Assembly: GCF_013359775.1 (NCBI RefSeq)
Contig: NZ_JABMCI010000068.1
Span: 62,001-126,000, forward strand
Origin: Cellulomonas humilata
Lineage (GTDB): Bacteria > Actinomycetota > Actinomycetes > Actinomycetales > Cellulomonadaceae
Reading direction: 5' to 3'
Length of the DNA: 64,000 bases
Shown: positions 1 through 64,000 of the stretch, piece by piece
Layout of the letters: every line of letters begins with the position of its first letter
How positions within the stretch are numbered: the first letter of the stretch is position 1
Program-made: the position numbers and the translations under genes
Notes under the pieces: model-generated
Told to the model about the DNA's origin: nothing
Seen by the model: the letters and a program-made list of their open reading frames with translations, nothing else
Database searches by the model: none

Positions 1-522
1 CTCCTCGGGTGTCGGCAGGTCGCTCTGCACGGGCAGCTCACCGGCCTCGGCCTGCGCCTCGAGCGCCTCGAAGCGTGCCTGGTCCGCCGCGCTCAGGCTG
101 TAGTGCACCACCGCGTCGTCCATGCTCGAGTACGTCCACGCCTCCGGTCCGTCCTGCACCACGGAGTACTCGGACGTGGGGCCGAGCAGCGCCACACGAG
201 ACCGCTGGTTGCCGTCGGACCACACCCGCATGGTCGAGCTGCCGCCGAGCAGGTTGATCGGGTCCGCGCCGGCGACCGCGCCGAAGGGGATCTCCGGCAG
301 CCCCAGCCGCGCGGTGTAGACGACCGTGCCGGACAGCGGCGACGGCTCGGCGCTCGCCACCTGCGCGGCCAGCTCCTCGGGGGTGATGGTCGGCAGGCCG
401 GCGTCGTCGGCGGACGCGAACAGCGGCGGGGCGACGAAGGCCATGCCGACCGCGACGGCGGCGACGACAGGCACGGCCCAGCGGGCTCGGGGTGAGAGTG
501 CGGTGCGACGGGACTCGTTCAT
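1..522 (-). CDS. LolA/RseB-like secreted protein, C-terminus cut by window edge
   Basis: The frame runs from an ATG at 522 to the window edge with no stop, so 174 residues are visible. A basic N-terminus is followed by a hydrophobic segment (residues 15-37) that looks like a signal peptide or anchor. The remainder (APPLF..., TPEELAAQVASAEP, then GTVVYTARLGLP) resembles the LolA/RseB-like beta-sheet proteins that actinobacteria annotate as outer-membrane lipoprotein carrier-like. A true Lol role is unlikely in a monoderm. It is divergent from the response regulator at 606 with 83 bp between them, so it may be a target or sensor partner of that system; this is inferred from position only. Confidence 0.6.
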   Translation of the reverse strand, partial: MNESRRTALSPRARWAVPVVAAVAVGMAFVAPPLFASADDAGLPTITPEELAAQVASAEPSPLSGTVVYTARLGLPEIPFGAVAGADPINLLGGSSTMRVWSDGNQRSRVALLGPTSEYSVVQDGPEAWTYSSMDDAVVHYSLSAADQARFEALEAQAEAGELPVQSDLPTPEE

Positions 523-605
523 GGCTCCACTGTGCATCGTGCCTGCTGAGGGCATGCTGAGAGCGCCAGGGCACCGGCCTGAGCTGCGGGTGCGATGCTC
601 AGGAC

Positions 606-1259
606 ATGCGGGTGCTGCTGGTCGACGACGAGCGCGGGCTCGTGCGCGCCCTGCACCGGGGCCTGACCGCCGAGGGCTTCGCGGTCGACGTCGCCTACGA
701 CGGGGAGCGCGGGCTCGAGCTGGCCTCCGAGGACGGCTACGACGCGATCGTGCTCGACGTCATGCTCCCGCGACGCAACGGCTACGACGTGGTCACCGAG
801 CTGCGGGCGCGCGACGTGTGGACGCCCGTCCTCATGCTCAGCGCCAAGGACGGCGAGTACGACGTGGCCGACGGACTGGACGTCGGGGCCGACGACTACC
901 TGACCAAGCCGTTCGCGTTCGTCGTCCTGGTCGCCCGCCTGCGCGCCCTGCTGCGCCGCCAGGGCCAGGTGCGACCGCCGGTCCTCACGGTCGGGGACCT
1001 CGCGCTCGACTCCGCCACCCGACGGGTGACCCGCGCCGGCGAGACGGTCGCGCTCACCACCCGGGAGATCGCGCTGCTGGAGTACCTCATGCACCACGCC
1101 GACCGGGTGGTGGGCAAGGTGGAGCTGCGCGACCACGTCTGGGACGGCACCGGCGAGGACGTGAACGTCGTCGAGGTCTACGTGGGGTACCTGCGGCGCA
1201 AGCTGGGCCGGGACGTGGTCGAGACGGTGCGCGGCGCCGGGTACCGCGTGGCGGGCTGA
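606..1259 (+). CDS. OmpR-family response regulator
   Basis: A 217-residue two-domain regulator. The receiver domain (about 1-115) has the acidic pair DD at 7-8, the phospho-acceptor Asp51 in VLDVMLPRRNGYD and the conserved Lys in DDYLTKPF. The C-terminal winged helix (about 130-217) has LTTREIALLEYL and ends with TVRGAGYRV, typical of the OmpR/PhoB class. The partner kinase follows 2 nt downstream at 1262, so the pair is one operon. A GATGCT box ends 6 nt before the ATG, a weaker match to the leaderless pattern seen elsewhere here. The signal is unknown; the divergent LolA-like gene is the nearest candidate target. Confidence 0.93.
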   Translation: MRVLLVDDERGLVRALHRGLTAEGFAVDVAYDGERGLELASEDGYDAIVLDVMLPRRNGYDVVTELRARDVWTPVLMLSAKDGEYDVADGLDVGADDYLTKPFAFVVLVARLRALLRRQGQVRPPVLTVGDLALDSATRRVTRAGETVALTTREIALLEYLMHHADRVVGKVELRDHVWDGTGEDVNVVEVYVGYLRRKLGRDVVETVRGAGYRVAG

Positions 1260-1261
1260 CG

Positions 1262-2587
1262 GTGGCGGACGGTGCGCCACAGGTGCGCCGTGGCGCGTCG
1301 CTGCGCCTCAGACTGACCCTGCTGGCCTCCGGGGCGGTGTGCGTGGCCCTGGTCGTCGGGGCGATCCTGCTCACGGTGGTCCTGCGGGACACCCGGGTGG
1401 ACGCCCTGGACCAGGTGGTGCGCGACCGTGCGGTGACCGTCGCGGCGCTGGCCGCCGACGACCGGCTCCCCGAGACCCTGCCCGTCGAGGAGCCCGGCGA
1501 GATCGTGCAGCTGATCGACGCCGGCGGTGCCGTGCTGGCCACCTCGCCGAACGCCAGCCGCACGCTGCCGGTGCTGTCCCCGGACGTCCTGGCAGTCCTC
1601 GGGGCGACGAGCACGCAGCAGACCGCGTACGACGACGCCGCGCGGGTCGCGGTGCGGGCGACGACGTTCCGCGACGAGCCGGTCACCGTCGTCGCCACCG
1701 TGCCGCTCACCGAGGTGCAGGGCGTGCTGGACGCGCTGCGGCTCGCGCTCGTGGTCGTCGTGCCTCTGCTCACGCTCGCCCTCGGCGTCGGGGTCTGGCT
1801 CATCCTCGGCCGGGCGCTGCGACCGGTCGAGGAGCTGCGCCGCGGGGCGGCCCGCGTGGCGTCGTCGGGCGGTCCGGGGTCGCTGCCCGTGCCCGCGCGG
1901 GACGACGAGCTCGGGGCGCTGGCCCGCACGCTCAACTCGATGCTCGACCGCCTCGAGTCCGGGGCTGCCCGGCAGCGGGCGTTCGTGGCCGACGCGGCGC
2001 ACGAGCTGCGCTCGCCGCTCGCGTCGCTGCGCACGACCATCGAGGTCGCCCGGGCGCACCCCGGCTCCTACGACACCGACGAGCTGACGCGGGACCTCGA
2101 GGTCGAGGTGCTGCGGATGCAGGCGCTCGTCGACGACCTCCTCCTGCTCGCCCGCATGGGCTCCTCGCCGCTGGCGCACGACGAGCTCGATCTGGCGGCG
2201 GTCGCCCGCGACGTGGTCCGCACCGGCGGGGCGGTGGCGGTCACGGTCGACGGCTCGGGGCGGGCACGTGGCGACGCCACCGCGGTCGGCCGGGTGCTGC
2301 GGAACCTGGTGGACAACGCCGTGCGGCACGCGGTCGACCGCGTGCAGGTCGTGGTGGCCGACGGGACGGTGCGGGTCGAGGACGACGGTGCCGGGGTGGC
2401 CCCGGCCGACCGGGAGCGGGTGTTCGAGCGGTTCGTGCGGCTGGACGAGGCGCGGGAGCGGGATGCCGGCGGCAGCGGCCTCGGCCTGGCGATCGCGCGC
2501 GAGATCGCGCGGGAGCAGGGCGGCGACGTGGTGCTGGGCGACTCCGCCCTCGGCGGGCTTCGGGCCGAGCTGCGGCTGCCGGGCTGA
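1262..2587 (+). CDS. Membrane sensor histidine kinase (HAMP, HisKA, HATPase)
   Basis: A 441-residue kinase starting at GTG 1262. It has a first membrane helix (about 17-41), an extracytoplasmic sensor region of about 115 residues, a second helix (161-183), a HAMP linker, and a HisKA domain with the phospho-accepting His247 in AAHELRSPLASL. The ATP-binding domain shows N (NLVDNAVRHA), G1 (DDGAGV) and G2 (GSGLGLAIARE) boxes. It phosphorylates the regulator encoded immediately upstream. The layout matches the orthodox class-I kinases paired with OmpR-type regulators. The sensor region has no recognisable fold by eye, so the ligand is unknown. Confidence 0.93.
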   Translation: MADGAPQVRRGASLRLRLTLLASGAVCVALVVGAILLTVVLRDTRVDALDQVVRDRAVTVAALAADDRLPETLPVEEPGEIVQLIDAGGAVLATSPNASRTLPVLSPDVLAVLGATSTQQTAYDDAARVAVRATTFRDEPVTVVATVPLTEVQGVLDALRLALVVVVPLLTLALGVGVWLILGRALRPVEELRRGAARVASSGGPGSLPVPARDDELGALARTLNSMLDRLESGAARQRAFVADAAHELRSPLASLRTTIEVARAHPGSYDTDELTRDLEVEVLRMQALVDDLLLLARMGSSPLAHDELDLAAVARDVVRTGGAVAVTVDGSGRARGDATAVGRVLRNLVDNAVRHAVDRVQVVVADGTVRVEDDGAGVAPADRERVFERFVRLDEARERDAGGSGLGLAIAREIAREQGGDVVLGDSALGGLRAELRLPG

Positions 2588-2606
2588 CGGCCGGCGCGGG
2601 TCGTCG

Positions 2607-2612
2607 TAGCGT
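2607..2612 (+). promoter_or_regulatory. Candidate -10 box (TAGCGT) for the DUF1992 gene
   Basis: TAGCGT lies 26 nt before the ATG at 2639. The interval holds a short GGGGC/GCCCC hairpin and a CCGGAGG ribosome-binding site, so this transcript would carry a short 5' leader, unlike the leaderless genes nearby. Confidence 0.4.
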
Positions 2613-2638
2613 GGGGCCGACGAGCCCCGGAGGTGACG

Positions 2639-3181
2639 ATGCCCGAGCACGACCCGGTGCGTGACGCCGCCCGGTACCGCGTGGACCGCGACCGCGGGCC
2701 CGACGAGACCGAGCCCGCCCGCCCGCCCGGCCGGATGGAGAACCGGCACCTGTGGGTCGACGTCGTCATCGACCAGGCGATCGCCCGCGGGGAGTTCGAC
2801 GACCTGCCCCTGGCGGGCAAGCCGATCCCCGGCATCGGCGCCCAGCACGACCCCGACTGGTGGCTCAAGGCGCTCATCGAACGCGAGCACATCTCCGGCG
2901 TCCTGCCCGAGGCGATCCAGCTGCGCAAGGACGAGGCGGTGCTGCCCGAGCGGCTGGACCGCCTGCACGACGAGGCCGACGTGCGCGCGGCGCTGGAGGA
3001 GTTCAACGCGCGCATCGTCTCCGCGCGGCGTCAGCTGCTGGGCGGCCCGCCCGTGGTCACGCCGCTGCGCGACGTGGAGGTCGAGGTGCGGCAGTGGCTG
3101 GACCGCCGCCGGCCACCGCCTGCGCCGCCGGTCGAGCCCGCCCGGCCGCCGCGTCGGTGGCGCCGCAGGACGTCGGGCTGA
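2639..3181 (+). CDS. DUF1992 (DnaJ-C28-like conserved domain) protein
   Basis: A 180-residue protein. The core (about 30-105) has the family's features: ENRHLWVDVVIDQAIARGEF, LPLAGKPIP and DPDWWLKALIEREH. This domain (DUF1992, named for human DNAJC28) has no settled biochemical function, and no J-domain HPD motif is present. The C-terminus is rich in Pro and Arg and probably disordered. ATG 2639 is chosen over GTG 2633 because CCGGAGG (2627-2633) overlaps that GTG and sits 5 nt before the ATG. It is convergent with the small membrane protein gene that ends at 3185. Confidence 0.85.
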   Translation: MPEHDPVRDAARYRVDRDRGPDETEPARPPGRMENRHLWVDVVIDQAIARGEFDDLPLAGKPIPGIGAQHDPDWWLKALIEREHISGVLPEAIQLRKDEAVLPERLDRLHDEADVRAALEEFNARIVSARRQLLGGPPVVTPLRDVEVEVRQWLDRRRPPPAPPVEPARPPRRWRRRTSG

Positions 3182-3184
3182 ACC

Positions 3185-3412
3185 TCAGCGGTCCTCGAGG
3201 GCAGGGAGGATCGTCGTCGGGATCGCGAAGGCGAGCGTGATGGCCAGGATGCCGCCGGCGAACGCCCAGGCACCCCAGTCGCCGACGTTGAACGCGACGG
3301 TGAACAGGGCGAGGCCCACCAGGAACAGCAGCGCGGGGAACACGACGCTGAGCATGCGACCGGGCGTGCCCGACCCGTCGTCCTCACGACGCTCGATCAC
3401 CGGGTAGCTCAT
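3185..3412 (-). CDS. Small two-helix membrane protein
   Basis: A 75-residue protein starting at ATG 3412 after an AGGAGG ribosome-binding site. A charged N-terminus (about 1-20, ending GTPGRM) precedes two hydrophobic segments (about 21-42 and 46-67), and the protein ends in LEDR. The frame stays open upstream into the MFS gene region, but the strong Shine-Dalgarno and the hydrophobicity fix the start at 3412. No family was recognised and no function is assigned. It follows the MFS gene on the same strand after 44 bp, so co-transcription is possible. Confidence 0.75.
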   Translation of the reverse strand: MSYPVIERREDDGSGTPGRMLSVVFPALLFLVGLALFTVAFNVGDWGAWAFAGGILAITLAFAIPTTILPALEDR

Positions 3413-3456
3413 GGAGGTCCTCCTGCAAGGGGTGCCGGGGTGGGCCTCCAGCGTAG

Positions 3457-4950
3457 TCAGTGCGTGAGGACCGCAGCCGTCTCGTCCGCGTCCGTGTCGG
3501 CCCCGTGCGGCGACGGGGCGGCGCGCACGAAGAACGCCGCGGGGATGGCGACCAGCGAGATGGCCGCGCCCACCAGGAACGCCGCGTGGATGCCGCCGGC
3601 GGTCGCATCGACCACGCCGGACCCGGCGGCCGCCAGGGTGGCGCTCTGCGCGGTCAGCACGGTGACGAACAGGGCCGTCCCGGCCGCCCCCGCGACCTGC
3701 TGCACCGTCCCGACCATCGCGCTGCCGTGCGAGTACAGGTGCATCGGCAGTGCGCCCAGGGCGGAGGTGAACAGGGGCGTGAACATCAGGGCGAGGCCCG
3801 CGCTGAGCAGCACGTGGCAGGCGAGCATCAGCCACGGGGAGCTCGCCGGGGTCAGGAGCGTGAACCCCCACGCGCTGACGCTCACGACGACCGCGCCGGG
3901 GACCAGCAGCGGCCGCGGACCGTACCGGTCGTAGGCGCGGCCCACGCTCGGTGCCAGGAGACCCATGATCAGGCCGCCGGGCAGCAGCAGGAGGCCGGTC
4001 TGCAGCGCCTCGAGGCCGAGCACGGTCTGCGCGTAGAGCGGCACCAGGATCAGGGTGCCGAACAGCGACATCATGCTGATCGCCATCACGCCGACCGAGA
4101 TGGTGAACGTGGACGAGGAGAGGGTCCGCAGGTCCAGCAGCGCGTTGTCGGTCCTCTGGAGCCGGAGCTGGCGCCACACGAACACGACGAGCGCGACCGC
4201 GCCCGCACCGAGCGAGGTCCACGTGGTCGTGGTGATGCCGGTGGTCGCGGCGGCACCCAGTCCGCTGAGCCCGTAAACGATCCCGCCGAACGCCACCGCC
4301 GACAGGACGACGGAGGCGATGTCGACGCGCGCACGGCGGGTCTCCGTGAGGTTGGGCAGCTGCACCGCGCCGAGCGCCAGCGAGCCGAGCGCGATCGGCA
4401 GCACGAGGACGAACAGCCAGCGCCAGTCGAGCACGCTGAGCACCAGCCCGGAGATGGTGGGGCCGATGGCGGGCGCCACCGAGATGACGATGGAGATGTT
4501 GCCCATCGTGCGGCCGCGGCTGGCCGGCGGGGTGACCGTCATGACGGTGGTCATCAGCAGCGGCAGCATGATCGCGGTGCCGCTGGCCTGCACGACGCGG
4601 CCGACGATGAGCGCGTCGAACCCCGGGGCCAGCGCGCAGATCGCGGTGCCCAGGCTGAACAGGGTCATCGCGGCGAGGAACGTGGCGCGGGTGGTGAACC
4701 GCTGGATCACGAAGCCGGTCACCGGGATGACGATCGCCATCGTCAGCATGAACGCGGTGGTCACCCACTGGGCGGTGCTCGCGGGGATGCTCAGGTCGTC
4801 CATCAGCCGGGGGAGCGCGACGCCCATCACCGTCTCGTTGAGGATGACGACGAACGTCGAGATCAGCAGCAGGCGGACGGCCAGGCGGTCACGGGCGCCG
4901 GTCCCGTCGTCCGCGGGTGGTCGGGTGGTGGTCAGGGTCTCGTCGGTCAC
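3457..4950 (-). CDS. MFS drug exporter, DHA2 (EmrB/QacA) type
   Basis: A 497-residue protein with many hydrophobic helices spread along its length, consistent with the 14-helix DHA2 branch. Recognisable features are the helix-1 segment STFVVILNETVMGVALP, the following STAQWVTTAFMLTMAIVIP, and a motif-C-like stretch ISVAPAIGPTISG. Family members export cationic and lipophilic compounds by proton antiport; the substrate cannot be read here. GTG 4950 is preceded by GAGG at 7 nt. No regulator gene is adjacent; the next gene upstream on the same strand is a YCII protein. Confidence 0.9.
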   Translation of the reverse strand: MTDETLTTTRPPADDGTGARDRLAVRLLLISTFVVILNETVMGVALPRLMDDLSIPASTAQWVTTAFMLTMAIVIPVTGFVIQRFTTRATFLAAMTLFSLGTAICALAPGFDALIVGRVVQASGTAIMLPLLMTTVMTVTPPASRGRTMGNISIVISVAPAIGPTISGLVLSVLDWRWLFVLVLPIALGSLALGAVQLPNLTETRRARVDIASVVLSAVAFGGIVYGLSGLGAAATTGITTTTWTSLGAGAVALVVFVWRQLRLQRTDNALLDLRTLSSSTFTISVGVMAISMMSLFGTLILVPLYAQTVLGLEALQTGLLLLPGGLIMGLLAPSVGRAYDRYGPRPLLVPGAVVVSVSAWGFTLLTPASSPWLMLACHVLLSAGLALMFTPLFTSALGALPMHLYSHGSAMVGTVQQVAGAAGTALFVTVLTAQSATLAAAGSGVVDATAGGIHAAFLVGAAISLVAIPAAFFVRAAPSPHGADTDADETAAVLTH

Positions 4951-5076
4951 AGCGGTACCTCGGGTGTGGGAGGGAAGGGTGTGGCGCGGCCGACGGGGTC
5001 GGCGCGGACGGTAGGCACAGTGTGTGCGGTGCGACCCCGCGGGGTCGACGGATTTCGCTCTGAGGAGACGCCGGGT

Positions 5077-5412
5077 TCAGAGGTCGAGCGGCCAGAACGG
5101 GCGGACCTCGATGCGCCCGAACCGGGCCATCGGGTGCGCCGCCGCGCGGTCGAGCGCCTCGTCGAGGTCGGCGCACTCGAGCACGTCGAACCCGGCGACC
5201 GTCTCCTGCGTCTCGGCGAACGGGCCGTCGGTCACCAGCAGCTGCCCGGAGCGCACCCGGACCGTGCGGGCGTCCGCCGGCGGCCGCAGCCGGTCGCCCA
5301 GCACGCTCAGGCTGCGGCGGTCGTTCTCCGCGACCCAGTCGACGATGTCGTCGTCCTCGGGTCGGTAGGGCTCGGCGGTCGGGTCGTCGCAGACGAGCAG
5401 CAGGTAGCGCAT
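5077..5412 (-). CDS. YCII-family protein
   Basis: A 111-residue protein. MRYLLLVCDDP at the start, SGQLLVTDGPFAETQETVAGF in the middle and a terminal PFWPLDL match the YCII-related (DGPF-domain) proteins that actinobacteria often encode beside ECF sigma factors. No sigma factor is adjacent here. The frame extends upstream to 5478, but ATG 5412 has a GGAGG ribosome-binding site and begins exactly at the conserved first strand. The ferredoxin-like fold is known for the family; the function is not established. Confidence 0.85.
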   Translation of the reverse strand: MRYLLLVCDDPTAEPYRPEDDDIVDWVAENDRRSLSVLGDRLRPPADARTVRVRSGQLLVTDGPFAETQETVAGFDVLECADLDEALDRAAAHPMARFGRIEVRPFWPLDL

Positions 5413-5464
5413 GGGGTCCTCCAGGTGGGGGGTAGGTCCGTCATCTGTCGGACGATCCAGCGAG

Positions 5465-5487
5465 CCGCGGATCGACACGATCCGCGG
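5465..5487 (-). terminator. Hairpin terminator after the DNA glycosylase gene
   Basis: A perfect 10-bp inverted repeat (5465-5474 with 5478-5487) with a 3-nt loop lies 10 bp past the stop of the glycosylase gene on the minus strand. No T-run follows, as is usual in high-GC actinobacteria. Confidence 0.65.
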
Positions 5488-5496
5488 AGCAGTTTC

Positions 5497-6432
5497 TCAG
5501 CGCAGCGGCAGGGCGCGCGGCATGCGCGGTCCGAAGCGGGGTGCGCGGGCGGTCTGGCTGAGCTCGATCAGTCGGATCACGCGCTGTCGGTGACCGGCCC
5601 ACGGCTCGAGCAGGCGCAGCATCCCGGCGTCGTCGGTGCGCCGGCCCGTCAGCGCCCAGCCCACCAGGTGGGCCAGGTGGTAGTCGCCGACCGACACCGC
5701 ATCGGCGTCGCCCAGCGCCCGGGAGGCGACCTCGGCGACCGTCCAGGGGCCGATCCCGCGCACGGTGAGCAGGCGACGGCGCGCCTCCTCGAGCGGCAGG
5801 TCCGCGCCCTCCTGGAGCCGACTCGCCACCGTCGCGGCACGCAGCACCGTCCCGGCCCGGGCCTCCTCGACGCCGGCGCGCCGCCAGTCCCAGACCGGAA
5901 CCGCGCGCCACGCACTGGCGGTCGGCGGCACCCGCAGCGTGCGCGGACCGGGGCCGGGAGCGGGCGTGCCGTGCTCCAGGACGAGCCGGCGCCACGCGGC
6001 CTTGGCGTCGAGCCCCACCACCTTCTGCTCGAGCACCGCCGGGACGAGCGACTCGAGCACGTTCCCCGACCGCGGGATCCGCAGCGCCTGCCGGGTGCGG
6101 TGGGCCTCGCGCACGACGGGGTGCAGGGACGGGTCGAAGCCGGAGGGGTCGTCGCGCGCACCGAGCAGGTCCGGCGTCCCTGCCAGCACGCGTTCGGCGC
6201 CAGGACCCCAGGCCGTCGCGTGGATGCCGTCACGTCGGACGGCCAGGTGCAGGGTGGCGGGACCGTCGGGTGTCGAGGTCGCCTGCCAGACGGACCCGTC
6301 GGGGGACGACGCCCACGCGGGGTCGCCGGCGCCACGCCGCAGCGGACCGAGCGTCAGCCGGACGTCCACGGGCTCGCGCGGTCGGTAGACCGACGACAGC
6401 GACGACTCGTCGTCGGCGGCGGCGGGGATCAC
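5497..6432 (-). CDS. DNA-3-methyladenine glycosylase-like (AlkA/HhH-GPD) protein
   Basis: A 311-residue protein. The helix-hairpin-helix appears as LTVRGIGPWTVAEVA and is followed by the GPD-type segment SVGDYHLAHLV, whose Asp matches the catalytic residue of AlkA-like base-excision glycosylases. EQKVVGLDAKAAWRRL fits the family's helical core. The N-terminal 90 residues are less conserved. GTG 6432 is the latest sensible start and leaves a 39-bp gap to the divergent DUF72 gene. The family removes alkylated bases; here the exact substrate is inferred, not shown. Confidence 0.85.
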   Translation of the reverse strand: MIPAAADDESSLSSVYRPREPVDVRLTLGPLRRGAGDPAWASSPDGSVWQATSTPDGPATLHLAVRRDGIHATAWGPGAERVLAGTPDLLGARDDPSGFDPSLHPVVREAHRTRQALRIPRSGNVLESLVPAVLEQKVVGLDAKAAWRRLVLEHGTPAPGPGPRTLRVPPTASAWRAVPVWDWRRAGVEEARAGTVLRAATVASRLQEGADLPLEEARRRLLTVRGIGPWTVAEVASRALGDADAVSVGDYHLAHLVGWALTGRRTDDAGMLRLLEPWAGHRQRVIRLIELSQTARAPRFGPRMPRALPLR

Positions 6433-6471
6433 GCCACCACTATGCGCCGCGCCGACGACAGACTGGGCGCC

Positions 6472-7365
6472 ATGACCATCCGCACCGGCGTCTCCGGCTG
6501 GCGCTACCCGCCGTGGCGTAAGCAGTTCTATCCGGCGGCGCTGCCGCAGCGGCGCGAGCTCGAGTACGCGTCCCGGCAGCTCTCGTCCATCGAGATCAAC
6601 GGGTCGTTCTACGCGCTCCAGCGCCCGGAGCACTATGCGAGCTGGGCCGCCGAGACGCCGGCGGACTTCGTGTTCTCCGTCAAGGGTCCGCGGTTCGTCA
6701 CGCACCTGAAGAAGCTGGCGGACGTCCGCGTGCCGGTGGCGAACTTCCTGGCCAGCGGCGTGCTCGCGCTCGGGCCGAAGCTGGGGCCGATCCTGTGGCA
6801 GCTGCCACCGAACCTCGGCTTCGACGCCGCGCGGCTCGCCGCGTTCTTCGAGCTCCTGCCGCGCAGCACGGCGGCCGCGGCGCAGCTGGGCACCGAGCAC
6901 GACGAGCGCCTGGACGGCCGCGCCTGGACGACGACCGACGCCGACCGCCCCTTGCGGCACGTGCTGGAGGTCCGGCACGCGACGTTCGAGACGCCGGCGT
7001 TCGTCGAGCTGCTCCGGGAGCACGGCATCGGGCTGGTGGTCGCGGACGCCGCCGGTCGGTGGCCGGTGATCGAGGACGTCACGGCCGACCTGGTGTACGT
7101 CCGGCTGCACGGCGAGACCGAGCTCTACGCCAGCGGGTACGACGACGACGCGCTCGACCGCTGGGCGGCGAAGATCCGCGCGTGGGCGGCGGGGGGCGAA
7201 CCCGCCGGAGCGCGCACGCTCTCCGTGCCGGCCGCACCCGCCGACGGTCGGGACGTGTTCGTCTACTTCGACAACGACCTCAAGGTCCGGGCGCCGTTCG
7301 ACTCGATGGCGCTCGCGGCGAGGCTCGGGATCACGCCGGCCGCCGGGGCCCCCGCGAGGTCGTGA
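6472..7365 (+). CDS. DUF72 (YecE-like) protein
   Basis: A 297-residue protein with TGVSGWRYPPWRKQFYP at the N-terminus, SIEINGSFYALQRPEHY, and VFSVKGPRFVTHLKKL; these are hallmarks of the DUF72 TIM-barrel family. YVRLHGETELYASGY and VFVYFDNDL near the C-terminus are also typical. The biochemical role of the family is unknown. A CAGACT box ends 7 nt before the ATG, a weaker leaderless-type promoter. The last codons lie inside a very long hairpin (7355-7422) shared with the convergent S4-domain gene. Confidence 0.9.
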   Translation: MTIRTGVSGWRYPPWRKQFYPAALPQRRELEYASRQLSSIEINGSFYALQRPEHYASWAAETPADFVFSVKGPRFVTHLKKLADVRVPVANFLASGVLALGPKLGPILWQLPPNLGFDAARLAAFFELLPRSTAAAAQLGTEHDERLDGRAWTTTDADRPLRHVLEVRHATFETPAFVELLREHGIGLVVADAAGRWPVIEDVTADLVYVRLHGETELYASGYDDDALDRWAAKIRAWAAGGEPAGARTLSVPAAPADGRDVFVYFDNDLKVRAPFDSMALAARLGITPAAGAPARS

Positions 7366-7422
7366 GTTCGCGTCGAGATCGTGCGTTGCAGCTCACGATC
7401 TCGACGCGAAGTCACGATCTCG
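7355..7422. terminator. 29-bp hairpin between convergent genes
   Basis: Positions 7355-7383 pair with 7394-7422 around a 10-nt loop (7384-7393). The inner 17 bp (7367-7383 with 7394-7410) are perfect. Further out there is one G-G mismatch and one G-T pair. The left arm overlaps the last codons and stop of the DUF72 gene, and the right arm ends 16 bp before the S4-domain stop, so it can end transcription from both sides. Confidence 0.7.
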
Positions 7423-7438
7423 GCGACGCCAGTCGGGC

Positions 7439-7807
7439 TCAGTGACCGCGCAGGCGCTGGATCAGGCGGCGGTCGCGCTTGGTGGGGCGGCCGGCGCCGC
7501 GGTCGCGCTCGCCGGCGACCACGTGCTCCTTGGGCAGCGGCGCGGGGGAGCGGTCCAGGTAGCAGGCGACCGCCACCGGGGCACCGACACGCTTGATCAC
7601 GGTGCGCTGCACGACGACGATCCGCTCGCGCTCGCCGCCGCGCACGTGCACCTCGTCGCCGGGGACCACCATGGTCGCGGGCTTCGCGCGGTCGCCGTTG
7701 ACCCGCACGTGGCCCGCCTTGCACGCGGCCGCGGCGGCCGACCGGGTCGGGAACAACCGCACCGCCCAGGTCCACGCGTCCACGCGCGCCCGCGTCACCT
7801 CGCCCAC
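7439..7807 (-). CDS. S4-domain RNA-binding protein (Hsp15-like)
   Basis: A 122-residue protein starting at GTG 7807. The S4 fold is visible: RVDAWTWAVRLFPTRSAAAAA, then ACKAGHVRVNGDRAKPA and PGDEVHVRGGERER. The C-terminus is basic (GRPTKRDRRLIQRLRG). Relatives of E. coli Hsp15 bind RNA, and Hsp15 itself recycles stalled 50S subunits carrying peptidyl-tRNA. That role is inferred by family only. No strong Shine-Dalgarno is seen. It is convergent with the DUF72 gene. Confidence 0.88.
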   Translation of the reverse strand: MGEVTRARVDAWTWAVRLFPTRSAAAAACKAGHVRVNGDRAKPATMVVPGDEVHVRGGERERIVVVQRTVIKRVGAPVAVACYLDRSPAPLPKEHVVAGERDRGAGRPTKRDRRLIQRLRGH

Positions 7808-7877
7808 CGGACGAGCCTCTCACGGGCGGTCGGCCGACCCCGCGGAGGGGCATGGACGCGTTCGTCGAACCGGTTCC

Positions 7878-7897
7878 GCGGCGAAACGATTCGCCGC
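7878..7897. promoter_or_regulatory. Candidate LacI/ROK-type operator upstream of the esterase
   Basis: A 20-bp near-palindrome has 8-bp perfect arms (GCGGCGAA and TTCGCCGC) around ACGA. It lies 103 bp before the esterase start. Its core GAAACGATTC is of the type bound by LacI-family sugar regulators, and the same core recurs at 16444-16453 in reverse orientation. Confidence 0.45.
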
Positions 7898-7999
7898 CCT
7901 GCGCCCACCCCGCGCGACCACCACCCTGCGAGGAGGCGGGCGCCTGCCCGCCCCGGACCGACCCTGCGGGGCCGGGTGCGGACGCAGACGGAGGACCCG

Positions 8000-9100
<1,101 letters not shown>

Positions 9101-9119
9101 GTCGGCGAGCCCGCCGACA

Positions 9120-9125
9120 TACGGT
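9120..9125 (+). promoter_or_regulatory. -10 box (TACGGT), leaderless type
   Basis: TACGGT ends 6 nt before ATG 9132 with no Shine-Dalgarno between, predicting a leaderless amidohydrolase transcript. Confidence 0.5.
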
Positions 9126-9131
9126 GGGCCG

Positions 9132-10364
9132 ATGACCCCCACGCCTTCTCTGGTCGTCGCCCTCACCGGTGGCTACGTCGTCCCCGTCGTCTCCGAGCCG
9201 ATCGAGAAGGGGACCGTCCTGATCGTCGACGGACGGATCACCGCCGTCGGCGCGGACGTCGAGGTGCCCGAGGGCGCCCGGATCATCGACGCGACCGGTC
9301 GGTGGGTGCTCCCGGGCTTCGTCGAGTCGCACGGGCACGTCGGCCTGCACGAGGAGGGCGAGGGGTCGGCCGGCAACGACACCAACGAGATGACCACCCC
9401 CAACGCGGCGGCGGTCCGGGCCATCGACGCGATCAACATCGAGGACGAGGGCTTCCGCGACGCGCTGAGCGGCGGGGTGACGTCCGTCGTCGTGAAGCCC
9501 GGGTCCGGCAACCCGATCGGCGGGCAGTCCGTCGCGCTCAAGACGTGGGGCGGGCGGACGGTGGACGAGCAGGTGATCTCCGACGCGGTGAGCGTGAAGT
9601 CCGCGCTGGGGGAGAACCCGAAGCGCGTGTACGGGGAGCGCAAGCAGACCCCGTCGACCCGGCTGGGCACCGCGCTGGTGATCCGCGAGGCGTTCACCAA
9701 GGCGCTGCACTACCGGGCGGCCCGCGCGGCGGCGGAGACCAAGGGGGAGCCGTTCAAGGCCGACCTGGCGCTGGACACGCTGGTCCGGGTGCTCGACGGC
9801 GAGCTGGCCTGGGACCAGCACACCCACCGGCACGACGACATCGCGACGGCCCTGCGGCTGGCCGACGAGTTCGGCTACCGGCTCGTGATCAACCACGGCA
9901 CCGAGGCGCACAAGATCGCCGACGTCCTCGCGGAGCGCGACATCCCGGTGATCTTCGGCCCGATGTTCACCAGCCGGTCCAAGGTGGAGCTGCGCGACCG
10001 CGCCATCGCCAACCTGGCGACGCTGGCCGCCGCCGGGGTGCGCGTCGCGATCACCACCGACCACCCGGTGGTGCCGATCAACTTCCTCATCCACCAGGCG
10101 ACGCTCGCCGTGAAGGAGGGCCTTCCGCGGCAGACCGCCCTGGAAGCGCTGACGGTGAACCCGGCGACGTTCCTGCGCCTGCACGAGCGCGTCGGCGCGC
10201 TGGCGCCCGGGCTCGACGGGGACGTCGTCGTGTGGTCCGGCGACCCGCTCGACGTGGCCTCCCGCGCCGAGCACGTGCTCATCGACGGCCGCACGGTCTA
10301 CACGTGGGACGTCGAGGCGGGCCACGGGGTGGTCGTGGAGCGGGCGACACGCTTCGCGTCGTGA
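9132..10364 (+). CDS. Amidohydrolase (imidazolonepropionase-like)
   Basis: A 410-residue metal-dependent amidohydrolase. It has the N-terminal beta segment with ILIVDGRITAVGADV-like sequence, the metal motif HGHVG after GRWVLPGFVES, further histidines in DQHTHRHDD and INHGTEAHK, and the C-terminal Asp of ITTDHPVVP. These support a TIM-barrel hydrolase of the imidazolonepropionase-related group. Substrate is not evident. It is not N-acetylglucosamine-6-phosphate deacetylase by motif, although that activity is missing from the amino-sugar operon nearby. It ends in a strong hairpin and is convergent with pgi. Confidence 0.85.
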   Translation: MTPTPSLVVALTGGYVVPVVSEPIEKGTVLIVDGRITAVGADVEVPEGARIIDATGRWVLPGFVESHGHVGLHEEGEGSAGNDTNEMTTPNAAAVRAIDAINIEDEGFRDALSGGVTSVVVKPGSGNPIGGQSVALKTWGGRTVDEQVISDAVSVKSALGENPKRVYGERKQTPSTRLGTALVIREAFTKALHYRAARAAAETKGEPFKADLALDTLVRVLDGELAWDQHTHRHDDIATALRLADEFGYRLVINHGTEAHKIADVLAERDIPVIFGPMFTSRSKVELRDRAIANLATLAAAGVRVAITTDHPVVPINFLIHQATLAVKEGLPRQTALEALTVNPATFLRLHERVGALAPGLDGDVVVWSGDPLDVASRAEHVLIDGRTVYTWDVEAGHGVVVERATRFAS

Positions 10365-10371
10365 CCCGGCT

Positions 10372-10420
10372 CTCGCGTGAAGACTTCATCGCACGCAGCG
10401 CAACGAAGTCTTCACGCGAG
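10372..10420. terminator. 16-bp hairpin between amidohydrolase and pgi
   Basis: Positions 10372-10387 pair perfectly with 10405-10420 around a 17-nt loop. It starts 7 bp after the amidohydrolase stop. It lies between convergent genes and can serve both. No T-run follows. Confidence 0.7.
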
Positions 10421-10479
10421 CTGGCGCGGACAGCGCCGCCGAGGCCGTGCCGCGTGGTGCGGGCTCGGCGACGCCCCCG

Positions 10480-12150
10480 TCAGGCGCGCAGCTCCAGGTA
10501 CTTGCTGATCAGCGCGTGGGTCGACGGGTCCTGCGCCGCCAGCGCCGCGGCGTCGCCCTGGACCGCCGGGGCGATCTCGAGCGCGAGCTTCTTGCCCAGC
10601 TCGACGCCCCACTGGTCGAAGGAGTCGATGCCCCACACGACGCCCTGCACGAACGTGATGTGCTCGTAGAGCGCGATGAGCTGGCCCAGCACGCTCGGGG
10701 TGAGGGACGCGGCGAGGATCGAGGTCGTCGGGCGGTTCCCGGAGAACACCCGGGCGGCGACGATGTCCTCGGCGGTCCCCTCCGCGCGGACCTCCTCCGC
10801 GGTCTTGCCGAACGCCAGCGCCTTGGTCTGCGCGAAGAAGTTGGCCAGGAACAGCCCGTGCACGTCCACGCCGCCGTCGGTCAGCGGGTGCGCCGGGTTG
10901 GCGACCGCGATGAAGTCCGCGGGGATGAGCCGCGTGCCCTGGTGGATCAGCTGGTAGAACGCGTGCTGGCCGTTGGTGCCGGGCTCGCCCCAGAACACCT
11001 CGCCGGTCTGCGTGGTGACGGGGGTGCCGTCCCAGCGGACCGACTTGCCGTTGGACTCCATGGTCAGCTGCTGCAGGTACGCCGCGAACCGGTGCAGGTA
11101 CTGCGCGTACGGCAGGACCGCGTGCGTGTGCGCGCCCAGGAAGTTGACGTACCAGACGTTCAGCAGGCCCATGAGGACGGGCACGTTCTGCGCGAACGGG
11201 GTCGTCGCCACGTGCTCGTCGACCGCGTGGAAGCCGGCCAGGAACTCGCGGAACGCGTCGGGACCGACCGCGATGGCCAGCGAGGTGCCGATCGTCGAGT
11301 CGACGGAGTAGCGGCCGCCCACCCAGTCCCAGAACCCGAACGCGTTGGTGGGGTCGATGCCGAACGCGGCGACCTTGTCGAGCGCCGTGGAGACCGCGAC
11401 GAAGTGCTTGGCGACGGCGGCGTTGCGCGACTCGTCGTCGTCGGCGGTGCCCAGCTGCTCCCAGAGCCAGGTGCGGGCCAGGCGCGCGTTGGTGAGCGTC
11501 TCCAGGGTGCCGAACGTCTTGGACGCGACGATGAACAGCGTCGTCGTCGGGTCGAGGCCCGTGACGGTCTCCGCGAGGTCGCTGGGGTCGATGTTGGAGA
11601 CGAACCGCACCTCGAGGCCGTCCTGCACGTACGGCTTGAGCGCCTCGTACGCCATGACCGGGCCGAGGTCGGAGCCGCCGATGCCGATGTTGACGACGGT
11701 CCGCACCCGCGCACCGGTGACGCCGGTCCACTCGCCTGAGCGCACCTTGTCGGCGAACGCGAACATCTTGGTCAGCTCGGCCTGCACGTCGGTGTCGATG
11801 TCCTGCCCGTCGACCACCAGCGGCGGCTGCGCGCCCGCGGGACGACGCAGGGCGGTGTGCAGGACCGCGCGGTCCTCCGTGACGTTGATGTGGTCGCCGC
11901 GCAGCTGCGCCTGGAGGTGGGCGGCGAGCCCGACCTCGTCGGCCAGCTGCGTGAGCAGCGCGATCGTCTCGTCGGTGACCAGGTTCTTGGACAGGTCGAC
12001 GGTGAGGTCCGCCAGCGGGAGGGTGAGGCGCGTGGCGCGCTCGGGGTCCGCGGCGAACCAGCCGCGCAGGTCGGGCGTCAGCGTCGACTCGTGGACGGAG
12101 AGCTCCTGCCAGGCGGCGGTGGTGGTGGCGTCGATGGGCGGGGTGGGCAC
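10480..12150 (-). CDS. pgi: Glucose-6-phosphate isomerase
   Basis: A 556-residue protein that interconverts glucose-6-phosphate and fructose-6-phosphate in the cytoplasm. Both family signatures are visible: [11 protein letters not shown] and [31 protein letters not shown] (sugar-phosphate site) and the ASKTF block are intact, as is [17 protein letters not shown]. Length matches the 550-residue bacterial/eukaryotic-type enzyme. GTG 12150 has AGGAG 6 nt upstream. Its product pool links NagB-derived fructose-6-phosphate to glucose-6-phosphate. Confidence 0.96.
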
Positions 12151-12264
12151 GGCGGGCTCCTGGGGTCAACGAGGGGGATCGCGGTCGATGCGCTCCCCAC
12201 CACCGTAGGGGGCGTTCGGGACAGGGTGCACGGGACGTCCGTCCGGGGCGACGCCTGCCCCGAA

Positions 12265-12270
12265 TAGGGT
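12265..12270 (+). promoter_or_regulatory. -10 box (TAGGGT), leaderless type
   Basis: TAGGGT ends 6 nt before GTG 12277 with no Shine-Dalgarno in between. This supports the GTG as the true start of the membrane protein gene. Confidence 0.5.
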
Positions 12271-12276
12271 GTCGAC

Positions 12277-12636
12277 GTGCCGACCGAGCCCCGCACCGCA
12301 CCCGTCCGAGAGCGTGTCCGACCCCGGGGGCCGATCCCCGCGATCCCGACCGCCGCCCTCGCCGCGGGCACCCTCGTGATGGCCTTCGCGGTCGCGCAGC
12401 TGTCCGACGTCCGGGCGCTCGGCGGCGCGCTCCTGGTCGCCGGGGTCGCCTGGTGCGTCTGGCGGTCGGTGCGCGCTGCCGGGTGGCTCAGGGTCGCGGC
12501 CGTGGTGCTGGTGGGCGCGGTCTGCTTCGTCGGCGCGCACCTGCTCAGCCCGGTGCTCGGTCCGTGGCCCGCGGTGCTCCTGGCGGCGCTGGTGCTCGGC
12601 GTCGTCGCGTGGGTGCTCACCGACACCCGGTCATGA
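12277..12636 (+). CDS. Small membrane protein
   Basis: A 119-residue protein with a basic, Pro/Arg-rich N-terminus (about 1-25) and four hydrophobic segments: about 26-42, 48-62, 69-85 and 92-113. It ends with TDTRS, and its stop overlaps the start of the PfkB kinase gene (ATGA), so the two are translationally coupled. No family was recognised and no function can be given. Pairing with a sugar or nucleoside kinase could suggest a transport-related role, but nothing in the sequence shows this. Confidence 0.75.
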   Translation: MPTEPRTAPVRERVRPRGPIPAIPTAALAAGTLVMAFAVAQLSDVRALGGALLVAGVAWCVWRSVRAAGWLRVAAVVLVGAVCFVGAHLLSPVLGPWPAVLLAALVLGVVAWVLTDTRS

Positions 12637-13541
12637 CGACCCCACCACGCCTGGTGTGCTGCGGGCTGGCGACGCTCGACGTCGTGCAGGTGGTCGACCA
12701 CGTGCCCGCTCCGGACGAGAAGCTGGTGGCCGACGATCTGGCCGTGTCGTTCGGGGGACCCGCGGCGAACGCGGCCGCGACCGCCGTCGCGCTCGGCGTC
12801 CCCACCGTCCTGGTGACCGCGCTCGGCACCGGCCCGGTGGCCGACCTGGTGCGCGCGGGGCTCGTCGCCGCGGGAGTCGAGGTGGTCGACCTCCTCGCCG
12901 GGCGCCCCGGGTCCCCCGCCGTGTCCACCGTGCTGGTCACGCGGTCCACGGGAGAGCGGGCGGTCGTCTCCGTGAACGCCACCGGGACCAGCGACCTGGC
13001 GGAGGCGGCCGACGCAGCCGTCGAGAGCGTGCTCGCACCCGCGACGGCCGTGCTCGTCGACGGGCACCACCTGGGCGCCGCGCGGGTGGTCGCGGCTGCG
13101 GCGCGCAGCCGAGGGCTCCCCGTCCTGCTCGACGGGGGCAGCTGGAAGCCGGGGCTGGGGGCGCTGCTGGCGGACGTCGACCACGCGGTCCTGTCGGCCG
13201 ACTTCGCGCTGCCGGGCGCGCCCGACGACGTCCTCGGCGCGGTCGCGCAGCTCGGTCCGCGGTTCGTCGCGCAGTCGGCGGGCGGCGGTCCGGTCCGCAT
13301 CCTCACGATCGGTCCGGACGGCACTCGGACGTCGTCGCTGGTGCGTCCGCCCGACGTGCCCACGTCGGAGGTCATCGACACGCTCGGGGCCGGCGACGTG
13401 CTGCACGGAGCGGCGGCGGCGGCCCTCGCCCGGGGCGTGGACGCAGGCCCCGCGCTGGCCGAGGGGGTGCTGCGCGCCAGCGAGTCCGTGCGACACCGCG
13501 GTGCGCTCGGCTGGACCTCGACCGTTCGGCCGAGCCGCTGA
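12633..13541 (+). CDS. PfkB-family carbohydrate or nucleoside kinase
   Basis: A 302-residue ribokinase-like kinase. The N-terminal part has CCGLATLDVVQVVDHVP and SFGGPAANAAATAVALG (PfkB signature 1 region). The C-terminal signature is EVIDTLGAGDVLHGAAAAA, where the Asp is the catalytic base. Gly-rich anion-hole residues (GAGD) are intact. The substrate (fructose, ribose, ketogluconate or another sugar) cannot be told from the sequence. Its ATG overlaps the stop of the upstream membrane protein gene. Confidence 0.9.
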   Translation: MTTPPRLVCCGLATLDVVQVVDHVPAPDEKLVADDLAVSFGGPAANAAATAVALGVPTVLVTALGTGPVADLVRAGLVAAGVEVVDLLAGRPGSPAVSTVLVTRSTGERAVVSVNATGTSDLAEAADAAVESVLAPATAVLVDGHHLGAARVVAAAARSRGLPVLLDGGSWKPGLGALLADVDHAVLSADFALPGAPDDVLGAVAQLGPRFVAQSAGGGPVRILTIGPDGTRTSSLVRPPDVPTSEVIDTLGAGDVLHGAAAAALARGVDAGPALAEGVLRASESVRHRGALGWTSTVRPSR

Positions 13542-13555
13542 GCAGCACGGATCCC

Positions 13556-13561
13556 TAGGCT
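13556..13561 (+). promoter_or_regulatory. -10 box (TAGGCT), leaderless type
   Basis: TAGGCT ends 7 nt before ATG 13569; no ribosome-binding site lies between. Predicts a leaderless transcript for the two-component operon. Confidence 0.5.
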
Positions 13562-13568
13562 GCGAGAC

Positions 13569-14708
13569 ATGATCTCGTTCCTCCGTCCCCTGTGGACGGC
13601 ACCCCGAGCGCCCGGCGCGCCCGAGCGGGTGTGGCGGGACTGGGTGCTCGTCGGTCTGCTCGCGCCGACCGCCGTCCTGGAGGGCGTCCTCCGTCCGGAC
13701 GTCACGTGGAGACCCGTCACCCTGGCGCTCGCGCTGCTCGTCGTCGGGTCCCTGCTGTGGCGGCGGACGCACCCGCTGGCCGTGGTGGCCGGCGTGTTCG
13801 GCGCGTTGACGCTGGTCGACGTCGCGGCGCTGGTCGCCGGGGCGGGCGAGGTCGCGCTGTACACCTCGGCGTGCGTCCTCGTCCTGCCGTACGCGCTGTG
13901 CCGCTGGGGGAGTGGTCGCGAGATCGTGCTCGGGCTGCCGCTCGTCGCGCTCAGCGCGGCGCTCGGCGTCGCCAGCACCTACACGGTCGTGCCCGACGCG
14001 GTCATCGAGGTCCTGTTCGTCCTGTCGCCCGCGGCCATCGGCGCCGGGGTGCGGGCCGGAGCCGGCTCCCGGCTGCGGGAGCGGGACCAGGTGCGGGTGC
14101 GGGAGCGCGAGCAGCTGGCGCGGGAGCTGCACGACACCGTGGCGCACCACGTCTCGGCGATCGCGGTGCGCGCCCAGGCAGGCCGGGTGGTGGCTGCGCT
14201 CGATCCCGCCGCGGCCGTGGACGCGCTCCGAGTCATCGAGTCCGAGGCGTCCCGCGCCCTCACGGAGATGCGCCTCATGGTCGGTGCGCTGCGCGACGAC
14301 GGTGCCGCCGACCTGGCGCCGCAGCGCGGGGTGGCCGACATCGAGCGGCTGGCCCGTGCCGTGAGCGGCCCGCCACGCGTCGAGGTCGAGCTCTCCGGCG
14401 ACCTGGACGACCTGCGGCCCGCGGTCGGCGCCGCTCTCTACCGGCTCGCGCAGGAGTCGGTCACCAACGCGGTTCGGCACGCCCGGCACGCCTCGCGGGT
14501 CACCGTGCGGGTGGCAGCCGACGACGAGCGCGTGCGCCTGACGGTCGCGGACGACGGCGAGCTCCAGGGCCGTGGCGGGACCGGGTACGGGATCGTCGGC
14601 ATGACCGAGCGCGCCACGCTCCTGGGCGGCACGCTCGACGCCGGGCCCGGTCCGGAGCGCGGCTGGACGGTGGCCGCCGTGCTGCCGAGGGCCGGGGCAG
14701 CCGCGTGA
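13569..14708 (+). CDS. NarL-type sensor histidine kinase (HisKA_3)
   Basis: A 379-residue kinase with several hydrophobic segments between about 25 and 160 that form a membrane sensor domain. The dimerisation domain has phospho-accepting His188 in RELHDTVAHHVSA, the HisKA_3 signature. The ATPase domain carries ESVTNAVRHA, VADDGE and GYGIVGMTER. No large extracellular loop is visible, as in the intramembrane-sensing kinases common in actinobacteria. It overlaps the response regulator gene by 4 bp (GTGA), so they form a coupled pair. Confidence 0.93.
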   Translation: MISFLRPLWTAPRAPGAPERVWRDWVLVGLLAPTAVLEGVLRPDVTWRPVTLALALLVVGSLLWRRTHPLAVVAGVFGALTLVDVAALVAGAGEVALYTSACVLVLPYALCRWGSGREIVLGLPLVALSAALGVASTYTVVPDAVIEVLFVLSPAAIGAGVRAGAGSRLRERDQVRVREREQLARELHDTVAHHVSAIAVRAQAGRVVAALDPAAAVDALRVIESEASRALTEMRLMVGALRDDGAADLAPQRGVADIERLARAVSGPPRVEVELSGDLDDLRPAVGAALYRLAQESVTNAVRHARHASRVTVRVAADDERVRLTVADDGELQGRGGTGYGIVGMTERATLLGGTLDAGPGPERGWTVAAVLPRAGAAA

Positions 14709-15358
14709 ACGTCCGGGTGGTCGTCGCGGACGACCAGGAGATCGTCCGCACCGGGCTGGCGATGATCCTCGACGCGCAGCCCGGCATCGAGGTGGTGGGT
14801 CAGGCCGCCGACGGCCGCCAGGCGGTCGCGCTGGCCCGCCGGCTGCGCCCGGACGTGTGCCTGTTCGACATCCGGATGCCGGAGATGGACGGCATCGAGG
14901 CCACCCGGCTGCTCGCCGGACCCGACGTCGCGGACCCGCTCGCGGTCGTCGTGATCACGACGTTCGACCTCGACGAGTACGTGCACGGGGCGCTCAAGGC
15001 CGGAGCCCGCGGCTTCCTGCTCAAGGACGCCGGGCCGGAGCTGCTGGTCCAGGCCGTGCACGCGGCGGCCGCCGGGGACGCGCTCATCGCGCCGAACGTG
15101 ACGGTGCGGCTGCTCGCCACGTTCGCGGCCTCCGGGTCCCGCAGCCGGGTGGCGCAGCCCTTCGTCCCGCTGACCGCCCGCGAGGAGGAGGTGCTGGTCA
15201 CCGTCGCGCGCGGACGGACGAACGCCGAGATCGCCGACGAGCTGCACATCAGCCTGAGCACCGTGAAGACCCACCTCGGCAGCCTGATGGACAAGCTCGC
15301 TGCCCGGAACCGCGTCGAGCTGGCGATGTGGGCCTACGAGTCGGGCCGGATGGACTGA
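14705..15358 (+). CDS. NarL/LuxR-type response regulator
   Basis: A 217-residue regulator beginning at GTG 14705. The receiver domain has DD at 9-10, phospho-acceptor Asp55 in LFDIRMPEMDG and Lys in FLLKDAGPE. The C-terminal LuxR-type helix-turn-helix reads LTAREEEVLVTVARGRTNAE followed by STVKTHLGSLMDKL. It is the partner of the kinase upstream. Its last 25 bp overlap, on the opposite strand, the 3' end of the luciferase-like gene. Targets are unknown. Confidence 0.93.
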   Translation: MNVRVVVADDQEIVRTGLAMILDAQPGIEVVGQAADGRQAVALARRLRPDVCLFDIRMPEMDGIEATRLLAGPDVADPLAVVVITTFDLDEYVHGALKAGARGFLLKDAGPELLVQAVHAAAAGDALIAPNVTVRLLATFAASGSRSRVAQPFVPLTAREEEVLVTVARGRTNAEIADELHISLSTVKTHLGSLMDKLAARNRVELAMWAYESGRMD

Positions 15359-16386
15359 CCCAGGGCCTCGCGGACGAGGGGGGCGACCTGCGTGCCCAGG
15401 AGCTCGATCGAGCGCAGCGACTCCTTCTGCGGCACCCCGGACAGGTCCATCTGGAACGCCTGCCGGTCGTGGTGCAGCACGCCGTGCAGGGCGACGATCC
15501 GCTCGGCGATCTGCTCGGGCTCGCCAATGAAGTAGGCGCCGCCGCGCGCCGCCTGGGACTCGTACGAGATCCGGTTGGGCATCGGGAACCCGCGTTCCGA
15601 CGAGATCCGGCGCATGGACTCCAGCCAGTACGGGTAGAAGTAGTCGCGCGCCGCCTTCGGGTCGTCGGCGACGAACCCCATCCCGGCCACGGACACGAAC
15701 CGCGCCGACTCGTCGTGCCCGGACTGCTCGTGCGCGCGCCGGTACAGGTCCACCAGCGGCGCGAACGAGGCGGGCTGCCCGCCGATGATCGCGTAGCTGA
15801 TGGGCAGCCCGAGCACCCCCGCGCGGACCGACGACTGCGGGTTGCCGCCGGTCGCGACGGCGATGCGCAGGTGCTCGCCGAAGGGGCGGGGGAGCACCAG
15901 AGCGTCGGCGAGGGCCGGCCGGAACCGCCCCTGCCACGTGATGCGCTCGTCCTCGTCGAGCTTCAGGAGCAGCTGGATCTTCTCGTCGTAGAGCGCGTCG
16001 TAGTCGTCGAGCGAGGCCCCGAACAGCGGGTAGGACTCGATGAACGAACCGCGCCCGGCGAGCAGCTCGACGCGGCCCTCGGACAGCAGGTCCATGGTCG
16101 TGAACTGCTGGTAGACCCGCACGGGATCCTCGGTGGAGAGCACGGTGACCGCGCTGCCGACGGTGATCCGCGAGGTCTGGGCCAGGGCCGCCGCGATGAC
16201 CGTGGACGGCGACGAGATGGCGTAGTCGGGCCGGTGGTGCTCGCCGATGCCGACGTAGTCCAGGCCCACCTCCTCGGCCAGCCGCACCCGCTCGAGCACC
16301 TCCCGGATCCGCTGACCGGGGGAGACCTTCGCCCCGCTGACGGGGTCGGGGTGGACGTCACCGAACGTGTACAGGCCGAGTTCCAT
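15334..16386 (-). CDS. LLM-class flavin-dependent oxidoreductase (luciferase-like)
   Basis: A 350-residue TIM-barrel flavoprotein. The start MELGLYTFGDVHPDP at ATG 16386 is where the family normally begins; a further 18 in-frame codons upstream are not family-like. EEVGLDYVGIGEHHRPDYA, ITVGSAVTVLSTEDPVRVYQ and ELLAGRGSFIESYPLFG are typical of the FMN/F420-dependent luciferase-like group. VATGGNPQSSVRAG is a conserved phosphate-binding segment. Substrate unknown. It converges with and overlaps the response regulator gene by 25 bp. A GAAACGATTC operator core lies 58-67 bp before its start. Confidence 0.9.
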   Translation of the reverse strand: MELGLYTFGDVHPDPVSGAKVSPGQRIREVLERVRLAEEVGLDYVGIGEHHRPDYAISSPSTVIAAALAQTSRITVGSAVTVLSTEDPVRVYQQFTTMDLLSEGRVELLAGRGSFIESYPLFGASLDDYDALYDEKIQLLLKLDEDERITWQGRFRPALADALVLPRPFGEHLRIAVATGGNPQSSVRAGVLGLPISYAIIGGQPASFAPLVDLYRRAHEQSGHDESARFVSVAGMGFVADDPKAARDYFYPYWLESMRRISSERGFPMPNRISYESQAARGGAYFIGEPEQIAERIVALHGVLHHDRQAFQMDLSGVPQKESLRSIELLGTQVAPLVREALGQSIRPDS

Positions 16387-16443
16387 GTCTGTGCGAACGC
16401 ATCGACCTCGTCGGCTGTTCCGCGCGTTCCTGCAGGTCACGTT

Positions 16444-16453
16444 GAATCGTTTC
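16444..16453. promoter_or_regulatory. Second copy of the GAAACGATTC operator core
   Basis: Plus-strand GAATCGTTTC is the exact reverse complement of the core within the palindrome upstream of the esterase. It lies between the luciferase-like gene and the ROK repressor gene. The flanks are less symmetrical than in the first copy. Confidence 0.35.
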
Positions 16454-16523
16454 CGCGTTCGTCATCCCATGAGTCAGGCCGGTGAACGTCCGGTCACGAT
16501 GTGGTCACGGTCACAACGGAGGG

Positions 16524-16559
16524 TTGACTCTGATTTGTAAGGAAGGTCTACTAACAAAC
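16524..16559 (+). promoter_or_regulatory. Promoter and candidate operator of the ROK regulator gene
   Basis: TTGACT (16524-16529), a 17-nt spacer and TCTACT (16547-16552) form a good promoter. The -10 box ends 7 nt before GTG 16560, so the mRNA would be leaderless. TTTGT (16534-16538) and ACAAA (16554-16558 region) form an imperfect inverted repeat over the -10, a likely autoregulatory site. Three GGTCAC copies (16492, 16503, 16509) lie just upstream of the -35. Confidence 0.6.
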
Positions 16560-17735
16560 GTGACAGCGACCACGCAGCCCCTCGCGGCAGCCCACGGAGT
16601 CGGTCGGGCCCTGCGCCCGACGGGCAAGGTGCTGCCCGAGCACGCTCGCGCGCACAACCGGTCGCTGGTGCTCGCGCACCTCTTCCACATCGGCCCGGCG
16701 TCCCGCGCGGACATCGCACGCAGCACGGGGCTGACGCGCGTCACGGTGTCGGGGATGGTGGCCGCGCTGATCGCCGAGGGGCTGGTCGAGGAGCTGGGCG
16801 TCCGCGTCGAGGGGAAGGTCGGCAAGCCGGCCACGCTCGTCGGGATGCGGACCGAGGCGTTCCAGATCGTCGCGGTCGACCTCACGGACGACACGCACCT
16901 GCTCGGCGCGGTGCTGACGCTCGTCGGCGCGGTCGTCGTCCGCCGCTCGGTCGCGCTCGAGGGTCGGACGGGGCAGCCCGCGGCGGACCTGCTGGAGAGC
17001 CTCTGCCAGGAGCTGCTGGCGGCCGCGACGCGCCCGGTCATCGGCGTCGGCATCGCCTCCCCGGGCGTCATCGACCTCGACGGCAGGGTCGTGCAGGCGC
17101 CGAACCGTGGCTGGTACGACCTGCCGCTGGCGGCCAACCTCACCGAGAGCCTCGGCGTGCCGGTGCACGTGGCCAACGACGCCAACACCCGCGCGCTCGG
17201 CGAGTTCACCTACGGCTCCGCGGCCGGGTCGGGCTGCATGGTCCTCACCATCGGCGAGGGCGTCGGCGCCGGCATCGTCGTGGACGGTGCGCTCGTGCTC
17301 GGCCGGCACCACGCGGCCGGCGAGATCGGGCACGTCACCGTCGTGGACGGCGACGTGCGCGACGAGCCGCCGCTGGACTGTGCGTGCGGCCGCACCGGCT
17401 GCCTCGAGACCGTGCTCAGCGTCCCGGCCCTGCGCCGCCGGACCGCCGGCCTCACCCCCGAAGAGTCCGACGCCGCCCTGGCGTCGGTCGGACGGCTGCT
17501 GGGCATCGCCCTGGCACCCGTCGTCAGTGCGCTCGACCTCGCGGAGGTCCTGCTCTCCGGCCCCCCGGAGCTGCTGGACGGTCCTCTGCGCGAGTCGGCG
17601 CTGGCCACCGTCCGCGCACGCACGATGCCCGTCATCGGGCACGGACTGGCACTGCGGATGGGATCCCTCGACGAGGACGGGGCTCTCGCTGGCGCGGCAG
17701 TCCTGGTCCTGTCAGGCCAGCTGGGGGTCTCGTGA
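16560..17735 (+). CDS. ROK-family transcriptional regulator
   Basis: A 391-residue regulator. A winged helix-turn-helix (about 30-85) includes ASRADIARSTGLTRVTVSGM. It is joined to a ROK sugar-kinase-like domain with NDANTRALGEF, GEGVGAGIVVDG and the zinc motif CACGRTGCLE. This is the NagC/XylR-type layout, where the sugar or sugar phosphate is the effector. GTG 16560 is preferred to ATG 16482 because the promoter -10 box lies between them and HTH spacing is normal from 16560. It heads the amino-sugar operon and most likely controls it and itself. Confidence 0.92.
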   Translation: MTATTQPLAAAHGVGRALRPTGKVLPEHARAHNRSLVLAHLFHIGPASRADIARSTGLTRVTVSGMVAALIAEGLVEELGVRVEGKVGKPATLVGMRTEAFQIVAVDLTDDTHLLGAVLTLVGAVVVRRSVALEGRTGQPAADLLESLCQELLAAATRPVIGVGIASPGVIDLDGRVVQAPNRGWYDLPLAANLTESLGVPVHVANDANTRALGEFTYGSAAGSGCMVLTIGEGVGAGIVVDGALVLGRHHAAGEIGHVTVVDGDVRDEPPLDCACGRTGCLETVLSVPALRRRTAGLTPEESDAALASVGRLLGIALAPVVSALDLAEVLLSGPPELLDGPLRESALATVRARTMPVIGHGLALRMGSLDEDGALAGAAVLVLSGQLGVS

Positions 17736-17821
17736 CGACCCCCAGCCGGCCCACTGCAGGTCGGAAGAACCACCCGGCGGCGCCGTCCGGCGCTCGCCTC
17801 GCTCACGGGAGGAACCCCAAC

Positions 17822-19147
17822 GTGAAGATCCTACGTTTCGCGGCCGTCGGCGCGGTGGCCGCGCTCACGCTCACGGCGTGCGGCAACGGCGACGACGCCG
17901 CTGACGAGCCCACCGAGGGCGGCACGCCCGAGGCCGCCACGATCAAGCTGTGGCTCAACGGCACGGACACTCCCGACGCCCTGCGTGACTACCTGACGAC
18001 GACCTTCGAGTCGGAGAACCCGGGCTCCAAGCTCGTCATCGAGGAGCAGGACTGGAGCGGCCTCGTGCCGCGTCTCCAGACCGCGCTCGGCTCGGCCGAC
18101 CAGACCCCCGACGTCGTGGAGATCGGCAACACGCAGTCGCCGACCTTCACCTACGCCGGCGCGTTCGCCGACATCACGGACATGTACGAGGAGCTCGGCG
18201 GCGAGAAGCTGCTCTCGGGCTTCGTCGACGCCGGCAGCGCGGACGGCAAGTTCTACGCTGCCCCGTACTACTCCGGTGCGCGTGCGGTCTTCTACAACAA
18301 GGACGCGTTCGCCGCGGCCGGCGTCGAGGTGCCGACCACGCTCGCCGAGTTCACCGAGGCCGCCAAGGCGCTCCAGTCGGACGCCCAGTCCGGCTTCTGG
18401 TTCCCCGGCCAGGACTGGTACAACGGCGCCGCGTGGATCTACACCAACGGTGGCGACCTCGCGGTCAAGGACGGCGACGCCTGGAAGGGCGCACTGTCCA
18501 CGCCGGAGTCGATCAAGGGTCTCGAGGAGGTCCAGGACCTGTTCGCGAACGCGACGAACGCCCCGGCCGACAGCGACTCCAACGAGCCGTGGGTCCCGTT
18601 CAACGCCGGCCAGTCGGCCATGTTCTCGGCGCCCACGTGGGCGCGCTGGAGCATCGACCTGCCCGCCTGCAACAAGGCCGTCGACCCGGACGACACGTCC
18701 GACGAGGCCAAGGCGCTGCGTGGCGAGCAGCAGGCCTGCAACGAGGAGCACACCGGCGTCTTCCCGCTGCCGGGCATCGACGCGGGCTCCTACGCGAACG
18801 GCTTCGCCGGCGGCTCGAACATCGCCGTCGCCGCCAAGTCCAAGCACCCGGAGCTGGCCAAGAGCCTCCTGAAGATCATCTTCACGGAGGAGTTCCAGAA
18901 CATGCTCGGCGAGAACGGGCTGATCCCCGGCAACACGGCGTACTCCGCCTCGATGGGTGACGACGTGTACGCCCAGGCCGCGGTGGCCGCTGCGCTCAAC
19001 GCCAAGCTCACGCCGGCGGCCGAGAAGTGGGCCGACGTCGAGGGTGACCGCATCCTGGAGGACTTCTTCCAGAAGCTCGCCACCGGTGCGGACGTCAAGG
19101 AGGCTGCTGCCGAGACGGACCAGCTCCTCGAGGACGCGCTGAACTGA
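17822..19147 (+). CDS. ABC transporter sugar-binding lipoprotein (DasA-like)
   Basis: A 441-residue lipoprotein with a signal ending in the lipobox LTAC. The mature part (IKLWLNGTDTPDAL, PDVVEIGNTQSP, YYSGARAVFYNKDAF) is typical of CUT1-family binding proteins. It closely resembles the style of the Streptomyces chitobiose-binding protein DasA, including the DVVEIGNTQ block. With NagB and a ROK kinase in the same operon, the likely ligand is an amino sugar such as GlcNAc or chitobiose; this is inference. GTG 17822 has GGGAGGA upstream. A stable hairpin follows the stop. Confidence 0.9.
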   Translation: MKILRFAAVGAVAALTLTACGNGDDAADEPTEGGTPEAATIKLWLNGTDTPDALRDYLTTTFESENPGSKLVIEEQDWSGLVPRLQTALGSADQTPDVVEIGNTQSPTFTYAGAFADITDMYEELGGEKLLSGFVDAGSADGKFYAAPYYSGARAVFYNKDAFAAAGVEVPTTLAEFTEAAKALQSDAQSGFWFPGQDWYNGAAWIYTNGGDLAVKDGDAWKGALSTPESIKGLEEVQDLFANATNAPADSDSNEPWVPFNAGQSAMFSAPTWARWSIDLPACNKAVDPDDTSDEAKALRGEQQACNEEHTGVFPLPGIDAGSYANGFAGGSNIAVAAKSKHPELAKSLLKIIFTEEFQNMLGENGLIPGNTAYSASMGDDVYAQAAVAAALNAKLTPAAEKWADVEGDRILEDFFQKLATGADVKEAAAETDQLLEDALN

Positions 19148-19155
19148 TCACGGCA

Positions 19156-19189
19156 CCGGCCGGTCGCGTCCCCCGACGCGGCCGGCCGG
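19156..19189 (+). terminator. Intra-operon hairpin after the binding-protein gene
   Basis: Positions 19156-19170 pair with 19175-19189 (15 bp, one G-T pair) around a CCCC loop, 8 bp after the stop. Such hairpins between binding protein and permease genes usually act as partial terminators or RNA stabilisers that favour the binding protein. Confidence 0.65.
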
Positions 19190-19269
19190 GACCGGACCAG
19201 GTGATCCCGGTGCGGCCGGGCCTGCCCCGCAGGCCGGCCTGGCTGCGCCACCAGACAGGAGCTCTCCCC

Positions 19270-20211
19270 ATGGCAGCCACTGCCCCCGCGCTGGAGCAGG
19301 ACGACGCAGCCGTCGTCTTCCCGCGCCGCCGCCGTCGCCAGCTCGGCGTGTACGGCCTGCTCGTCCCCGCCGCGATCCTCATGGGTGTCGCGCTCGGCTA
19401 CCCGCTGGTCCGTCAGTTCGTCATCTCCTTCCAGGAGTACGGCCTGCGCCAGCAGTTCGGCCAGCCCGCCGAGTGGGTGGGCCTGCAGAACTACACCGAG
19501 CTGCTGACGGACCCCTACGTGTGGACGGTCATCGGCCGGTCGATCGCGTTCTGCCTGGTCAACGCCGCGGTGACGATGCTCGTCGGTGTCGCGTTCGCGG
19601 TGCTCATGTCCCGGATCGGCCGGGCCTCGCGCATCACGCTGCAGGTGGCGCTGCTGCTCGCCTGGGGCACGCCGGTGCTCGCGTCGATGACGGTCTGGCA
19701 GTGGCTGTTCGACTCGCAGTACGGCGTCGTCAACTACGTGCTGGCCAACCTGTTCGGGCTCGACGACATGGCCGGCCACTCGTGGATCATCCAGCCGCTG
19801 TCGTTCTACTTCGTCGCGACGGTCATCGTCGTGTGGATGTCCGTGCCGTTCGTGGCGTTCTCGGTCTACGCGGGCCTGCTCCAGGTGCCCGAGGAGACCA
19901 TGGAGGCGGCCCAGCTCGACGGGGCGTCGTCCCGCCAGCGGTTCTGGAACATCACCCTCCCCATGATCCGGCCGGTGCTGTCGATCGTGCTGCTGCTGCA
20001 GGTCATCTGGGACTTCAAGGTCTTCACGCAGATCTACGTGCTCCAGCGCGCGGGCGCTCCGACCCGCGAGACCAACCTGCTGGGCACCCTCATCTACTCC
20101 TACGCCAGCGAGTTCTCGATGGCCGGCGCGCTGGCCACGATCATGCTGGTGATCACGCTCGCCCTCACCGGGTTCTACATCCGGCAGATGCTGAAGGAGG
20201 ACGAGCTGTGA
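19270..20211 (+). CDS. Sugar ABC transporter permease (MalF-like)
   Basis: A 313-residue inner-membrane permease with about six hydrophobic helices. The cytoplasmic EAA loop that contacts the ATPase is clear (EAAQLDGASSRQRFW). A charged N-terminal stretch with PRRRRRQ precedes helix 1. The ATG at 19270 has AGGAG at a normal distance. It overlaps the second permease gene by 4 bp (GTGA). No ATP-binding subunit is encoded in the operon, so it probably shares a multi-system ATPase of the MsiK kind encoded elsewhere. Confidence 0.93.
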   Translation: MAATAPALEQDDAAVVFPRRRRRQLGVYGLLVPAAILMGVALGYPLVRQFVISFQEYGLRQQFGQPAEWVGLQNYTELLTDPYVWTVIGRSIAFCLVNAAVTMLVGVAFAVLMSRIGRASRITLQVALLLAWGTPVLASMTVWQWLFDSQYGVVNYVLANLFGLDDMAGHSWIIQPLSFYFVATVIVVWMSVPFVAFSVYAGLLQVPEETMEAAQLDGASSRQRFWNITLPMIRPVLSIVLLLQVIWDFKVFTQIYVLQRAGAPTRETNLLGTLIYSYASEFSMAGALATIMLVITLALTGFYIRQMLKEDEL

Positions 20212-21119
20212 GCGCCCTGGCCACACCCGCCCCGCCCACCCTGGACCCCGTGCCGGGCCGTCCGGTGCGCTCCTCGGAGGCCGGACGCGCGCAGTCCCGC
20301 GGCGGCCGCCGCGCGCTCGGGGTGCTGGCGGTCGTCCTGTCGATCGCCTGGGTGTTCCCCATCTACTGGATGATCAACAGCGCGTTCCTGCCGCTGAACC
20401 GGCTCCAGACGCCGATCCCCACGTTCTTCCCGGTCGAGGGGACGCTGTCCAACTTCCGGCGCGTGCTCGACGACCCGAGCTTCTGGGCGTCGATGCGGGT
20501 GTCGCTCGCGGTGGTCGCGATCGTGCTGGTCGCGGCGCTGATCTTCGCGTTCCTGGCGGCCCTGGCGGTCAGCCGGTTCCGGTTCCGCGGCCGCAAGGGC
20601 TTCATCCTCACCATCCTCGTCGTGCAGATGATCCCCGCCGAGGGCCTGTTCATCTCGCAGTACCAGATGCTCGACGGCTGGAACCTGGTGAACAAGATCG
20701 CCGGCCTGGCCCTCGTCTACACCGCGGCCATCCTGCCGTTCACCATCTGGATGCTTCGCGGGTTCGTGGCCGGCGTGCCCATCGAGCTGGAGGAGGCGGG
20801 GATGGTCGACGGCCTGTCGCGCACCGCCGCCTTCTTCCGCATCACGTTCCCGCTGCTTGCCCCCGGGCTGGTCGCCGCCGGCGTGTACGGCTTCCTCCAG
20901 GCGTGGAACGAGTACACCCTGGCCCTGGTCGTGATGACCGACCCCGCCCAGCGCACCCTGCCGCTCTGGCTCCAGGGACTCGTCGAGTCCAACCGGGCCA
21001 CCGACTGGGGCGTGGTCATGGCGGGGTCCACGCTGATCGCGATCCCCGTGATCGTGTTCTTCCTCTTCGTCCAGAACAAGATGACGTCCGGGCTCGTCGC
21101 GGGTGCGGTGAAGGGCTGA
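20208..21119 (+). CDS. Sugar ABC transporter permease (MalG-like)
   Basis: A 303-residue permease starting at GTG 20208, which overlaps the stop of the first permease and has AAGGAGG upstream. It has a Pro-rich cytoplasmic N-terminus, a helix 1 with VFPIYWMINSAFLP, and the EAA loop EEAGMVDGLSRTAAF. The family forms the second half of the CUT1 channel. The neighbours indicate amino-sugar uptake. The next gene begins one base after its stop. Confidence 0.93.
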   Translation: MSALATPAPPTLDPVPGRPVRSSEAGRAQSRGGRRALGVLAVVLSIAWVFPIYWMINSAFLPLNRLQTPIPTFFPVEGTLSNFRRVLDDPSFWASMRVSLAVVAIVLVAALIFAFLAALAVSRFRFRGRKGFILTILVVQMIPAEGLFISQYQMLDGWNLVNKIAGLALVYTAAILPFTIWMLRGFVAGVPIELEEAGMVDGLSRTAAFFRITFPLLAPGLVAAGVYGFLQAWNEYTLALVVMTDPAQRTLPLWLQGLVESNRATDWGVVMAGSTLIAIPVIVFFLFVQNKMTSGLVAGAVKG

Positions 21120-21120
21120 C

Positions 21121-22119
21121 GTGAGCACGCAGGGGATCCCGACGCCGCCGAGGCGTGCGTCGGACGGGGGCACGCGGCCGTGGTCGGTCGGGCTGGACGT
21201 CGGGGGCACCAAGGTGCTCGGTGTCCTGCTCGACGCCGGCGGGGTGGTGCGCCACCAGCTGCGGTCGGCCACCGTCCCCGGGGCGGCCGGTGTGGTCGCC
21301 ACGGCGGTCGCCGTGGTCGAGGAGCTCGCCGCGGGGGCCGGCATCCCGGTCGCCGAGCTCGCCGGTGTGGGCATCGGACTGCCCGGGGTGGTCGACGCCA
21401 CCGACGGCACGGTCGAGCACGCGGTCAACCTCGGCATCGAGGAGCGCACCCCGCTCGCGGCGCTGGTCTCCGAGCGGCTCCGGGTGCGCGTCCGCGTGGA
21501 GAACGACCTGACGGTCGCGGTGGTCGGTGCGGCCCACACGGTGGACGGCGAGCACGCCTCCACCGACGACGCCGTGGTGCACGACCTGGCGTTCCTGGCG
21601 CTCGGCACCGGGCTTGCTGCCGGCCTGCTGCTCGAGGGGCGGCTGCGGCGAGGGTCCACCGGCGGCGCGGGGGAGATCGGGCACCTGACGCTCGTGCCCG
21701 ACGGGCTGCCGTGCAAGTGCGGCCAGCTGGGCTGCCTCGAGCAGTACGCCTCCGGGTCGGCGCTCGACGCCGCCTGGCCCAGCCGGTACGGGCGTCCCGC
21801 ACCCGAGGAGCTGTTCGCCGCGGCCGAGGCCGGTGACGCGCGCGCGGTCGAGATCCGCGACCAGTTCGCGTGGGCCGTCGCCGCCGCGGTGCGGATCCTG
21901 GTGCTGACCTGCGACGTCGAGCTGGTGGTGATCGGTGGCGGCGTGAGCGCGCTCGGTCAGCCGCTGCTGCGTGCGGTCACCGCCGAGCTGGAGAGGGAGG
22001 CGCAGGTGTCGCCGTTCCTCGCCACCATGGGTCTGGCGAAGCGCGTGAGTCTTGCCCCCGCCGACGTTCCCGTCGGCGCGGTCGGTGCGGCCCTGCTGGG
22101 CAGAGGGGAGTACGTCTGA
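21121..22119 (+). CDS. ROK-family sugar kinase (probable amino-sugar kinase)
   Basis: A 332-residue kinase without a DNA-binding domain. The phosphate-1 motif is DVGGTKVLGVLLDAGG, the catalytic Asp lies in VENDLTVAVVG, and the zinc motif is CKCGQLGCLEQYASG preceded by GEIGHLTLV. ROK kinases of this length phosphorylate glucose, GlcNAc, ManNAc or fructose. Its place between an amino-sugar transporter and nagB favours N-acetylglucosamine or glucosamine; glucose remains possible. GTG 21121 starts one base after the upstream stop, and its own stop overlaps nagB. Confidence 0.9.
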   Translation: MSTQGIPTPPRRASDGGTRPWSVGLDVGGTKVLGVLLDAGGVVRHQLRSATVPGAAGVVATAVAVVEELAAGAGIPVAELAGVGIGLPGVVDATDGTVEHAVNLGIEERTPLAALVSERLRVRVRVENDLTVAVVGAAHTVDGEHASTDDAVVHDLAFLALGTGLAAGLLLEGRLRRGSTGGAGEIGHLTLVPDGLPCKCGQLGCLEQYASGSALDAAWPSRYGRPAPEELFAAAEAGDARAVEIRDQFAWAVAAAVRILVLTCDVELVVIGGGVSALGQPLLRAVTAELEREAQVSPFLATMGLAKRVSLAPADVPVGAVGAALLGRGEYV

Positions 22120-22901
22120 TGGAGGTCGTCATCGCGCCGGGCTCGGAGCTGGGCCGCCTGGCCGCCTCGGCCATCGAGCAGCTCGTCCGGTCGCAGCCCG
22201 ACGCGGTGCTGGGGCTCGCGACGGGGTCGAGCCCGCTGGCCGTCTACGACGAGCTGGCCCGCCGGCACACCGAGCGCGGGCTGTCGTTCGCGCGCACCCG
22301 GGCGTTCATGCTCGACGAGTACGTCGGCCTCGCCGCGGACCACCCGGAGCGGTACCGGAACGTCATCGAGAAGGACCTGGTGTCCCGGGTGGACTTCGCA
22401 CCCGGCGCCGTGCGGGGTCCCGACGGCCTGGCCGACGACCTCGTGGCGGCCTGTGCGGACTACGAGGACGCGATCGCGGCCGTGGGCGGCGTCGACCTGC
22501 AGATCCTGGGCATCGGCACCGACGGGCACGTCGCGTTCAACGAGCCCGGCTCCTCGCTCGCGTCGCGGACCCGCATCAAGACGCTCACCCGGCAGACGCG
22601 CGAGGACAACGCCCGGTTCTTCGGCGGCGACGTCGACCAGGTCCCGCAGCACGTCCTGACCCAGGGGCTGGCGACGATCATGTCCGCACGGCACCTGGTC
22701 CTCGTGGCCACCGGCAAGGGCAAGGCCGAGGCCGTGCACCAGCTGGTCGAGGGGCCGGTCAGCGCGATGTGGCCGGCGACGGTGCTCCAGCACCACCCGC
22801 ACGTGACGGTGCTCGTCGACGACGCCGCCGCGAGCCGCCTCCAGCTGGCCGGCTACTACCGCGAGACGTTCGCCTCCAAGCCGGACTGGCAGGGCCTCTG
22901 A
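22119..22901 (+). CDS. nagB: Glucosamine-6-phosphate deaminase
   Basis: A 260-residue enzyme that converts glucosamine-6-phosphate to fructose-6-phosphate and ammonia. Family blocks are present: LGLATGSSPLAVYDEL (phosphate loop), FMLDEYVGL with the catalytic Asp, and GIGTDGHVAFNEPGSSL with the active-site His and Glu. Length is normal. The ATG overlaps the preceding stop (TGATG) behind a GAGGGGAG ribosome-binding site. It is the last gene of the operon. NagA, which would deacetylate GlcNAc-6-phosphate first, is not in the window. Confidence 0.95.
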   Translation: MEVVIAPGSELGRLAASAIEQLVRSQPDAVLGLATGSSPLAVYDELARRHTERGLSFARTRAFMLDEYVGLAADHPERYRNVIEKDLVSRVDFAPGAVRGPDGLADDLVAACADYEDAIAAVGGVDLQILGIGTDGHVAFNEPGSSLASRTRIKTLTRQTREDNARFFGGDVDQVPQHVLTQGLATIMSARHLVLVATGKGKAEAVHQLVEGPVSAMWPATVLQHHPHVTVLVDDAAASRLQLAGYYRETFASKPDWQGL

Positions 22902-22949
22902 GCCCGGTCGCACCCGCGGACGCACCCGGACCGTGTCCGAGCCCCGACG

Positions 22950-22955
22950 TACACT
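22950..22955 (+). promoter_or_regulatory. -10 box (TACACT), leaderless type
   Basis: TACACT ends 7 nt before ATG 22963, with no Shine-Dalgarno between, and fixes that ATG over in-frame upstream codons. Confidence 0.5.
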
Positions 22956-22962
22956 TCACGCC

Positions 22963-23337
22963 ATGACCGAGCCCCTGCCGCAGCGCACCGGACCCGACGA
23001 CCCGTTCTCCTCGGACCCGGGCACGTCGACCAGCGTGCTGGAGCGCGAGGAGACCACGGAGCAGGTCGAGCCCGGGGATCACGAGCGGTTCGCGCACTAC
23101 GTGCGCAAGGAGAAGATCCTCGACTCCGCCCTCAGCGGCAAGCCCGTGATCGCCCTCTGCGGCAAGGTGTGGGTGCCCGGCCGGGACCCGAACAAGTTCC
23201 CCGTCTGCCCCGTCTGCAAGGAGATCTACGAAGGTCTCCGGGAGCCGCAGGACGGCGACAAGAACGAGGGCGGCAAGGACTCCGGCGGCGGCCGGAAGTG
23301 GGGCTTCGGCCGCAACCCCGGCAGCGGCGGCGCGTGA
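22963..23337 (+). CDS. DUF3039 zinc-ribbon-like protein
   Basis: A 124-residue actinobacterial protein. The conserved core is FAHYVRKEKILDSAL, then ALCGKVWVPGRDPNKFPVC and PVCKEIYEGL, with three cysteines (CG, C..C) that suggest metal binding. The tail after about residue 95 is Gly/Lys-rich and probably disordered. The family function is unknown. Its stop overlaps the helicase start (GTGA), so the two proteins are made together and may act together on nucleic acid. Confidence 0.9.
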   Translation: MTEPLPQRTGPDDPFSSDPGTSTSVLEREETTEQVEPGDHERFAHYVRKEKILDSALSGKPVIALCGKVWVPGRDPNKFPVCPVCKEIYEGLREPQDGDKNEGGKDSGGGRKWGFGRNPGSGGA

Positions 23338-25151
23338 CGGCCGCCCCGCGCCCGTCCTCCCTCCCCTCGACCCACGCGTCCTCGTCGGCGGCGTCCCAGC
23401 TGCCGCCGGCGTTCCCCGCGCGTGCGCCGTGGGGGACCGCGGACAAGCTGCGTGCCTGGCAGGCGGAGGCCATCGAGCACTACCGGACGGCCAACCCTCG
23501 TGACTTCCTCGCGGTGGCCACGCCCGGCGCCGGCAAGACGACCTTCGCCCTGCGGATCGCCACCGAGCTGCTGGAGGCCAAGCTGGTCCGGCGCGTGACT
23601 GTCGTCGCGCCGACGGAGCACCTCAAGCGGCAGTGGGCCGACGCGGCCGCCCGGGTGGGCATCACGCTCGACCCCAACTTCAGCAACGCGCAGGGCCGGC
23701 ACGGCCACGGGTTCGACGGCGTCGCGGTCACCTACGCCCAGGTGGCCAGCAAGCCCGCGCTGCACGCCGCCCGGACCGCGGCCGCGCCCACCCTGGTCAT
23801 CCTCGACGAGGTGCACCACGGCGGCGACGCGCTGTCCTGGGGCGACGCGGTGCGTGAGGCCTTCGAGGGCGCCACCCGCCGGCTCGCCCTGACGGGCACC
23901 CCGTTCCGCTCCGACACGGCCGCGATCCCGTTCGTGCGCTACGACCGGGGTGGCGACGGCATCCGGCGCAGCGTGGCCGACTACACCTACGGGTACGGCG
24001 ACGCGCTGCGCGACCACGTGGTGCGGCCGGTGATCTTCCTGTCCTACAGCGGCTCGATGCGGTGGCGCACCAAGGCGGGCGACGAGATCAGCGCCCGGCT
24101 GGGGGAGCCGCTCACCAAGGACATCACCGCGCAGGCGTGGCGCACGGCCCTGGACCCGAACGGCGAGTGGATCTCGAGCGTCCTCGCGGCAGCGGACCGT
24201 CGCTTGACCGAGGTGCGCCGGGCCATCCCCGACGCCGGCGCCATGGTGATCGCCACGGACCAGACCGACGCCCGCGCCTACGCCGGGCACCTGGCGCGGA
24301 TCACGGGGAAGTCCCCGACCATCGTGCTCTCGGACGACGACGGCGCCAGCGACCGGATCGACGCCTTCTCCGCGGGCGACTCCCGCTGGCTCGTGGCCGT
24401 CCGCATGGTCTCCGAGGGCGTCGACGTGCCCCGGCTGGCCGTCGGCGTCTATGCGACCAGCACCGCGACACCGCTGTTCTTCGCGCAGGCGGTCGGCCGG
24501 TTCGTGCGAGCGCGCCGCCGCGGGGAGACGGCCTCGGTGTTCCTGCCGAGCGTCCCGCAGCTGCTGGCGCTGGCCAACACCCTGGAGCTCGAGCGGGACC
24601 ACGCGCTGGACCGCCCGAAGACGCTCGAGGAGCAGGGGATCGACGTCGGGCTCGACGACGGGCTGCTGGACGAGGCGAACCGGGAGCGCAACGGCGCGGA
24701 CGAGATCGGTCCGGACGGCAAGCAGGGGGCGTTCGAGGCCCTGGAGGCGCAGGCGTCGTTCGACCGGGTCCTCTTCGACGGCGGCGAGTTCGGCACGGGC
24801 GCGGAGATGGGCTCGGACGAGGAGCTGGACTTCCTGGGCCTGCCCGGGCTGCTCGACGTAGACCAGGTCTCGGCGCTCCTGCGCCAGCGGCAGGCGGACC
24901 AGATCAGCGGGCGCAAGCGGTCGGCGGCGGCCGACGAGGTCGCGCAGATGGACCACCGCAAGCAGGCGGAGCTGCGCAAGGAGCTGTCCCAGCTGGTGGG
25001 GGCGTGGGCGCGCAAGAGCGGGCAGCCGCACGGGTCGGTGCACAACGAGCTGCGGCGTCGGTGCGGTGGGCCGGAGGTCGCCCTGGCGGATCCGGACCAG
25101 CTGACGGCGCGGGTCGCGATGGTCCGCGGGTGGTTCGTCGGCAAGCGTTGA
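23334..25151 (+). CDS. Superfamily-2 DEAD/DEAH-box helicase
   Basis: A 605-residue helicase. The Q-like region LRAWQAEAIEHY precedes motif I (ATPGAGKTTF). Further motifs are Ia (VVAPTEHLKRQW), II (LDEVHHGG), III (LTGTPFRSD), V (VSEGVDVPRLAVG) and VI (QAVGRFVRARR). The C-terminal 180 residues are acidic then helical, with no recognised domain. It belongs to the type I restriction/UvrB-like branch of SF2 and is conserved in actinobacteria next to DUF3039 genes. Substrate (DNA or RNA) is unknown. GTG 23334 overlaps the upstream stop. Confidence 0.92.
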   Translation: MTAAPRPSSLPSTHASSSAASQLPPAFPARAPWGTADKLRAWQAEAIEHYRTANPRDFLAVATPGAGKTTFALRIATELLEAKLVRRVTVVAPTEHLKRQWADAAARVGITLDPNFSNAQGRHGHGFDGVAVTYAQVASKPALHAARTAAAPTLVILDEVHHGGDALSWGDAVREAFEGATRRLALTGTPFRSDTAAIPFVRYDRGGDGIRRSVADYTYGYGDALRDHVVRPVIFLSYSGSMRWRTKAGDEISARLGEPLTKDITAQAWRTALDPNGEWISSVLAAADRRLTEVRRAIPDAGAMVIATDQTDARAYAGHLARITGKSPTIVLSDDDGASDRIDAFSAGDSRWLVAVRMVSEGVDVPRLAVGVYATSTATPLFFAQAVGRFVRARRRGETASVFLPSVPQLLALANTLELERDHALDRPKTLEEQGIDVGLDDGLLDEANRERNGADEIGPDGKQGAFEALEAQASFDRVLFDGGEFGTGAEMGSDEELDFLGLPGLLDVDQVSALLRQRQADQISGRKRSAAADEVAQMDHRKQAELRKELSQLVGAWARKSGQPHGSVHNELRRRCGGPEVALADPDQLTARVAMVRGWFVGKR

Positions 25152-25414
25152 GCGGACGCGCGGATGAGCATCGCGCGATTACATCCATCAACGGGTGACT
25201 TACAAGGGCCGTCTCACCATGTGGACGGGGCAAATCGGCAGTAAAGACGCAGGTCAGAGCCTTGGACGCGCGACCACATAGCATTTCGGTTCGCCCGCGC
25301 AACTTTTCTCTCGACGTGCCGAGTGCGGCCGGGGCTGCCACCGTTGTCCTGTGACCACGGCGCCGGGTACCCCCGGACTGCCTGATCGGTGACCACAGAT
25401 CGAAAGGGTCAACC
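25152..25414 (+). other. Gene-free, lower-GC leader region before a small membrane peptide gene
   Basis: 263 bp with visibly more A/T than the surroundings. It contains two copies of GTGACCAC (25351-25358 and 25389-25396) spaced 38 bp apart, the second 18 bp before ATG 25415. No tRNA, known riboswitch or ORF was recognised. It probably holds the promoter and control sites of the 51-residue peptide gene. Confidence 0.45.
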
Positions 25415-25570
25415 ATGCCTACCTGGCTCATCCTCATCCTTGTCGGCGTCGTCCTCGTCATCCTTGGCGTTGCGACCAACATCGGCCAGTTCCTCATCTG
25501 GATCGGCGTCATCGTGCTCGTCGTCAGCCTGATCCTGGGTCTGGTCGGCCGGGGCCGCGCTCGCGTCTAG
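25415..25570 (+). CDS. 51-residue hydrophobic membrane peptide
   Basis: A short gene: ATG 25415 after AAAGGG, stop at 25568. The product starts MPTWLILILVGVVLVILGVA, has a short polar turn (TNIGQ), a second hydrophobic stretch (FLIWIGVIVLVVSLILGLVG) and ends RGRARV. It should form a two-helix membrane hairpin with a positive C-terminus. Similar tiny hydrophobic proteins are common in actinobacteria and are often stress-linked, but no function is known for this one. Codon usage is less GC-biased than its neighbours (ctt, gtt), which may reflect high expression. Confidence 0.75.
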   Translation: MPTWLILILVGVVLVILGVATNIGQFLIWIGVIVLVVSLILGLVGRGRARV

Positions 25571-25615
25571 CTGAGCCGGACACACTCGCAGTACCGGCGC
25601 TGCGGTTCGGGCACC

Positions 25616-26959
25616 TCAGTCCCCGAGCCGCAGCGCCACGGTCGGCACCGCTGCCTCGTCGGCAGACAGCCGCCGCGCCCCGCGCGGCAGCTCGTCCCGC
25701 GAGGCGCGGTGCCGTTCTGTTGCCCGGCGCACGCCGTCCGGACCCGTCCAGCCGGTGTCCACCGTGCCGTCGGTGACGAGCGGCACGTGCAGGGCTCGCA
25801 GCGACGCGTCAGGGGACGACCAGCCGCGGACGTCGTCGTCGGGACCCGTGACGAGCACCTCCTCGACGGCCCGGCCGTCCGCGCCCAGCCGTCGCGCCGC
25901 GGCCTTGCGCCCGCCCACGCTGATCTTGCCGCGCGCGGCCTTGGCCACGGGGGCCAGCGTCCCGTCGGCCCCCTCGCGGGCGACCAGCTTGTAGACCATC
26001 CCGCACGTCGGTGCCCCCGATCCGGTGACCACCGACGTGCCGACCCCGTAGGAGTCCACCGGGGCGACCGCGAGCGAGGCGATCGCGAACTCGTCCAGGT
26101 CCGAGGTCACCGTGATCTTCGTGCCCTGCGCGCCGGCCTCGTCGAGCTGCGCCCGTACCTCGTGCGCGAGGACTCCGAGGTCCCCGGAGTCGAGCCGCAC
26201 CGCGCCCAGGCCGGTCCCGGCCGCGTCCAGGGCCAGCTCCACGCCGCGCCGGACGTCGTAGGTGTCGACGAGCAGCGTGGTGCCGGTGCCGAGCGATGCG
26301 ACCTGCGCCGCGAACGCCGCCGCCTCGTCGTCGTGCAGGAGCGTGAAGGCGTGGGCCGCGGTGCCGATGGTCGCCAAGCCGTACCGGCGTCCCGCCTCGA
26401 GGTTGGACGTGCCCACGAACCCCGCGACGACCGCCGCACGGGCCGCCGCGACCGCCGCCTCCTCGTGCGCCCGCCGCGACCCCATCTCGAGGCACGGCCG
26501 GTCCACCGCCGCGCTGGTCATCCGGGACGCCGCCGACGCGACCGCCGAGTCGTAGTTGAGGATCGAGAGCACGAGCGTCTCCAGCAGGACGGCCTCCGCG
26601 AACGTGCCCTCGACCACCATCACCGGCGACTGCGGGAAGAACACCTCGCCCTCCGCGTACCCCACGACCTCGCCGGTGAACCGGTAGTCGGCGAGGTACG
26701 TGAGCGTCGCGTCGTCGACGACCCCCTCGTCGGCGAGCCAGTCGAGCTCGGACGCCCCGAACCGGAACCGCTCGAGCGACTCCAGCACCCGTCCCGTCCC
26801 GGCGAGCACCCCGTACCGCCGGCCGGCCGGGAGCCGGCGGGTGAACACCTCGAAGACGCAGCGCCGGTGCGCGGTCCCGTCGGCGAGGGACGCCTGGAGC
26901 ATCGTCAGCTCGTACCGGTCGGTGAGCAGCGCGAGGCTCGGCGGGTGCGGGTCGGTCAT
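25616..26959 (-). CDS. pncB: Nicotinate phosphoribosyltransferase
   Basis: A 447-residue enzyme of the NAD salvage pathway that joins nicotinate to PRPP. It has [18 protein letters not shown] at the N-terminus, the [16 protein letters not shown] block, the catalytic-region [16 protein letters not shown] with [10 protein letters not shown], and [16 protein letters not shown] with the phosphate-binding Asp-Ser-Gly. [20 protein letters not shown] is also family-typical. The frame continues upstream of ATG 26959 into repeats, but the conserved domain starts here. A TACGTT box ends 6 nt before the ATG. Confidence 0.94.
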
Positions 26960-26965
26960 GGGCCC

Positions 26966-26971
26966 AACGTA
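26966..26971 (-). promoter_or_regulatory. -10 box (TACGTT), leaderless type, for pncB
   Basis: On the minus strand TACGTT ends 6 nt before the pncB ATG with no ribosome-binding site. Supports the 26959 start. Confidence 0.45.
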
Positions 26972-26989
26972 GGGCGCGTGTGCCCGTGT

Positions 26990-27118
26990 GGCGCGCCCCA
27001 CCCTCCGCTGGACTCCAGCCCAGCACTCCATCCCGTGGTCGTGCTGGGCTTGCGTTCCGCTGCGGGCGGGTGCGCTGGCGCGCCCCCACCCTCCGCTGCA
27101 CTCCAGCCCAGCACTCCA
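26990..27118. repeat. Pair of ~42-bp direct repeats with an internal hairpin
   Basis: Copy 1 (26990-27030) and copy 2 (27077-27118) differ by one extra C and one G-to-C change. Between them lies an inverted repeat: 27017-27026 (AGCCCAGCAC) pairs with 27041-27050 (GTGCTGGGCT). The array sits between the divergent pncB and clpS promoters. Confidence 0.8.
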
Positions 27119-27120
27119 CC

Positions 27121-27126
27121 TACAGT
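27121..27126 (+). promoter_or_regulatory. -10 box (TACAGT), leaderless type, for clpS
   Basis: TACAGT ends 7 nt before GTG 27134 and starts 3 bp after the second direct repeat, so the repeat occupies the -35 region. Confidence 0.5.
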
Positions 27127-27133
27127 GGACGGC

Positions 27134-27427
27134 GTGCCAACGCAGACCCTCCCCGACGCCAGGGTCGAGGAGGAGGAGAAGACGGACGTCGCCGATCCGT
27201 GGGTGACGATCGTCTGGAACGACCCGGTCAACCTCATGAGCTACGTGACGTACGTGTTCGAGTCCTACTTCGGGCATCCCAGGGCGAAGGCCGAGAAGCT
27301 CATGAAGCAGGTGCACGAGCAGGGCCGCGCGGTCGTGTCCAGCGGATCGCTCGAGGCGATGGAGGTCGATGTGCAGGCGATGCACGGGTTCGGGCTCTGG
27401 GCGACGCTCCAGCGCAGCGGGCAGTGA
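27134..27427 (+). CDS. clpS: ATP-dependent Clp protease adaptor ClpS
   Basis: A 97-residue adaptor that delivers N-degron substrates to ClpC/Clp[21 protein letters not shown] contains the residues of the N-end-binding pocket, and [20 protein letters not shown] and GFGLWATLQ complete the fold. The first 20 residues are a charged flexible arm (VEEEEKTD). GTG 27134 is the start supported by the promoter. Its stop overlaps the DUF2017 ATG (TGATG), a standard actinobacterial pairing. Confidence 0.95.
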
Positions 27428-28074
27428 TGCGCGGCTTCAAGCGCCGCCGCGGCATGTACGCCGCTCGCCTGGACGTCGACGAGCGCGAGGTCGTCGCCGC
27501 TCTCGTGGCGGACGTCGCCGAGCTGCTGGGCGGCGGGCGCCTGGAGTCGCGGGACGCGGTACCGGTCGGCGACGGGAACCCCCGGATGCGGATCGATGCG
27601 CTGCCGCCACCGTCGGACCCCGCAGTGCGCCGACTCCTCCCGGACGCGTCCCGGGATGACCCGGAGATCGCGGCGGAGTTCCGGCGACTGACCGAGGACG
27701 ACCTTCGGGCCGGCAAGATCGCCCGTCTGGCCCGGCTGTGGGAGGCGCTCACGACGCCCGCCGAGGGCTGGCGCGCGGACTCGTTCGTCGTCGCCCCGGA
27801 CGAGGCGCGCGACGTCGCGGCAGCGATCACCGACCTGCGCCTGGTGCTCGCGGAGCGCCTCGGCGTCCGGACGGACGAGCAGGCCGAGCGCCTGTACGAC
27901 ACCCTCCTGGACTCGCCGCAGGCCGAGGTCGCCGACGAGGCGGCGGAGACGCTCGATCCCGCCGCCCGCCGGTACCTGGTCGCCGTGTACGGGGCGCTGA
28001 GCTGGCTCCAGGAGTCACTCGTCGAGGTGCTGCTGCACGACCTGCGCGCCGCCGGTCGCCCGGGCGAACCGTGA
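27427..28074 (+). CDS. DUF2017 protein
   Basis: A 215-residue actinobacterial protein nearly always encoded after clpS. The start [20 protein letters not shown] and a two-part helical region are visible: [16 protein letters not shown] and the C-terminal [31 protein letters not shown] is a conserved core block. No catalytic motif is apparent. The family has no known function; coupling to clpS suggests a role in regulated proteolysis, but that is only context. Confidence 0.88.
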
Positions 28075-28086
28075 GCGGCCAGCGGT

Positions 28087-28092
28087 TAGGCT
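28087..28092 (+). promoter_or_regulatory. -10 box (TAGGCT), leaderless type, for murI
   Basis: TAGGCT ends 7 nt before GTG 28100. A second in-frame GTG (28094) lies only 1 nt after the box, so the later GTG is chosen as the murI start. Confidence 0.55.
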
Positions 28093-28099
28093 CGTGCGT

Positions 28100-28915
28100 G
28101 TGAACGACGCCCCCCTCGGCATCTTCGACTCCGGCGTCGGCGGGCTCACCGTTGCCCGGTCGATCCTCGACCAGCTGCCGCACGAGTCCACCCTCTACAT
28201 CGGCGACACCCTCAACACCCCCTACGGGTCCAAGCCGCTCGCCGCCGTGCGCGCGCACGCGCTCGAGGTCATGGACGACCTGGTGGACGCCGGCGTGAAG
28301 CTGCTGGTCATCGCGTGCAACACCGCGTCGTCGGCCATGCTGCGCGACGCCCGCGAGCGGTACACGCTGCGCCGCGGGATCCCCGTCGTCGAGGTGATCC
28401 TGCCCGCCGCACGCCGTGCCGTGGCCGCCACCCGGTCGGGGCGCATCGGGGTCATCGCCACCAAGTCCACGGTCGAGTCCCGCTCCTACGACGACGCGTT
28501 CGCCGTCGCCCCCGGCATCGAGCTGACCACCCGGGCGTGCCCGGAGTTCGTGCGACTGGTCGAGGCCGGCATCACGTCCGGACCCGAGGTCCTCGCGTAC
28601 GCGCACGAGTACCTGGACCCCGTGCGGGAGGCCGGTGTCGACACCCTCGTGCTCGGCTGCACGCACTACCCGCTGCTCACCGGGGCGATCTCCTACGTCA
28701 TGGGCGAGGAGGTCACGCTGGTGTCGAGCGCCGAGGAGACCGCCAAGGACGTCTACCGCACCCTCGTCGCGCACGACCTGGAGCGGGACCCGGCAGCCGG
28801 ACCGCCCACGCACCGGTTCCTGGCCACCGGCGACCCGGCGCAGTTCCGCACCCTCGCCCGTCGTTTCCTCGGCCCCGAGGTCGAGACCGTCGAGCCCAGC
28901 GCGGCGCTGCGATGA
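28100..28915 (+). CDS. murI: Glutamate racemase
   Basis: A 271-residue enzyme that makes D-glutamate for peptidoglycan. Both catalytic cysteines are present: [11 protein letters not shown] and LGCTHYPLL. The N-terminal [17 protein letters not shown] and [13 protein letters not shown] blocks are typical. Length is normal. The promoter spacing selects GTG 28100 over the GTG two codons earlier. The stop overlaps the MBL-fold gene (ATGA). Confidence 0.95.
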
Positions 28916-29700
28916 GGCTCACGGTCCTCGGCTGCGCGGGCTCGTTCCCCGGCCCCGACTCGGCGGCCTCGGGGTACCTCGTGCAGGCCGACGACGCCGA
29001 CGGGCGCACCTGGACCGTCCTGCTGGACCTCGGCAACGGCGCCCTGAGCGCCCTGCAGCGGTACGGCGACCCCACAGGGCTCGACGCGGTGGGCCTGTCG
29101 CACCTGCACTCCGACCACGTGGCCGACATGGTGGTGCTCAACGTGCTGCGCCGGTACCGGCCCGAGGGGCCCTGCCCGCCGGTGACGGTGCACGGACCGG
29201 CCGGTACCGCGGAGCGCCTGGCGCAGATGGCCGGCAAGGACCCCGCCACCAGCACCGACGGGCAGTTCGACGTGGTCGAGTGGCGTGCCGGGTCCGCCGT
29301 CGTGGTCGGGCCGATGGTGCTGGAGCCCGTGCCCGTCGAGCACCCGATCCCCGCGTTCGGCATCCGCGTCTCCGGACCGAGCGAGGACGACCCCGCCCGG
29401 ACCGTCTCGCTCGCGTACACCGGGGACACGGACGCGTGCGCAGGCCTCGACGCGCTCGCCACGGGCGTCGACCTGCTGCTCTCCGAGGCGGCGTTCGTCG
29501 AGGGTCGCGACGACGTCTCGCGCGGCATCCACCTCACGGGCCGACGCGCCGGCGAGGCCGCGGCGCGCGGGGGAGCGGGCCGGTTGGTGCTCACGCACAT
29601 CCCGGCCTGGAACGACCCCGCGGTGAGCGTGGCGGAGGCGGCCGCGGTGTACGACGGCCCCATCGAGCTGGCCCGCCCCGGCGGCGTGCACGTCCTGTAG
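28912..29700 (+). CDS. MBL-fold metallohydrolase
   Basis: A 262-residue metallo-beta-lactamase-fold protein. The metal motif reads [12 protein letters not shown] (HxHxDH), with further ligands likely in [17 protein letters not shown] and LTHIPAWND. It starts [22 protein letters not shown], the style of the RNase Z-like/cyclic phosphodiesterase group. Such genes sit between murI and rph in many actinobacteria. The substrate is unknown; a role in RNA end processing is possible given the adjacent RNase PH gene. Confidence 0.9.
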
Positions 29701-29702
29701 AA

Positions 29703-29758
29703 CCCCTGACGTCCGCACTCGAGCGCGTCCTGACCCTCCGGAGTGCGGACGTCCGGGG
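29703..29758 (+). terminator. Hairpin terminator between the MBL gene and rph
   Basis: Positions 29703-29720 pair with 29741-29758 with one T-C mismatch around a 20-nt loop; the inner 13 bp are perfect. It begins 2 bp after the MBL stop and lies before the rph promoter, so it separates two co-directional units. Confidence 0.65.
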
Positions 29759-29775
29759 GTGTCGGGGCGCCAAGT

Positions 29776-29781
29776 TAGGCT
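29776..29781 (+). promoter_or_regulatory. -10 box (TAGGCT), leaderless type, for rph
   Basis: TAGGCT ends 7 nt before ATG 29789, again with no Shine-Dalgarno. Confidence 0.55.
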
Positions 29782-29788
29782 CGGCGTC

Positions 29789-30583
29789 ATGACTTCTGCT
29801 CCCCTCACCTCCCCGATCACGCGCGTCCGCGCCGACGGGCGCGCCCCCGACCAGCTCCGTCCCGTGACCCTGACGCGCGGGTTCCTGGAGGCGGGCGAGG
29901 GCAGCGTGCTCGTCGAGTTCGGCGGCACCAAGGTGCTCTGCGTGGCGTCGTTCACGCCGGGCGTGCCGCGCTGGAAGAAGGGCTCCGGCGAGGGCTGGGT
30001 CACCGCCGAGTACTCGATGCTGCCGCGCGCCACGTCCAGCCGCTCGGACCGCGAGTCGGTCAAGGGACGCGTCGGCGGGCGCACGCACGAGATCTCCCGC
30101 CTGATCGGCCGGTCGCTGCGCGCGATCATCGACGTCTCCGCGCTGGGCGAGAACACGATCGTGCTCGACTGCGACGTGCTCCAGGCGGACGGCGGCACCC
30201 GGACGGCCTCGATCACGGGCGCCTACGTCGCGCTCGCGGACGCGGTCGCGTGGGCCGTGGAGAACAAGCACATCCCCAAGAACAAGGTGGTGCTGCGCGA
30301 CTCGGTCGCCGCGGTGAGCGTCGGCATCGTCGACGGGCTGCCCGTGCTGGACCTGCCGTACGTCGAGGACGTGCGCGCCGAGACCGACATGAACGTCGTG
30401 GTCACCGGGTCCGGCACGTTCGTCGAGGTGCAGGGCACCGCCGAGCACGCGCCGTTCGACCGCGCCGAGCTCGACGCGCTGCTGGACCTGGCCGTCGCCG
30501 GCACCGCCCAGCTCACGGCCCTCCAGGTCGCCGCCCTGGCGTCGGCCCCGGGCGACGGTTCGGCCACCCGGCTGGTCCGGTGA
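29789..30583 (+). CDS. rph: Ribonuclease PH
   Basis: A 264-residue phosphorolytic 3'-to-5' exoribonuclease that trims tRNA precursors. [48 protein letters not shown] and [17 protein letters not shown] (phosphate-binding) are diagnostic. [18 protein letters not shown] contains the catalytic Asp region. Length is slightly above the 240-residue norm because of a short N-terminal extension. Its stop overlaps rdgB (GTGA), a conserved gene pair. Confidence 0.96.
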
Positions 30584-31194
30584 GTGCTCGCCTGGTCCTC
30601 GCGACGCACAACGCCCACAAGGTCGGCGAGCTGCGCGCGATCCTCGCGCCCGTCCTGCCCGGGCTGGACCCGTCGTCCGTGGTCGGTGCGCGGGACGTGG
30701 GCGCCCCGGAGCCGGTCGAGGACGGCGTGACCTTCGCCGAGAACGCGTTGATCAAGGCCCGCTCGCTCGCTGCGTTCACCGGGCTGCCCGCGGTCGCGGA
30801 CGACTCGGGGCTGGCCGTCGACGTGCTCGGCGGTGCACCCGGCATCTTCTCCGCACGCTGGGCCGGTCGCCACGGCGACGACGCCGCCAACCTCGCGCTC
30901 CTGCTGGCGCAGCTGGCCGACGTCCCCGGACCGCACCGCGGGGCACGCTTCGTGTGCGCGGCGGCGCTGGTCACCCCGGACGGGTTCGAGCACGTCGAGA
31001 CGGGCACGCTCGAGGGGGTGCTGGCGACGGCGCCCCGCGGCACCGGTGGCTTCGGGTACGACCCGATCCTCGTACCGACCGGCGACACCCGGTCGTGCGC
31101 GGAGCTCACCGCTGCGGAGAAGAACGCGATCAGCCACCGCGGCACCGCGTTCCGCGCGCTCGTCCCGACGCTCGTGCGGGTGCTCGGGGGATGA
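30580..31194 (+). CDS. rdgB: Non-canonical purine NTP pyrophosphatase (RdgB/HAM1)
   Basis: A 204-residue housekeeping enzyme that hydrolyses ITP, dITP and XTP to keep deaminated purines out of nucleic acids. Motifs are [12 protein letters not shown] (N-terminal), [14 protein letters not shown] with the catalytic Asp, GIFSARWAG, and [13 protein letters not shown]. The C-terminal [10 protein letters not shown] is also conserved. GTG 30580 overlaps the rph stop. The ABC-F gene begins 7 bp downstream. Confidence 0.95.
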
Positions 31195-31200
31195 CCCGCG

Positions 31201-32862
31201 GTGTCTGACGGCCACGTCCAGCTGGTGGCGGACGGGGTGACCTACGGGTACCCGGGCCACCCCGTGCTCGAACGCGTCGACCTCACGGTCGGCGCGGGGG
31301 ACCGGGTGGGCGTCGTCGGCGAGAACGGGGCCGGCAAGACGACGCTGCTGCGGGTGCTCGCCGGTGAGCTCGCACCGCAGACCGGCACCGTCCGTCGCAA
31401 CGGCACGCTCGCCTCGGTGGAGCAGGAGCTCGACGCGCCCGGCGGCGCGACCGTCGGCACGTTCGTGGCGGAGGCCCTCGGTGGCGTCCGCGCGGCGGCG
31501 GCCGAGCTCGAGGCGACGATCGCGGGGTTCGACCACGAGTCCGGTGACCTTGCGCGGCTGACCGCCTCCGTCGCCCGCTACGAGCACCTCGCCGCCTGGG
31601 ACGCCGACCGCCGCGTCGACGAAGCGCTCACGCGCTTCGGCGCGCCGCGAGACCCCGACCGGCGGCTGGACCAGCTGAGCGTCGGCGAGCGGTACCGCGT
31701 GCGGCTGGCGTGCCGGATCGGGGAGCGGGCGGACCTGCTGCTCCTCGACGAGCCGACCAACCACCTGGACGCGGCGGGCATCGACTACCTGACCGCCCGC
31801 CTGCGGGAGTGGCCCGGCGCGGTCGTCATCGTCACGCACGACCGCCGCCTGCTCGACGACGTGATGACCGCGATCCTCGACCTCGACCCCGCGATGGACG
31901 GCCGACCCGCGCTGTACGGCGCCACGCGGTACTCCGACTACCGGTTCCTCAAGAGCCAGATGATCCGGCGCTGGCGGGCTCGGTACCGGGCCGAGCGCAA
32001 GCGCGCGGTGCAGCTGGCCGAGCGGCTCGACTCGACGTACGAGAACCTCTCCGACGAGTGGCGCCCGCCCAAGGGTTCGCAGACGCACCGGCGTGCCACC
32101 CGGGCGCGGGGGCACGTGAAGGCCGCGGACCGGCTGATCCAGAAGCTCGAGGCCGACGCGGTCGAGGTGCCGACGCCGCCGCTGGTGCTCACGTTCCCCG
32201 ACCTGCCCTCGCTGCCGCCGCAGCCCCCGCCCGGACCGCTCCTGGACCTGCGCGCACCGCGCGTGGGGGGCCGACTCGACCTGGCCGGGGTGCGCATCGA
32301 GGTCCCGGCGTGCGGTCGCCTGCTGGTCACCGGGCCCAACGGGTCCGGCAAGTCGACGCTGCTCGCCGCGCTCGCCGGATCGGTCGGGCTCGACCGCGGG
32401 GTACGCGCCATCGCGCCAGGCGTCCGGCTCGGCGTGCTCGCGCAGGAGGGGCCGACCGAGCACGCCGCGGCCGTCGTCGCGCACCCGCGGGCCGCCGGTG
32501 TGGCCGAGCAGCTCTCGGGGTTCGACGCCTACGCCCGGCACGCGCTGGTGCTGCTGGAGGCGCGGCTGCTCGATCCCGGTCAGCTGGTGCCCATCGCGGC
32601 GCTCGGCCTGCTGACGGAGGAGGACCTCGACCGGCCCCTGCGCGAGCTCTCGGTCGGCCAGCGCCGCCGGTTCGACCTCGCGTGCGCGCTTCTTGCGGCC
32701 CCGCACGTGCTCATCCTCGACGAGCCGACCAACCACCTGTCCGTCGGGCTGGTCGACGAGCTCACCGCCGCGCTGCGGGCGACGTCGGCCGCGGTGGTCG
32801 TCGCCACGCACGACCGCCGGATGCGCGCGGACCTGGCCGACTGGCCTGCGCTCACGCTCTGA
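31201..32862 (+). CDS. ABC-F family ATPase (ribosome-protection type)
   Basis: A 553-residue protein with two ATP-binding domains and no membrane segments. Domain 1 (about 8-245) has Walker A GENGAGKTT, signature LSVGERYRVRLA and Walker B LLLLDEPTNHLD. Domain 2 (about 345-553) has GPNGSGKST, LSVGQRRRFDLA and VLILDEPTNHL. The inter-domain linker (about 245-345) is long and basic (RRWRARYRAERKRA), as in ABC-F proteins that reach the peptidyl-transferase centre and confer macrolide or lincosamide resistance. Actual resistance is untested. It starts at GTG 31201. Confidence 0.88.
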   Translation: MSDGHVQLVADGVTYGYPGHPVLERVDLTVGAGDRVGVVGENGAGKTTLLRVLAGELAPQTGTVRRNGTLASVEQELDAPGGATVGTFVAEALGGVRAAAAELEATIAGFDHESGDLARLTASVARYEHLAAWDADRRVDEALTRFGAPRDPDRRLDQLSVGERYRVRLACRIGERADLLLLDEPTNHLDAAGIDYLTARLREWPGAVVIVTHDRRLLDDVMTAILDLDPAMDGRPALYGATRYSDYRFLKSQMIRRWRARYRAERKRAVQLAERLDSTYENLSDEWRPPKGSQTHRRATRARGHVKAADRLIQKLEADAVEVPTPPLVLTFPDLPSLPPQPPPGPLLDLRAPRVGGRLDLAGVRIEVPACGRLLVTGPNGSGKSTLLAALAGSVGLDRGVRAIAPGVRLGVLAQEGPTEHAAAVVAHPRAAGVAEQLSGFDAYARHALVLLEARLLDPGQLVPIAALGLLTEEDLDRPLRELSVGQRRRFDLACALLAAPHVLILDEPTNHLSVGLVDELTAALRATSAAVVVATHDRRMRADLADWPALTL

Positions 32863-32881
32863 CGACGACAGCCTGTAGGTC

Positions 32882-33436
32882 TCACGGCAGGCGGCCGACG
32901 TACCCCATCGCCTGGCGCAGCAGCAGCCCCTGGCCGCCGTTCATCTCGAACTGGATCTGCTGGGCGCACGCCTCCTCGGGCGTCATCCACGCGAGATCGA
33001 TGGCGTCCTGCTGCGGGCGGCAGTCGCCCAGCACCGGCACCACGTAGGCGAGCGACACCGCGTGCTGGCGGGGGTCGTGGTACGGCGTGACGCCGGGCGT
33101 CGGGAAGTACTCCGCCACGGTGAACGGCTGCGGCGACGCGGGGATCTGCGGGAGCGCCACCGGCCCGAGGTCCTTCTCGATGTGCCGCAGCAGGGCGTCA
33201 CGCACCCGCTCGTGGTACATCACGCGGCCGCTGACCAGGGCCCGGGACATGACGCCCTCCTGCGTGACCCTCAGCAGCAGGCCCACCTGCACGACGTCGC
33301 CCGAGTCGTCCACGCGCACCGGGATCGCGTCGACGTAGAGGATCGGCAGCTGCGTGCGGGCCTGACTGATCTCGTCGGGGCTCAGCCAGCCGGCGGGACG
33401 TTCGGGGCCGCGGGGGTACTCGGCGGAAGCGGTCAC
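32882..33436 (-). CDS. Nudix-fold DUF4916 protein
   Basis: A 184-residue actinobacterial protein. GWLSPDEISQARTQLPILYV begins the domain and VGLLLRVTQEGVMSRALVSG leads to a Nudix-box-like helix, GRVMYHERVRDALLRHIEKD. The box departs from consensus: the paired metal-binding glutamates of REUxEE are only partly kept. It may bind rather than hydrolyse nucleotides, or use altered chemistry. GTG 33436 is the start. It is convergent with the ABC-F gene. Confidence 0.82.
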   Translation of the reverse strand: MTASAEYPRGPERPAGWLSPDEISQARTQLPILYVDAIPVRVDDSGDVVQVGLLLRVTQEGVMSRALVSGRVMYHERVRDALLRHIEKDLGPVALPQIPASPQPFTVAEYFPTPGVTPYHDPRQHAVSLAYVVPVLGDCRPQQDAIDLAWMTPEEACAQQIQFEMNGGQGLLLRQAMGYVGRLP

Positions 33437-33582
33437 TGACCATGTCTACCTCGCCACGGGCGGCCACGACGGGCACGCCGCGCTGATCACCCCCTCCCGA
33501 GGTGTGCGTCACGACACCCTCGGGAATAGTCGTGGGGGGTTGCGTGCTCTATCTGGCGGTAACCGAGGACTGGAGGAACGTC

Positions 33583-33951
33583 ATGGCGACGACTGAGCTG
33601 ACCGGCAGCACGATCGGGCAGACCATCAAGGACAACGAGATCGTCCTGGTCGACTTCTGGGCGGAGTGGTGCGGTCCGTGCAAGCGGTTCGGCCCCGTCT
33701 TCGAGGACTCCTCGGAGAACCACCCCGACGTCGTGCACGCGAAGGTCGACACCGAGGCCGAGCAGGAGCTGGCCGCCGAGCTGCAGATCTTCTCCATCCC
33801 GACCCTGATGGCGTTCCGCGACGGGATCCTGGTGTTCAACCAGGCGGGCGCGCTGCCCGCTCCCGCGCTGGAGCAGGTGGTCGAGGCCGTCAAGGCGCTG
33901 GACATGGACGAGGTCCGCGAGAAGATCGCGGCCGCCGCGACGCAGGCCTGA
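33583..33951 (+). CDS. trxA: Thioredoxin
   Basis: A 122-residue thioredoxin with the active site WCGPC (Cys30, Cys33) in VDFWAEWCGPCKRFGPVF and the cis-proline loop FSIPTLMAFRDG. It donates electrons in cytoplasmic disulfide reduction. The frame opens earlier at 33502, but ATG 33583 has a strong GGAGG 6-7 nt upstream and begins at the conserved fold. A C-terminal tail of about 15 residues exceeds the usual 105-110 length. A bidirectional terminator follows. Confidence 0.93.
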   Translation: MATTELTGSTIGQTIKDNEIVLVDFWAEWCGPCKRFGPVFEDSSENHPDVVHAKVDTEAEQELAAELQIFSIPTLMAFRDGILVFNQAGALPAPALEQVVEAVKALDMDEVREKIAAAATQA

Positions 33952-33960
33952 CCTGATCGT

Positions 33961-33996
33961 CAGAAGGACCGGTCCCCTCGGGGGCCGGTCCTTCTG
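33961..33996. terminator. Hairpin terminator after the thioredoxin gene
   Basis: Positions 33961-33972 pair perfectly with 33985-33996 and the stem continues into a C4/G4 inner pair. It lies between the thioredoxin gene and the 3' end of the convergent tRNA-Leu gene, so it can serve both. Confidence 0.8.
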
Positions 33997-34000
33997 CGTG

Positions 34001-34083
34001 TGCGGGAGACGGGAGTCGAACCCGCACGCCCTCTCGGGCACCAGGACCTAAACCTGGCGTGGCTGCCGTTTCACCACTCCCGC
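34001..34083 (-). tRNA. tRNA-Leu (anticodon TAG)
   Basis: An 83-nt cloverleaf with a 7-bp acceptor stem (GCGGGAG/CTCCCGC), anticodon stem CCAGG/CCTGG with loop TTTAGGT, the long variable arm of class II tRNAs, and T arm GCGGG-TTCGACT-CCCGT. The discriminator is A. CCA is not encoded. Confidence 0.95.
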
Positions 34084-34105
34084 GCAGCGGAAGTTTCCCA
34101 CAGGG

Positions 34106-34573
34106 TTACGCGACCTTGAGGTCCCGGCGCAGCTTGGCGACGTGACCGGTGGCCTTCACGTTGTACTGCGCGAGCTCGACGCGGCCCTCCGCGTCGACGA
34201 CGACCGTCGAGCGGATGACGCCCGTGACGGTCTTGCCGTAGTTGAGCTTCTCGCCCCAGGCGCCCCACGCCTCGAGCACGGCGTGCTCCGGGTCGGAGCC
34301 GAGCGGGAAGGTCAGGTGCTCCTGCTCGACGAACGCGGCGAGCGTGTCGACGGCGTCCGGGGAGACCCCGACGACCGCGAAGCCGGCACCCTGGAGCGAG
34401 GCGAGCGAGTCGCGGAAGTCGCAGGCCTGCGTCGTGCACCCGGGGGTCATCGCGGCCGGGTAGAAGTACACGATCACCCGGCGACCGCGCAGGTCGGACA
34501 GGGTGACGGTGCCGCCGTCGGCGGTCGGGAGCGTGAAGTCGGGGGCGAGGTCGCCGACGGCGAGACGGGGCAC
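34106..34573 (-). CDS. bcp: Thiol peroxidase Bcp (peroxiredoxin)
   Basis: A 155-residue 2-Cys peroxiredoxin. The peroxidatic Cys46 lies in YPAAMTPGCTTQACDFRDS and a second Cys51 five residues later matches the resolving cysteine of the Bcp/PrxQ group. DLRGRRVIVYFYPA and GVIRSTVVVDAEG complete the fold. It reduces hydrogen and alkyl peroxides, usually with thioredoxin, and a thioredoxin gene lies 155 bp away on the other strand. GTG 34573 has AGGAGA upstream. Confidence 0.94.
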   Translation of the reverse strand: MPRLAVGDLAPDFTLPTADGGTVTLSDLRGRRVIVYFYPAAMTPGCTTQACDFRDSLASLQGAGFAVVGVSPDAVDTLAAFVEQEHLTFPLGSDPEHAVLEAWGAWGEKLNYGKTVTGVIRSTVVVDAEGRVELAQYNVKATGHVAKLRRDLKVA

Positions 34574-34625
34574 GGGATCTCCTGGGACGGGATGTCGGGG
34601 ATGCGGTCAGCCTATGTCGCACGGG

Positions 34626-34631
34626 TACGGT
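34626..34631 (+). promoter_or_regulatory. -10 box (TACGGT), leaderless type
   Basis: TACGGT ends 7 nt before GTG 34639 of the GroES-like gene; no ribosome-binding site is present. Confidence 0.5.
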
Positions 34632-34638
34632 CGGACGC

Positions 34639-34956
34639 GTGAGCGACCTCCCCATCCGCATGCTGAACGACCGCCTGCTCGTCTCGCTGGACGGCGAGGC
34701 GGGGGAGCGGCGCTCGTCCGCGGGCATCGTCATCCCCGCGACGGCCGTCGTCGGCAAGCGCCTGTCGTGGGGTGCGGTCGTCGCCGCCGGCCAGCACGTG
34801 CGGCAGGTCGAGGTGGGCGACCGCGTGCTGTTCGACCCCGAGGACCGCGCCGAGGTGGAGCTCGGCGGGGCGACCTACGTGCTGCTGCGGGAGAAGGACG
34901 TGCACGCCGTGGCCGAGCCGCGCGGCGTCGGCGAGGGAACCGGGCTGTACCTCTGA
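34639..34956 (+). CDS. GroES-like co-chaperone fold protein
   Basis: A 105-residue protein of the cpn10 fold: RMLNDRLLVSLDGEAGERRS, SAGIVIPATA, WGAVVAAGQHV, VEVGDRVLFDPEDRAEVEL and YVLLREKDVHAV. It differs from the main GroES in length and sequence, and no groEL is nearby. Actinobacteria commonly carry this second, stand-alone type, whose partner is not known. The promoter spacing supports GTG 34639. Confidence 0.85.
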   Translation: MSDLPIRMLNDRLLVSLDGEAGERRSSAGIVIPATAVVGKRLSWGAVVAAGQHVRQVEVGDRVLFDPEDRAEVELGGATYVLLREKDVHAVAEPRGVGEGTGLYL

Positions 34957-35034
34957 GCGTTACTCGTCTTGCGCCGCCTGCATCCTGGTGGTGCCATGAA
35001 CTGCGGGACACGGTCCCCGAGGAGGTCGACCCCC

Positions 35035-35247
35035 ATGACCACGCACGAGACCACACCCGTATCGATCGACGACACCGCGGACGTCCAGCCCGTGCGGGAC
35101 CTGCTCGCCGAGCACGTCCCGCTGGCCCTGATCGTCGACCTGGCGACCCCCGAGGCCACGTCCGCCGAGATCCTCGAGTCCGAGGGGCTGCCCGAGGATT
35201 CCTGGTGGGAGAAGGACGCGACGACGTCCGACGGCACCGGCGCGTGA
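35035..35247 (+). CDS. 70-residue acidic protein of unknown function
   Basis: A small acidic protein starting MTTHETTPVSIDDTADVQPV. A hydrophobic helix-like stretch (LLAEHVPLALIVDL) is followed by EATSAEILESEGLPEDSWW and a disordered tail. No family was recognised. ATG 35035 follows GGAGG at a slightly long 9-nt spacing; an earlier in-frame ATG at 34996 has no ribosome-binding site. A hairpin after the stop suggests an independent transcript. Confidence 0.65.
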   Translation: MTTHETTPVSIDDTADVQPVRDLLAEHVPLALIVDLATPEATSAEILESEGLPEDSWWEKDATTSDGTGA

Positions 35248-35261
35248 CGGTCGTCACGGAG

Positions 35262-35285
35262 CCCGATCTCGATTGGCAGATCGGG
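35262..35285 (+). terminator. Hairpin terminator after the 70-residue protein gene
   Basis: An 8-bp perfect stem (35262-35269 with 35278-35285) and 8-nt loop lies 14 bp past the stop, ahead of the tRNA-Lys promoter. Confidence 0.5.
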
Positions 35286-35297
35286 TGGTCGGCCTGC

Positions 35298-35303
35298 TAG
35301 CGT
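35298..35303 (+). promoter_or_regulatory. -10 box (TAGCGT) for tRNA-Lys
   Basis: TAGCGT ends 10 nt before the mature tRNA 5' end. TTGGCA at 35273-35278 is a possible -35 at 19-nt spacing. Confidence 0.5.
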
Positions 35304-35313
35304 TCTCAACCGC

Positions 35314-35386
<73 letters not shown>

Positions 35387-35394
35387 CCGGAGAC

Positions 35395-35434
35395 AGGCCC
35401 CTGATCAGCGGAAACGCTGACCCGGGGCCTTTCT
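35395..35434 (+). terminator. Terminator after tRNA-Lys
   Basis: A two-part stem (AGGCCCC/GGGGCCT and TCAGCG/CGCTGA) closed by a GAAA tetraloop and followed by TTTCT is the most classical intrinsic terminator in the window. It can also serve the convergent DinB gene. Confidence 0.85.
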
Positions 35435-35440
35435 GCTGGG

Positions 35441-35926
35441 CTACTCGCCGACGGCCCCGTCGATCGCCTCCCGGATCAGGTCCGCGTGCCCGTTGTGGCG
35501 GGCGTACTCCTGGAGCAGCTTGGCCACGTACCACCGGACGGTACGGGTCCCCGCGGGGTCGCCGAGGTCCGCGTGGGCGGCCAGCAGCACGTCCGCCTCG
35601 GCCCGGACCTCGTGCCACCGGGCCACCGAGTCGCCCGCCATCGTGGCGTCGACGCCGATGATGTCGCCGTCCGGATCCTCGTCCGTGCAGTACAGGAGCC
35701 CGGTGTCGACACCGCTGAGCGCCCGGACCAGGTAGTGGTCCTCCATCTCCGTCAGGTGCCGCACGAGGCCGAGCAGCGTGAGGACGGACGGCGGCGTCGA
35801 CGCGATCACGAGCTGCTCGTCGGAGAGATCCTGGCACTTGGCGGCGAGGGCGTCCCGGTGGAAGGCGAGCCAGCCGAGCAGCACGCCGCGCTCGTCGGTG
35901 GCCTCGGGCTCCGGTGCACGGTGCAT
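35441..35926 (-). CDS. DinB/DUF664 family protein
   Basis: A 161-residue four-helix-bundle protein. GWLAFHRDALAAKCQDLSDE, TLLGLVRHLTEMEDHYL and QEYARHNGHADLIREAIDG carry the three histidines spaced as in DinB/DUF664 metal-binding proteins. Members include mycothiol- or bacillithiol-dependent transferases and many of unknown function. The ATG at 35926 begins just before the first helix. It is divergent from the flavoprotein gene at 36029. Confidence 0.9.
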   Translation of the reverse strand: MHRAPEPEATDERGVLLGWLAFHRDALAAKCQDLSDEQLVIASTPPSVLTLLGLVRHLTEMEDHYLVRALSGVDTGLLYCTDEDPDGDIIGVDATMAGDSVARWHEVRAEADVLLAAHADLGDPAGTRTVRWYVAKLLQEYARHNGHADLIREAIDGAVGE

Positions 35927-36028
35927 GCGTGCATCGTCCCGCGGCTGCGAGACGCTCGCCAGAGCGCCACGATAGGCCGAGGTCCCGGCCGTCCGCGCCG
36001 GGACCTCGGGCGAGGGACGGAGCCGGGG

Positions 36029-37519
36029 ATGGCGGAGCAGGCGCAGGAGTTCGACGTCGTGGTGATCGGCGGCGGCGCGGTGGGCGAGAACGTGGCGGAC
36101 CGCGCGGGACGGACCGGGCTGCGCGTCGCGCTGGTCGAGCACGCCCTGGTGGGCGGTGAGTGCTCCTACTGGGCGTGCATGCCCTCCAAGGCGCTCCTGC
36201 GACCCGGTGCTGCCCTCGCGGCCGCCCGCGGCGTCCCGGGCGCTGCGGCCGCGGTCACGGGCGACGTGGACGTCGCGGCGGCGTTCGCCCGGCGCGACGA
36301 GATCACCCACCACTGGGACGACGGCTCCCAGGTCGACTGGGTGCAGAGCACCGGGATCAGTCTCCTGCGGGGACACGCGCGGTTCACGGGACCTCGCGAG
36401 CTCACCGTCGAGGGCGACGACGGTCCGGTGCGCGTGACCGCGCGGCGCGCCGTCGTCGTCGCGACCGGGTCCGCGGCGGTGCTGCCGCCGGTCGAGGGTC
36501 TCGCGGAGCTGCCGCCCTGGACCAGCCGGGAGGCGACCTCCGCGCAGCAGGTGCCGGCGCGCCTGGCCGTGCTCGGCGGCGGCGTGGTGGGCGTCGAGAT
36601 GGCGACCGCGTTCGCCGACTTCGGCAGCGCGGTGACGCTGATCGTGCGCGGGGACAGGCTCCTGACGGGTGCCGAGCCGTTCGCCGGCGAGGCGGTGGCG
36701 GCCTCGCTCGCCCGGCTCGGCGTGAGCGTGCTGTTCGGCGCGGAGACCCGGTCGGCTCGGCGCGAGGCCGACGGCGTGCACCTGGACCTCGGCACGGGTG
36801 CGGACCTGGTGGTCGACGAGGTGCTCGTCGCCACCGGCCGGCGCCCACGGACCACGGAGCTGGGCCTCGAGACGCTGGGGCTCGAGCCGGGGAAGGCGGT
36901 CGCGGTCGACGACGCCCTCCAGGCCACGGGTGTCGACGGCGGCTGGCTCTTCGCCGCGGGCGACGTGTCGGGTCGGACGGCGACGACCCACCAGGGCAAG
37001 TACGACGCCCGCGTGGTCGGCGACGTGATCGCCGCGCGCTTCGACCCCCGGTCCTCCGCGGCGGACTCACCCGACGGCGCCACGCCCGGCGACCGTGCGC
37101 TGGCGGCCGCCGACGAACGGACGGCGGGTCCGTGGAGCCGCTACCGGGCGACCGCCGACCTGGGGTCGGTGCCGCAGGTCGTGTTCTCCCGGCCCGAGGT
37201 CGCGTGGGTCGGACTCACCGAGGCCGCGGCACGCTCGAAGGGTCTCGACGTGCGCGTGCTCGGATACGACCTCGAGAACGTGGCGGGGGCGAGCGTCTTC
37301 GCCGCGGACTACGCGGGCCACGCGCAGCTGGTGGTCGACGACGCCCGTGGGGTGGTCGTCGGCGCCACGTTCGTCGGACCGGAGGTGGCCGAGCTGCTCC
37401 ACGCCGCGACGATCGCCGTGGTGGGGGAGGTGCCGCTGGAGCGCCTGTGGCACGCGGTGCCGTCGTACCCGACCGTCAGCGAGGTGTGGCTCCGGCTGCT
37501 GGAGACCGCCGGGCTCTGA
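36029..37519 (+). CDS. FAD-dependent pyridine nucleotide-disulfide oxidoreductase
   Basis: A 496-residue flavoprotein. The FAD site is VVIGGGAVGENVADRAG. The redox centre is GGECSYWACMPSKALLRPG, which keeps the CX4C spacing of lipoamide dehydrogenase, glutathione and mercuric reductases but with unusual loop residues. The NAD(P) fold is VLGGGVVGVEMATAFADFG and the second FAD motif is WLFAAGDVSGR. A dimerisation domain follows with HAVPSYPTVSE holding the His-Glu pair. No merA-type metal domain or acyltransferase neighbours are present, so the substrate is unknown. Confidence 0.9.
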   Translation: MAEQAQEFDVVVIGGGAVGENVADRAGRTGLRVALVEHALVGGECSYWACMPSKALLRPGAALAAARGVPGAAAAVTGDVDVAAAFARRDEITHHWDDGSQVDWVQSTGISLLRGHARFTGPRELTVEGDDGPVRVTARRAVVVATGSAAVLPPVEGLAELPPWTSREATSAQQVPARLAVLGGGVVGVEMATAFADFGSAVTLIVRGDRLLTGAEPFAGEAVAASLARLGVSVLFGAETRSARREADGVHLDLGTGADLVVDEVLVATGRRPRTTELGLETLGLEPGKAVAVDDALQATGVDGGWLFAAGDVSGRTATTHQGKYDARVVGDVIAARFDPRSSAADSPDGATPGDRALAAADERTAGPWSRYRATADLGSVPQVVFSRPEVAWVGLTEAAARSKGLDVRVLGYDLENVAGASVFAADYAGHAQLVVDDARGVVVGATFVGPEVAELLHAATIAVVGEVPLERLWHAVPSYPTVSEVWLRLLETAGL

Positions 37520-37526
37520 GCACGCA

Positions 37527-37560
37527 CGAGGGGGCGGACCCGGCCGGGTCCGCCCCCTCG
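37527..37560. terminator. 34-bp perfect palindrome terminator
   Basis: Positions 37527-37543 and 37544-37560 are exact reverse complements. It lies 7 bp after the flavoprotein stop and 13 bp before the convergent binding-protein stop, so it is bidirectional. Confidence 0.85.
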
Positions 37561-37573
37561 TTCCTGCATCCGA

Positions 37574-38578
37574 TCAGCTGTCCGCGGCGAGGGACCCGTC
37601 GCTCGAGAGCACGAGGCCGATCGCGGCCTCACCCTGACGCACGGCCTGGCCGATCAGGCCGAAGTCGTACGACTTGAAGTCCGCGAACTCGATCCCGTAC
37701 GTCTCCTCGAGGCCCAGCTGGCAGAACGGGCGCTCGGGGCACTCGGCCGGACCGGCCAGCACGAGCCCGCCGCAGTTCTCGGCGAGGTCGGACAGGGTGG
37801 TCAGGTCGTGCTCGGTGGCGAACTCGCTGGTCACGGCGAACGCGTTCTGGTCCTGCGCCGTGGACGGGGCACCGACGACCAGGCCGGCGGCGTCCGCGAG
37901 CGGGGTCAGCGCCGTCACGGTCTCGTCGACGTCGGCGGAGGCCACGGACTCGGCGTCGGCACCGTTCTGCTGCGCGTTGAGGAAGTCCGCGAGTGTCGCC
38001 GCGTACTCCGGGACGGCCGTGAGCGTGCCGTCGGTCAGCGCAGGCAGGTACGTCTCCCGGTTGCCGATGGTGCGCACCTCGACCGTGTAGCCCGCGGTGC
38101 GCAGGACCGCCGCGTAGATCTCCGCCAGCGTCGCGCTCTCGGAGAAGTTCGCCGCACCGATCACCAGCGACGCACCGGCACCCGACGGCTCCGCGGCGGC
38201 AAGGCCCTCGGTGTCCACGAACTCCTCGGCCACCTCGCTCGAGGTGCGGCGGTCGATGTCGACGGCCTTGTTGAGCTCGATGAGCTTGTCCGTGTCGAGC
38301 GCGGCGGACACGGTGTCCAGCAGCTCGATCACCGACGCGTTCGCGGCGGCAGCGGCCTTGTTCACGGCCGGGATGATGTTGTCGGCGTTCTGGAGGCCCT
38401 TGTCGTCCTCCAGGACGACGAGCTTCTCGCCGGCGACCGGGTCGCACGTGGCGAGCCCGGACGAGCCGGAGGACGTCGGGTCGGCCTCGCCTCCGCCCGA
38501 GCCCGGGCTGCCACAGGCGCCGAGCGCCAGGGCGGCGACGGCGATCAGGGTCAGGGTGGTGGAGCGTCTCGCTCGCAT
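37574..38578 (-). CDS. Opu/ProX-type osmolyte-binding lipoprotein with apparently permuted domain order
   Basis: A 334-residue lipoprotein, lipobox LGAC with Cys22. Residues 52-126 (LVVLEDDKGLQNADNIIP, LLDTVSAALDTDKL, AEEFVDTEGL) match what is normally the C-terminal part of OpuAC/ProX proteins. Residues 138-334 (LVIGAANFSESATLAEIYAA, GNRETYLPALTDG, VPEYAATLADFL, ending GLVLSSDGSLAADS) match the normal N-terminal and middle parts. In canonical members the SSDG-like block leads straight into LVVLEDD, so the order here is circularly permuted. It is encoded downstream of two permease genes on the same strand. Expected ligands are glycine betaine, choline or related solutes. Confidence 0.88.
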   Translation of the reverse strand: MRARRSTTLTLIAVAALALGACGSPGSGGGEADPTSSGSSGLATCDPVAGEKLVVLEDDKGLQNADNIIPAVNKAAAAANASVIELLDTVSAALDTDKLIELNKAVDIDRRTSSEVAEEFVDTEGLAAAEPSGAGASLVIGAANFSESATLAEIYAAVLRTAGYTVEVRTIGNRETYLPALTDGTLTAVPEYAATLADFLNAQQNGADAESVASADVDETVTALTPLADAAGLVVGAPSTAQDQNAFAVTSEFATEHDLTTLSDLAENCGGLVLAGPAECPERPFCQLGLEETYGIEFADFKSYDFGLIGQAVRQGEAAIGLVLSSDGSLAADS

Positions 38579-38651
38579 CGTGCTCTCCTCGTGGAGTCAG
38601 CAGGGGGGCGGGAAGGGTCCCGGTGACGGACAGAAGGTGCCGTCGACGAGG

Positions 38652-39428
38652 TCAGGACGTTGTGCCCGACCTATTCGATCCGCTGGTCGCGGGCTCGGCA
38701 AGCCCTGGGGATGTGACGCGCGCCCGGCGAGTGCGCCGGGACGGCGTGTCGGACGTGTCCCGGGCCAGCGCTCGCAGGCCCGGGGGAGTGAGCAGGTACT
38801 GCGCGATCGCCAGCAGGCCCTCGGCGAGCAGGCACAGCCCGGCGACGAGGATGCCGCCCGCGAGCACCTGCCCGTAGTCCTGGGTGCCGAAGCCGGTGAC
38901 CACGATGGTGCCGAGGCTGCGTCCGCCGACCAGCGCCGCGAGCGGGACGGTCGCCAGCACCTGGACGGCCGCGGTGCGCACGCCGGCAGCGATGAGCGGG
39001 ACGGCGAGGGGGAGCTCGACCGCCCACAGGCTGCGCCCGCCGGACATACCCACCCCCCGCGCGGCGTCCCGGACGTCGGCGTCGACCTCCCCGAGCCCGG
39101 TCACCGTGTTGGTGAGCAGGGGCGGGACCGCGAACACCGCGCACGCGAGCACGGTGGCCGTGTTGCCGAACAGCCCGCTGGCGGCCAGCAGGGTGAGCAG
39201 CGCGAGGGTGGGCAGTGCGCGGGTGGTGTTGGCGACGACGACACCGACGGTCGCGCCGCGCCCGCGGTGCCCGAGCCAGAGGCCGAGCGGCAGGGCGACC
39301 ACGGCGGCGAGGAGCACGGCGAGCACCGACACGAGGATGTGGTCGCGCGCGAGCGCCAGCACGCCGTTGCGACCGACCCAGTTCAGGGGGTCGTTCAGCC
39401 AGACGAACGCGTCGGTCAGCGTGTCCAC
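38652..39428 (-). CDS. Osmolyte ABC transporter permease (OpuCB/ProW-like) 1
   Basis: A 258-residue permease with about five or six helices between 25 and 215. The conserved segments are LGLWLGHRGRGATV, ANTTRALPTLALL, VDADVRDAARGVGMSGGRSL (the EAA-type loop) and LAALVGGRSLGTIV. The last 40 residues are hydrophilic and basic. GTG 39428 starts 1 nt after the stop of permease 2. It forms the channel with the neighbouring permease for the permuted binding protein. Confidence 0.9.
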   Translation of the reverse strand: MDTLTDAFVWLNDPLNWVGRNGVLALARDHILVSVLAVLLAAVVALPLGLWLGHRGRGATVGVVVANTTRALPTLALLTLLAASGLFGNTATVLACAVFAVPPLLTNTVTGLGEVDADVRDAARGVGMSGGRSLWAVELPLAVPLIAAGVRTAAVQVLATVPLAALVGGRSLGTIVVTGFGTQDYGQVLAGGILVAGLCLLAEGLLAIAQYLLTPPGLRALARDTSDTPSRRTRRARVTSPGLAEPATSGSNRSGTTS

Positions 39429-39429
39429 G

Positions 39430-40104
39430 TCACACCGGCCTCTCGACGCGCGCCCACGGGGTGATCCGGCGTCCGACGCCCGCGATCACCAGGTCGCACA
39501 CCAGCGCGAGCAGGAGGCAGAGCACCGTGGCCGTCATGATCTCCGCGTGGTAGTTGCTGCGGAAGCCACGGAACATCAGCTGGCCCAGCCCGCCGTAGCC
39601 GACGACGACACCCACGGTCACCAGCGCGACCGTGGTGACCGTGGCGAGCCGCAGCCCGGCGACGATGCTCGGCAGCGCCTGCGGGAGCTCGACCGCGAAC
39701 AGCAGCCGCGACCGGCCGTACCCCATGCCGCGCGCCGCGTCCCGCACCGCCGGGTCGACGCCCTGGAGCCCGACCAGCACGTTCCGGGTGAGCACGAGCA
39801 GCGCATACGACACCAGCCCGATGAGCACGGTGGTGCGCCCGATGCCCGTGTACGGCGCCAGGATGGCGAACAGCGCCAGCGACGGCACGGTGTAGAGGAC
39901 GCCCGCGACGCCGAGCACCGGACCGGCCAGGCGCGGCCGCAGGTGGGCGAGTGCGCCGAGCGGCAGGGCGAGCACGAACGCGATGACGACGGCCTGGAAC
40001 GTGAGCGAGGCGTGCTGCTCGAGGGCGCGCCCGATGTCCGCGGCGTTGCGCTCGACGTACTCCCACGAGAACCACGGGTTGGGTGGGGCCTGGGCCAGAC
40101 GCAT
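39430..40104 (-). CDS. Osmolyte ABC transporter permease (OpuCB/ProW-like) 2
   Basis: A 224-residue permease starting at ATG 40104. PLGALAHLRPRLAGPVLG, LYTVPSLALFAILAPYTG, GVDPAVRDAARGMGYGRS (the EAA-type loop) and VVVGYGGLGQLMFRGF are characteristic of betaine/carnitine/choline permeases. It is the first gene of the minus-strand set (permease 2, permease 1, binding protein). The ATPase gene is divergent, 78 bp away, so a shared control region drives both arms. Confidence 0.9.
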   Translation of the reverse strand: MRLAQAPPNPWFSWEYVERNAADIGRALEQHASLTFQAVVIAFVLALPLGALAHLRPRLAGPVLGVAGVLYTVPSLALFAILAPYTGIGRTTVLIGLVSYALLVLTRNVLVGLQGVDPAVRDAARGMGYGRSRLLFAVELPQALPSIVAGLRLATVTTVALVTVGVVVGYGGLGQLMFRGFRSNYHAEIMTATVLCLLLALVCDLVIAGVGRRITPWARVERPV

Positions 40105-40169
40105 GCGGCGAACGTACCGGGGGCCTGTGACATGCGCAGTCTGACCCTGCGGGTGTCGGACCGGGCGAC

Positions 40170-40175
40170 TAGCGT
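40170..40175 (+). promoter_or_regulatory. -10 box (TAGCGT), leaderless type, for the osmolyte ATPase
   Basis: TAGCGT ends 7 nt before GTG 40183, within the 78-bp divergent region shared with the permease genes. Confidence 0.55.
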
Positions 40176-40182
40176 CCTGGGG

Positions 40183-41226
40183 GTGGCAGACGACCCGGCG
40201 ATCGCCTTCGAGCACGTGAGCAAGTCGTACGCGTCCGACCGCGGACGCGGGGAGTCCGGCGCGGCGGTCGACGACCTGTCCCTGGCGGTCCGGCCGCACG
40301 AGGTGCTCGTCCTCGTCGGCCCGTCCGGCTGCGGCAAGTCCACGACCCTGCGCATGGCCAACCGTCTGGTCGAGCCCACGTCCGGTCGGATCATGCTGGA
40401 GGGCGAGGACGTCACCACGGTCGATCCCGTGGGCCTGCGGCGGCGCATGGGCTACGTGATCCAGAACGTGGGGCTCTTCCCGCACCGCACGGTCGCCCAG
40501 AACGTCGCGACGGTGCCCGGCCTCGTCGGCTGGGACCGCAAGCGGACGGCCGCGCGGGTCGAGGAGCTGCTCGACCTGGTGGGCCTCGACCCGGACCGGT
40601 ACGCCCGCCGCTTCCCGCACGAGCTCTCCGGCGGCGAGCGGCAGCGCGTCGGCGTCGCCCGCGCCCTGGCCACGGACCCCCCGGTGCTGCTCATGGACGA
40701 GCCGTTCGGTGCGGTGGACCCGGTGGGCCGGCGTCGGCTCCAGAACGAGTTCGCCCGCATCCAGCGCACGCTGGGCATCACGGTGATGCTGGTCACGCAC
40801 GACATCGACGAGGCGGTGCGGATGGCGGACCGCGTGGCGGTGCTGAGCACCGGCGCGCACATCGAGCAGCTGGCCTCCCCGCTCGACATCGTCGCCCGCC
40901 CGGCGACTCCGGCGGTGGCGGACCTCGTCGGCCGCGGCCGGACCGCCCGCCTGCTCGCGCTCGGTCGCCTGGAGCTCGCTGACCTGGACCCCGTCGACGA
41001 CGCCGCGCGCGGTGCGTCCCTCGCGGTCGGTGTCGAGCTGGGCGACGTGCTCGACGCCCTCGTCGGCGTGGACGGGCCCCTGCCGGTGCAGGACGAGCGC
41101 GGCCTCGTCGTCGGCAGCGCCACGGCCGCCACCGTCGTGCGCGCCCTGGACCGGCTCACGGAGCGGGCAGAGGAGACGGACGCCACAGCAGACGCGGACG
41201 CGGCCGTCGGTACGCTGCGCAGGTGA
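40183..41226 (+). CDS. Osmolyte ABC transporter ATP-binding protein (OpuA/ProV-like)
   Basis: A 347-residue ATPase. Walker A is GPSGCGKST, the Q-loop region GYVIQNVGLFPHRTVAQNV, signature LSGGERQRVGVARAL, Walker B VLLMDEPFGAVD and the H-loop VTHDIDEAVR. QNVGLFPH is typical of the glycine betaine/proline subfamily. A C-terminal region after about residue 240 resembles a reduced CBS-like regulatory tail (ending GSATAATVVRALDRL). It energises the permeases encoded divergently. Confidence 0.93.
   Translation: MADDPAIAFEHVSKSYASDRGRGESGAAVDDLSLAVRPHEVLVLVGPSGCGKSTTLRMANRLVEPTSGRIMLEGEDVTTVDPVGLRRRMGYVIQNVGLFPHRTVAQNVATVPGLVGWDRKRTAARVEELLDLVGLDPDRYARRFPHELSGGERQRVGVARALATDPPVLLMDEPFGAVDPVGRRRLQNEFARIQRTLGITVMLVTHDIDEAVRMADRVAVLSTGAHIEQLASPLDIVARPATPAVADLVGRGRTARLLALGRLELADLDPVDDAARGASLAVGVELGDVLDALVGVDGPLPVQDERGLVVGSATAATVVRALDRLTERAEETDATADADAAVGTLRR
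41211..41216 (+). promoter_or_regulatory. -10 box (TACGCT), leaderless type, inside the ATPase gene end
   Basis: TACGCT ends 6 nt before GTG 41223, although that GTG also overlaps the ATPase stop. The ATP-grasp gene could thus be read both by coupling and from its own leaderless mRNA. Confidence 0.4.
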
Positions 41227-42140
41227 CCACCCCCACCGCACGCCTCGCCCTCGCGACCTGCGCCGAGCTCCCGGAGCTCGACTCCGACGACCACGCGCTG
41301 CGCGACGCGCTGCTCGAGCGTGGCGTCGCCACGGACGTCGTCGTCTGGGACGACCCGACCGTCGACTGGGGCACCTACCCCCACGTCGTCATCCGCTCGA
41401 CCTGGGACTACACCGACCGCCCGGCGCAGTTCGCCGACTGGACCCGCAAGGTGGAGCGCACCAGCACGCTGCTCAACCCCGCGTCCGTGGTCGGGTGGAA
41501 CATCGACAAGACCTACCTGCGCGACCTGGAGAAGGCCGGCCTGCCGATCGTCCCGACGATCTGGCTGGACCCGGAGCGCAACCTCGACTCGCGCGCCATC
41601 CACACGCGGTTCCCGGCGTTCGGCGACTTCGTCATCAAGCCGACGGTCAGCGCGGGCTCGCGGGACACCGGCCGGTACGACGCGGGCGTCACGCAGCAGA
41701 GGTCCCTGGCGATCACGCACGCGAAGAACCTGCTGAGCGTGGGCCGCCGCGTGATGATCCAGCGCTACCTGCGCAAGGTCGACACGGCCGGGGAGACGGC
41801 GCTGGTGTTCGTCGAGGGCCAGTTCAGCCACTCGGTCCGCAAGGGCGCGCTGCTCGAGGGCCCCTTCCGCGAGGAGCAGGTGCTCTACCGGGACGAGACC
41901 CTCACCGCGCGGGACGCCACGGATGCGGAGCGCGAGCTGGCGGAGCGCGTCGTGGCCGCGCTGCCGGGCATCGCCCCGGGCGCGGACGGGCCGCTGCTGT
42001 ACGCCCGCGTGGACCTGATCCCGGACGACGAGGGCAACCCCGTCGTGCTCGAGGTCGAGCTCACCGAGCCGTCCCTGTTCTTCGCACTCTCGGAGGGCTC
42101 CGCCGGCCGCTTCGCCGACGCGATCGCCGCGCGGCTCTGA
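41223..42140 (+). CDS. ATP-grasp domain protein
   Basis: A 305-residue protein. The N-terminal part (VVVWDDPTVDWGTYPHVVIR, STWDYTDRP) and the ATP-binding part (FVIKPTVSAGSRDTGRYD, VMIQRYLRKVDTAGETALVF, YARVDLIPDDEGNPVVLEVE) form an ATP-grasp ligase. The final EVELTEPSLFF holds the Mg-binding acidic residues. The style is that of the small ATP-grasp group related to the cycloserine enzyme DcsG, but nothing else for cycloserine is here. Substrates are unknown. It overlaps the ATPase gene by 4 bp. Confidence 0.85.
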   Translation: MTTPTARLALATCAELPELDSDDHALRDALLERGVATDVVVWDDPTVDWGTYPHVVIRSTWDYTDRPAQFADWTRKVERTSTLLNPASVVGWNIDKTYLRDLEKAGLPIVPTIWLDPERNLDSRAIHTRFPAFGDFVIKPTVSAGSRDTGRYDAGVTQQRSLAITHAKNLLSVGRRVMIQRYLRKVDTAGETALVFVEGQFSHSVRKGALLEGPFREEQVLYRDETLTARDATDAERELAERVVAALPGIAPGADGPLLYARVDLIPDDEGNPVVLEVELTEPSLFFALSEGSAGRFADAIAARL

Positions 42141-42201
42141 CGTCGGCAGGGAGTGGCCGAGGCCACTGTCTGCCGATTCCAGAAGTGCTCCCGGCCTCGG
42201 G

Positions 42202-42207
42202 TACACT
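42202..42207 (+). promoter_or_regulatory. -10 box (TACACT) for tRNA-His
   Basis: TACACT lies 34 nt before the tRNA 5' end. The leader between can fold (CGACGC at 42211-42216 with GCGTCG at 42227-42232). Confidence 0.5.
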
Positions 42208-42241
42208 TCTCGACGCCCCGGCGTACGCGTCGGGGGATCGT

Positions 42242-42315
42242 GGTGGCTATAGCTCAGGTGGTAGAGCACCTGGTTGTGGTCCAGGGGGTCGCGGGTTCAA
42301 GTCCCGTTAGCCACC
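42242..42315 (+). tRNA. tRNA-His (anticodon GTG)
   Basis: A cloverleaf with acceptor GTGGCTA/TAGCCAC, anticodon stem CCTGG/CCAGG, loop TTGTGGT and T arm CGGG-TTCAAGT-CCCG. The extra G at -1 (42242) pairs with discriminator C (42315), the histidine identity feature. CCA is encoded at 42316-42318, unlike the other three tRNAs here. Confidence 0.96.
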
Positions 42316-42369
42316 CCATCGCGTCGGGCGTCGACCATCTGGTCGGCGCCCGTCGCCGTTCCCGGGGTT

Positions 42370-43041
42370 TCAGCCCTCGGAGAGCAGGGCGCCCTTGACC
42401 GACGTCGCGACGACCTCGGCCGCGATCTTCTTGGCGGCCGCGGAGTCGGGACCGGGCTGCGCGGGGAGCAGCGCCGCGCGGTAGTACCGCAGCTCGTCGA
42501 TGCTCTCGAGGATGTCGGCGAGCGCGCGGTGGCCGCCGTTCTTGCGCGGCGAGGCGAAGTACACGCGCGGGTACCAGCGGCGGGCGAGCTCCTTGATCGA
42601 CGAGACGTCGATCACGCGGTAGTGCAGGTGCCCGACGAGCTCGGTCATGTCGCGGTCCAGGAACGCCTTGTCGGTCCCGACGGAGTTGCCGGCCAGCGGG
42701 GCCTTGCCCGGGTCCGGCACCCAGGTGCGCACGTACTCCAGCACCTTGGCCTGCGCGTCCTCGATCGTGGTGCCGCCCGCGAGCCCGTCCAGCAGCCCCG
42801 ACGTGGTGTGCATGGTGCGGACGAAGTCGTTCATCTGCTCCAGCGCCTCGGGCGGCGGGGCGATGATCACGTCGACGCCTTCGCCGAGCACGCGCAGCTC
42901 CGAGTCGGTGACGACCGCGGCGACCTCCACGAGCGCGTCGGCCCCGAGATCGAGGCCCGTCATCTCGCAGTCGATCCAGACGATGCGGTCCCCGCTCTCC
43001 TGTCCGGACGTGGCGGGCGGGGGCGTCGGCGTGCTGGTCAC
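42370..43041 (-). CDS. orn: Oligoribonuclease
   Basis: A 223-residue DEDDh exonuclease that degrades 2-5-nt RNAs. The motifs are VWIDCEMTGLDLGADAL (Exo I), NSVGTDKAFLDRDM (Exo II) and HRALADILESIDELRYY (Exo III with catalytic His). GTG 43041 is chosen because a TAGGCT box ends 7 nt upstream; the longer open frame to 43131 would read through this promoter. The C-terminal extension of about 25 residues is common in actinobacterial Orn. Confidence 0.95.
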   Translation of the reverse strand: MTSTPTPPPATSGQESGDRIVWIDCEMTGLDLGADALVEVAAVVTDSELRVLGEGVDVIIAPPPEALEQMNDFVRTMHTTSGLLDGLAGGTTIEDAQAKVLEYVRTWVPDPGKAPLAGNSVGTDKAFLDRDMTELVGHLHYRVIDVSSIKELARRWYPRVYFASPRKNGGHRALADILESIDELRYYRAALLPAQPGPDSAAAKKIAAEVVATSVKGALLSEG

Positions 43042-43048
43042 GCAGGTC

Positions 43049-43054
43049 AGCCTA
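43049..43054 (-). promoter_or_regulatory. -10 box (TAGGCT), leaderless type, for orn
   Basis: Minus-strand TAGGCT ends 7 nt before GTG 43041, with no ribosome-binding site. It lies 46 bp from the divergent PAP2 promoter. Confidence 0.55.
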
Positions 43055-43100
43055 GGGGGCGTCCGGCCGTCCTGCGTTCGTGCGCCGGTCGTGCCGCGGT

Positions 43101-43106
43101 TAGCGT
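43101..43106 (+). promoter_or_regulatory. -10 box (TAGCGT), leaderless type, for the PAP2 gene
   Basis: TAGCGT ends 6 nt before ATG 43113. Confidence 0.55.
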
Positions 43107-43112
43107 CGTCCG

Positions 43113-43826
43113 ATGACCGACGACGTCGCACGCACGCCGCCTCGCCTCCCGACTCTCGCCGCGCTGTGGTCGCGGCCCGTGCTGTGGGCGCTGCTGCCGG
43201 GCGTCGTGCTCGTCGCGGGCGGGCTCGCGGTGTTCTTCGGCGTGCTCGACACCGTCCGCGAGAAGGACGACCTGTCCAGCCTCGACCAGCCGGTGCTGCA
43301 GTACCTGGTGGACCACCGGACGCCGGGGTGGACCGGGGTGCTCGCGGCGATCACGTTCGTCTCGGGACCTACCGTGCTCCCGATCCTCGTGGCGGTCGCC
43401 TGCCTGGTGTGGGCGGTAGTGCGCAGGGAGTGGTGGCGCCCCGCGCTGCTCGCGGGGGCGATGGTCGCCTCGACGGCGATCAGCCTGTCCGTCAAGGGTC
43501 TGGTGGGGCGCGAACGGCCGCCTGCGGACACCATGTTCGTGCCGGGTGCGGAGACGACCGCCTCGTTCCCGTCCGGGCACACCATCGGCACCGCGACGTT
43601 CCTGCTGGTCGCCGGGTACCTCGTCTGGAGCCGGAGTCCGACCGTGGCGCGGCTGGTGGCCTGGGGCGTCGCGACGGTCGTGGGGACCGCGCTGGTGGCG
43701 TTGAGCCGGCTGTACCTCGGCTACCACTTCCTCACGGACGTGGTCGCCGCGGTGGCTCTCGCGGTGGCGGTGCTCGGCCTGGTGATGGTCGTCGACCGTC
43801 TGCGTGCCGCGCCGCTGTCCGGCTGA
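43113..43826 (+). CDS. PAP2-family membrane phosphatase
   Basis: A 237-residue protein with about six hydrophobic helices. The three phosphatase blocks are KGLVGRERP, SFPSGHTIGTATF and SRLYLGYHFLTDVV, giving the Lys-Arg-Pro, Ser-Gly-His and Arg-His-Asp residues of lipid phosphatases. It acts at the membrane, possibly on undecaprenyl pyrophosphate or phosphatidic acid; which one cannot be told. It is convergent with the small membrane protein that follows. Confidence 0.93.
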   Translation: MTDDVARTPPRLPTLAALWSRPVLWALLPGVVLVAGGLAVFFGVLDTVREKDDLSSLDQPVLQYLVDHRTPGWTGVLAAITFVSGPTVLPILVAVACLVWAVVRREWWRPALLAGAMVASTAISLSVKGLVGRERPPADTMFVPGAETTASFPSGHTIGTATFLLVAGYLVWSRSPTVARLVAWGVATVVGTALVALSRLYLGYHFLTDVVAAVALAVAVLGLVMVVDRLRAAPLSG

Positions 43827-43830
43827 CCGG

Positions 43831-44079
43831 CTACCCGGAGGTGTCGTGCGCCGGCACCGTGGAGGCCAGCCACGCCGCGACCGGGACGACCACCGCGGCG
43901 GCGCCCCCGATCCAGAGGCTGGCCGTCCACGACGTGCCCGCCCAGCGCAGGACGCCGAGCGTGCCCGCGCCGACGACCAGACCGAGCCCGATCCGCCCGA
44001 GCCAGAGGACGACGCGACGCGCGAGCCGCGTCCGCAGCGGCGGCCGCTCAGCGGGGTCCGGGGTGTTGTGCCGGCCCAT
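43831..44079 (-). CDS. Small membrane protein (82 residues)
   Basis: Starts at ATG 44079. The polar N-terminus (MGRHNTPDPAERPPLRTRLA) is followed by two hydrophobic segments (about 25-45 and 50-71) and a short tail. Its stop lies 4 bp past the PAP2 stop in a convergent arrangement. No family was recognised. The coding strand choice rests on hydrophobic pattern and codon bias, so confidence is moderate. Confidence 0.6.
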   Translation of the reverse strand: MGRHNTPDPAERPPLRTRLARRVVLWLGRIGLGLVVGAGTLGVLRWAGTSWTASLWIGGAAAVVVPVAAWLASTVPAHDTSG

Positions 44080-44148
44080 CAGCGCTGCCCGCAGGTCCGG
44101 GGACGCTGGTGGGGGCGGCTCGGCATGGCGTCATGGTGGCACGCATGA

Positions 44149-44196
44149 CCGTGGGCGCGGACCGGATCCTCGGGGAGGACCGGTCCGCGCCCACGG
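44149..44196 (-). terminator. 17-bp hairpin terminator after the 63-residue protein gene
   Basis: Positions 44149-44165 pair perfectly with 44180-44196 around a 14-nt loop, 9 bp past the minus-strand stop at 44206. Its presence supports the small gene as a real transcription unit. Confidence 0.75.
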
Positions 44197-44205
44197 GGGT
44201 GCGGT

Positions 44206-44397
44206 TCATCGGGCGCTGAGAGCGCCGACGAGGCTCGTCGGGCGCGCCTGGACGCGCCGCGGATCCGGAGGTCGACCGACGTTCTCGGTCGGCTGTCTGG
44301 TGAGCCGTGCCGCCTCGCGGACGCGCGCTCGGTGGGACTGAGCGAGACGCTCGGCGTGCTCCTGGCGCAGGAGGTCGTAGGACAGGATCGGGTTCAC
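44206..44397 (-). CDS. Small basic protein (63 residues)
   Basis: Starts at GTG 44397, with GAGGAG 6 nt upstream; an earlier in-frame ATG at 44415 would place that site inside the gene. The product begins VNPILSYDLLRQEHAERLAQ and continues with a basic helix (SHRARVREAARLTRQ), then a disordered tail. Similar short helical proteins with a MNPILSY-like start occur in actinobacteria as hypothetical proteins. No function is known. A strong terminator follows. Confidence 0.65.
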   Translation of the reverse strand: MNPILSYDLLRQEHAERLAQSHRARVREAARLTRQPTENVGRPPDPRRVQARPTSLVGALSAR

Positions 44398-44593
44398 GGT
44401 GTGCTCCTCGGGCATGACGGTGCCCGGGCCGGATGCCCGGGCGTTTCGGTGGTGTAGGAGTACTCGACCACGCGCCTGATACGGCCGTCACCCGATTATT
44501 CGGGGCGTTTCGCCTGGTTCGTCCCGTGCTGGGAGCTGGTCACGGGGTCGCGGACTCCCGTGTTCTGGGGGTGCCGCGACGGCGGTGGATGGG

Positions 44594-44666
44594 CGCCCCC
44601 GGCAGGACTCGAACCTGCAACCGACGGATTAGAAGGCCGTTGCTCTATCCGTTGAGCTACGGGGGC
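44594..44666 (-). tRNA. tRNA-Arg (anticodon TCT)
   Basis: A 73-nt cloverleaf: acceptor GCCCCCG/CGGGGGC, D arm GCTC/GAGC, anticodon stem ACGGC-region with loop CTTCTAA, T arm GCAGG-TTCGAGT-CCTGC, discriminator G. CCA is not encoded. Confidence 0.95.
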
Positions 44667-44681
44667 CGGACGTGCGCCCAC

Positions 44682-44687
44682 AGCCTA
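44682..44687 (-). promoter_or_regulatory. -10 box (TAGGCT) for tRNA-Arg
   Basis: Minus-strand TAGGCT lies 15 nt before the tRNA 5' end, with TTGG-containing sequence (44703-44709) about 16 nt further upstream as a possible -35. Confidence 0.5.
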
Positions 44688-44751
44688 ACGGCGCGGCGCC
44701 GGAACCAAGGTTTCGGGACGAACCGCTCGCGACCGACCCGCGTGGCGCGTT

Positions 44752-44785
44752 TTGCCAGGTCAGATCGCACCGCGACAATGGGCGC
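44752..44785 (+). promoter_or_regulatory. Promoter of the first GTPase pair
   Basis: TTGCCA (44752-44757), a 16-nt spacer and GACAAT (44774-44779) form a good promoter. The -10 ends 6 nt before GTG 44786, predicting a leaderless mRNA. Confidence 0.55.
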
Positions 44786-46552
44786 GTGAGCGCACAGCCC
44801 GGCACCGCGCCAGTGCAGCCTGTGCCGACCGCGCAGCCGCTGGCTCCACACGCACGTCACGCGGCCTCCGACCCGCGCGACGTCCTTGCCCGACCGCTCG
44901 CCGCGACGTCCCTGCTGGATGCCGTGCGGGACCTGCGCCGCGACGTGGAGCGCACCGGCTTCCCGCTGGAGATCGAGGGCATCGCGTCCGCGCGAGCCTC
45001 CCGGGCACGACTGGTGGACCAGCTGGGCGAGCACCTGGTGCCGCGGCTCACGGAGCTGTCCGCGCCCGCCGTGGTGGTGGTCTCGGGGTCCACCGGCGCC
45101 GGCAAGTCGACGCTGGTGAACTCGCTGGTGGGGACCGAGGTGAGCACCGCGGGGGTGCTGCGGCCGACGACCCGGCGCCCGGTGCTGGTGCACAACCCGC
45201 TCGACGCGGAGCTCCTCTCGCACCACCCGGTCCTGGAGTCCGTGAGCGTCGTCGCGGACGAGAACGTCCCGCGGGGCATCGCCCTGCTCGACGCCCCGGA
45301 CCTCGACTCGGTGCTGGAGTCCAACCGCGAGTCCGCCCACCGGCTGCTCGAGGCGGCGGACCTCTGGCTCTTCGTCACCACCGCGGCGCGCTACGGCGAT
45401 GCGCTGCCGTGGCGCGTGCTGCAGGGAGCCGTCGAGCGCGGGGCCTCCATCGCCATGGTGCTCAACCGCGTCCCCCCGGCGTCCTTGCCGACCGTGCGCG
45501 GCGACCTGCTCGACCGTCTCCGCGGGCACGGCCTGCAGGGCTCGCCCCTGTTCGTCGTCCCTGACCTCGGCCCGCACGAGGGCCTGCTGCCGGCCACGGT
45601 CGTCGCACCGATCCGCCGCTGGCTCGCGATGCTGGCCGGCCCCGACCGGGCGCGGACCGTGATCGGCCGCACGCTGCGCGGCTCTCTGGCCGCGCTGCGA
45701 CCGTGGGTCGACGAGCTGGCGGAGGCCGTGCAGGCCCAGGCCGACGCCGCGAGCGCGATCGCGGCGGTCCTGGACGAGTCGGTGGTGGGGCCCACCGCGC
45801 AGGTGTCCGCGTCGATCCGGGGCGGTGCCGTCGCGGACGGCGCGGTGCGGGCGCGGTGGGCGGAGCTCGCGGCGGACTCCGGTCCCCTCGGCAGCGTGGT
45901 GCGCTCGTCGGGCCGCATCCGCGGGTCGGCGCGGGAGGGGCGTGCACGGGCCACGGCGATCGAGCCGCTGACCGAGGACCTGACCCGGTCCGCGGCCGCC
46001 ACACTGACCGCAGCGGGCGCCCAGACCGAGGAGGTCCTGCGGGCCGCGCTCACCGGTCCCGACGGACCCGAGGGCGGTGCGTCTGTCGACGCCGCCTGGA
46101 CGTCGGCGACGCTGCGCACCGGGCGGCGGAGCGCAGCGGAGCAGGCGGCGCGCGCCTGGACCGCCCAGGGTCCACGCGTCGTGCGGGCGGCGCTGACGCA
46201 CGCACCCGCGGAGTCGACACCCGACGGCGTCTCCCGAGGACGCCGCGAGGTGACGCGCGAGGTCCGGCGGCGACGCAAGGCGGAGAACGCGCTCGGCGAC
46301 CAGGGGCTGGCCGCTGTCGCGCTCGCCGCCGCCGCCGGGGTCCGCGAGGCCCGTGACCTGCTGGTGGACCTCATCGACACAGCGGGGGAGCGTGCGGTCG
46401 ACGAGCTGCGCGACGACCTGGTCGCCCGGGTGGCCGGGCAGGTGGCCGTGGAGCGGGCCGCGGTGGGCGAGGTCCTGGCGGACCCGGACCTCGCCGAGGA
46501 CGCGGCATCGCGGTTGCGTCTGCGGCTCGCCGTGCTGAAGGGACTGACGTGA
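44786..46552 (+). CDS. Dynamin-like large GTPase, pair 1 member A
   Basis: A 588-residue protein. After a Pro/Ala-rich arm (1-45), the GTPase domain has G1 SGSTGAGKSTLVNSLVG (about 100-116), a threonine for G2 in VLRPTTRRPVLV and G3 LLDAPDLDSV. The usual G4 N/TKxD is replaced by LNRVP. The C-terminal half is rich in Ala-Arg-Glu helices with no clear membrane segment. It resembles bacterial dynamin-family proteins, which remodel membranes or assist division (for example Streptomyces DynA/DynB). Its stop overlaps member B (GTGA). Function here is inferred. Confidence 0.8.
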   Translation: MSAQPGTAPVQPVPTAQPLAPHARHAASDPRDVLARPLAATSLLDAVRDLRRDVERTGFPLEIEGIASARASRARLVDQLGEHLVPRLTELSAPAVVVVSGSTGAGKSTLVNSLVGTEVSTAGVLRPTTRRPVLVHNPLDAELLSHHPVLESVSVVADENVPRGIALLDAPDLDSVLESNRESAHRLLEAADLWLFVTTAARYGDALPWRVLQGAVERGASIAMVLNRVPPASLPTVRGDLLDRLRGHGLQGSPLFVVPDLGPHEGLLPATVVAPIRRWLAMLAGPDRARTVIGRTLRGSLAALRPWVDELAEAVQAQADAASAIAAVLDESVVGPTAQVSASIRGGAVADGAVRARWAELAADSGPLGSVVRSSGRIRGSAREGRARATAIEPLTEDLTRSAAATLTAAGAQTEEVLRAALTGPDGPEGGASVDAAWTSATLRTGRRSAAEQAARAWTAQGPRVVRAALTHAPAESTPDGVSRGRREVTREVRRRRKAENALGDQGLAAVALAAAAGVREARDLLVDLIDTAGERAVDELRDDLVARVAGQVAVERAAVGEVLADPDLAEDAASRLRLRLAVLKGLT

Positions 46553-48033
46553 GCACGGCGACCGACGGTCCGCACGGCGACGAGACGGCGGCGCTGACGG
46601 CTCGCGTCGACGCGCTCGACCGTGCGCTGGCGGTCGGCGGAAAGCGTCTGGCCCCCGCCGTGGTGGCCCGCGTGGTCGCGACGGTGGACAGCGTGCGGGA
46701 GCGGCTCGCGCTGGGCGTCGACCACACGGTCGTCGCGCTCGTCGGAGGTACCGGCTCGGGGAAGTCGAGCCTGTTCAACGCGATCAGCGGGCTGGACTTC
46801 GCGGACGTCGGGGTGCGCCGGCCCACCACGTCGGAGATCACGGCGTGCGTGTGGGGCGACGAGGGTGGGCCGCTGCTGGACTGGCTGGGCGTGGTGCCCG
46901 ACCGCCGGATCGAGCGCGAGAGCCTGCTGGACGGGGAGAGCGAGGCGCCGCTGCGGGGCCTGGTCCTGCTCGACCTGCCGGACCACGACTCGATCGCCCC
47001 CGAGCACCGCGAGGTGGTCGACCGGCTGCTGCCGCAGGCGGACCTGCTCGCCTGGGTGGTCGACCCCCAGAAGTACGCGGACGACGCCCTGCACAGCGGC
47101 TACCTGCGCCAGCTGGTCGGGCACGAGGCGTCGATGGTGGTGGTGCTCAACCAGGTGGACACGGTGCCGCCGGACGTGCGCCCCGAGCTGGTCGCGGACG
47201 TCGAGCACCTGCTGGTCGACGACGGCCTGACGGGGGTGCCGGTCCGCGAGGCCTCCGCGCGCACCGGTGAGGGCGTGAACGTCCTGCGCGAGCTCCTGGC
47301 CACGGTGGTCGGGTCGCGGTCGCTGGCCGCCCGCCGGGCGAGTGCGGAGCTCAACGACGCCGCCGCGCTGCTGGCCGCGGAGGTCGCCGCGCGCGAGCCC
47401 GCTCCGGCCGCGCTGTCGGTCACCGACGTCGTGGACCGGCTGTCCGCCGCGATCGGCCTGCCGGCAGTGGCGGCGGGTGTGGGTTCCGCCGTGCGCGGTC
47501 GGACGTCGGCGACCCCGGGGTTCGGCGCCGTGCAGGAGGACGCCGTCGGGCTCGCCCGGTCGTCGTGGCTCGACGCCGTCACGCCAGGGCTGCCACGGCG
47601 GTGGGGTCAGGACGTCGCCTCGCGCGTGGCCTCGACCACCGAGATGCGGCTGGCCGTGACCGACGCGCTGACGCAGCTCACCCTGTCCGCCCGGCGGTCC
47701 GGGCTCGCGCTCGGGCTGACGGTCGCCGCCTTGCTGCTCGGCGGCGCCGCGGTGCTCGGCGCGTCGATCGCCGTCGGCGCGCTGGTCGGTGGCGGCGAGG
47801 CCAACGTGTGGGCGCCCGTCGCGGCGATCATCCTGGCCGTGACGTGCGTGCTCGCGGCCGTGGGGGCCGGTGCTGCACGTCGGTCGGCGGCGCGACGGCG
47901 ATCGGCCCGAGTGCTCCAGGACGGTCGGTCGGCGCTGGAGAACGTGGCGCGGGCGAGGCTCGCGGTCCCGACCGAGGCCGTGCTCGCCGAGCACCGCACC
48001 GTCCGCGAGCTCGTCGCGGGCGCCACGGGCTGA
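46549..48033 (+). CDS. Membrane GTPase (YfjP/dynamin-like), pair 1 member B
   Basis: A 494-residue GTPase. G1 is VGGTGSGKSSLFNAISG (66-74 core), G2 RRPTTSEIT, G3 LLDLPDHDS (142-145 DLPD) and G4 LNQVDTV. WVVDPQKYADDALH is a distinctive family block. Two hydrophobic helices (about 385-440) are followed by a basic helical tail, so the protein should be membrane anchored with the GTPase in the cytoplasm. It is translationally coupled to member A, and the two probably form a heteromeric complex; that is inference from pairing. Confidence 0.82.
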   Translation: MSTATDGPHGDETAALTARVDALDRALAVGGKRLAPAVVARVVATVDSVRERLALGVDHTVVALVGGTGSGKSSLFNAISGLDFADVGVRRPTTSEITACVWGDEGGPLLDWLGVVPDRRIERESLLDGESEAPLRGLVLLDLPDHDSIAPEHREVVDRLLPQADLLAWVVDPQKYADDALHSGYLRQLVGHEASMVVVLNQVDTVPPDVRPELVADVEHLLVDDGLTGVPVREASARTGEGVNVLRELLATVVGSRSLAARRASAELNDAAALLAAEVAAREPAPAALSVTDVVDRLSAAIGLPAVAAGVGSAVRGRTSATPGFGAVQEDAVGLARSSWLDAVTPGLPRRWGQDVASRVASTTEMRLAVTDALTQLTLSARRSGLALGLTVAALLLGGAAVLGASIAVGALVGGGEANVWAPVAAIILAVTCVLAAVGAGAARRSAARRRSARVLQDGRSALENVARARLAVPTEAVLAEHRTVRELVAGATG

Positions 48034-48166
48034 CCCGCCCACAGCCCCCCGCGCAGGCACCCGCTCCACAGTTCGCCTGCCGTGGCGCCCCCGTGGCACA
48101 CCCGCCGCTGACCCTGGTCGCACGAGCCCCCGCACCCGCCGGGGCACACGGCACCGGAGGTTTCCC

Positions 48167-48667
48167 ATGAGCTCGCAGTCCCTGGACCTGACCGTCGTCG
48201 GGTGGATCGGCACCGAGGTGCGGATCCACCACGAGTCGGACGGCGGCGTCCCGTTCACCACGTTCCGGCTGGGCAGCACGCGTCGCTGGTTCGACAAGCA
48301 GGCCGGCGTCTGGAAGGACGCCCAGACCGAGTGGTTCAACGTGAAGGTGTGGCGGACCACGGCGCTGAACGCGGCACGCTCGCTGCGCAAGGGGGACCCG
48401 GTCATCGTGCAGGGGCAGCTGTCGACCGAGGAGTGGGTGGGCGCCGACGGCCCGCGCACGTCGCTCGTGCTGGACGCGAGCGCGCTCGGACCGAACCTGG
48501 CGTTCGGCAGCAGCCACTTCGCGCGGACGGTCAGCCCGTCCGTGGCCGCAGGGGAGGCCGCACCCGCGGACGTCTCCGGTCTGGAGGAGGTCCCCGAGGA
48601 CGAGGAGGCCGGTCTGACCCCCGTGCTGGACGACGAGCAGGAGCCCGCGCTGGCCGGTGCCAGGTGA
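48167..48667 (+). CDS. ssb: Single-stranded DNA-binding protein paralogue
   Basis: A 166-residue protein with one OB fold (about 1-115): LTVVGWIGTEVRIHHESDGG, FTTFRLGSTRRWFDKQ, EWFNVKVWRTTALNAARSL and DPVIVQGQLSTEEWVG. The acidic tail (EEVPEDEEAGLTPVLDDEQE) ends in ALAGAR and lacks the DDDIPF-type tip with which main SSBs recruit partner proteins. It is probably a secondary SSB (SsbB-like). ATG 48167 has CCGGAGG upstream. It lies between the first GTPase pair and ettA. Confidence 0.88.
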   Translation: MSSQSLDLTVVGWIGTEVRIHHESDGGVPFTTFRLGSTRRWFDKQAGVWKDAQTEWFNVKVWRTTALNAARSLRKGDPVIVQGQLSTEEWVGADGPRTSLVLDASALGPNLAFGSSHFARTVSPSVAAGEAAPADVSGLEEVPEDEEAGLTPVLDDEQEPALAGAR

Positions 48668-48828
48668 TCGCCTAGGCTGGGGCACCGGCAACCCGACGAC
48701 GTGGCCGGTCGGACCGCGCGCTCCCAGCGGCGCGGTCGACCAGCCTCGCGGGCGAGCCGGACAGCATTGCCCCGAGCACCGAGCGAGCGGGGCGACCCCC
48801 ATCGAGCACCGAGGCGGACGAAGAGCCA

Positions 48829-50511
<1,683 letters not shown>

Positions 50512-50520
50512 CGTCCGACC

Positions 50521-50550
50521 AGGCCGCCCGTCCACGCGGACGGGCGGCCT
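50521..50550 (+). terminator. Hairpin terminator after ettA
   Basis: A perfect 13-bp stem (50521-50533 with 50538-50550) with a 4-nt ACGC loop begins 9 bp after the ettA stop. Confidence 0.85.
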
Positions 50551-50584
50551 CGTCGCGCTCACCGCACCTTCTCGGACCTGCGCC

Positions 50585-50605
50585 TATACGCTCGGCATGA
50601 CCTGA
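50585..50605 (+). promoter_or_regulatory. Promoter and two-codon mini-ORF before the second GTPase pair
   Basis: TATACG (50585-50590) ends 6 nt before ATG 50597, which opens a Met-Thr-stop mini-ORF (stop 50603-50605). The stop merges with the GAGAGG ribosome-binding site of the GTPase gene. This could give leaderless initiation followed by re-initiation at ATG 50618. Confidence 0.35.
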
Positions 50606-50617
50606 GAGGCGGTGGCG

Positions 50618-52474
50618 ATGGAGCACGACGAGCTGGTCGGCGCCCTGCTCACGCTGCGCAGCCGCGTCGCCGACGTCCGGCTCCCGCTCGAGACCGCGTC
50701 GGCCCCGGTCGCCCGTGCCGACCGCACCCGCGTCCTGGACCAGCTGGACGACTACCTGCTGCCGCGGCTGCGCGATCCTGGCGCGCCCGTGCTGGTGGTC
50801 GTCGGCGGCTCGACCGGTGCCGGCAAGTCGACGGTGGTGAACTCGTTGGTCGGCGCCGAGGTCAGCCCGTCGGGCGTGCTGCGTCCCACCACCCGCTGGC
50901 CGGTGCTCGTGCACCACCCGCTGGACGTGCGCTGGTTCAGCTCGGATCGGGTGCTCCCGTCGCTGTCCCGCGCGGACGCGGCTGGTGAGCAGGGTCTCGC
51001 GGGCGCGCGGCCCGGACTGCGCCTGGTGGCCTCCGAGGCGGTGCCGGTGGGGCTCGCCCTGCTCGACGCACCCGACGTGGACTCGGTCGAGGAGGGCAAC
51101 CGCATCCTCGCCGCCCAGCTGCTGGGTGCGGCCGACGTGTGGCTGTTCGTCACCACCGCCGCGCGGTACGCGGACGCGGTCCCCTGGGAGCTGCTCGCCG
51201 ACGCCGCCCAGCGGGGCACGCACCTGGCCCTGGTGCTGGACCGGGTGGACGTCGGCGCCGAGACGGCGGTCGGTGACCACCTGCAGCAGATGCTCGCCGA
51301 TGCCGGGCTGGCGTCGGCCACGGTGATCGTGGTGCCCGAGGTCGCGCTCGAGGACGGGCTGCTGCCCGAGCACGCCGTGGGACCGATCGCCGACTTCCTC
51401 ACCCGGACCGCCACGGACCCGGCCGTCCGCGCGGCGGCGCTCGCCGAGACGTGGGACGGTGCCGTCGCCGACGTGTCCCGCCGGGCGCTCGACCTGGCCG
51501 ACGCGGCGGACGAGCAGCGGGCGGCGGACGCACGCCTGCGCTCGGCGGTCACGGCGGCGTACGCGACCGCGTCGGAGCAGATCGCGCACGCGACCTCGGA
51601 CGGAACACTGCTGCGCGGTGAGGTGCTGGCGCGGTGGCAGGACGTCGTCGGGACCAGCGAGTGGTTCCGGTCCCTGGAGCAGGGCGTCTCCCGGCTGCGC
51701 GACCGCGTGGTGGGCTTCGTGCGCGGACGTCGACCCGCGGAGCCGGCGCTGGTCGAGGCGGTGGCGCACGGACTGTCCGCGGTCATCCAGGACGCGGCCG
51801 AGGACGCCGCCGAGAGGGCCCACTCGGCGTGGCGGCACGACCCGGCGGGCCTGGCGCTGCTCGACGGCCTGGCCCTGTCCCGGGCATCCAGCGACCTGCG
51901 CACGCGGACGGCGGAGCAGGTCCGGGCGTGGCAGGGGGACGTGCTGGCCCTCGTCGAGACCGAGGGTGCCGACAAGCGGACGACCGCCCGTGCACTGTCC
52001 TACGGGGTCAACGGGCTCGGCGCGGTGCTGATGGTCGCGGTCTTCGCGTCGACCGGCGGAATCACGGGTGCCGAGATCGGCATCGTCGGCGGCTCGGCCC
52101 TGCTCGCGCAGCGCCTGCTCGAGGCGGTCTTCGGCGACGACGCCGTGCGACGCCTCACGCAGGAGGCGCACAGCCGCCTGGCTGCCCGCACGGACGCGCT
52201 GCTGGACGAGGAGTCCTCCCGGTTCACGCGTCAGCTGGACGCCACGGGTGCGCGCGGCCGCGACGGCGACGACCTGCGGGCGTCGGCGGCGGCGGTGGGG
52301 TCGGCGATGGCGGCACGGACCGCCGCGACCGCGTGGGGCGCCGGCGAGCTCCCGGCCGGCGGCAGCGGGCACCTGCGCGGGACCGGGGCCGTCGGCCGCG
52401 CGGTCGCGGTGCCCGACCGCGAGGAGCCGGAGCGTCCCCGGTGGTGGAGCCGATGGTTCCGGGGCGACGGGTGA
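50618..52474 (+). CDS. Dynamin-like large GTPase, pair 2 member A
   Basis: A 618-residue paralogue of the protein at 44786. The shared order is RVLDQLDDYLLPRL, G1 VGGSTGAGKSTVVNSLVG (about 62-79), G2 VLRPTTRWPVLVHHP and G3 LLDAPDVDSV, then LFVTTAARYADAVPW. G4 reads LDRVDVG rather than NKxD. It differs from member A of pair 1 by a hydrophobic region near 460-510 (GLGAVLMVAVFASTGG) that could insert in a membrane. ATG 50618 fits the AGAGG spacing better than GTG 50612. It overlaps member B (GTGA). Confidence 0.8.
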   Translation: MEHDELVGALLTLRSRVADVRLPLETASAPVARADRTRVLDQLDDYLLPRLRDPGAPVLVVVGGSTGAGKSTVVNSLVGAEVSPSGVLRPTTRWPVLVHHPLDVRWFSSDRVLPSLSRADAAGEQGLAGARPGLRLVASEAVPVGLALLDAPDVDSVEEGNRILAAQLLGAADVWLFVTTAARYADAVPWELLADAAQRGTHLALVLDRVDVGAETAVGDHLQQMLADAGLASATVIVVPEVALEDGLLPEHAVGPIADFLTRTATDPAVRAAALAETWDGAVADVSRRALDLADAADEQRAADARLRSAVTAAYATASEQIAHATSDGTLLRGEVLARWQDVVGTSEWFRSLEQGVSRLRDRVVGFVRGRRPAEPALVEAVAHGLSAVIQDAAEDAAERAHSAWRHDPAGLALLDGLALSRASSDLRTRTAEQVRAWQGDVLALVETEGADKRTTARALSYGVNGLGAVLMVAVFASTGGITGAEIGIVGGSALLAQRLLEAVFGDDAVRRLTQEAHSRLAARTDALLDEESSRFTRQLDATGARGRDGDDLRASAAAVGSAMAARTAATAWGAGELPAGGSGHLRGTGAVGRAVAVPDREEPERPRWWSRWFRGDG

Positions 52475-54087
52475 GCGCCTCGGCGGGGAGCTTGAAGGGG
52501 CGCGTCGCGGCGCTCGACGAGGCCGTCGGTCTCGCGCGCGGGCGGCTGCCCGACGTCGCCCTCGAGGCGCCCGCGGCCGTCGTCGCGAAGGCGCGGGACC
52601 GTGCGGCGCTGTCGGGTGAGTACACGGTGGTCGCGCTCGCCGGAGCCACCGGGTCGGGCAAGTCGTCGCTGCTCAACGCCCTCGCCGGTGCGCGCATCGC
52701 GGAGCCGGGCGTTCGTCGGCCCACCACGGGGCAGCCCGTCGCGGTGATCGTCCCCGCCAAGGGCGGCGACTCGGAGCACGGTGCCGACGACCTCCTGGAC
52801 TGGCTCGACGTCCGCCAGCGGCACGTGGCCGGCAGCCGCGCCCTGGAGTCGGCGACGGGCCTGGTGCTCCTGGACCTGCCCGACCACGACTCGGTGGTGA
52901 CCGAGCACCGCACGATCGCCGAGCGACTCTACGAGCGGGTGGACCTGCTGGTCTGGGTGGTCGACCCGCAGAAGTACGCGGACGCCGCCCTGCACGCCCG
53001 CTACCTGCGCGGTCTGCGCGACCACGCCGGGGTCGTGGTCCTGGTGCTCAACCAGGCCGACCGCCTGGCTCCCGCGGAGCAGCGCGCGATGGTGGCGGAC
53101 CTGCAGCGGCTGGCCACGGAGGACGGGCTCGCGGCGTCGCCGGTGCTGGCGGCCAGCGCGTCGACCGGTGCGGGCGTCAGCGAGCTGCGGGACCTGCTCG
53201 CCCGTGCGGCTCAGCGCCGGCTGGCGGCGACCGAGCGCGTGACGGGGGACGTGCGGCTGGCGGCGCGCGCGCTGGTGGAGGCCTGCGGCCGGCCGCCGAA
53301 CTCCCGCCGGGAGGTCGGCGCAGCCGCCGGGCTCGTCCGCGCGTGGGAGTCCGCGGCGGGTGTCGACGAGGTCGCGGACGCCGTGCGGCGCTCGACCAAG
53401 CGGTCAGCGCGCGCCGCGACCGGCTGGCCGGTGACGCGCTGGGTCGCGCAGCTGCGTCCGGACCCGCTGCGGCGCCTGGGCCTGGGCCGCGACCGGCTCC
53501 GGGCGGGGACCGACGACCTGCTGCGCTCGTCGCGGCCGGCTCCGGCGGCGGGCGAGCGAGCCGCCGCGCTCAGCGCGGTGCGCACCTACGTGGACGCCGC
53601 GACGGCCGGTGCGCCCGACCACTGGGTCCTGGCCGCCCGGTCGCGCGCGGCCGATGTGAACCTCGACGACGTGCTCGACCGGACCGTCGTGCGGGTGCCT
53701 GTCGGCGCCGCGCGCGTGCCGTGGACGTGGCGGGTGCTCGCGTTCCTCCAGTGGGTCCTGCTCGCGGTCGCGGTGGCGGGGCTGGCCTGGCTGATCACGC
53801 TGGCCGCGATGGCGTGGCTCCAGCTTCCCGCCCCCGAGACGCCGGTGTGGTGGGGGTTGCCCGCGCCCACGCTCCTGCTGCTCGGCGGAGTCGTCGCGGG
53901 GCTCCTCGTCGCCGGGCTCGGCTGGCTCGTCGGGGTGGTCGCGGGGCGCAGCCGTGCCGCGACGGCTCGCCGGCGGCTGGGCGCGGCCGTGGCGGCGGCC
54001 GTGAACGACCACGTCATCGGGCCCGTGGCAGCCGAGATGGACGCGCTGGCGCGGTGCCGCGCGGCGGCGTCGAAGGCCGCGGCCTGA
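52471..54087 (+). CDS. Membrane GTPase (YfjP/dynamin-like), pair 2 member B
   Basis: A 538-residue paralogue of the protein at 46549. G1 is AGATGSGKSSLLNALAG (58-66 core), G2 RRPTTGQPV, G3 LLDLPDHDS and G4 LNQADRL. The block WVVDPQKYADAALHARYLR is nearly the same as in pair 1. Two long hydrophobic regions (about 430-460 and 470-500: LLAVAVAGLAWLITLAAMAW, LLLLGGVVAGLLVAGLGWLV) anchor it in the membrane. Coupled to member A. The repeated pairing argues for A-B complexes with separate duties. Confidence 0.82.
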   Translation: MSASAGSLKGRVAALDEAVGLARGRLPDVALEAPAAVVAKARDRAALSGEYTVVALAGATGSGKSSLLNALAGARIAEPGVRRPTTGQPVAVIVPAKGGDSEHGADDLLDWLDVRQRHVAGSRALESATGLVLLDLPDHDSVVTEHRTIAERLYERVDLLVWVVDPQKYADAALHARYLRGLRDHAGVVVLVLNQADRLAPAEQRAMVADLQRLATEDGLAASPVLAASASTGAGVSELRDLLARAAQRRLAATERVTGDVRLAARALVEACGRPPNSRREVGAAAGLVRAWESAAGVDEVADAVRRSTKRSARAATGWPVTRWVAQLRPDPLRRLGLGRDRLRAGTDDLLRSSRPAPAAGERAAALSAVRTYVDAATAGAPDHWVLAARSRAADVNLDDVLDRTVVRVPVGAARVPWTWRVLAFLQWVLLAVAVAGLAWLITLAAMAWLQLPAPETPVWWGLPAPTLLLLGGVVAGLLVAGLGWLVGVVAGRSRAATARRRLGAAVAAAVNDHVIGPVAAEMDALARCRAAASKAAA

Positions 54088-54095
54088 CCCGCTCC

Positions 54096-54101
54096 TAGGA
54101 T
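54096..54101 (+). promoter_or_regulatory. -10 box (TAGGAT), leaderless type
   Basis: TAGGAT ends 7 nt before ATG 54109 of the thioesterase gene, 9 bp after the GTPase stop. Confidence 0.55.
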
Positions 54102-54108
54102 CGAGCGC

Positions 54109-54603
54109 ATGACTCGACTCGAGGTCCCCGTGCAGCTGCGCTGGTCGGACATGGACGCCTACCAGCACGTGAACAACGTCGAGATGCTGCGGCTGCTGGA
54201 GGAGGCGCGGATCGAGGCGTTCTGGAGCCACCCGGTGGCGCCCGACGGCAGTCGGGTGGAGAGCGCGTGGCCCACCGCGGTGCTCGACGCGGGCCCAGGT
54301 GCCGAGCTGTCCACGCTGGTGGCACGCCAGGAGATCGAGTACCTCAAGCCGCTGGGCTACCGCCGGACGCCGGTGATCGTGGAGATGTGGCTCGGCCACC
54401 TCGGTGGGGCCAGCCTGGACGTCTGCTACGAGGTGCGCGACGCGGGCGAGGTCGGCCCCGAGCGCGTCACCTACGCCCGGGCGCTCACGACGCTGGTGCT
54501 CGTCGACGCCGCGACGGGAGCGCCCCGACGCATCGGCGTCGAGCAGCGCGCGGCGTGGGAGGCCTACCTGGAGGAGCCCGTCACGATCCGCCGGAGGCGC
54601 TGA
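54109..54603 (+). CDS. Acyl-CoA thioesterase, 4HBT hotdog fold
   Basis: A 164-residue hotdog protein. VQLRWSDMDAYQHVNNVEML carries the family's catalytic Asp and following His-Val-Asn-Asn block, and ARQEIEYLKPLGYRRTPVIV and ERVTYARALTTLVLVDAATG match the remaining strands. It should hydrolyse acyl-CoA thioesters, chain length unknown. Its 3' end overlaps, by 23 bp on the opposite strand, the SDR-DUF2867 gene. Confidence 0.92.
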   Translation: MTRLEVPVQLRWSDMDAYQHVNNVEMLRLLEEARIEAFWSHPVAPDGSRVESAWPTAVLDAGPGAELSTLVARQEIEYLKPLGYRRTPVIVEMWLGHLGGASLDVCYEVRDAGEVGPERVTYARALTTLVLVDAATGAPRRIGVEQRAAWEAYLEEPVTIRRRR

Positions 54604-56191
54604 CGCGTCGGTCCGTGCGGGCCTGCTCGGCCGTCTCGGCGGCGCGGGCGATGTTCCGCTGCATGCCGCCGAACACGATCCCGTGGAACGGGTACACGGA
54701 CCACCAGTAGAGCTGCCCGAGCAGCCCCTTCGGGTGGAACAGTGCGCGCTGGGAGAAGACGGAGCGGGTGTCGGACGTGCCGGTGGGCTCGACGCGCAGC
54801 TCCAGCCACGCGAGCCCCGGGACGCGCATCTCGGCGCGCAGCCTCAGCAGGCTGCCCTCCTCGATCGCCTCGACGCGCCAGAAGTCGACCGCGTCGTCCA
54901 CCAGGAGCTGGAGCGGGTCCCGACGCCCGCGGCGCAGGCCCGGTCCGCCGACCAACCGGTCGGCCAGCCCGCGGACACGCCAGGCCAGGCCCCACGAGTA
55001 CCAGCCGCGCTCGCCACCGACGGCCTCGAGCACCCGCCACAGGGCCGCGGGGGAGGCGTCGACGGTGACCTGCCGCTCGTCGACGAAGAGCGAGCCGCCC
55101 GCCCAGTCGGGGTCGCTGGGCAACGGGTCGCTGGGCGCGCCCGGCACCGAGGCCGACGACCAGCGCGTGGTCACGGCCGCGTCCTGCACGCGCTGGAGGG
55201 CCAGGCGGACTGCGCGGTCGAAGCCGATCAGGCCGCCGGGCGGGTCGGGCACGTGCTCGGCGATGTCGTGCTCGTCGCACACCACCTCGTGCACGAGGGA
55301 CTCGACCAGCGGACGCGCGAGGCCGCCCGGCACCGGGGTCACCAACGACACCCAGAGGCTGGACAGCTTCGGGGTCAGCACGGGGACGCCGACGATGACC
55401 CGCCGGTGGAGCCCCGACGCGGCGGCGTAGCGCTGCATCATGTCGCGGTAGGTCAGGACGTCAGGGCCGCCGATGTCGAACCCGCGGCTGACCTGCGCCG
55501 GCATCGCCGCGGAGCCGACGAGGTAGCGCAGGACGTCCCGGATGGAGATGGGCTGGATGCGGTTCTCCACCCAGCGCGGCACCGTCATGGCCGGCAGGCG
55601 CTCGGTGAGGTAGCGCATCATCTCGAACGACGCCGAGCCGGAGCCCAGGATGACCGCCGCCCGCAGGACCGTCGTCGGCACGCCGCTGGCCAGCAGGATC
55701 TCCCCGACCTCGGTGCGGGAGGCCAGGTGCGGGGACAGGTCCTCGCCCTCGGGGTAGAGGCCCCCGAGGTAGACCATCCGCTCGACGCCAGCCTCGCGCG
55801 CCGCCTGCCCGAAGACGAGGGCGGTGTGCCGGTCGGTCGACTCGAAGCTGCGCCCGGTGCCCAGCGAGTGGATCAGGTAGTACGCGATCTGGGTGCCCTC
55901 GAGCGCGGCACGGATCTGCTCGGGGTCGGCGGCGTCGGCCGCCGCGACCTCCACGTCCGCGTACCAGGGCCGGCCGCGCAGCCGGTCGGGGTGCCGCGCG
56001 ATCGCGCGCACCCGGTAGCCGGCGGCGAGCAGCTCGGGGACCAGCCGGCCGCCGACGTAGCCAGTGACGCCGGTGACCGCGACCAGCGGCGCGTCGGCAC
56101 GGGGGTGCCCGTCGGGGCCGAGGCCGGGGACCAGCCCGACGAGGGTGTCCGCGACGGGTGCGGGCAGGAGGTCGTCCGGGGCAGTGGCCAT
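54581..56191 (-). CDS. SDR-like NAD(P)-binding protein with DUF2867 domain
   Basis: A 536-residue two-domain protein. The N-terminal Rossmann domain (about 35-330) has VAVTGVTGYVGGRLVPELL, AYYLIHSLGTGRSFE, YLGGLYPEGEDLSPHL and RPAVI-like blocks of the NmrA/atypical SDR type. The C-terminal DUF2867 domain (about 365-520; VDERQVTVDASPAALWRVLE, WRVEAIEEGSLLRLRAEMRV, GLLGQLYWWSVYPFH) has an SRPBCC-like fold. Such fusions are common and of unknown substrate. A CAGACT box ends 6 nt before the ATG. Confidence 0.88.
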   Translation of the reverse strand: MATAPDDLLPAPVADTLVGLVPGLGPDGHPRADAPLVAVTGVTGYVGGRLVPELLAAGYRVRAIARHPDRLRGRPWYADVEVAAADAADPEQIRAALEGTQIAYYLIHSLGTGRSFESTDRHTALVFGQAAREAGVERMVYLGGLYPEGEDLSPHLASRTEVGEILLASGVPTTVLRAAVILGSGSASFEMMRYLTERLPAMTVPRWVENRIQPISIRDVLRYLVGSAAMPAQVSRGFDIGGPDVLTYRDMMQRYAAASGLHRRVIVGVPVLTPKLSSLWVSLVTPVPGGLARPLVESLVHEVVCDEHDIAEHVPDPPGGLIGFDRAVRLALQRVQDAAVTTRWSSASVPGAPSDPLPSDPDWAGGSLFVDERQVTVDASPAALWRVLEAVGGERGWYSWGLAWRVRGLADRLVGGPGLRRGRRDPLQLLVDDAVDFWRVEAIEEGSLLRLRAEMRVPGLAWLELRVEPTGTSDTRSVFSQRALFHPKGLLGQLYWWSVYPFHGIVFGGMQRNIARAAETAEQARTDRRVSASGGS

Positions 56192-56243
56192 CTGGGAAGT
56201 CTGCGGTGCCGGGCGCGCCCCCGCACCCGGTCGCGACCGATCC

Positions 56244-57248
56244 TCAGCCCGCGCTCAGCATCGCCAGGGTCTCGCGTTCCGCGACGGCCTGCGACCGGGT
56301 GCGGCGGATCGTCGAGCCGCGCTCCCAGAGCTCGATGACCCGGGGGTCGATGTAGGACGCCCGGCACACGGCGGGCGTGTTGCCCAGCTCCTCGGCCACC
56401 GCGCGCACGACGTCGGTGACCACGCGGCGGCGGGCGCGCTCGGACGCCGGGGGTGGACCGGCGTCGGCGAGGCCGCGAGCGGCGAGCACGGTCGCGTGCC
56501 ACGTGCGGAAGTCCTTCGGGGTGGCGTCCTCGCCCAGCTGCCGCTTGACGTAGGCGCCGACGTCCGCGCTGGTCACGTCGTGCCACCCGCCGTCGTCGTC
56601 GCGCCAGGCCAGGAGCTCCGGGCCGTCGTCCCGCCTCCGGGTGAGAGTCCGCACGAGGGTGGCGACGTCGTCGTCCTCGACGATCGTGTCTCGCACCTGG
56701 CCCGACTTGGCCGGGAAGTTCAGGTGCACGCGGCCGGGGTCGCCCTCGCTCTCGGGCGCCAGGACGCGGACGTGCGAGCGCAGCAGCGTCGCCAGCCCGT
56801 AGGAGCCGTGCTGGAGGGCGTACCCCTCGCCGCCGACGCGCAGGTAGGCGAGGTCGAGCAGCCGGAACGCCAGGGCGAGCACCTTCTCGCGGGGCATGCC
56901 GTCCAGCGCCAGGTCCGCCCGTACGCGGCGGCGCGCGGCGGGCAGGCGGCGGGCGACGTCGAGCACGTGGTCGTGCTTGAGGCGGCCCCGGCGCACCGTC
57001 CACTGCTGGTGGTACAGGTACTGCCGGCGTTCGGCGTCGTCGAGCCCCGCGGCCTGGATGTGGCCGTTGGGCCACGGGCTGATCCACACGTCGCGCCACG
57101 CGGGTGGGATGGCGAGCACCGTGATCCGTTCGAGGTGCTCCTCGTCGACGATCCGGACCTTGTCGAGGTCGAGGTAGACGAACCCCCGACCGGCGCGACG
57201 TCGCGACCAGCCGGGGGCGTCGAGGCGGACGCGGCGCAGGCGGACCAT
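56244..57248 (-). CDS. DNA topoisomerase IB
   Basis: A 334-residue eukaryote-like type IB topoisomerase, which relaxes supercoils without ATP. Catalytic residues: AIPPAWRDVWISPWPNGHIQ (N-terminal DNA-binding), LRVGGEGYALQHGSYGLATL (Arg), HLNFPAKSGQVR (Lys), DFRTWHATVLAARGL (Arg/His) and Tyr299 in NTPAVCRASYIDPRVIELW, the nucleophile. Length is normal for the bacterial enzyme. A GACACT box ends 6 nt before the ATG. Confidence 0.94.
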   Translation of the reverse strand: MVRLRRVRLDAPGWSRRRAGRGFVYLDLDKVRIVDEEHLERITVLAIPPAWRDVWISPWPNGHIQAAGLDDAERRQYLYHQQWTVRRGRLKHDHVLDVARRLPAARRRVRADLALDGMPREKVLALAFRLLDLAYLRVGGEGYALQHGSYGLATLLRSHVRVLAPESEGDPGRVHLNFPAKSGQVRDTIVEDDDVATLVRTLTRRRDDGPELLAWRDDDGGWHDVTSADVGAYVKRQLGEDATPKDFRTWHATVLAARGLADAGPPPASERARRRVVTDVVRAVAEELGNTPAVCRASYIDPRVIELWERGSTIRRTRSQAVAERETLAMLSAG

Positions 57249-57291
57249 CCGGGCAGTGTCACCCGGGCGCGCCCGGTCCGCGCGGGGAGCG

Positions 57292-58161
57292 TCAGTCCGG
57301 GAAGCGGACCATGCCCTCCTGCGCGACGGACGCCACGAGCACGCCGTCCTGCGTGAACACGCGCGCCGCGCCCAGCCCGCGCCCGCCCTGCGCGCTGGGC
57401 GTCGACTGCACGTACAGGAGCCAGTCGTCCACGCGGACGTCCCGGTGCCACCACATCGCGTGGTCCAGGGACGCGATCGACAGCCCGCGGGTCACCCATG
57501 AGCGGCCCGCCCGCCGCAGGATGGGTTCGAGCATCACCTGGTCGCACGCGTAGGCCAGCAGTGCCCGGTGCAGCAGCTGGTCGTCGGGCAGCGGGCCGCG
57601 CGACCGGAACCACACGGCCTGCCGACCGGTCGCCTCCGCGGGCGGGCCCAGGTAGATCGACCCGTCGACGTGCCGGACGTCGAACGCGGCCTCCTGCGTC
57701 CAGAACTTGGCCACCGGGTGGTCGATGCCTCCGAGGACGTCCAGCGCGGACGGCACCTCGTCGGGTCCGGGGATCCCGTCCGGCATCGGGTCCGCGTAGT
57801 CCAGCCCGGGCTGCTGCTCCTGGAACGACGTGATCATCGACAGGATCGCCTCGCCGCCCTGGAGCGCGTGCGTCCGGCGGGCGCTGAACGAGCGGCCGTC
57901 CCGCAGCCGCTCGACGGCGAACGTGATCGGCTCGCGTGCGTCGCCCGCGCGCAGGAAGTACCCGTGCAGCGAGTGGGGGAGCCGACCGTCCGTGATCGTC
58001 CGGCCGGCGGCGAGCAGCGCCTGGGCCAGCACCTGACCACCGAACACGCGCCCGCTGGGCTGGGGGAGGCTGCGACCGGTGAACTGGTCCGGCGTCCCCG
58101 GGTCCTCCTCCAGCCGCAGGATGTCCAGCACGGGGGCGGTCGGGTCGGGCTCGATCGTCAT
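57292..58161 (-). CDS. tesB: Acyl-CoA thioesterase II
   Basis: A 289-residue double-hotdog thioesterase. FTGRSLPQPSGRVFGGQVLA, HSLHGYFLRAGDAREPITF, SARRTHALQGGEAILSMITS and the C-terminal SLDHAMWWHRDVRVDDWLLY with the catalytic Asp and QGGRGLGAARVFTQDG are diagnostic. ATG 58161 is preferred to the upstream in-frame GTG 58194: a GACGCT box lies 7 nt before the ATG and the conserved domain starts just after. It hydrolyses medium- and long-chain acyl-CoAs. Confidence 0.94.
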   Translation of the reverse strand: MTIEPDPTAPVLDILRLEEDPGTPDQFTGRSLPQPSGRVFGGQVLAQALLAAGRTITDGRLPHSLHGYFLRAGDAREPITFAVERLRDGRSFSARRTHALQGGEAILSMITSFQEQQPGLDYADPMPDGIPGPDEVPSALDVLGGIDHPVAKFWTQEAAFDVRHVDGSIYLGPPAEATGRQAVWFRSRGPLPDDQLLHRALLAYACDQVMLEPILRRAGRSWVTRGLSIASLDHAMWWHRDVRVDDWLLYVQSTPSAQGGRGLGAARVFTQDGVLVASVAQEGMVRFPD

Positions 58162-58231
58162 GGACCGCAGCGTCTCACGACGAGCACGCCCCACCCGGGG
58201 TCCGCGCGGCGTGATGTCGGTCGCAGGGACC

Positions 58232-58615
58232 TCAGTCGTCGAACGTGTTGAGCATCGAGTGTGCGGCCCGCTCCAGGTAGTCCCAGAGCTCCGCGTGGTG
58301 CAGCGGTGCCAGGTCCAGGCTGTCGACGGCGGCGCGCATGTGCAGCAGCCAGCGGTCGCGTGCGTCGGGGTTGACCTTGAACGGCGCGTGCCGCATCCGC
58401 AGCCGCGGGTGCCCGCGCTCGTCGGAGTAGGTGGTCGGCCCGCCCCAGTACTGCTCGAGGAACAGGGTCAGCCGCTCGGCGGCCGGGCCGAGGTCCTGCT
58501 CGGGGTACATGGGTCGCAGCACCGGGTCGGCGGCGACGCCGCGGTAGAACTCGTCGACGAGGCGGACGAACGTCTCGTGCCCGCCGATCGCGGCGTAGAA
58601 GGAGTCGGATCTCAC
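58232..58615 (-). CDS. glbO: Group II truncated hemoglobin
   Basis: A 127-residue 2-on-2 globin. [40 protein letters not shown] and [20 protein letters not shown], then [10 protein letters not shown] with the proximal-His region, follow the GlbO pattern including the conserved Tyr and Trp of the distal pocket. It binds O2 or reacts with NO and peroxides; partners are unknown. GTG 58615 is the start used. Confidence 0.94.
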
Positions 58616-58637
58616 CCCGCAATCCTCACACGCGAGC

Positions 58638-60329
58638 TCAGAGCCCCAGCTCCTCCAGCACGGGCAGGCCGGCGCGGACGACGGCCCGCGCGTCCGCCGC
58701 GCTCGAGGCGGCGAGCGCCAGCTGAGCCAGGCGGCGGCACTCGTCGAGCGGGGTCACGGCCAGCAGCGCGGCGACGTCGGGGAGCGCCCGCGGGGTCATG
58801 GACAGCGAGGTCACCCCGAGACCCACGAGCACGACGGCGAGGGCCGGGTTGGCGGCTGCCTCGCCGCACACGCCGACCGGGCGGTCCTGCTGCGCGCCGC
58901 CTGCGCAGGTCGCGGCGACCAGGTGCAGGACGGCGGGCTGCCACGGGTCGGACAGCTCGGCGACGGCACCCAGCAACCGGTCCGCGGCCATCGCGTACTG
59001 CGTGAGGTCGTTGGTGCCGATGCTGGCGAACGCGGCGTGCGCCAGGATCGGACCGGCCAGCAGCGCGGCGCTAGGCACCTCGATCATCACCCCCGCGACC
59101 GGGAGCCCGTGGGCGGCGCAGGCGGCGACGAACTGCTGGGCCTCGTCGACGGTGGACACCATCGGGGCCATCACCCAGACCTCGGCGGTCTCGGCGGCCG
59201 CCGCCCGGGCGATCGCCGCCAGCTGGTCCTCGAGCACCTCGGGGTGGCGTGCGGCGGTCCGCAGGCCACGGACGCCGAGCGCGGGGTTGACCTCCGGGTC
59301 CCCGGCGAGGAACGGCAGCGGCTTGTCGGCACCCGCGTCGAGCGTGCGGACCACGACCTTGCGACCCGGGAAGGCGGCGAGCACGCGACGGTAGGCGGTG
59401 ACCTGCTCGTCGATGCTCGGTGCCTCCTCGCGGTCGAGGAACCCGAACTCCGTCCGGAACAGCCCCACGCCCTCGGCCCCCGCGGCGGCGGCCGGTGCCG
59501 CGTCGGACGGGTCGCCCACGTTGGCCAGCAGCTCGACGTGGTGCCCGTCGGCCGTGTGCCCGCGCCCGTCGAACGTGCGGACCTGCGCGGCGAGCGCCAG
59601 CGCCGCGGCCACCTGCTCGTCGGTGGGGCCGACGGTGACGGTCCCCGCCGCGCCGTCGACCAGCACGAGGCCCTCGGCCACCACGGCCGCCTCGACGCCC
59701 CGCGCGGCGACCACCGCGGGGATGCCGCGGGACCGCGCGAGGATCGCCGTGTGCGAGGTGGGCCCGCCGGCTCCGGTGACGATGGCGAGCACCCGGTCGG
59801 TGTCGAGCGTCGCGACGATGGCCGGCGCCAGATCCCCGGCGACCAGGACGAACGGCGCCTCGTGCGCGGGGACGCCCGGGGCTGCCCTGCCGGTGAGCTC
59901 CGCGACGAGGCGGTCGCGGACGTCGGCGATGTCGCGCACGCGCTCCGCGAAGTACCCGCCGAGCGCCTCGAACTGTGCGGCGACGGCCTCCGCGGCCTCC
60001 CAGACGGCACGCTCCGGCACCAGCCGGTCGTCGACGACGCGCTGCTCGGCGTCGGCCACGAGAGTGGGGTCCGCGGCGATCGCGGCCGTGGCGTGCAGGA
60101 GGTCCGCGCTGTCGCCCTGGGCGCGGTCGGCGGCGGCGTCGAGCGCGGCGCGGACCACCTCGGACGCGGCGCCCACCCGCTTGGCCTCCGCGGCGTAGTC
60201 GGTGCCCGGCGGAAGCCGACGTCCGGAGGGCGGCTCCGCGATCGGGTCGGGCATGAGCACGGCGGGCGCGACCACGCGTCCCGGGCTCACCCCGATGCCG
60301 GTGATGACCGTGGGGGATGGCTGGCTCAC
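58638..60329 (-). CDS. ptsI: PTS enzyme I (phosphoenolpyruvate-protein phosphotransferase)
   Basis: A 563-residue enzyme that takes phosphate from PEP and passes it to HPr. The N-terminal domain holds His193 in [18 protein letters not shown]. The PEP-binding part has [56 protein letters not shown] and the catalytic Cys in [14 protein letters not shown] 60329 has AGGAGG 9 nt upstream; the frame is open further to 60410 but without family similarity. It is divergent from EIIB by 158 bp. No HPr gene is present. Confidence 0.95.
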
Positions 60330-60487
60330 CTGGCAGGACCTCCTCGTCGACCTGACGGCAGTGTGGTCCTTCGGTGTCCGCGGACGCCACCCGCCACGCG
60401 CGTCCGGCACTGCGAGGCTGAGGTCGGTGTGCCAGGGTTACGCTGGCCCTTGGCGCAGATCGGCGCCGGTCGAGCTGGGGAGTTCCA

Positions 60488-60718
60488 TTGAGCAAGGCAG
60501 AGCAGATCCTCGCAGCGCTGGGCGGCGACGGGAACGTCGTCGACCTCGAGCCGTGCATCACCCGGCTCCGCGTCGAGGTGAGCGATGCCCATCTGGTCGA
60601 CGAGGCGGCGCTGAAGGCCAGCGGCGCGTTCGGCGTGGTGCGGTCCGGCCGCATCGTCCAGGTGATCGTCGGCCCGGAGGCCGACAACCTCGCCGCCGAG
60701 CTCGACAGCCTGCGCTGA
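60488..60718 (+). CDS. PTS EIIB component (glucose/GlcNAc type)
   Basis: A 76-residue stand-alone EIIB domain beginning at TTG 60488, with GGGGAG at a good distance; no ATG or GTG lies nearby in frame. KAEQILAALGGDGNVVDLEP leads to the phosphorylated Cys23 in EPCITRLRVEV, and FGVVRSGRIVQVIVGPEA is the conserved C-terminal half. It receives phosphate from EIIA and passes it to sugar on EIIC. EIIC is not in the window, so it acts with a permease encoded elsewhere. Confidence 0.92.
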   Translation: MSKAEQILAALGGDGNVVDLEPCITRLRVEVSDAHLVDEAALKASGAFGVVRSGRIVQVIVGPEADNLAAELDSLR

Positions 60719-60746
60719 CCGGCCGCCGCGGCCCCGGGCGCGACGG

Positions 60747-61208
60747 ATGACCACCCTGCGGCTGCTCAGCCCGCTGAGCGGCGTCGTCCGGCCCGTCTCG
60801 GAGGTGCCCGACCCGGTCTTCGCGGAGGGCATGGTCGGTCCCGGCGTGGCCATCGAGCCGCAGCACGTGCAGACCCAGACGGTGCTGGCACCCGCGGACG
60901 GGGTGATCGGTGCCCTGCATCCGCACGCGTTCGCCCTCGAGCTCAGCGAGGGGCGCACCATCCTCGTCCACCTCGGCATCGACACGGTCGGGCTGGCGGG
61001 CCAGGGCTTCACGCTGCACGTCGACGGCGGCCAGACCGTCCGCGCCGGTGACCGGCTGGTGACCTGGTCGCCCGTCGACGTGTCCGCCTCCGGGCTGAAG
61101 ACCATCTGCCCGGTGATCGCGCTCCAGGCCGATCCGGAGGCGCTCACCCTGCTGGTCGCCGACGGCGCCACCGTGCGCGCGGGGGACCCGCTGCTCGACT
61201 GGGTCTGA
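60747..61208 (+). CDS. PTS EIIA component (Crr/glucose type)
   Basis: A 153-residue EIIA(Glc)-like protein. LLSPLSGVVRPVSEVPDPVF starts the fold. The two active-site histidines are His60 (HPHAFALELSEG) and His75 (ILVHLGIDTVGL), spaced 15 residues as His75 and His90 of E. coli EIIA(Glc); His75 here should be phosphorylated by HPr. It may act only in sugar uptake or also as a regulator. The ATG lies 28 bp after EIIB with no clear terminator, so the two form one operon. Confidence 0.93.
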   Translation: MTTLRLLSPLSGVVRPVSEVPDPVFAEGMVGPGVAIEPQHVQTQTVLAPADGVIGALHPHAFALELSEGRTILVHLGIDTVGLAGQGFTLHVDGGQTVRAGDRLVTWSPVDVSASGLKTICPVIALQADPEALTLLVADGATVRAGDPLLDWV

Positions 61209-61215
61209 CGCCCGC

Positions 61216-62298
61216 TCAGCCGCGCGGTGCGGGCTCCTCGGTCGCCGCCACCGGCTCCGACGCCGGGAGCGGCTCCTCGCCGGCCGCGGCCCGGGCGTCC
61301 CGCTCGGCGAGCGCGTCGTCGACCGGGGTGTCGTGCGGGTCGCGCGGCTCCGGTGCGATCCCCGCCCGGTGGGTGGCCATGAGGTCGCGCTGCCCGGCCA
61401 GCGGCACGTGGGCGCGCTCGAGCGCGTCGCGCGTCGCGGTCCGCAGCGAGCGCGCGACCTCCCACTGCATGGCGGGCGAGGTCTTGATCTTGAGCCGCAG
61501 CGTCACGGCGTCCGCGCTGAGGCGCTCGATGCCCGTGATCGTCGGCGCACCCAGGACGTGCGTACCCACGACGGGGTCCGTGACGACGCGGGAGGCGGCC
61601 TCGGTCAGCAGTGCGCGGACCTCGTCCAGGTCGGCGAAGTAGTCGACGTCGATCTCGACGACCGCGGTCGCCCAGCCCTGCGACTTGTTGCCGACGCGCA
61701 GCATGGTGCCGTTGGGGACGTACCAGAGGGTGCCGTCGGAGTCGCGGATCTTGGTGATCCGCAGCGTGACCGCCTCGACGGTGCCGGTGGCGGGTCCCAC
61801 GTCCACGATGTCGCCGACGCCGTACTGGTCCTCCAGCAGCATGAACAGGCCGCTGAGGAAGTCCTTGACCAGGCTCTGCGCACCGAAGCCGACGGCCACG
61901 CCGACGACGCCCGCGGACGCGATGAACGGCGCGATGTTCACACCGAGGGCGTCCAGGATGAGGAAGAACGCGATCGAGCCCACCACCACGGTGGCGGTGG
62001 AGCGCAGCACGGAGCCGATCGTGCGGGCGCGCTGGGCGCGGCGGGCGCTGGACAGCGGGCTCGCCTTGGCCAGCACGCTGCCGACCGCGGACTCACCGAG
62101 CGGGCCGCGGTCGAGGATCGACGAGCCGTCGGCGACGTGGTTGGTGATCCCGCGGATCGCGCGGCGCAGCAGGACCAGCACGATGCTGCTGATCACGACG
62201 ATGAGGATGATCTTGAGGGGCAGGCCGACGAACCACTCGGCCCAGGACTGCGCCGACGTGAGGTCCTCCGGGGCCGGCGACGGCGCGGTGGCACTCAT
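61216..62298 (-). CDS. MscS-type mechanosensitive channel
   Basis: A 360-residue channel protein. Helices at about 25-45 and 100-120 precede the pore helix region GVNIAPFIASAGVVGVAVGF and GAQSLVKDFLSGLFMLLEDQ, the MscS signature. VGDIVDVGPATGTVEAVTLR and WYVPNGTMLRVGNKSQGW form the beta domain. The last 50 residues are acidic, Pro/Ala-rich and probably disordered. It releases solutes on hypo-osmotic shock. ATG 62298 overlaps the stop of the upstream peptidase gene by 4 bp. Confidence 0.94.
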   Translation of the reverse strand: MSATAPSPAPEDLTSAQSWAEWFVGLPLKIILIVVISSIVLVLLRRAIRGITNHVADGSSILDRGPLGESAVGSVLAKASPLSSARRAQRARTIGSVLRSTATVVVGSIAFFLILDALGVNIAPFIASAGVVGVAVGFGAQSLVKDFLSGLFMLLEDQYGVGDIVDVGPATGTVEAVTLRITKIRDSDGTLWYVPNGTMLRVGNKSQGWATAVVEIDVDYFADLDEVRALLTEAASRVVTDPVVGTHVLGAPTITGIERLSADAVTLRLKIKTSPAMQWEVARSLRTATRDALERAHVPLAGQRDLMATHRAGIAPEPRDPHDTPVDDALAERDARAAAGEEPLPASEPVAATEEPAPRG

Positions 62299-64000
62299 GC
62301 GGCGCCCCCGGCCAGGCCGGTCCGGTCGGCGACGAACTGCAGCTGCTCCACGGTCAGCCCGATGGTCCGGGACAGCGCCCGCCCGCCGTGGCCGACCCCG
62401 CGCTCGCGGCGGACCAGGATCGGAGCCTCGCCGCCGGTCGCGGCCTGGAGTGCCGCGGCGAGCTTGCGGGCGTGCAGCGGGTCCACGCGGGTGTCGCCCT
62501 CGAAGACCGTGAACAGGGTGGCGGGGTACGCGGTCCCGTCGACCACCCGGTGGTACGGCGAGTAGCCGAGCAGCCAGCCGAGCTCCGTCGGGTCGTCGGC
62601 GTCGCCGTACTCCTCGGTCCACGTGACGCCGAGGCCGAACCGCTGGTAGCGGACCATGTCGAGCAGCGGGGCGGAGCAGACGACGGCGGCGAACAGGTCG
62701 GGTCGCTGGGTCAGCGCGGCGCCGACGAGCAGGCCGCCGTTCGAGCCGCCCCAGCAGGCCAGCTGGTCCGGGGTGGTCCAGCCCTGCGCGACGAGGTGGT
62801 CGCCGACGGCGTGGAAGTCGTCGAACACGTTCTGCTTGTGGGCCCGCATCCCGGCGCGGTGCCACTGCTCGCCCTCCTCACCGCCCCCGCGCAGGTTGGC
62901 GACGACGTACACGCCGCCGGCCTCCACCCACGCGAGCGTGGTCGCCGAGAACGCCGGCTCCAGGGAGATCTGGAACCCGCCGTACCCGTAGAGGATCGTC
63001 GGCGCGGTGGTCAGCGGAAGGCCGTCGGCATCGAGCGCGTCGGTGCGGGCGACGACGAACGCGCGCACGGTCGTGCCGTCGGGGCTGGTGACCTCGATCT
63101 GCCGCGCGCGGACGTCCGGGAGGTCGGCCACGAGCCCGGGGGGCGACGCCCACAGGGTGGTCTGCCCGGTGCGTGCGTCGAACCGGTGCACGCTCGTGGG
63201 CGTCGTGTGGTCCGTGTAGGAGAACCAGATCTCCGGGCCCCCGTCGGGTCGCGTCGCGAGGCCCGAGATGGAGCCGAGCCCGGGCAGCGTGACCGCGTCG
63301 GGGAGCCGCTGACCCGTGCGGGGGTCGTGCGCGCTGACCTCGGAGACGGAGTGCCGACGCCAGGACGCGAGCAGCAGGGTCGGCGTCGTGTCGTCCCCGC
63401 CGCCGTCGATGAACGCCACGTCCTCGAGGACCGCCGTGGGGTCCTCGGCCAGCAGGGTGGTCCAGTGCTCGACGCCCGGTGCCGTCGGGTCGGTGACCGC
63501 GATCCGCCCGCGGGGCGCGTCGAGGTTGGTGTGCACGTACAGCCGGCCGTCGCGGGCCACCCACGCACCCGTCTCGGCATCCAGGCCGACGGCGACGTCG
63601 ACGAACGAGGGAGCGCCGAGGTCGGACGCCGTGAGGTCGGCGATCCACACGTCCGTCCGCGGCGCCGTGCCGGCGGAGGCCGACACGATCAGCCAGCGGC
63701 CGTCCCGGGAGACCGACACGCCGTAGTAGTTGGTGTGGTCCAGGCCCGCGCCGAACACCTCCACGTCGTCGGTGGCGGGGGTGCCCAGCCGGTGCAGCCA
63801 GACGCGGCGGTGGTACTGCGCCTCGTCCTCCGGCAGGGTCTCCGGGGGCAGCCGGCGCACGTAGTAGAACGCCTCGCCGCCGGGCAGCCACGCCACGGGG
63901 GAGTACCGCGCGCGGTCGATCGGTCCGTCCACCAGCTCGCCCGTGACCACGTCCAGGACGTGCAGGACGCTCTCCTCGGTGCCGCCCGACGACACCTGGT
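62295..64000 (-). CDS. Prolyl oligopeptidase (S9) family peptidase, N-terminus cut by window edge
   Basis: 568 codons are visible and the frame stays open to the window edge, so the in-frame GTG at 63995 is unlikely to be the start; canonical members have about 130 more residues. A beta-propeller region (VSRDGRWLIVSASAGTAPRT and similar) precedes the alpha/beta hydrolase domain. The catalytic Ser lies in CWGGSNGGLLVGA, Asp in FEGDTRVDPLHARKL and His in GVGHGGRALS. YGYGGFQISLEPAFS is also typical. It cleaves short Pro-containing peptides. The stop overlaps the MscS start. Confidence 0.93.
   Translation of the reverse strand, partial: QVSSGGTEESVLHVLDVVTGELVDGPIDRARYSPVAWLPGGEAFYYVRRLPPETLPEDEAQYHRRVWLHRLGTPATDDVEVFGAGLDHTNYYGVSVSRDGRWLIVSASAGTAPRTDVWIADLTASDLGAPSFVDVAVGLDAETGAWVARDGRLYVHTNLDAPRGRIAVTDPTAPGVEHWTTLLAEDPTAVLEDVAFIDGGGDDTTPTLLLASWRRHSVSEVSAHDPRTGQRLPDAVTLPGLGSISGLATRPDGGPEIWFSYTDHTTPTSVHRFDARTGQTTLWASPPGLVADLPDVRARQIEVTSPDGTTVRAFVVARTDALDADGLPLTTAPTILYGYGGFQISLEPAFSATTLAWVEAGGVYVVANLRGGGEEGEQWHRAGMRAHKQNVFDDFHAVGDHLVAQGWTTPDQLACWGGSNGGLLVGAALTQRPDLFAAVVCSAPLLDMVRYQRFGLGVTWTEEYGDADDPTELGWLLGYSPYHRVVDGTAYPATLFTVFEGDTRVDPLHARKLAAALQAATGGEAPILVRRERGVGHGGRALSRTIGLTVEQLQFVADRTGLAGGAA

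Follow-up and report, generated by a model that had tools for sequence, protein, structure and literature searches.

Does the binding-protein gene in the window, the whole 64,000-nucleotide stretch of Cellulomonas humilata DNA that was analysed, encode a chain whose ends have been moved around the fold, and, if so, how often have such rearrangements occurred among its relatives? The original prediction had read the gene product as an apparent circular permutant of an OpuAC/ProX-type protein, and the residues that it quoted, including the lipobox (Cys22), are present in the translated open reading frame (ORF; Table 1), in which the signal peptide ends LGA-Cys22. Segments are named by the residues of the window protein, with N1, N2 and C denoting residues 137-268, 270-332 and 44-126, respectively.

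Table 1. Binding-protein gene, parts of its product and neighbouring importer genes, in window coordinates
Feature	Coordinates	Strand	Size or basis
Gene of the substrate-binding lipoprotein with the permuted chain	37574..38578	-	334 aa + stop
Lipoprotein signal peptide, residues 1-21	38516..38578	-	Read from the translation; lipobox regex
Cys22, predicted lipid-anchored residue	38513..38515	-	Inferred from the lipobox motif
Gly/Ser-rich flexible linker, residues 23-43	38450..38512	-	pLDDT <50 over protein 22-39 (AF2 model residues 1-18)
Segment C, residues 44-126, equivalent to the C-terminal end of unpermuted relatives	38201..38449	-	OsmF 199-281, AfProX 200-274, HMM 187-268
New linker joining the old C- and N-termini, residues 127-136	38171..38200	-	
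Segments N1 and N2, residues 137-332, equivalent to the N-terminal and middle regions in unpermuted relatives	37583..38170	-	Pfam OpuAC 2-184, HMM 1-193
Cys45, new N-terminus, invariant in type A	38444..38446	-	69/69 distinct type-A proteins
Cys269, in a loop of lobe II, candidate for a disulfide with Cys45	37772..37774	-	69/69 type A
ABC permease P2	38652..39428	-	Pfam BPD_transp_1 1.1e-18
ABC permease P1	39430..40104	-	Pfam BPD_transp_1 7.3e-16
ABC ATPase, divergently transcribed, start codon uncertain	40132..41226	+	Pfam ABC_tran 2.6e-35

Chain order of the window protein

Against Pfam PF04069 (OpuAC), the protein scored 126.9 bits (curated cut-off 21.2) in two stretches, the best of which aligned residues 137-331 with positions 2-184 of the 257-position profile (E 1.4e-36). 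Residues 44-126 matched positions 199-281 of the 283-position NCBIfam OsmF profile, which are its last positions; the score against the OsmF equivalog NF049931 was 76.8 bits, for a cut-off of 400. A phmmer comparison with PDB sequences gave the swapped order, in two stretches, in all five alignments listed (1sw1, 1sw2, 3mam, 5teu and 4nd9), and for A. fulgidus ProX (AfProX, 1sw1) window residues 136-318 aligned with 6-184 and 52-127 with 200-274. We also built an HMM free of permuted sequences from 78 unpermuted rows and doubled the same alignment to obtain a tandem HMM. With the unpermuted-only HMM, the window protein was again matched in two stretches, 187-268 followed by 1-193, residues 45-126 being aligned at 187-268, so that Pfam, NCBIfam, phmmer and HMM searches all departed from the canonical linear order of the PF04069 profile in the same way. 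The tandem HMM covered the window protein in one continuous wrap (187-461, 305 bits), a check that the original prediction had proposed, and it also matched a type-B protein (125-394) and a type-C protein (155-425) in one stretch each; an unpermuted control stayed at 2-268.

The AF2 model of the window protein, made with 23 aligned sequences, had a pLDDT of 86.4 and a pTM of 0.79. Foldseek and VIA-align are linear aligners, which match only about two thirds of the model, and it matched known folds in two overlapping linear parts, C with N1 (OpuAC) and N1 with N2 (OpuBC and YehZ). The top VIA-align match was OpuAC 2b4l (model 17-246 on 5-272, Z 16.6, 4.4 Å, 197 residues); 3chg_D aligned over model 25-246 on 63-272 and 3o66 over model 113-313 on 31-230 (192 residues, 2.0 Å), the F-III proteins aligning over about model 113-313. 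A type-B AF2 model made from two sequences had a pLDDT of 33.8.

Two linear readings of the protein have to be weighed against a rotation. Truncation, frameshift or mis-assembly could mimic one, and the chain does end at SSDGSLAADS, past which its relatives continue, but the order is conserved in independent genomes across the bacterial family and beyond, which rules out these artefacts, and a lipobox precedes the rotated body in 68 of the 69 type-A proteins (those with the window's order). No further C-segment was seen by eye in three reading frames over 200 bases downstream of the stop, and the one-wrap match of the tandem HMM also counts against an artefact, to which we assign a negligible probability. 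Just as little credence is due to the idea that residues 44-126 are a foreign domain placed at the N-terminus of an OpuAC protein that had been shortened: the best Pfam stretch does span 137-331 only, but this segment is homologous to the end of OsmF, AfProX and the HMM (Table 1), which rules out such a fusion, and the C and N1 part of the AF2 model aligns linearly with OpuAC. The start of the N-terminal piece lies near residue 44, a minor correction to the 52 given in the original prediction. The window protein is thus a predicted OpuAC-fold ABC-importer binding protein with a circularly permuted chain, its new ends lying between ...SSDGSLA and KLVVLEDD. That the chain is rotated and neither truncated nor frameshifted, as originally proposed, is borne out by the tandem-HMM wrap, the order shared by close and distant homologues, the unpermuted relatives and the AF2 model.

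Distribution, cut sites and importer context

A survey of close homologues, also suggested at the outset, found the window's order conserved across its bacterial family and beyond. The closest named protein, from Cellulomonas sp. Root930, is 98% identical, and in its own genome the window protein is the only match at E ≤ 0.001. In the bacterial family, 195 of 221 genomes gave a match at E ≤ 1e-10, and 155 of 221, counted from the listed matches with its own genome included, did so at E ≤ 1e-80. The family matches listed, down to 1.1e-99, were single matches in the window's order that started at or before residue 15 and ended at or after residue 330; 12 of the family rows listed carry one in-frame TGA, and in the one inspected (L154, genome G166) the rotated body is open. 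Matches were found in 72 of 347 genomes sampled from the taxonomic order (E ≤ 1e-30), 219 of 394 from the class (E ≤ 1e-20) and 132 of 396 from the phylum (E ≤ 1e-15), at full length in some lineages and over about 130-332 only in others. Among named genomes, Cellulomonas, Actinoplanes/Amorphoplanes, Modestobacter and two MAGs have the window's order; the chain is unpermuted in Streptomycetaceae, a Frankiaceae MAG, Nocardioides and Aquihabitans.

Four chain orders were found in Actinomycetota: the canonical N1-N2-C, type A (C-N1-N2, as in the window), type B (N2-C-N1) and type C (N2b-C-N1-N2a), a third order being first met in two Actinomycetota MAGs. Among 256 ORFs (L001-L254), 156 were linear and 100 permuted according to a mixed HMM, with which the unpermuted-only HMM agreed; most of 20 regions had been chosen as permuted-looking or to cover type-A families, so that permuted fractions are not frequencies, and loci from the family search and the named-genome search partly duplicate the same genomes. 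From the remaining rows, 100 further regions gave 103 linear ORFs and no permuted one, and L255-L304 comprised 41 linear and nine permuted ORFs, all nine from genomes already in the set. Without one ORF of fewer than 215 HMM positions, and with 14 duplicates merged, the 256 ORFs came down to 241: 155 canonical, 69 type-A, 15 type-B and two type-C proteins, which thinning by identity reduced to 106 tree rows. When 198 genomes of the class of G1239 were searched with the type-C protein, 27 matched, and the 28 loci fetched included no third type-C genome. Permuted and unpermuted relatives are up to 71% identical after reordering, and genomes G922 (C109 and C116) and G946 (C75 and C7) each hold a type-B permuted protein and an unpermuted relative.

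Two further loci are recorded here as observations. L148 (G283) is a diverged type-A protein (42% identity) that has lost the Cys280/Cys286 pair and kept Cys45/Cys269. On a Mycobacterium ulcerans plasmid (NZ_CP083743.1, 36074-36914), a gene annotated as a glycine betaine ABC transporter substrate-binding protein gave match coordinates (P0002 42-270 in one piece within P0003 51-323) that, as coordinates only, fit N2-C-N1 (type B).

The C-terminal stretch of the permuted proteins ended only at HMM positions 125-127 (17 ORFs), 157-158 (4) and 190-193 (79). Passages of PMC9732360 place EgtUC residues N339, Y341 and Y443 in interdomain linkers, and by our own mapping these correspond, through a constant offset, to AfProX D109, Y111 and Y214 and to window residues 243, 245 and 66. 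Because they fall between the two hinge strands located via these linker residues, all three cut sites are in the predicted lobe II, which makes up about a third of the chain. Each of them directly precedes a strand in the AF2 model of the window protein. The lipobox regex was also positive for 10 of 15 type-B, both type-C and 146 of 155 canonical proteins.

Type A carries an invariant pair of cysteines (Table 1; an alignment count that includes L148), of which Cys45 directly precedes the new first strand, whereas Cys269 lies in the loop before LVLAG. Both cysteines together occur in none of the 155 canonical proteins; column 269 is a cysteine in one of these (two have one within three columns), and five others have one in the dozen columns before KLVVLEDD. 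A Cys45-Cys269 disulfide probably holds the new N-terminus to lobe II, making up for the covalent link that the cut removed.

The binding-protein gene adjoins genes for two permeases and an ATPase, the neighbourhood of an ABC importer. ATPase, P1, P2 and substrate-binding protein (SBP) genes stand together in 14 of the 25 loci viewed, permuted and unpermuted alike, and most of the others are incomplete stretches; L094 has an ATPase but no permease in the stretch examined, and L095 has the SBP alone. The ATPase gene is divergent from the permease and SBP genes in the window, L048, L053, L057, L058 and L076, and co-directional in seven type-B loci and the unpermuted L165 and L169, as it is with the SBP gene in the type-A L094. 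A tRNA-His (gtg) gene lies near the operon at window 42243-42318.

In PMC10087775, the aromatic cage of AfProX consists of Y63, Y111, Y190 and Y214, and EgtUC is also given such a cage in PMC9732360. In the window protein, Y63 is kept (Y192), Y111 is N245 and Y214 is D66; Y190 was left unaligned by phmmer, its guessed window column being L325. Because only one of the three alignable cage tyrosines is kept, betaine binding is doubtful, and with the cage mostly missing an osmolyte was not adopted as ligand. At the positions equivalent to AfProX Y63, D109, Y111, R149 and Y214, all arrangements mostly carry Y, D, N, R and D/E, apart from some exceptions, and the pocket is therefore not visibly changed by rotation. 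Judged from its genes, the transporter is a putative OpuC/OsmF-type importer for a small solute.

Number and origin of the rearrangements

Because the PDB relatives aligned, which come from outside Actinomycetota, have the canonical order, we read this order as ancestral. Seven arrangement changes were counted on a careful tree of 84 rows and eight on a quick tree of 106 rows, both unrooted. On the 106-row tree, the AU test, whose p values are optimistic because the groups were defined after viewing the quick tree, rejected a single clade holding the 15 B rows (268.6 log-likelihood units, p 3.3e-6), L140 grouped with the other 11 B rows (98.5 units, p 0.0023), L145-147 grouped with these 11 rows (183.2 units, p 9.9e-10) and L140 grouped with L145-147 (129.4 units, p 2.2e-6), and did not reject a shared origin of the 11 main B rows (p 0.142) or of all A rows (p 0.443). 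Because these last two single origins were not rejected, the minimum is five changes (three B, one A and one C), not seven or eight, and on these trees the arrangement has changed at least five times in the Actinomycetota family, at three lobe II sites. L094 was dropped as a separate type-A event in view of the p value of 0.443 and its cysteine pair.

L145-147 are 58-61% identical to unpermuted proteins, compared with 45-47% to other permuted lineages. When N1, N2 and C were compared separately, against an unpermuted pool (155) that is larger than the permuted pool and somewhat favours an unpermuted nearest protein, all nine rows of three B lineages (L145-147, L140 and the L074 group) had as their closest match in each segment an unpermuted protein and not a member of another B or C lineage. 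Both C rows were likewise nearest to an unpermuted protein in each segment, and among the other six B rows (L137, L138, L139, L141, L143 and L144; N2 left out for L141) this held in all three segments for L137 only.

Could each arrangement have arisen once, the scatter of type B reflecting tree error or recombination of permuted with unpermuted genes? The cut site is common to all B lineages (HMM 125-127), the 11 main B rows are compatible with one origin, and for some segments of these rows the closest protein is another B row. Against this stand the cost of an all-B clade and the pairwise rejection of the three B groups, and recombination would need to fake the unpermuted-nearest result segment by segment in N1, N2 and C of three B lineages; we regard single origins as improbable and proceed with repeated rearrangement.

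With high confidence in the account as a whole, we explain the window protein as the binding protein of an OpuC/OsmF-type importer, permuted in a family that has rearranged repeatedly, with a probable stabilising disulfide and a likely route through duplication. The sequences themselves show the rotation, its conservation, the operon, the cysteine pair and more than one origin; the disulfide, the effect on the anchor, the duplication route and transport are inferred. The old termini, both in lobe I, are joined via the 10-residue linker, and the new termini are placed in a loop of lobe II directly ahead of strand LVVLEDD, which returns to lobe I. With signal peptide and lipid anchor kept at the 5′ end, the anchor would lead into lobe II instead of lobe I, and the protein would most likely retain ordinary clamshell action, capturing a small solute between its lobes and delivering it to the P1/P2/ATPase importer. 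Most likely the gene body was duplicated in tandem and fused behind a single signal peptide, the redundant ends then being lost. Such duplication and trimming would fit the similar lengths of the linker after the lipid anchor (median 21 in canonical, 22.5 in type-A and 22 in type-B proteins; the type-C values of -7 and 20 are unreliable, the HMM having run into the signal peptide in one) and the short, often Gly/Ser-rich joint between the old ends. A duplicated intermediate was not seen, none of the 256 ORFs exceeding one copy. Neighbouring unpermuted SBP genes on one strand occur at L183 (1970-2764 and 2883-3674) and L248 (2798-3610 and 4000-4785), a layout that could give rise to a fused duplicate; on the tree, the copies of each pair do not group as sisters.

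Whether the rotations brought any advantage is a separate matter. We lean, by little more than an even chance, towards permutations being neutral accidents in which anchor position and cysteine pair confer no benefit, and place this slightly ahead of a selected relocation of the anchor. Rotation would be tolerated owing to the long lipid linker and to the location of both old termini in lobe I; the pocket residues, operon and linker lengths of types A and B resemble those of unpermuted proteins, and both kinds coexist in G922 and G946. Two observations speak against neutrality, neither being decisive: the type-A cysteine pair never varies, and all three sites are confined to about a third of the chain, lobe II. 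Doubtful in our view is the fuller proposal of at least five permutations at three strand-starting lobe II loops, with the OpuAC cut reused convergently, rotation selected as a way to shift the anchor to lobe II from lobe I and, in the window's lineage, a new disulfide giving stability in place of the broken peptide connection.

Comparison with known binding proteins

The unpermuted lipoproteins L095, L057 and L058 (Streptomyces) resemble the window protein in pocket residues and lipobox, with 51-53% identity after reordering, and L057 and L058 also have the same operon; unpermuted actinobacterial OpuAC-family lipoproteins differ in their N1-N2-C order and in lacking the Cys45/Cys269 pair. AfProX, B. 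subtilis OpuBC and OpuCC, EgtUC and OsmF/YehZ (subcluster F-III) have fold and sequence family in common with the window protein, but the order is canonical in the five PDB alignments listed, and the AfProX/EgtUC cage is mostly missing in the window. M. tuberculosis ProX (MtProX), which we liken to the window protein by description and not by sequence or chain order, is reported in PMC5894108 to have no such cage; its reported ligands are polyphenols, whereas betaine, choline and carnitine are not bound.

B. subtilis OpuAC (2b4l) is, like the window protein, a circular permutant among glycine-betaine-binding proteins, but it is distant in sequence (no phmmer match at E ≤ 1) and has its cut at the N1/N2 boundary, that of the window protein lying between N2 and C. 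It has reportedly been described as having a 'domain dislocation'. The VIA-align ranges put OpuAC as N2-C-N1, which on the model appears to be the order of type B; type B would therefore re-create the topology of a more distant subfamily. The type-B loci have this order, and the window protein (C-N1-N2) does not. Treponema pallidum TpMglB-2 (Tp0684, 'type Ic') is likewise a circularly permuted lipoprotein binding protein, but with a type I/cluster B fold, from another family and with another cut; it was reported as a sugar-binding protein in 2016, and its authors suggest a link between permutation and membrane tethering (PMC4990184). The caution that permutation has precedent among binding proteins was thus well placed, since PMC2395249 had already reported it in 2008 for the glycine-betaine-binding proteins 2b4l, 1r9l and 1sw1, and TpMglB-2 (PMC4990184) adds another case. 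The repeated permutation of the family lay beyond what the original prediction could see.

Among the matches listed from the open-licence PMC literature, we found no report of permuted actinobacterial OpuAC-family proteins. To our knowledge, natural circular permutations are mostly isolated, ancient cases. A single family with permuted and unpermuted relatives, several events and recurring cut sites opens a rare rearrangement to comparative study, which could ask which of the loops can accommodate new ends, whether rotation is favoured by tethering to the membrane and what stabilises a newly made end. Because a linear profile matches rotated proteins only in pieces, family alignments may also mix rotated chains. 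Permuted binding proteins as such are already known; what is surprising in this family is that they recur, that the cuts lie in lobe II and that a cysteine pair goes with one arrangement only.
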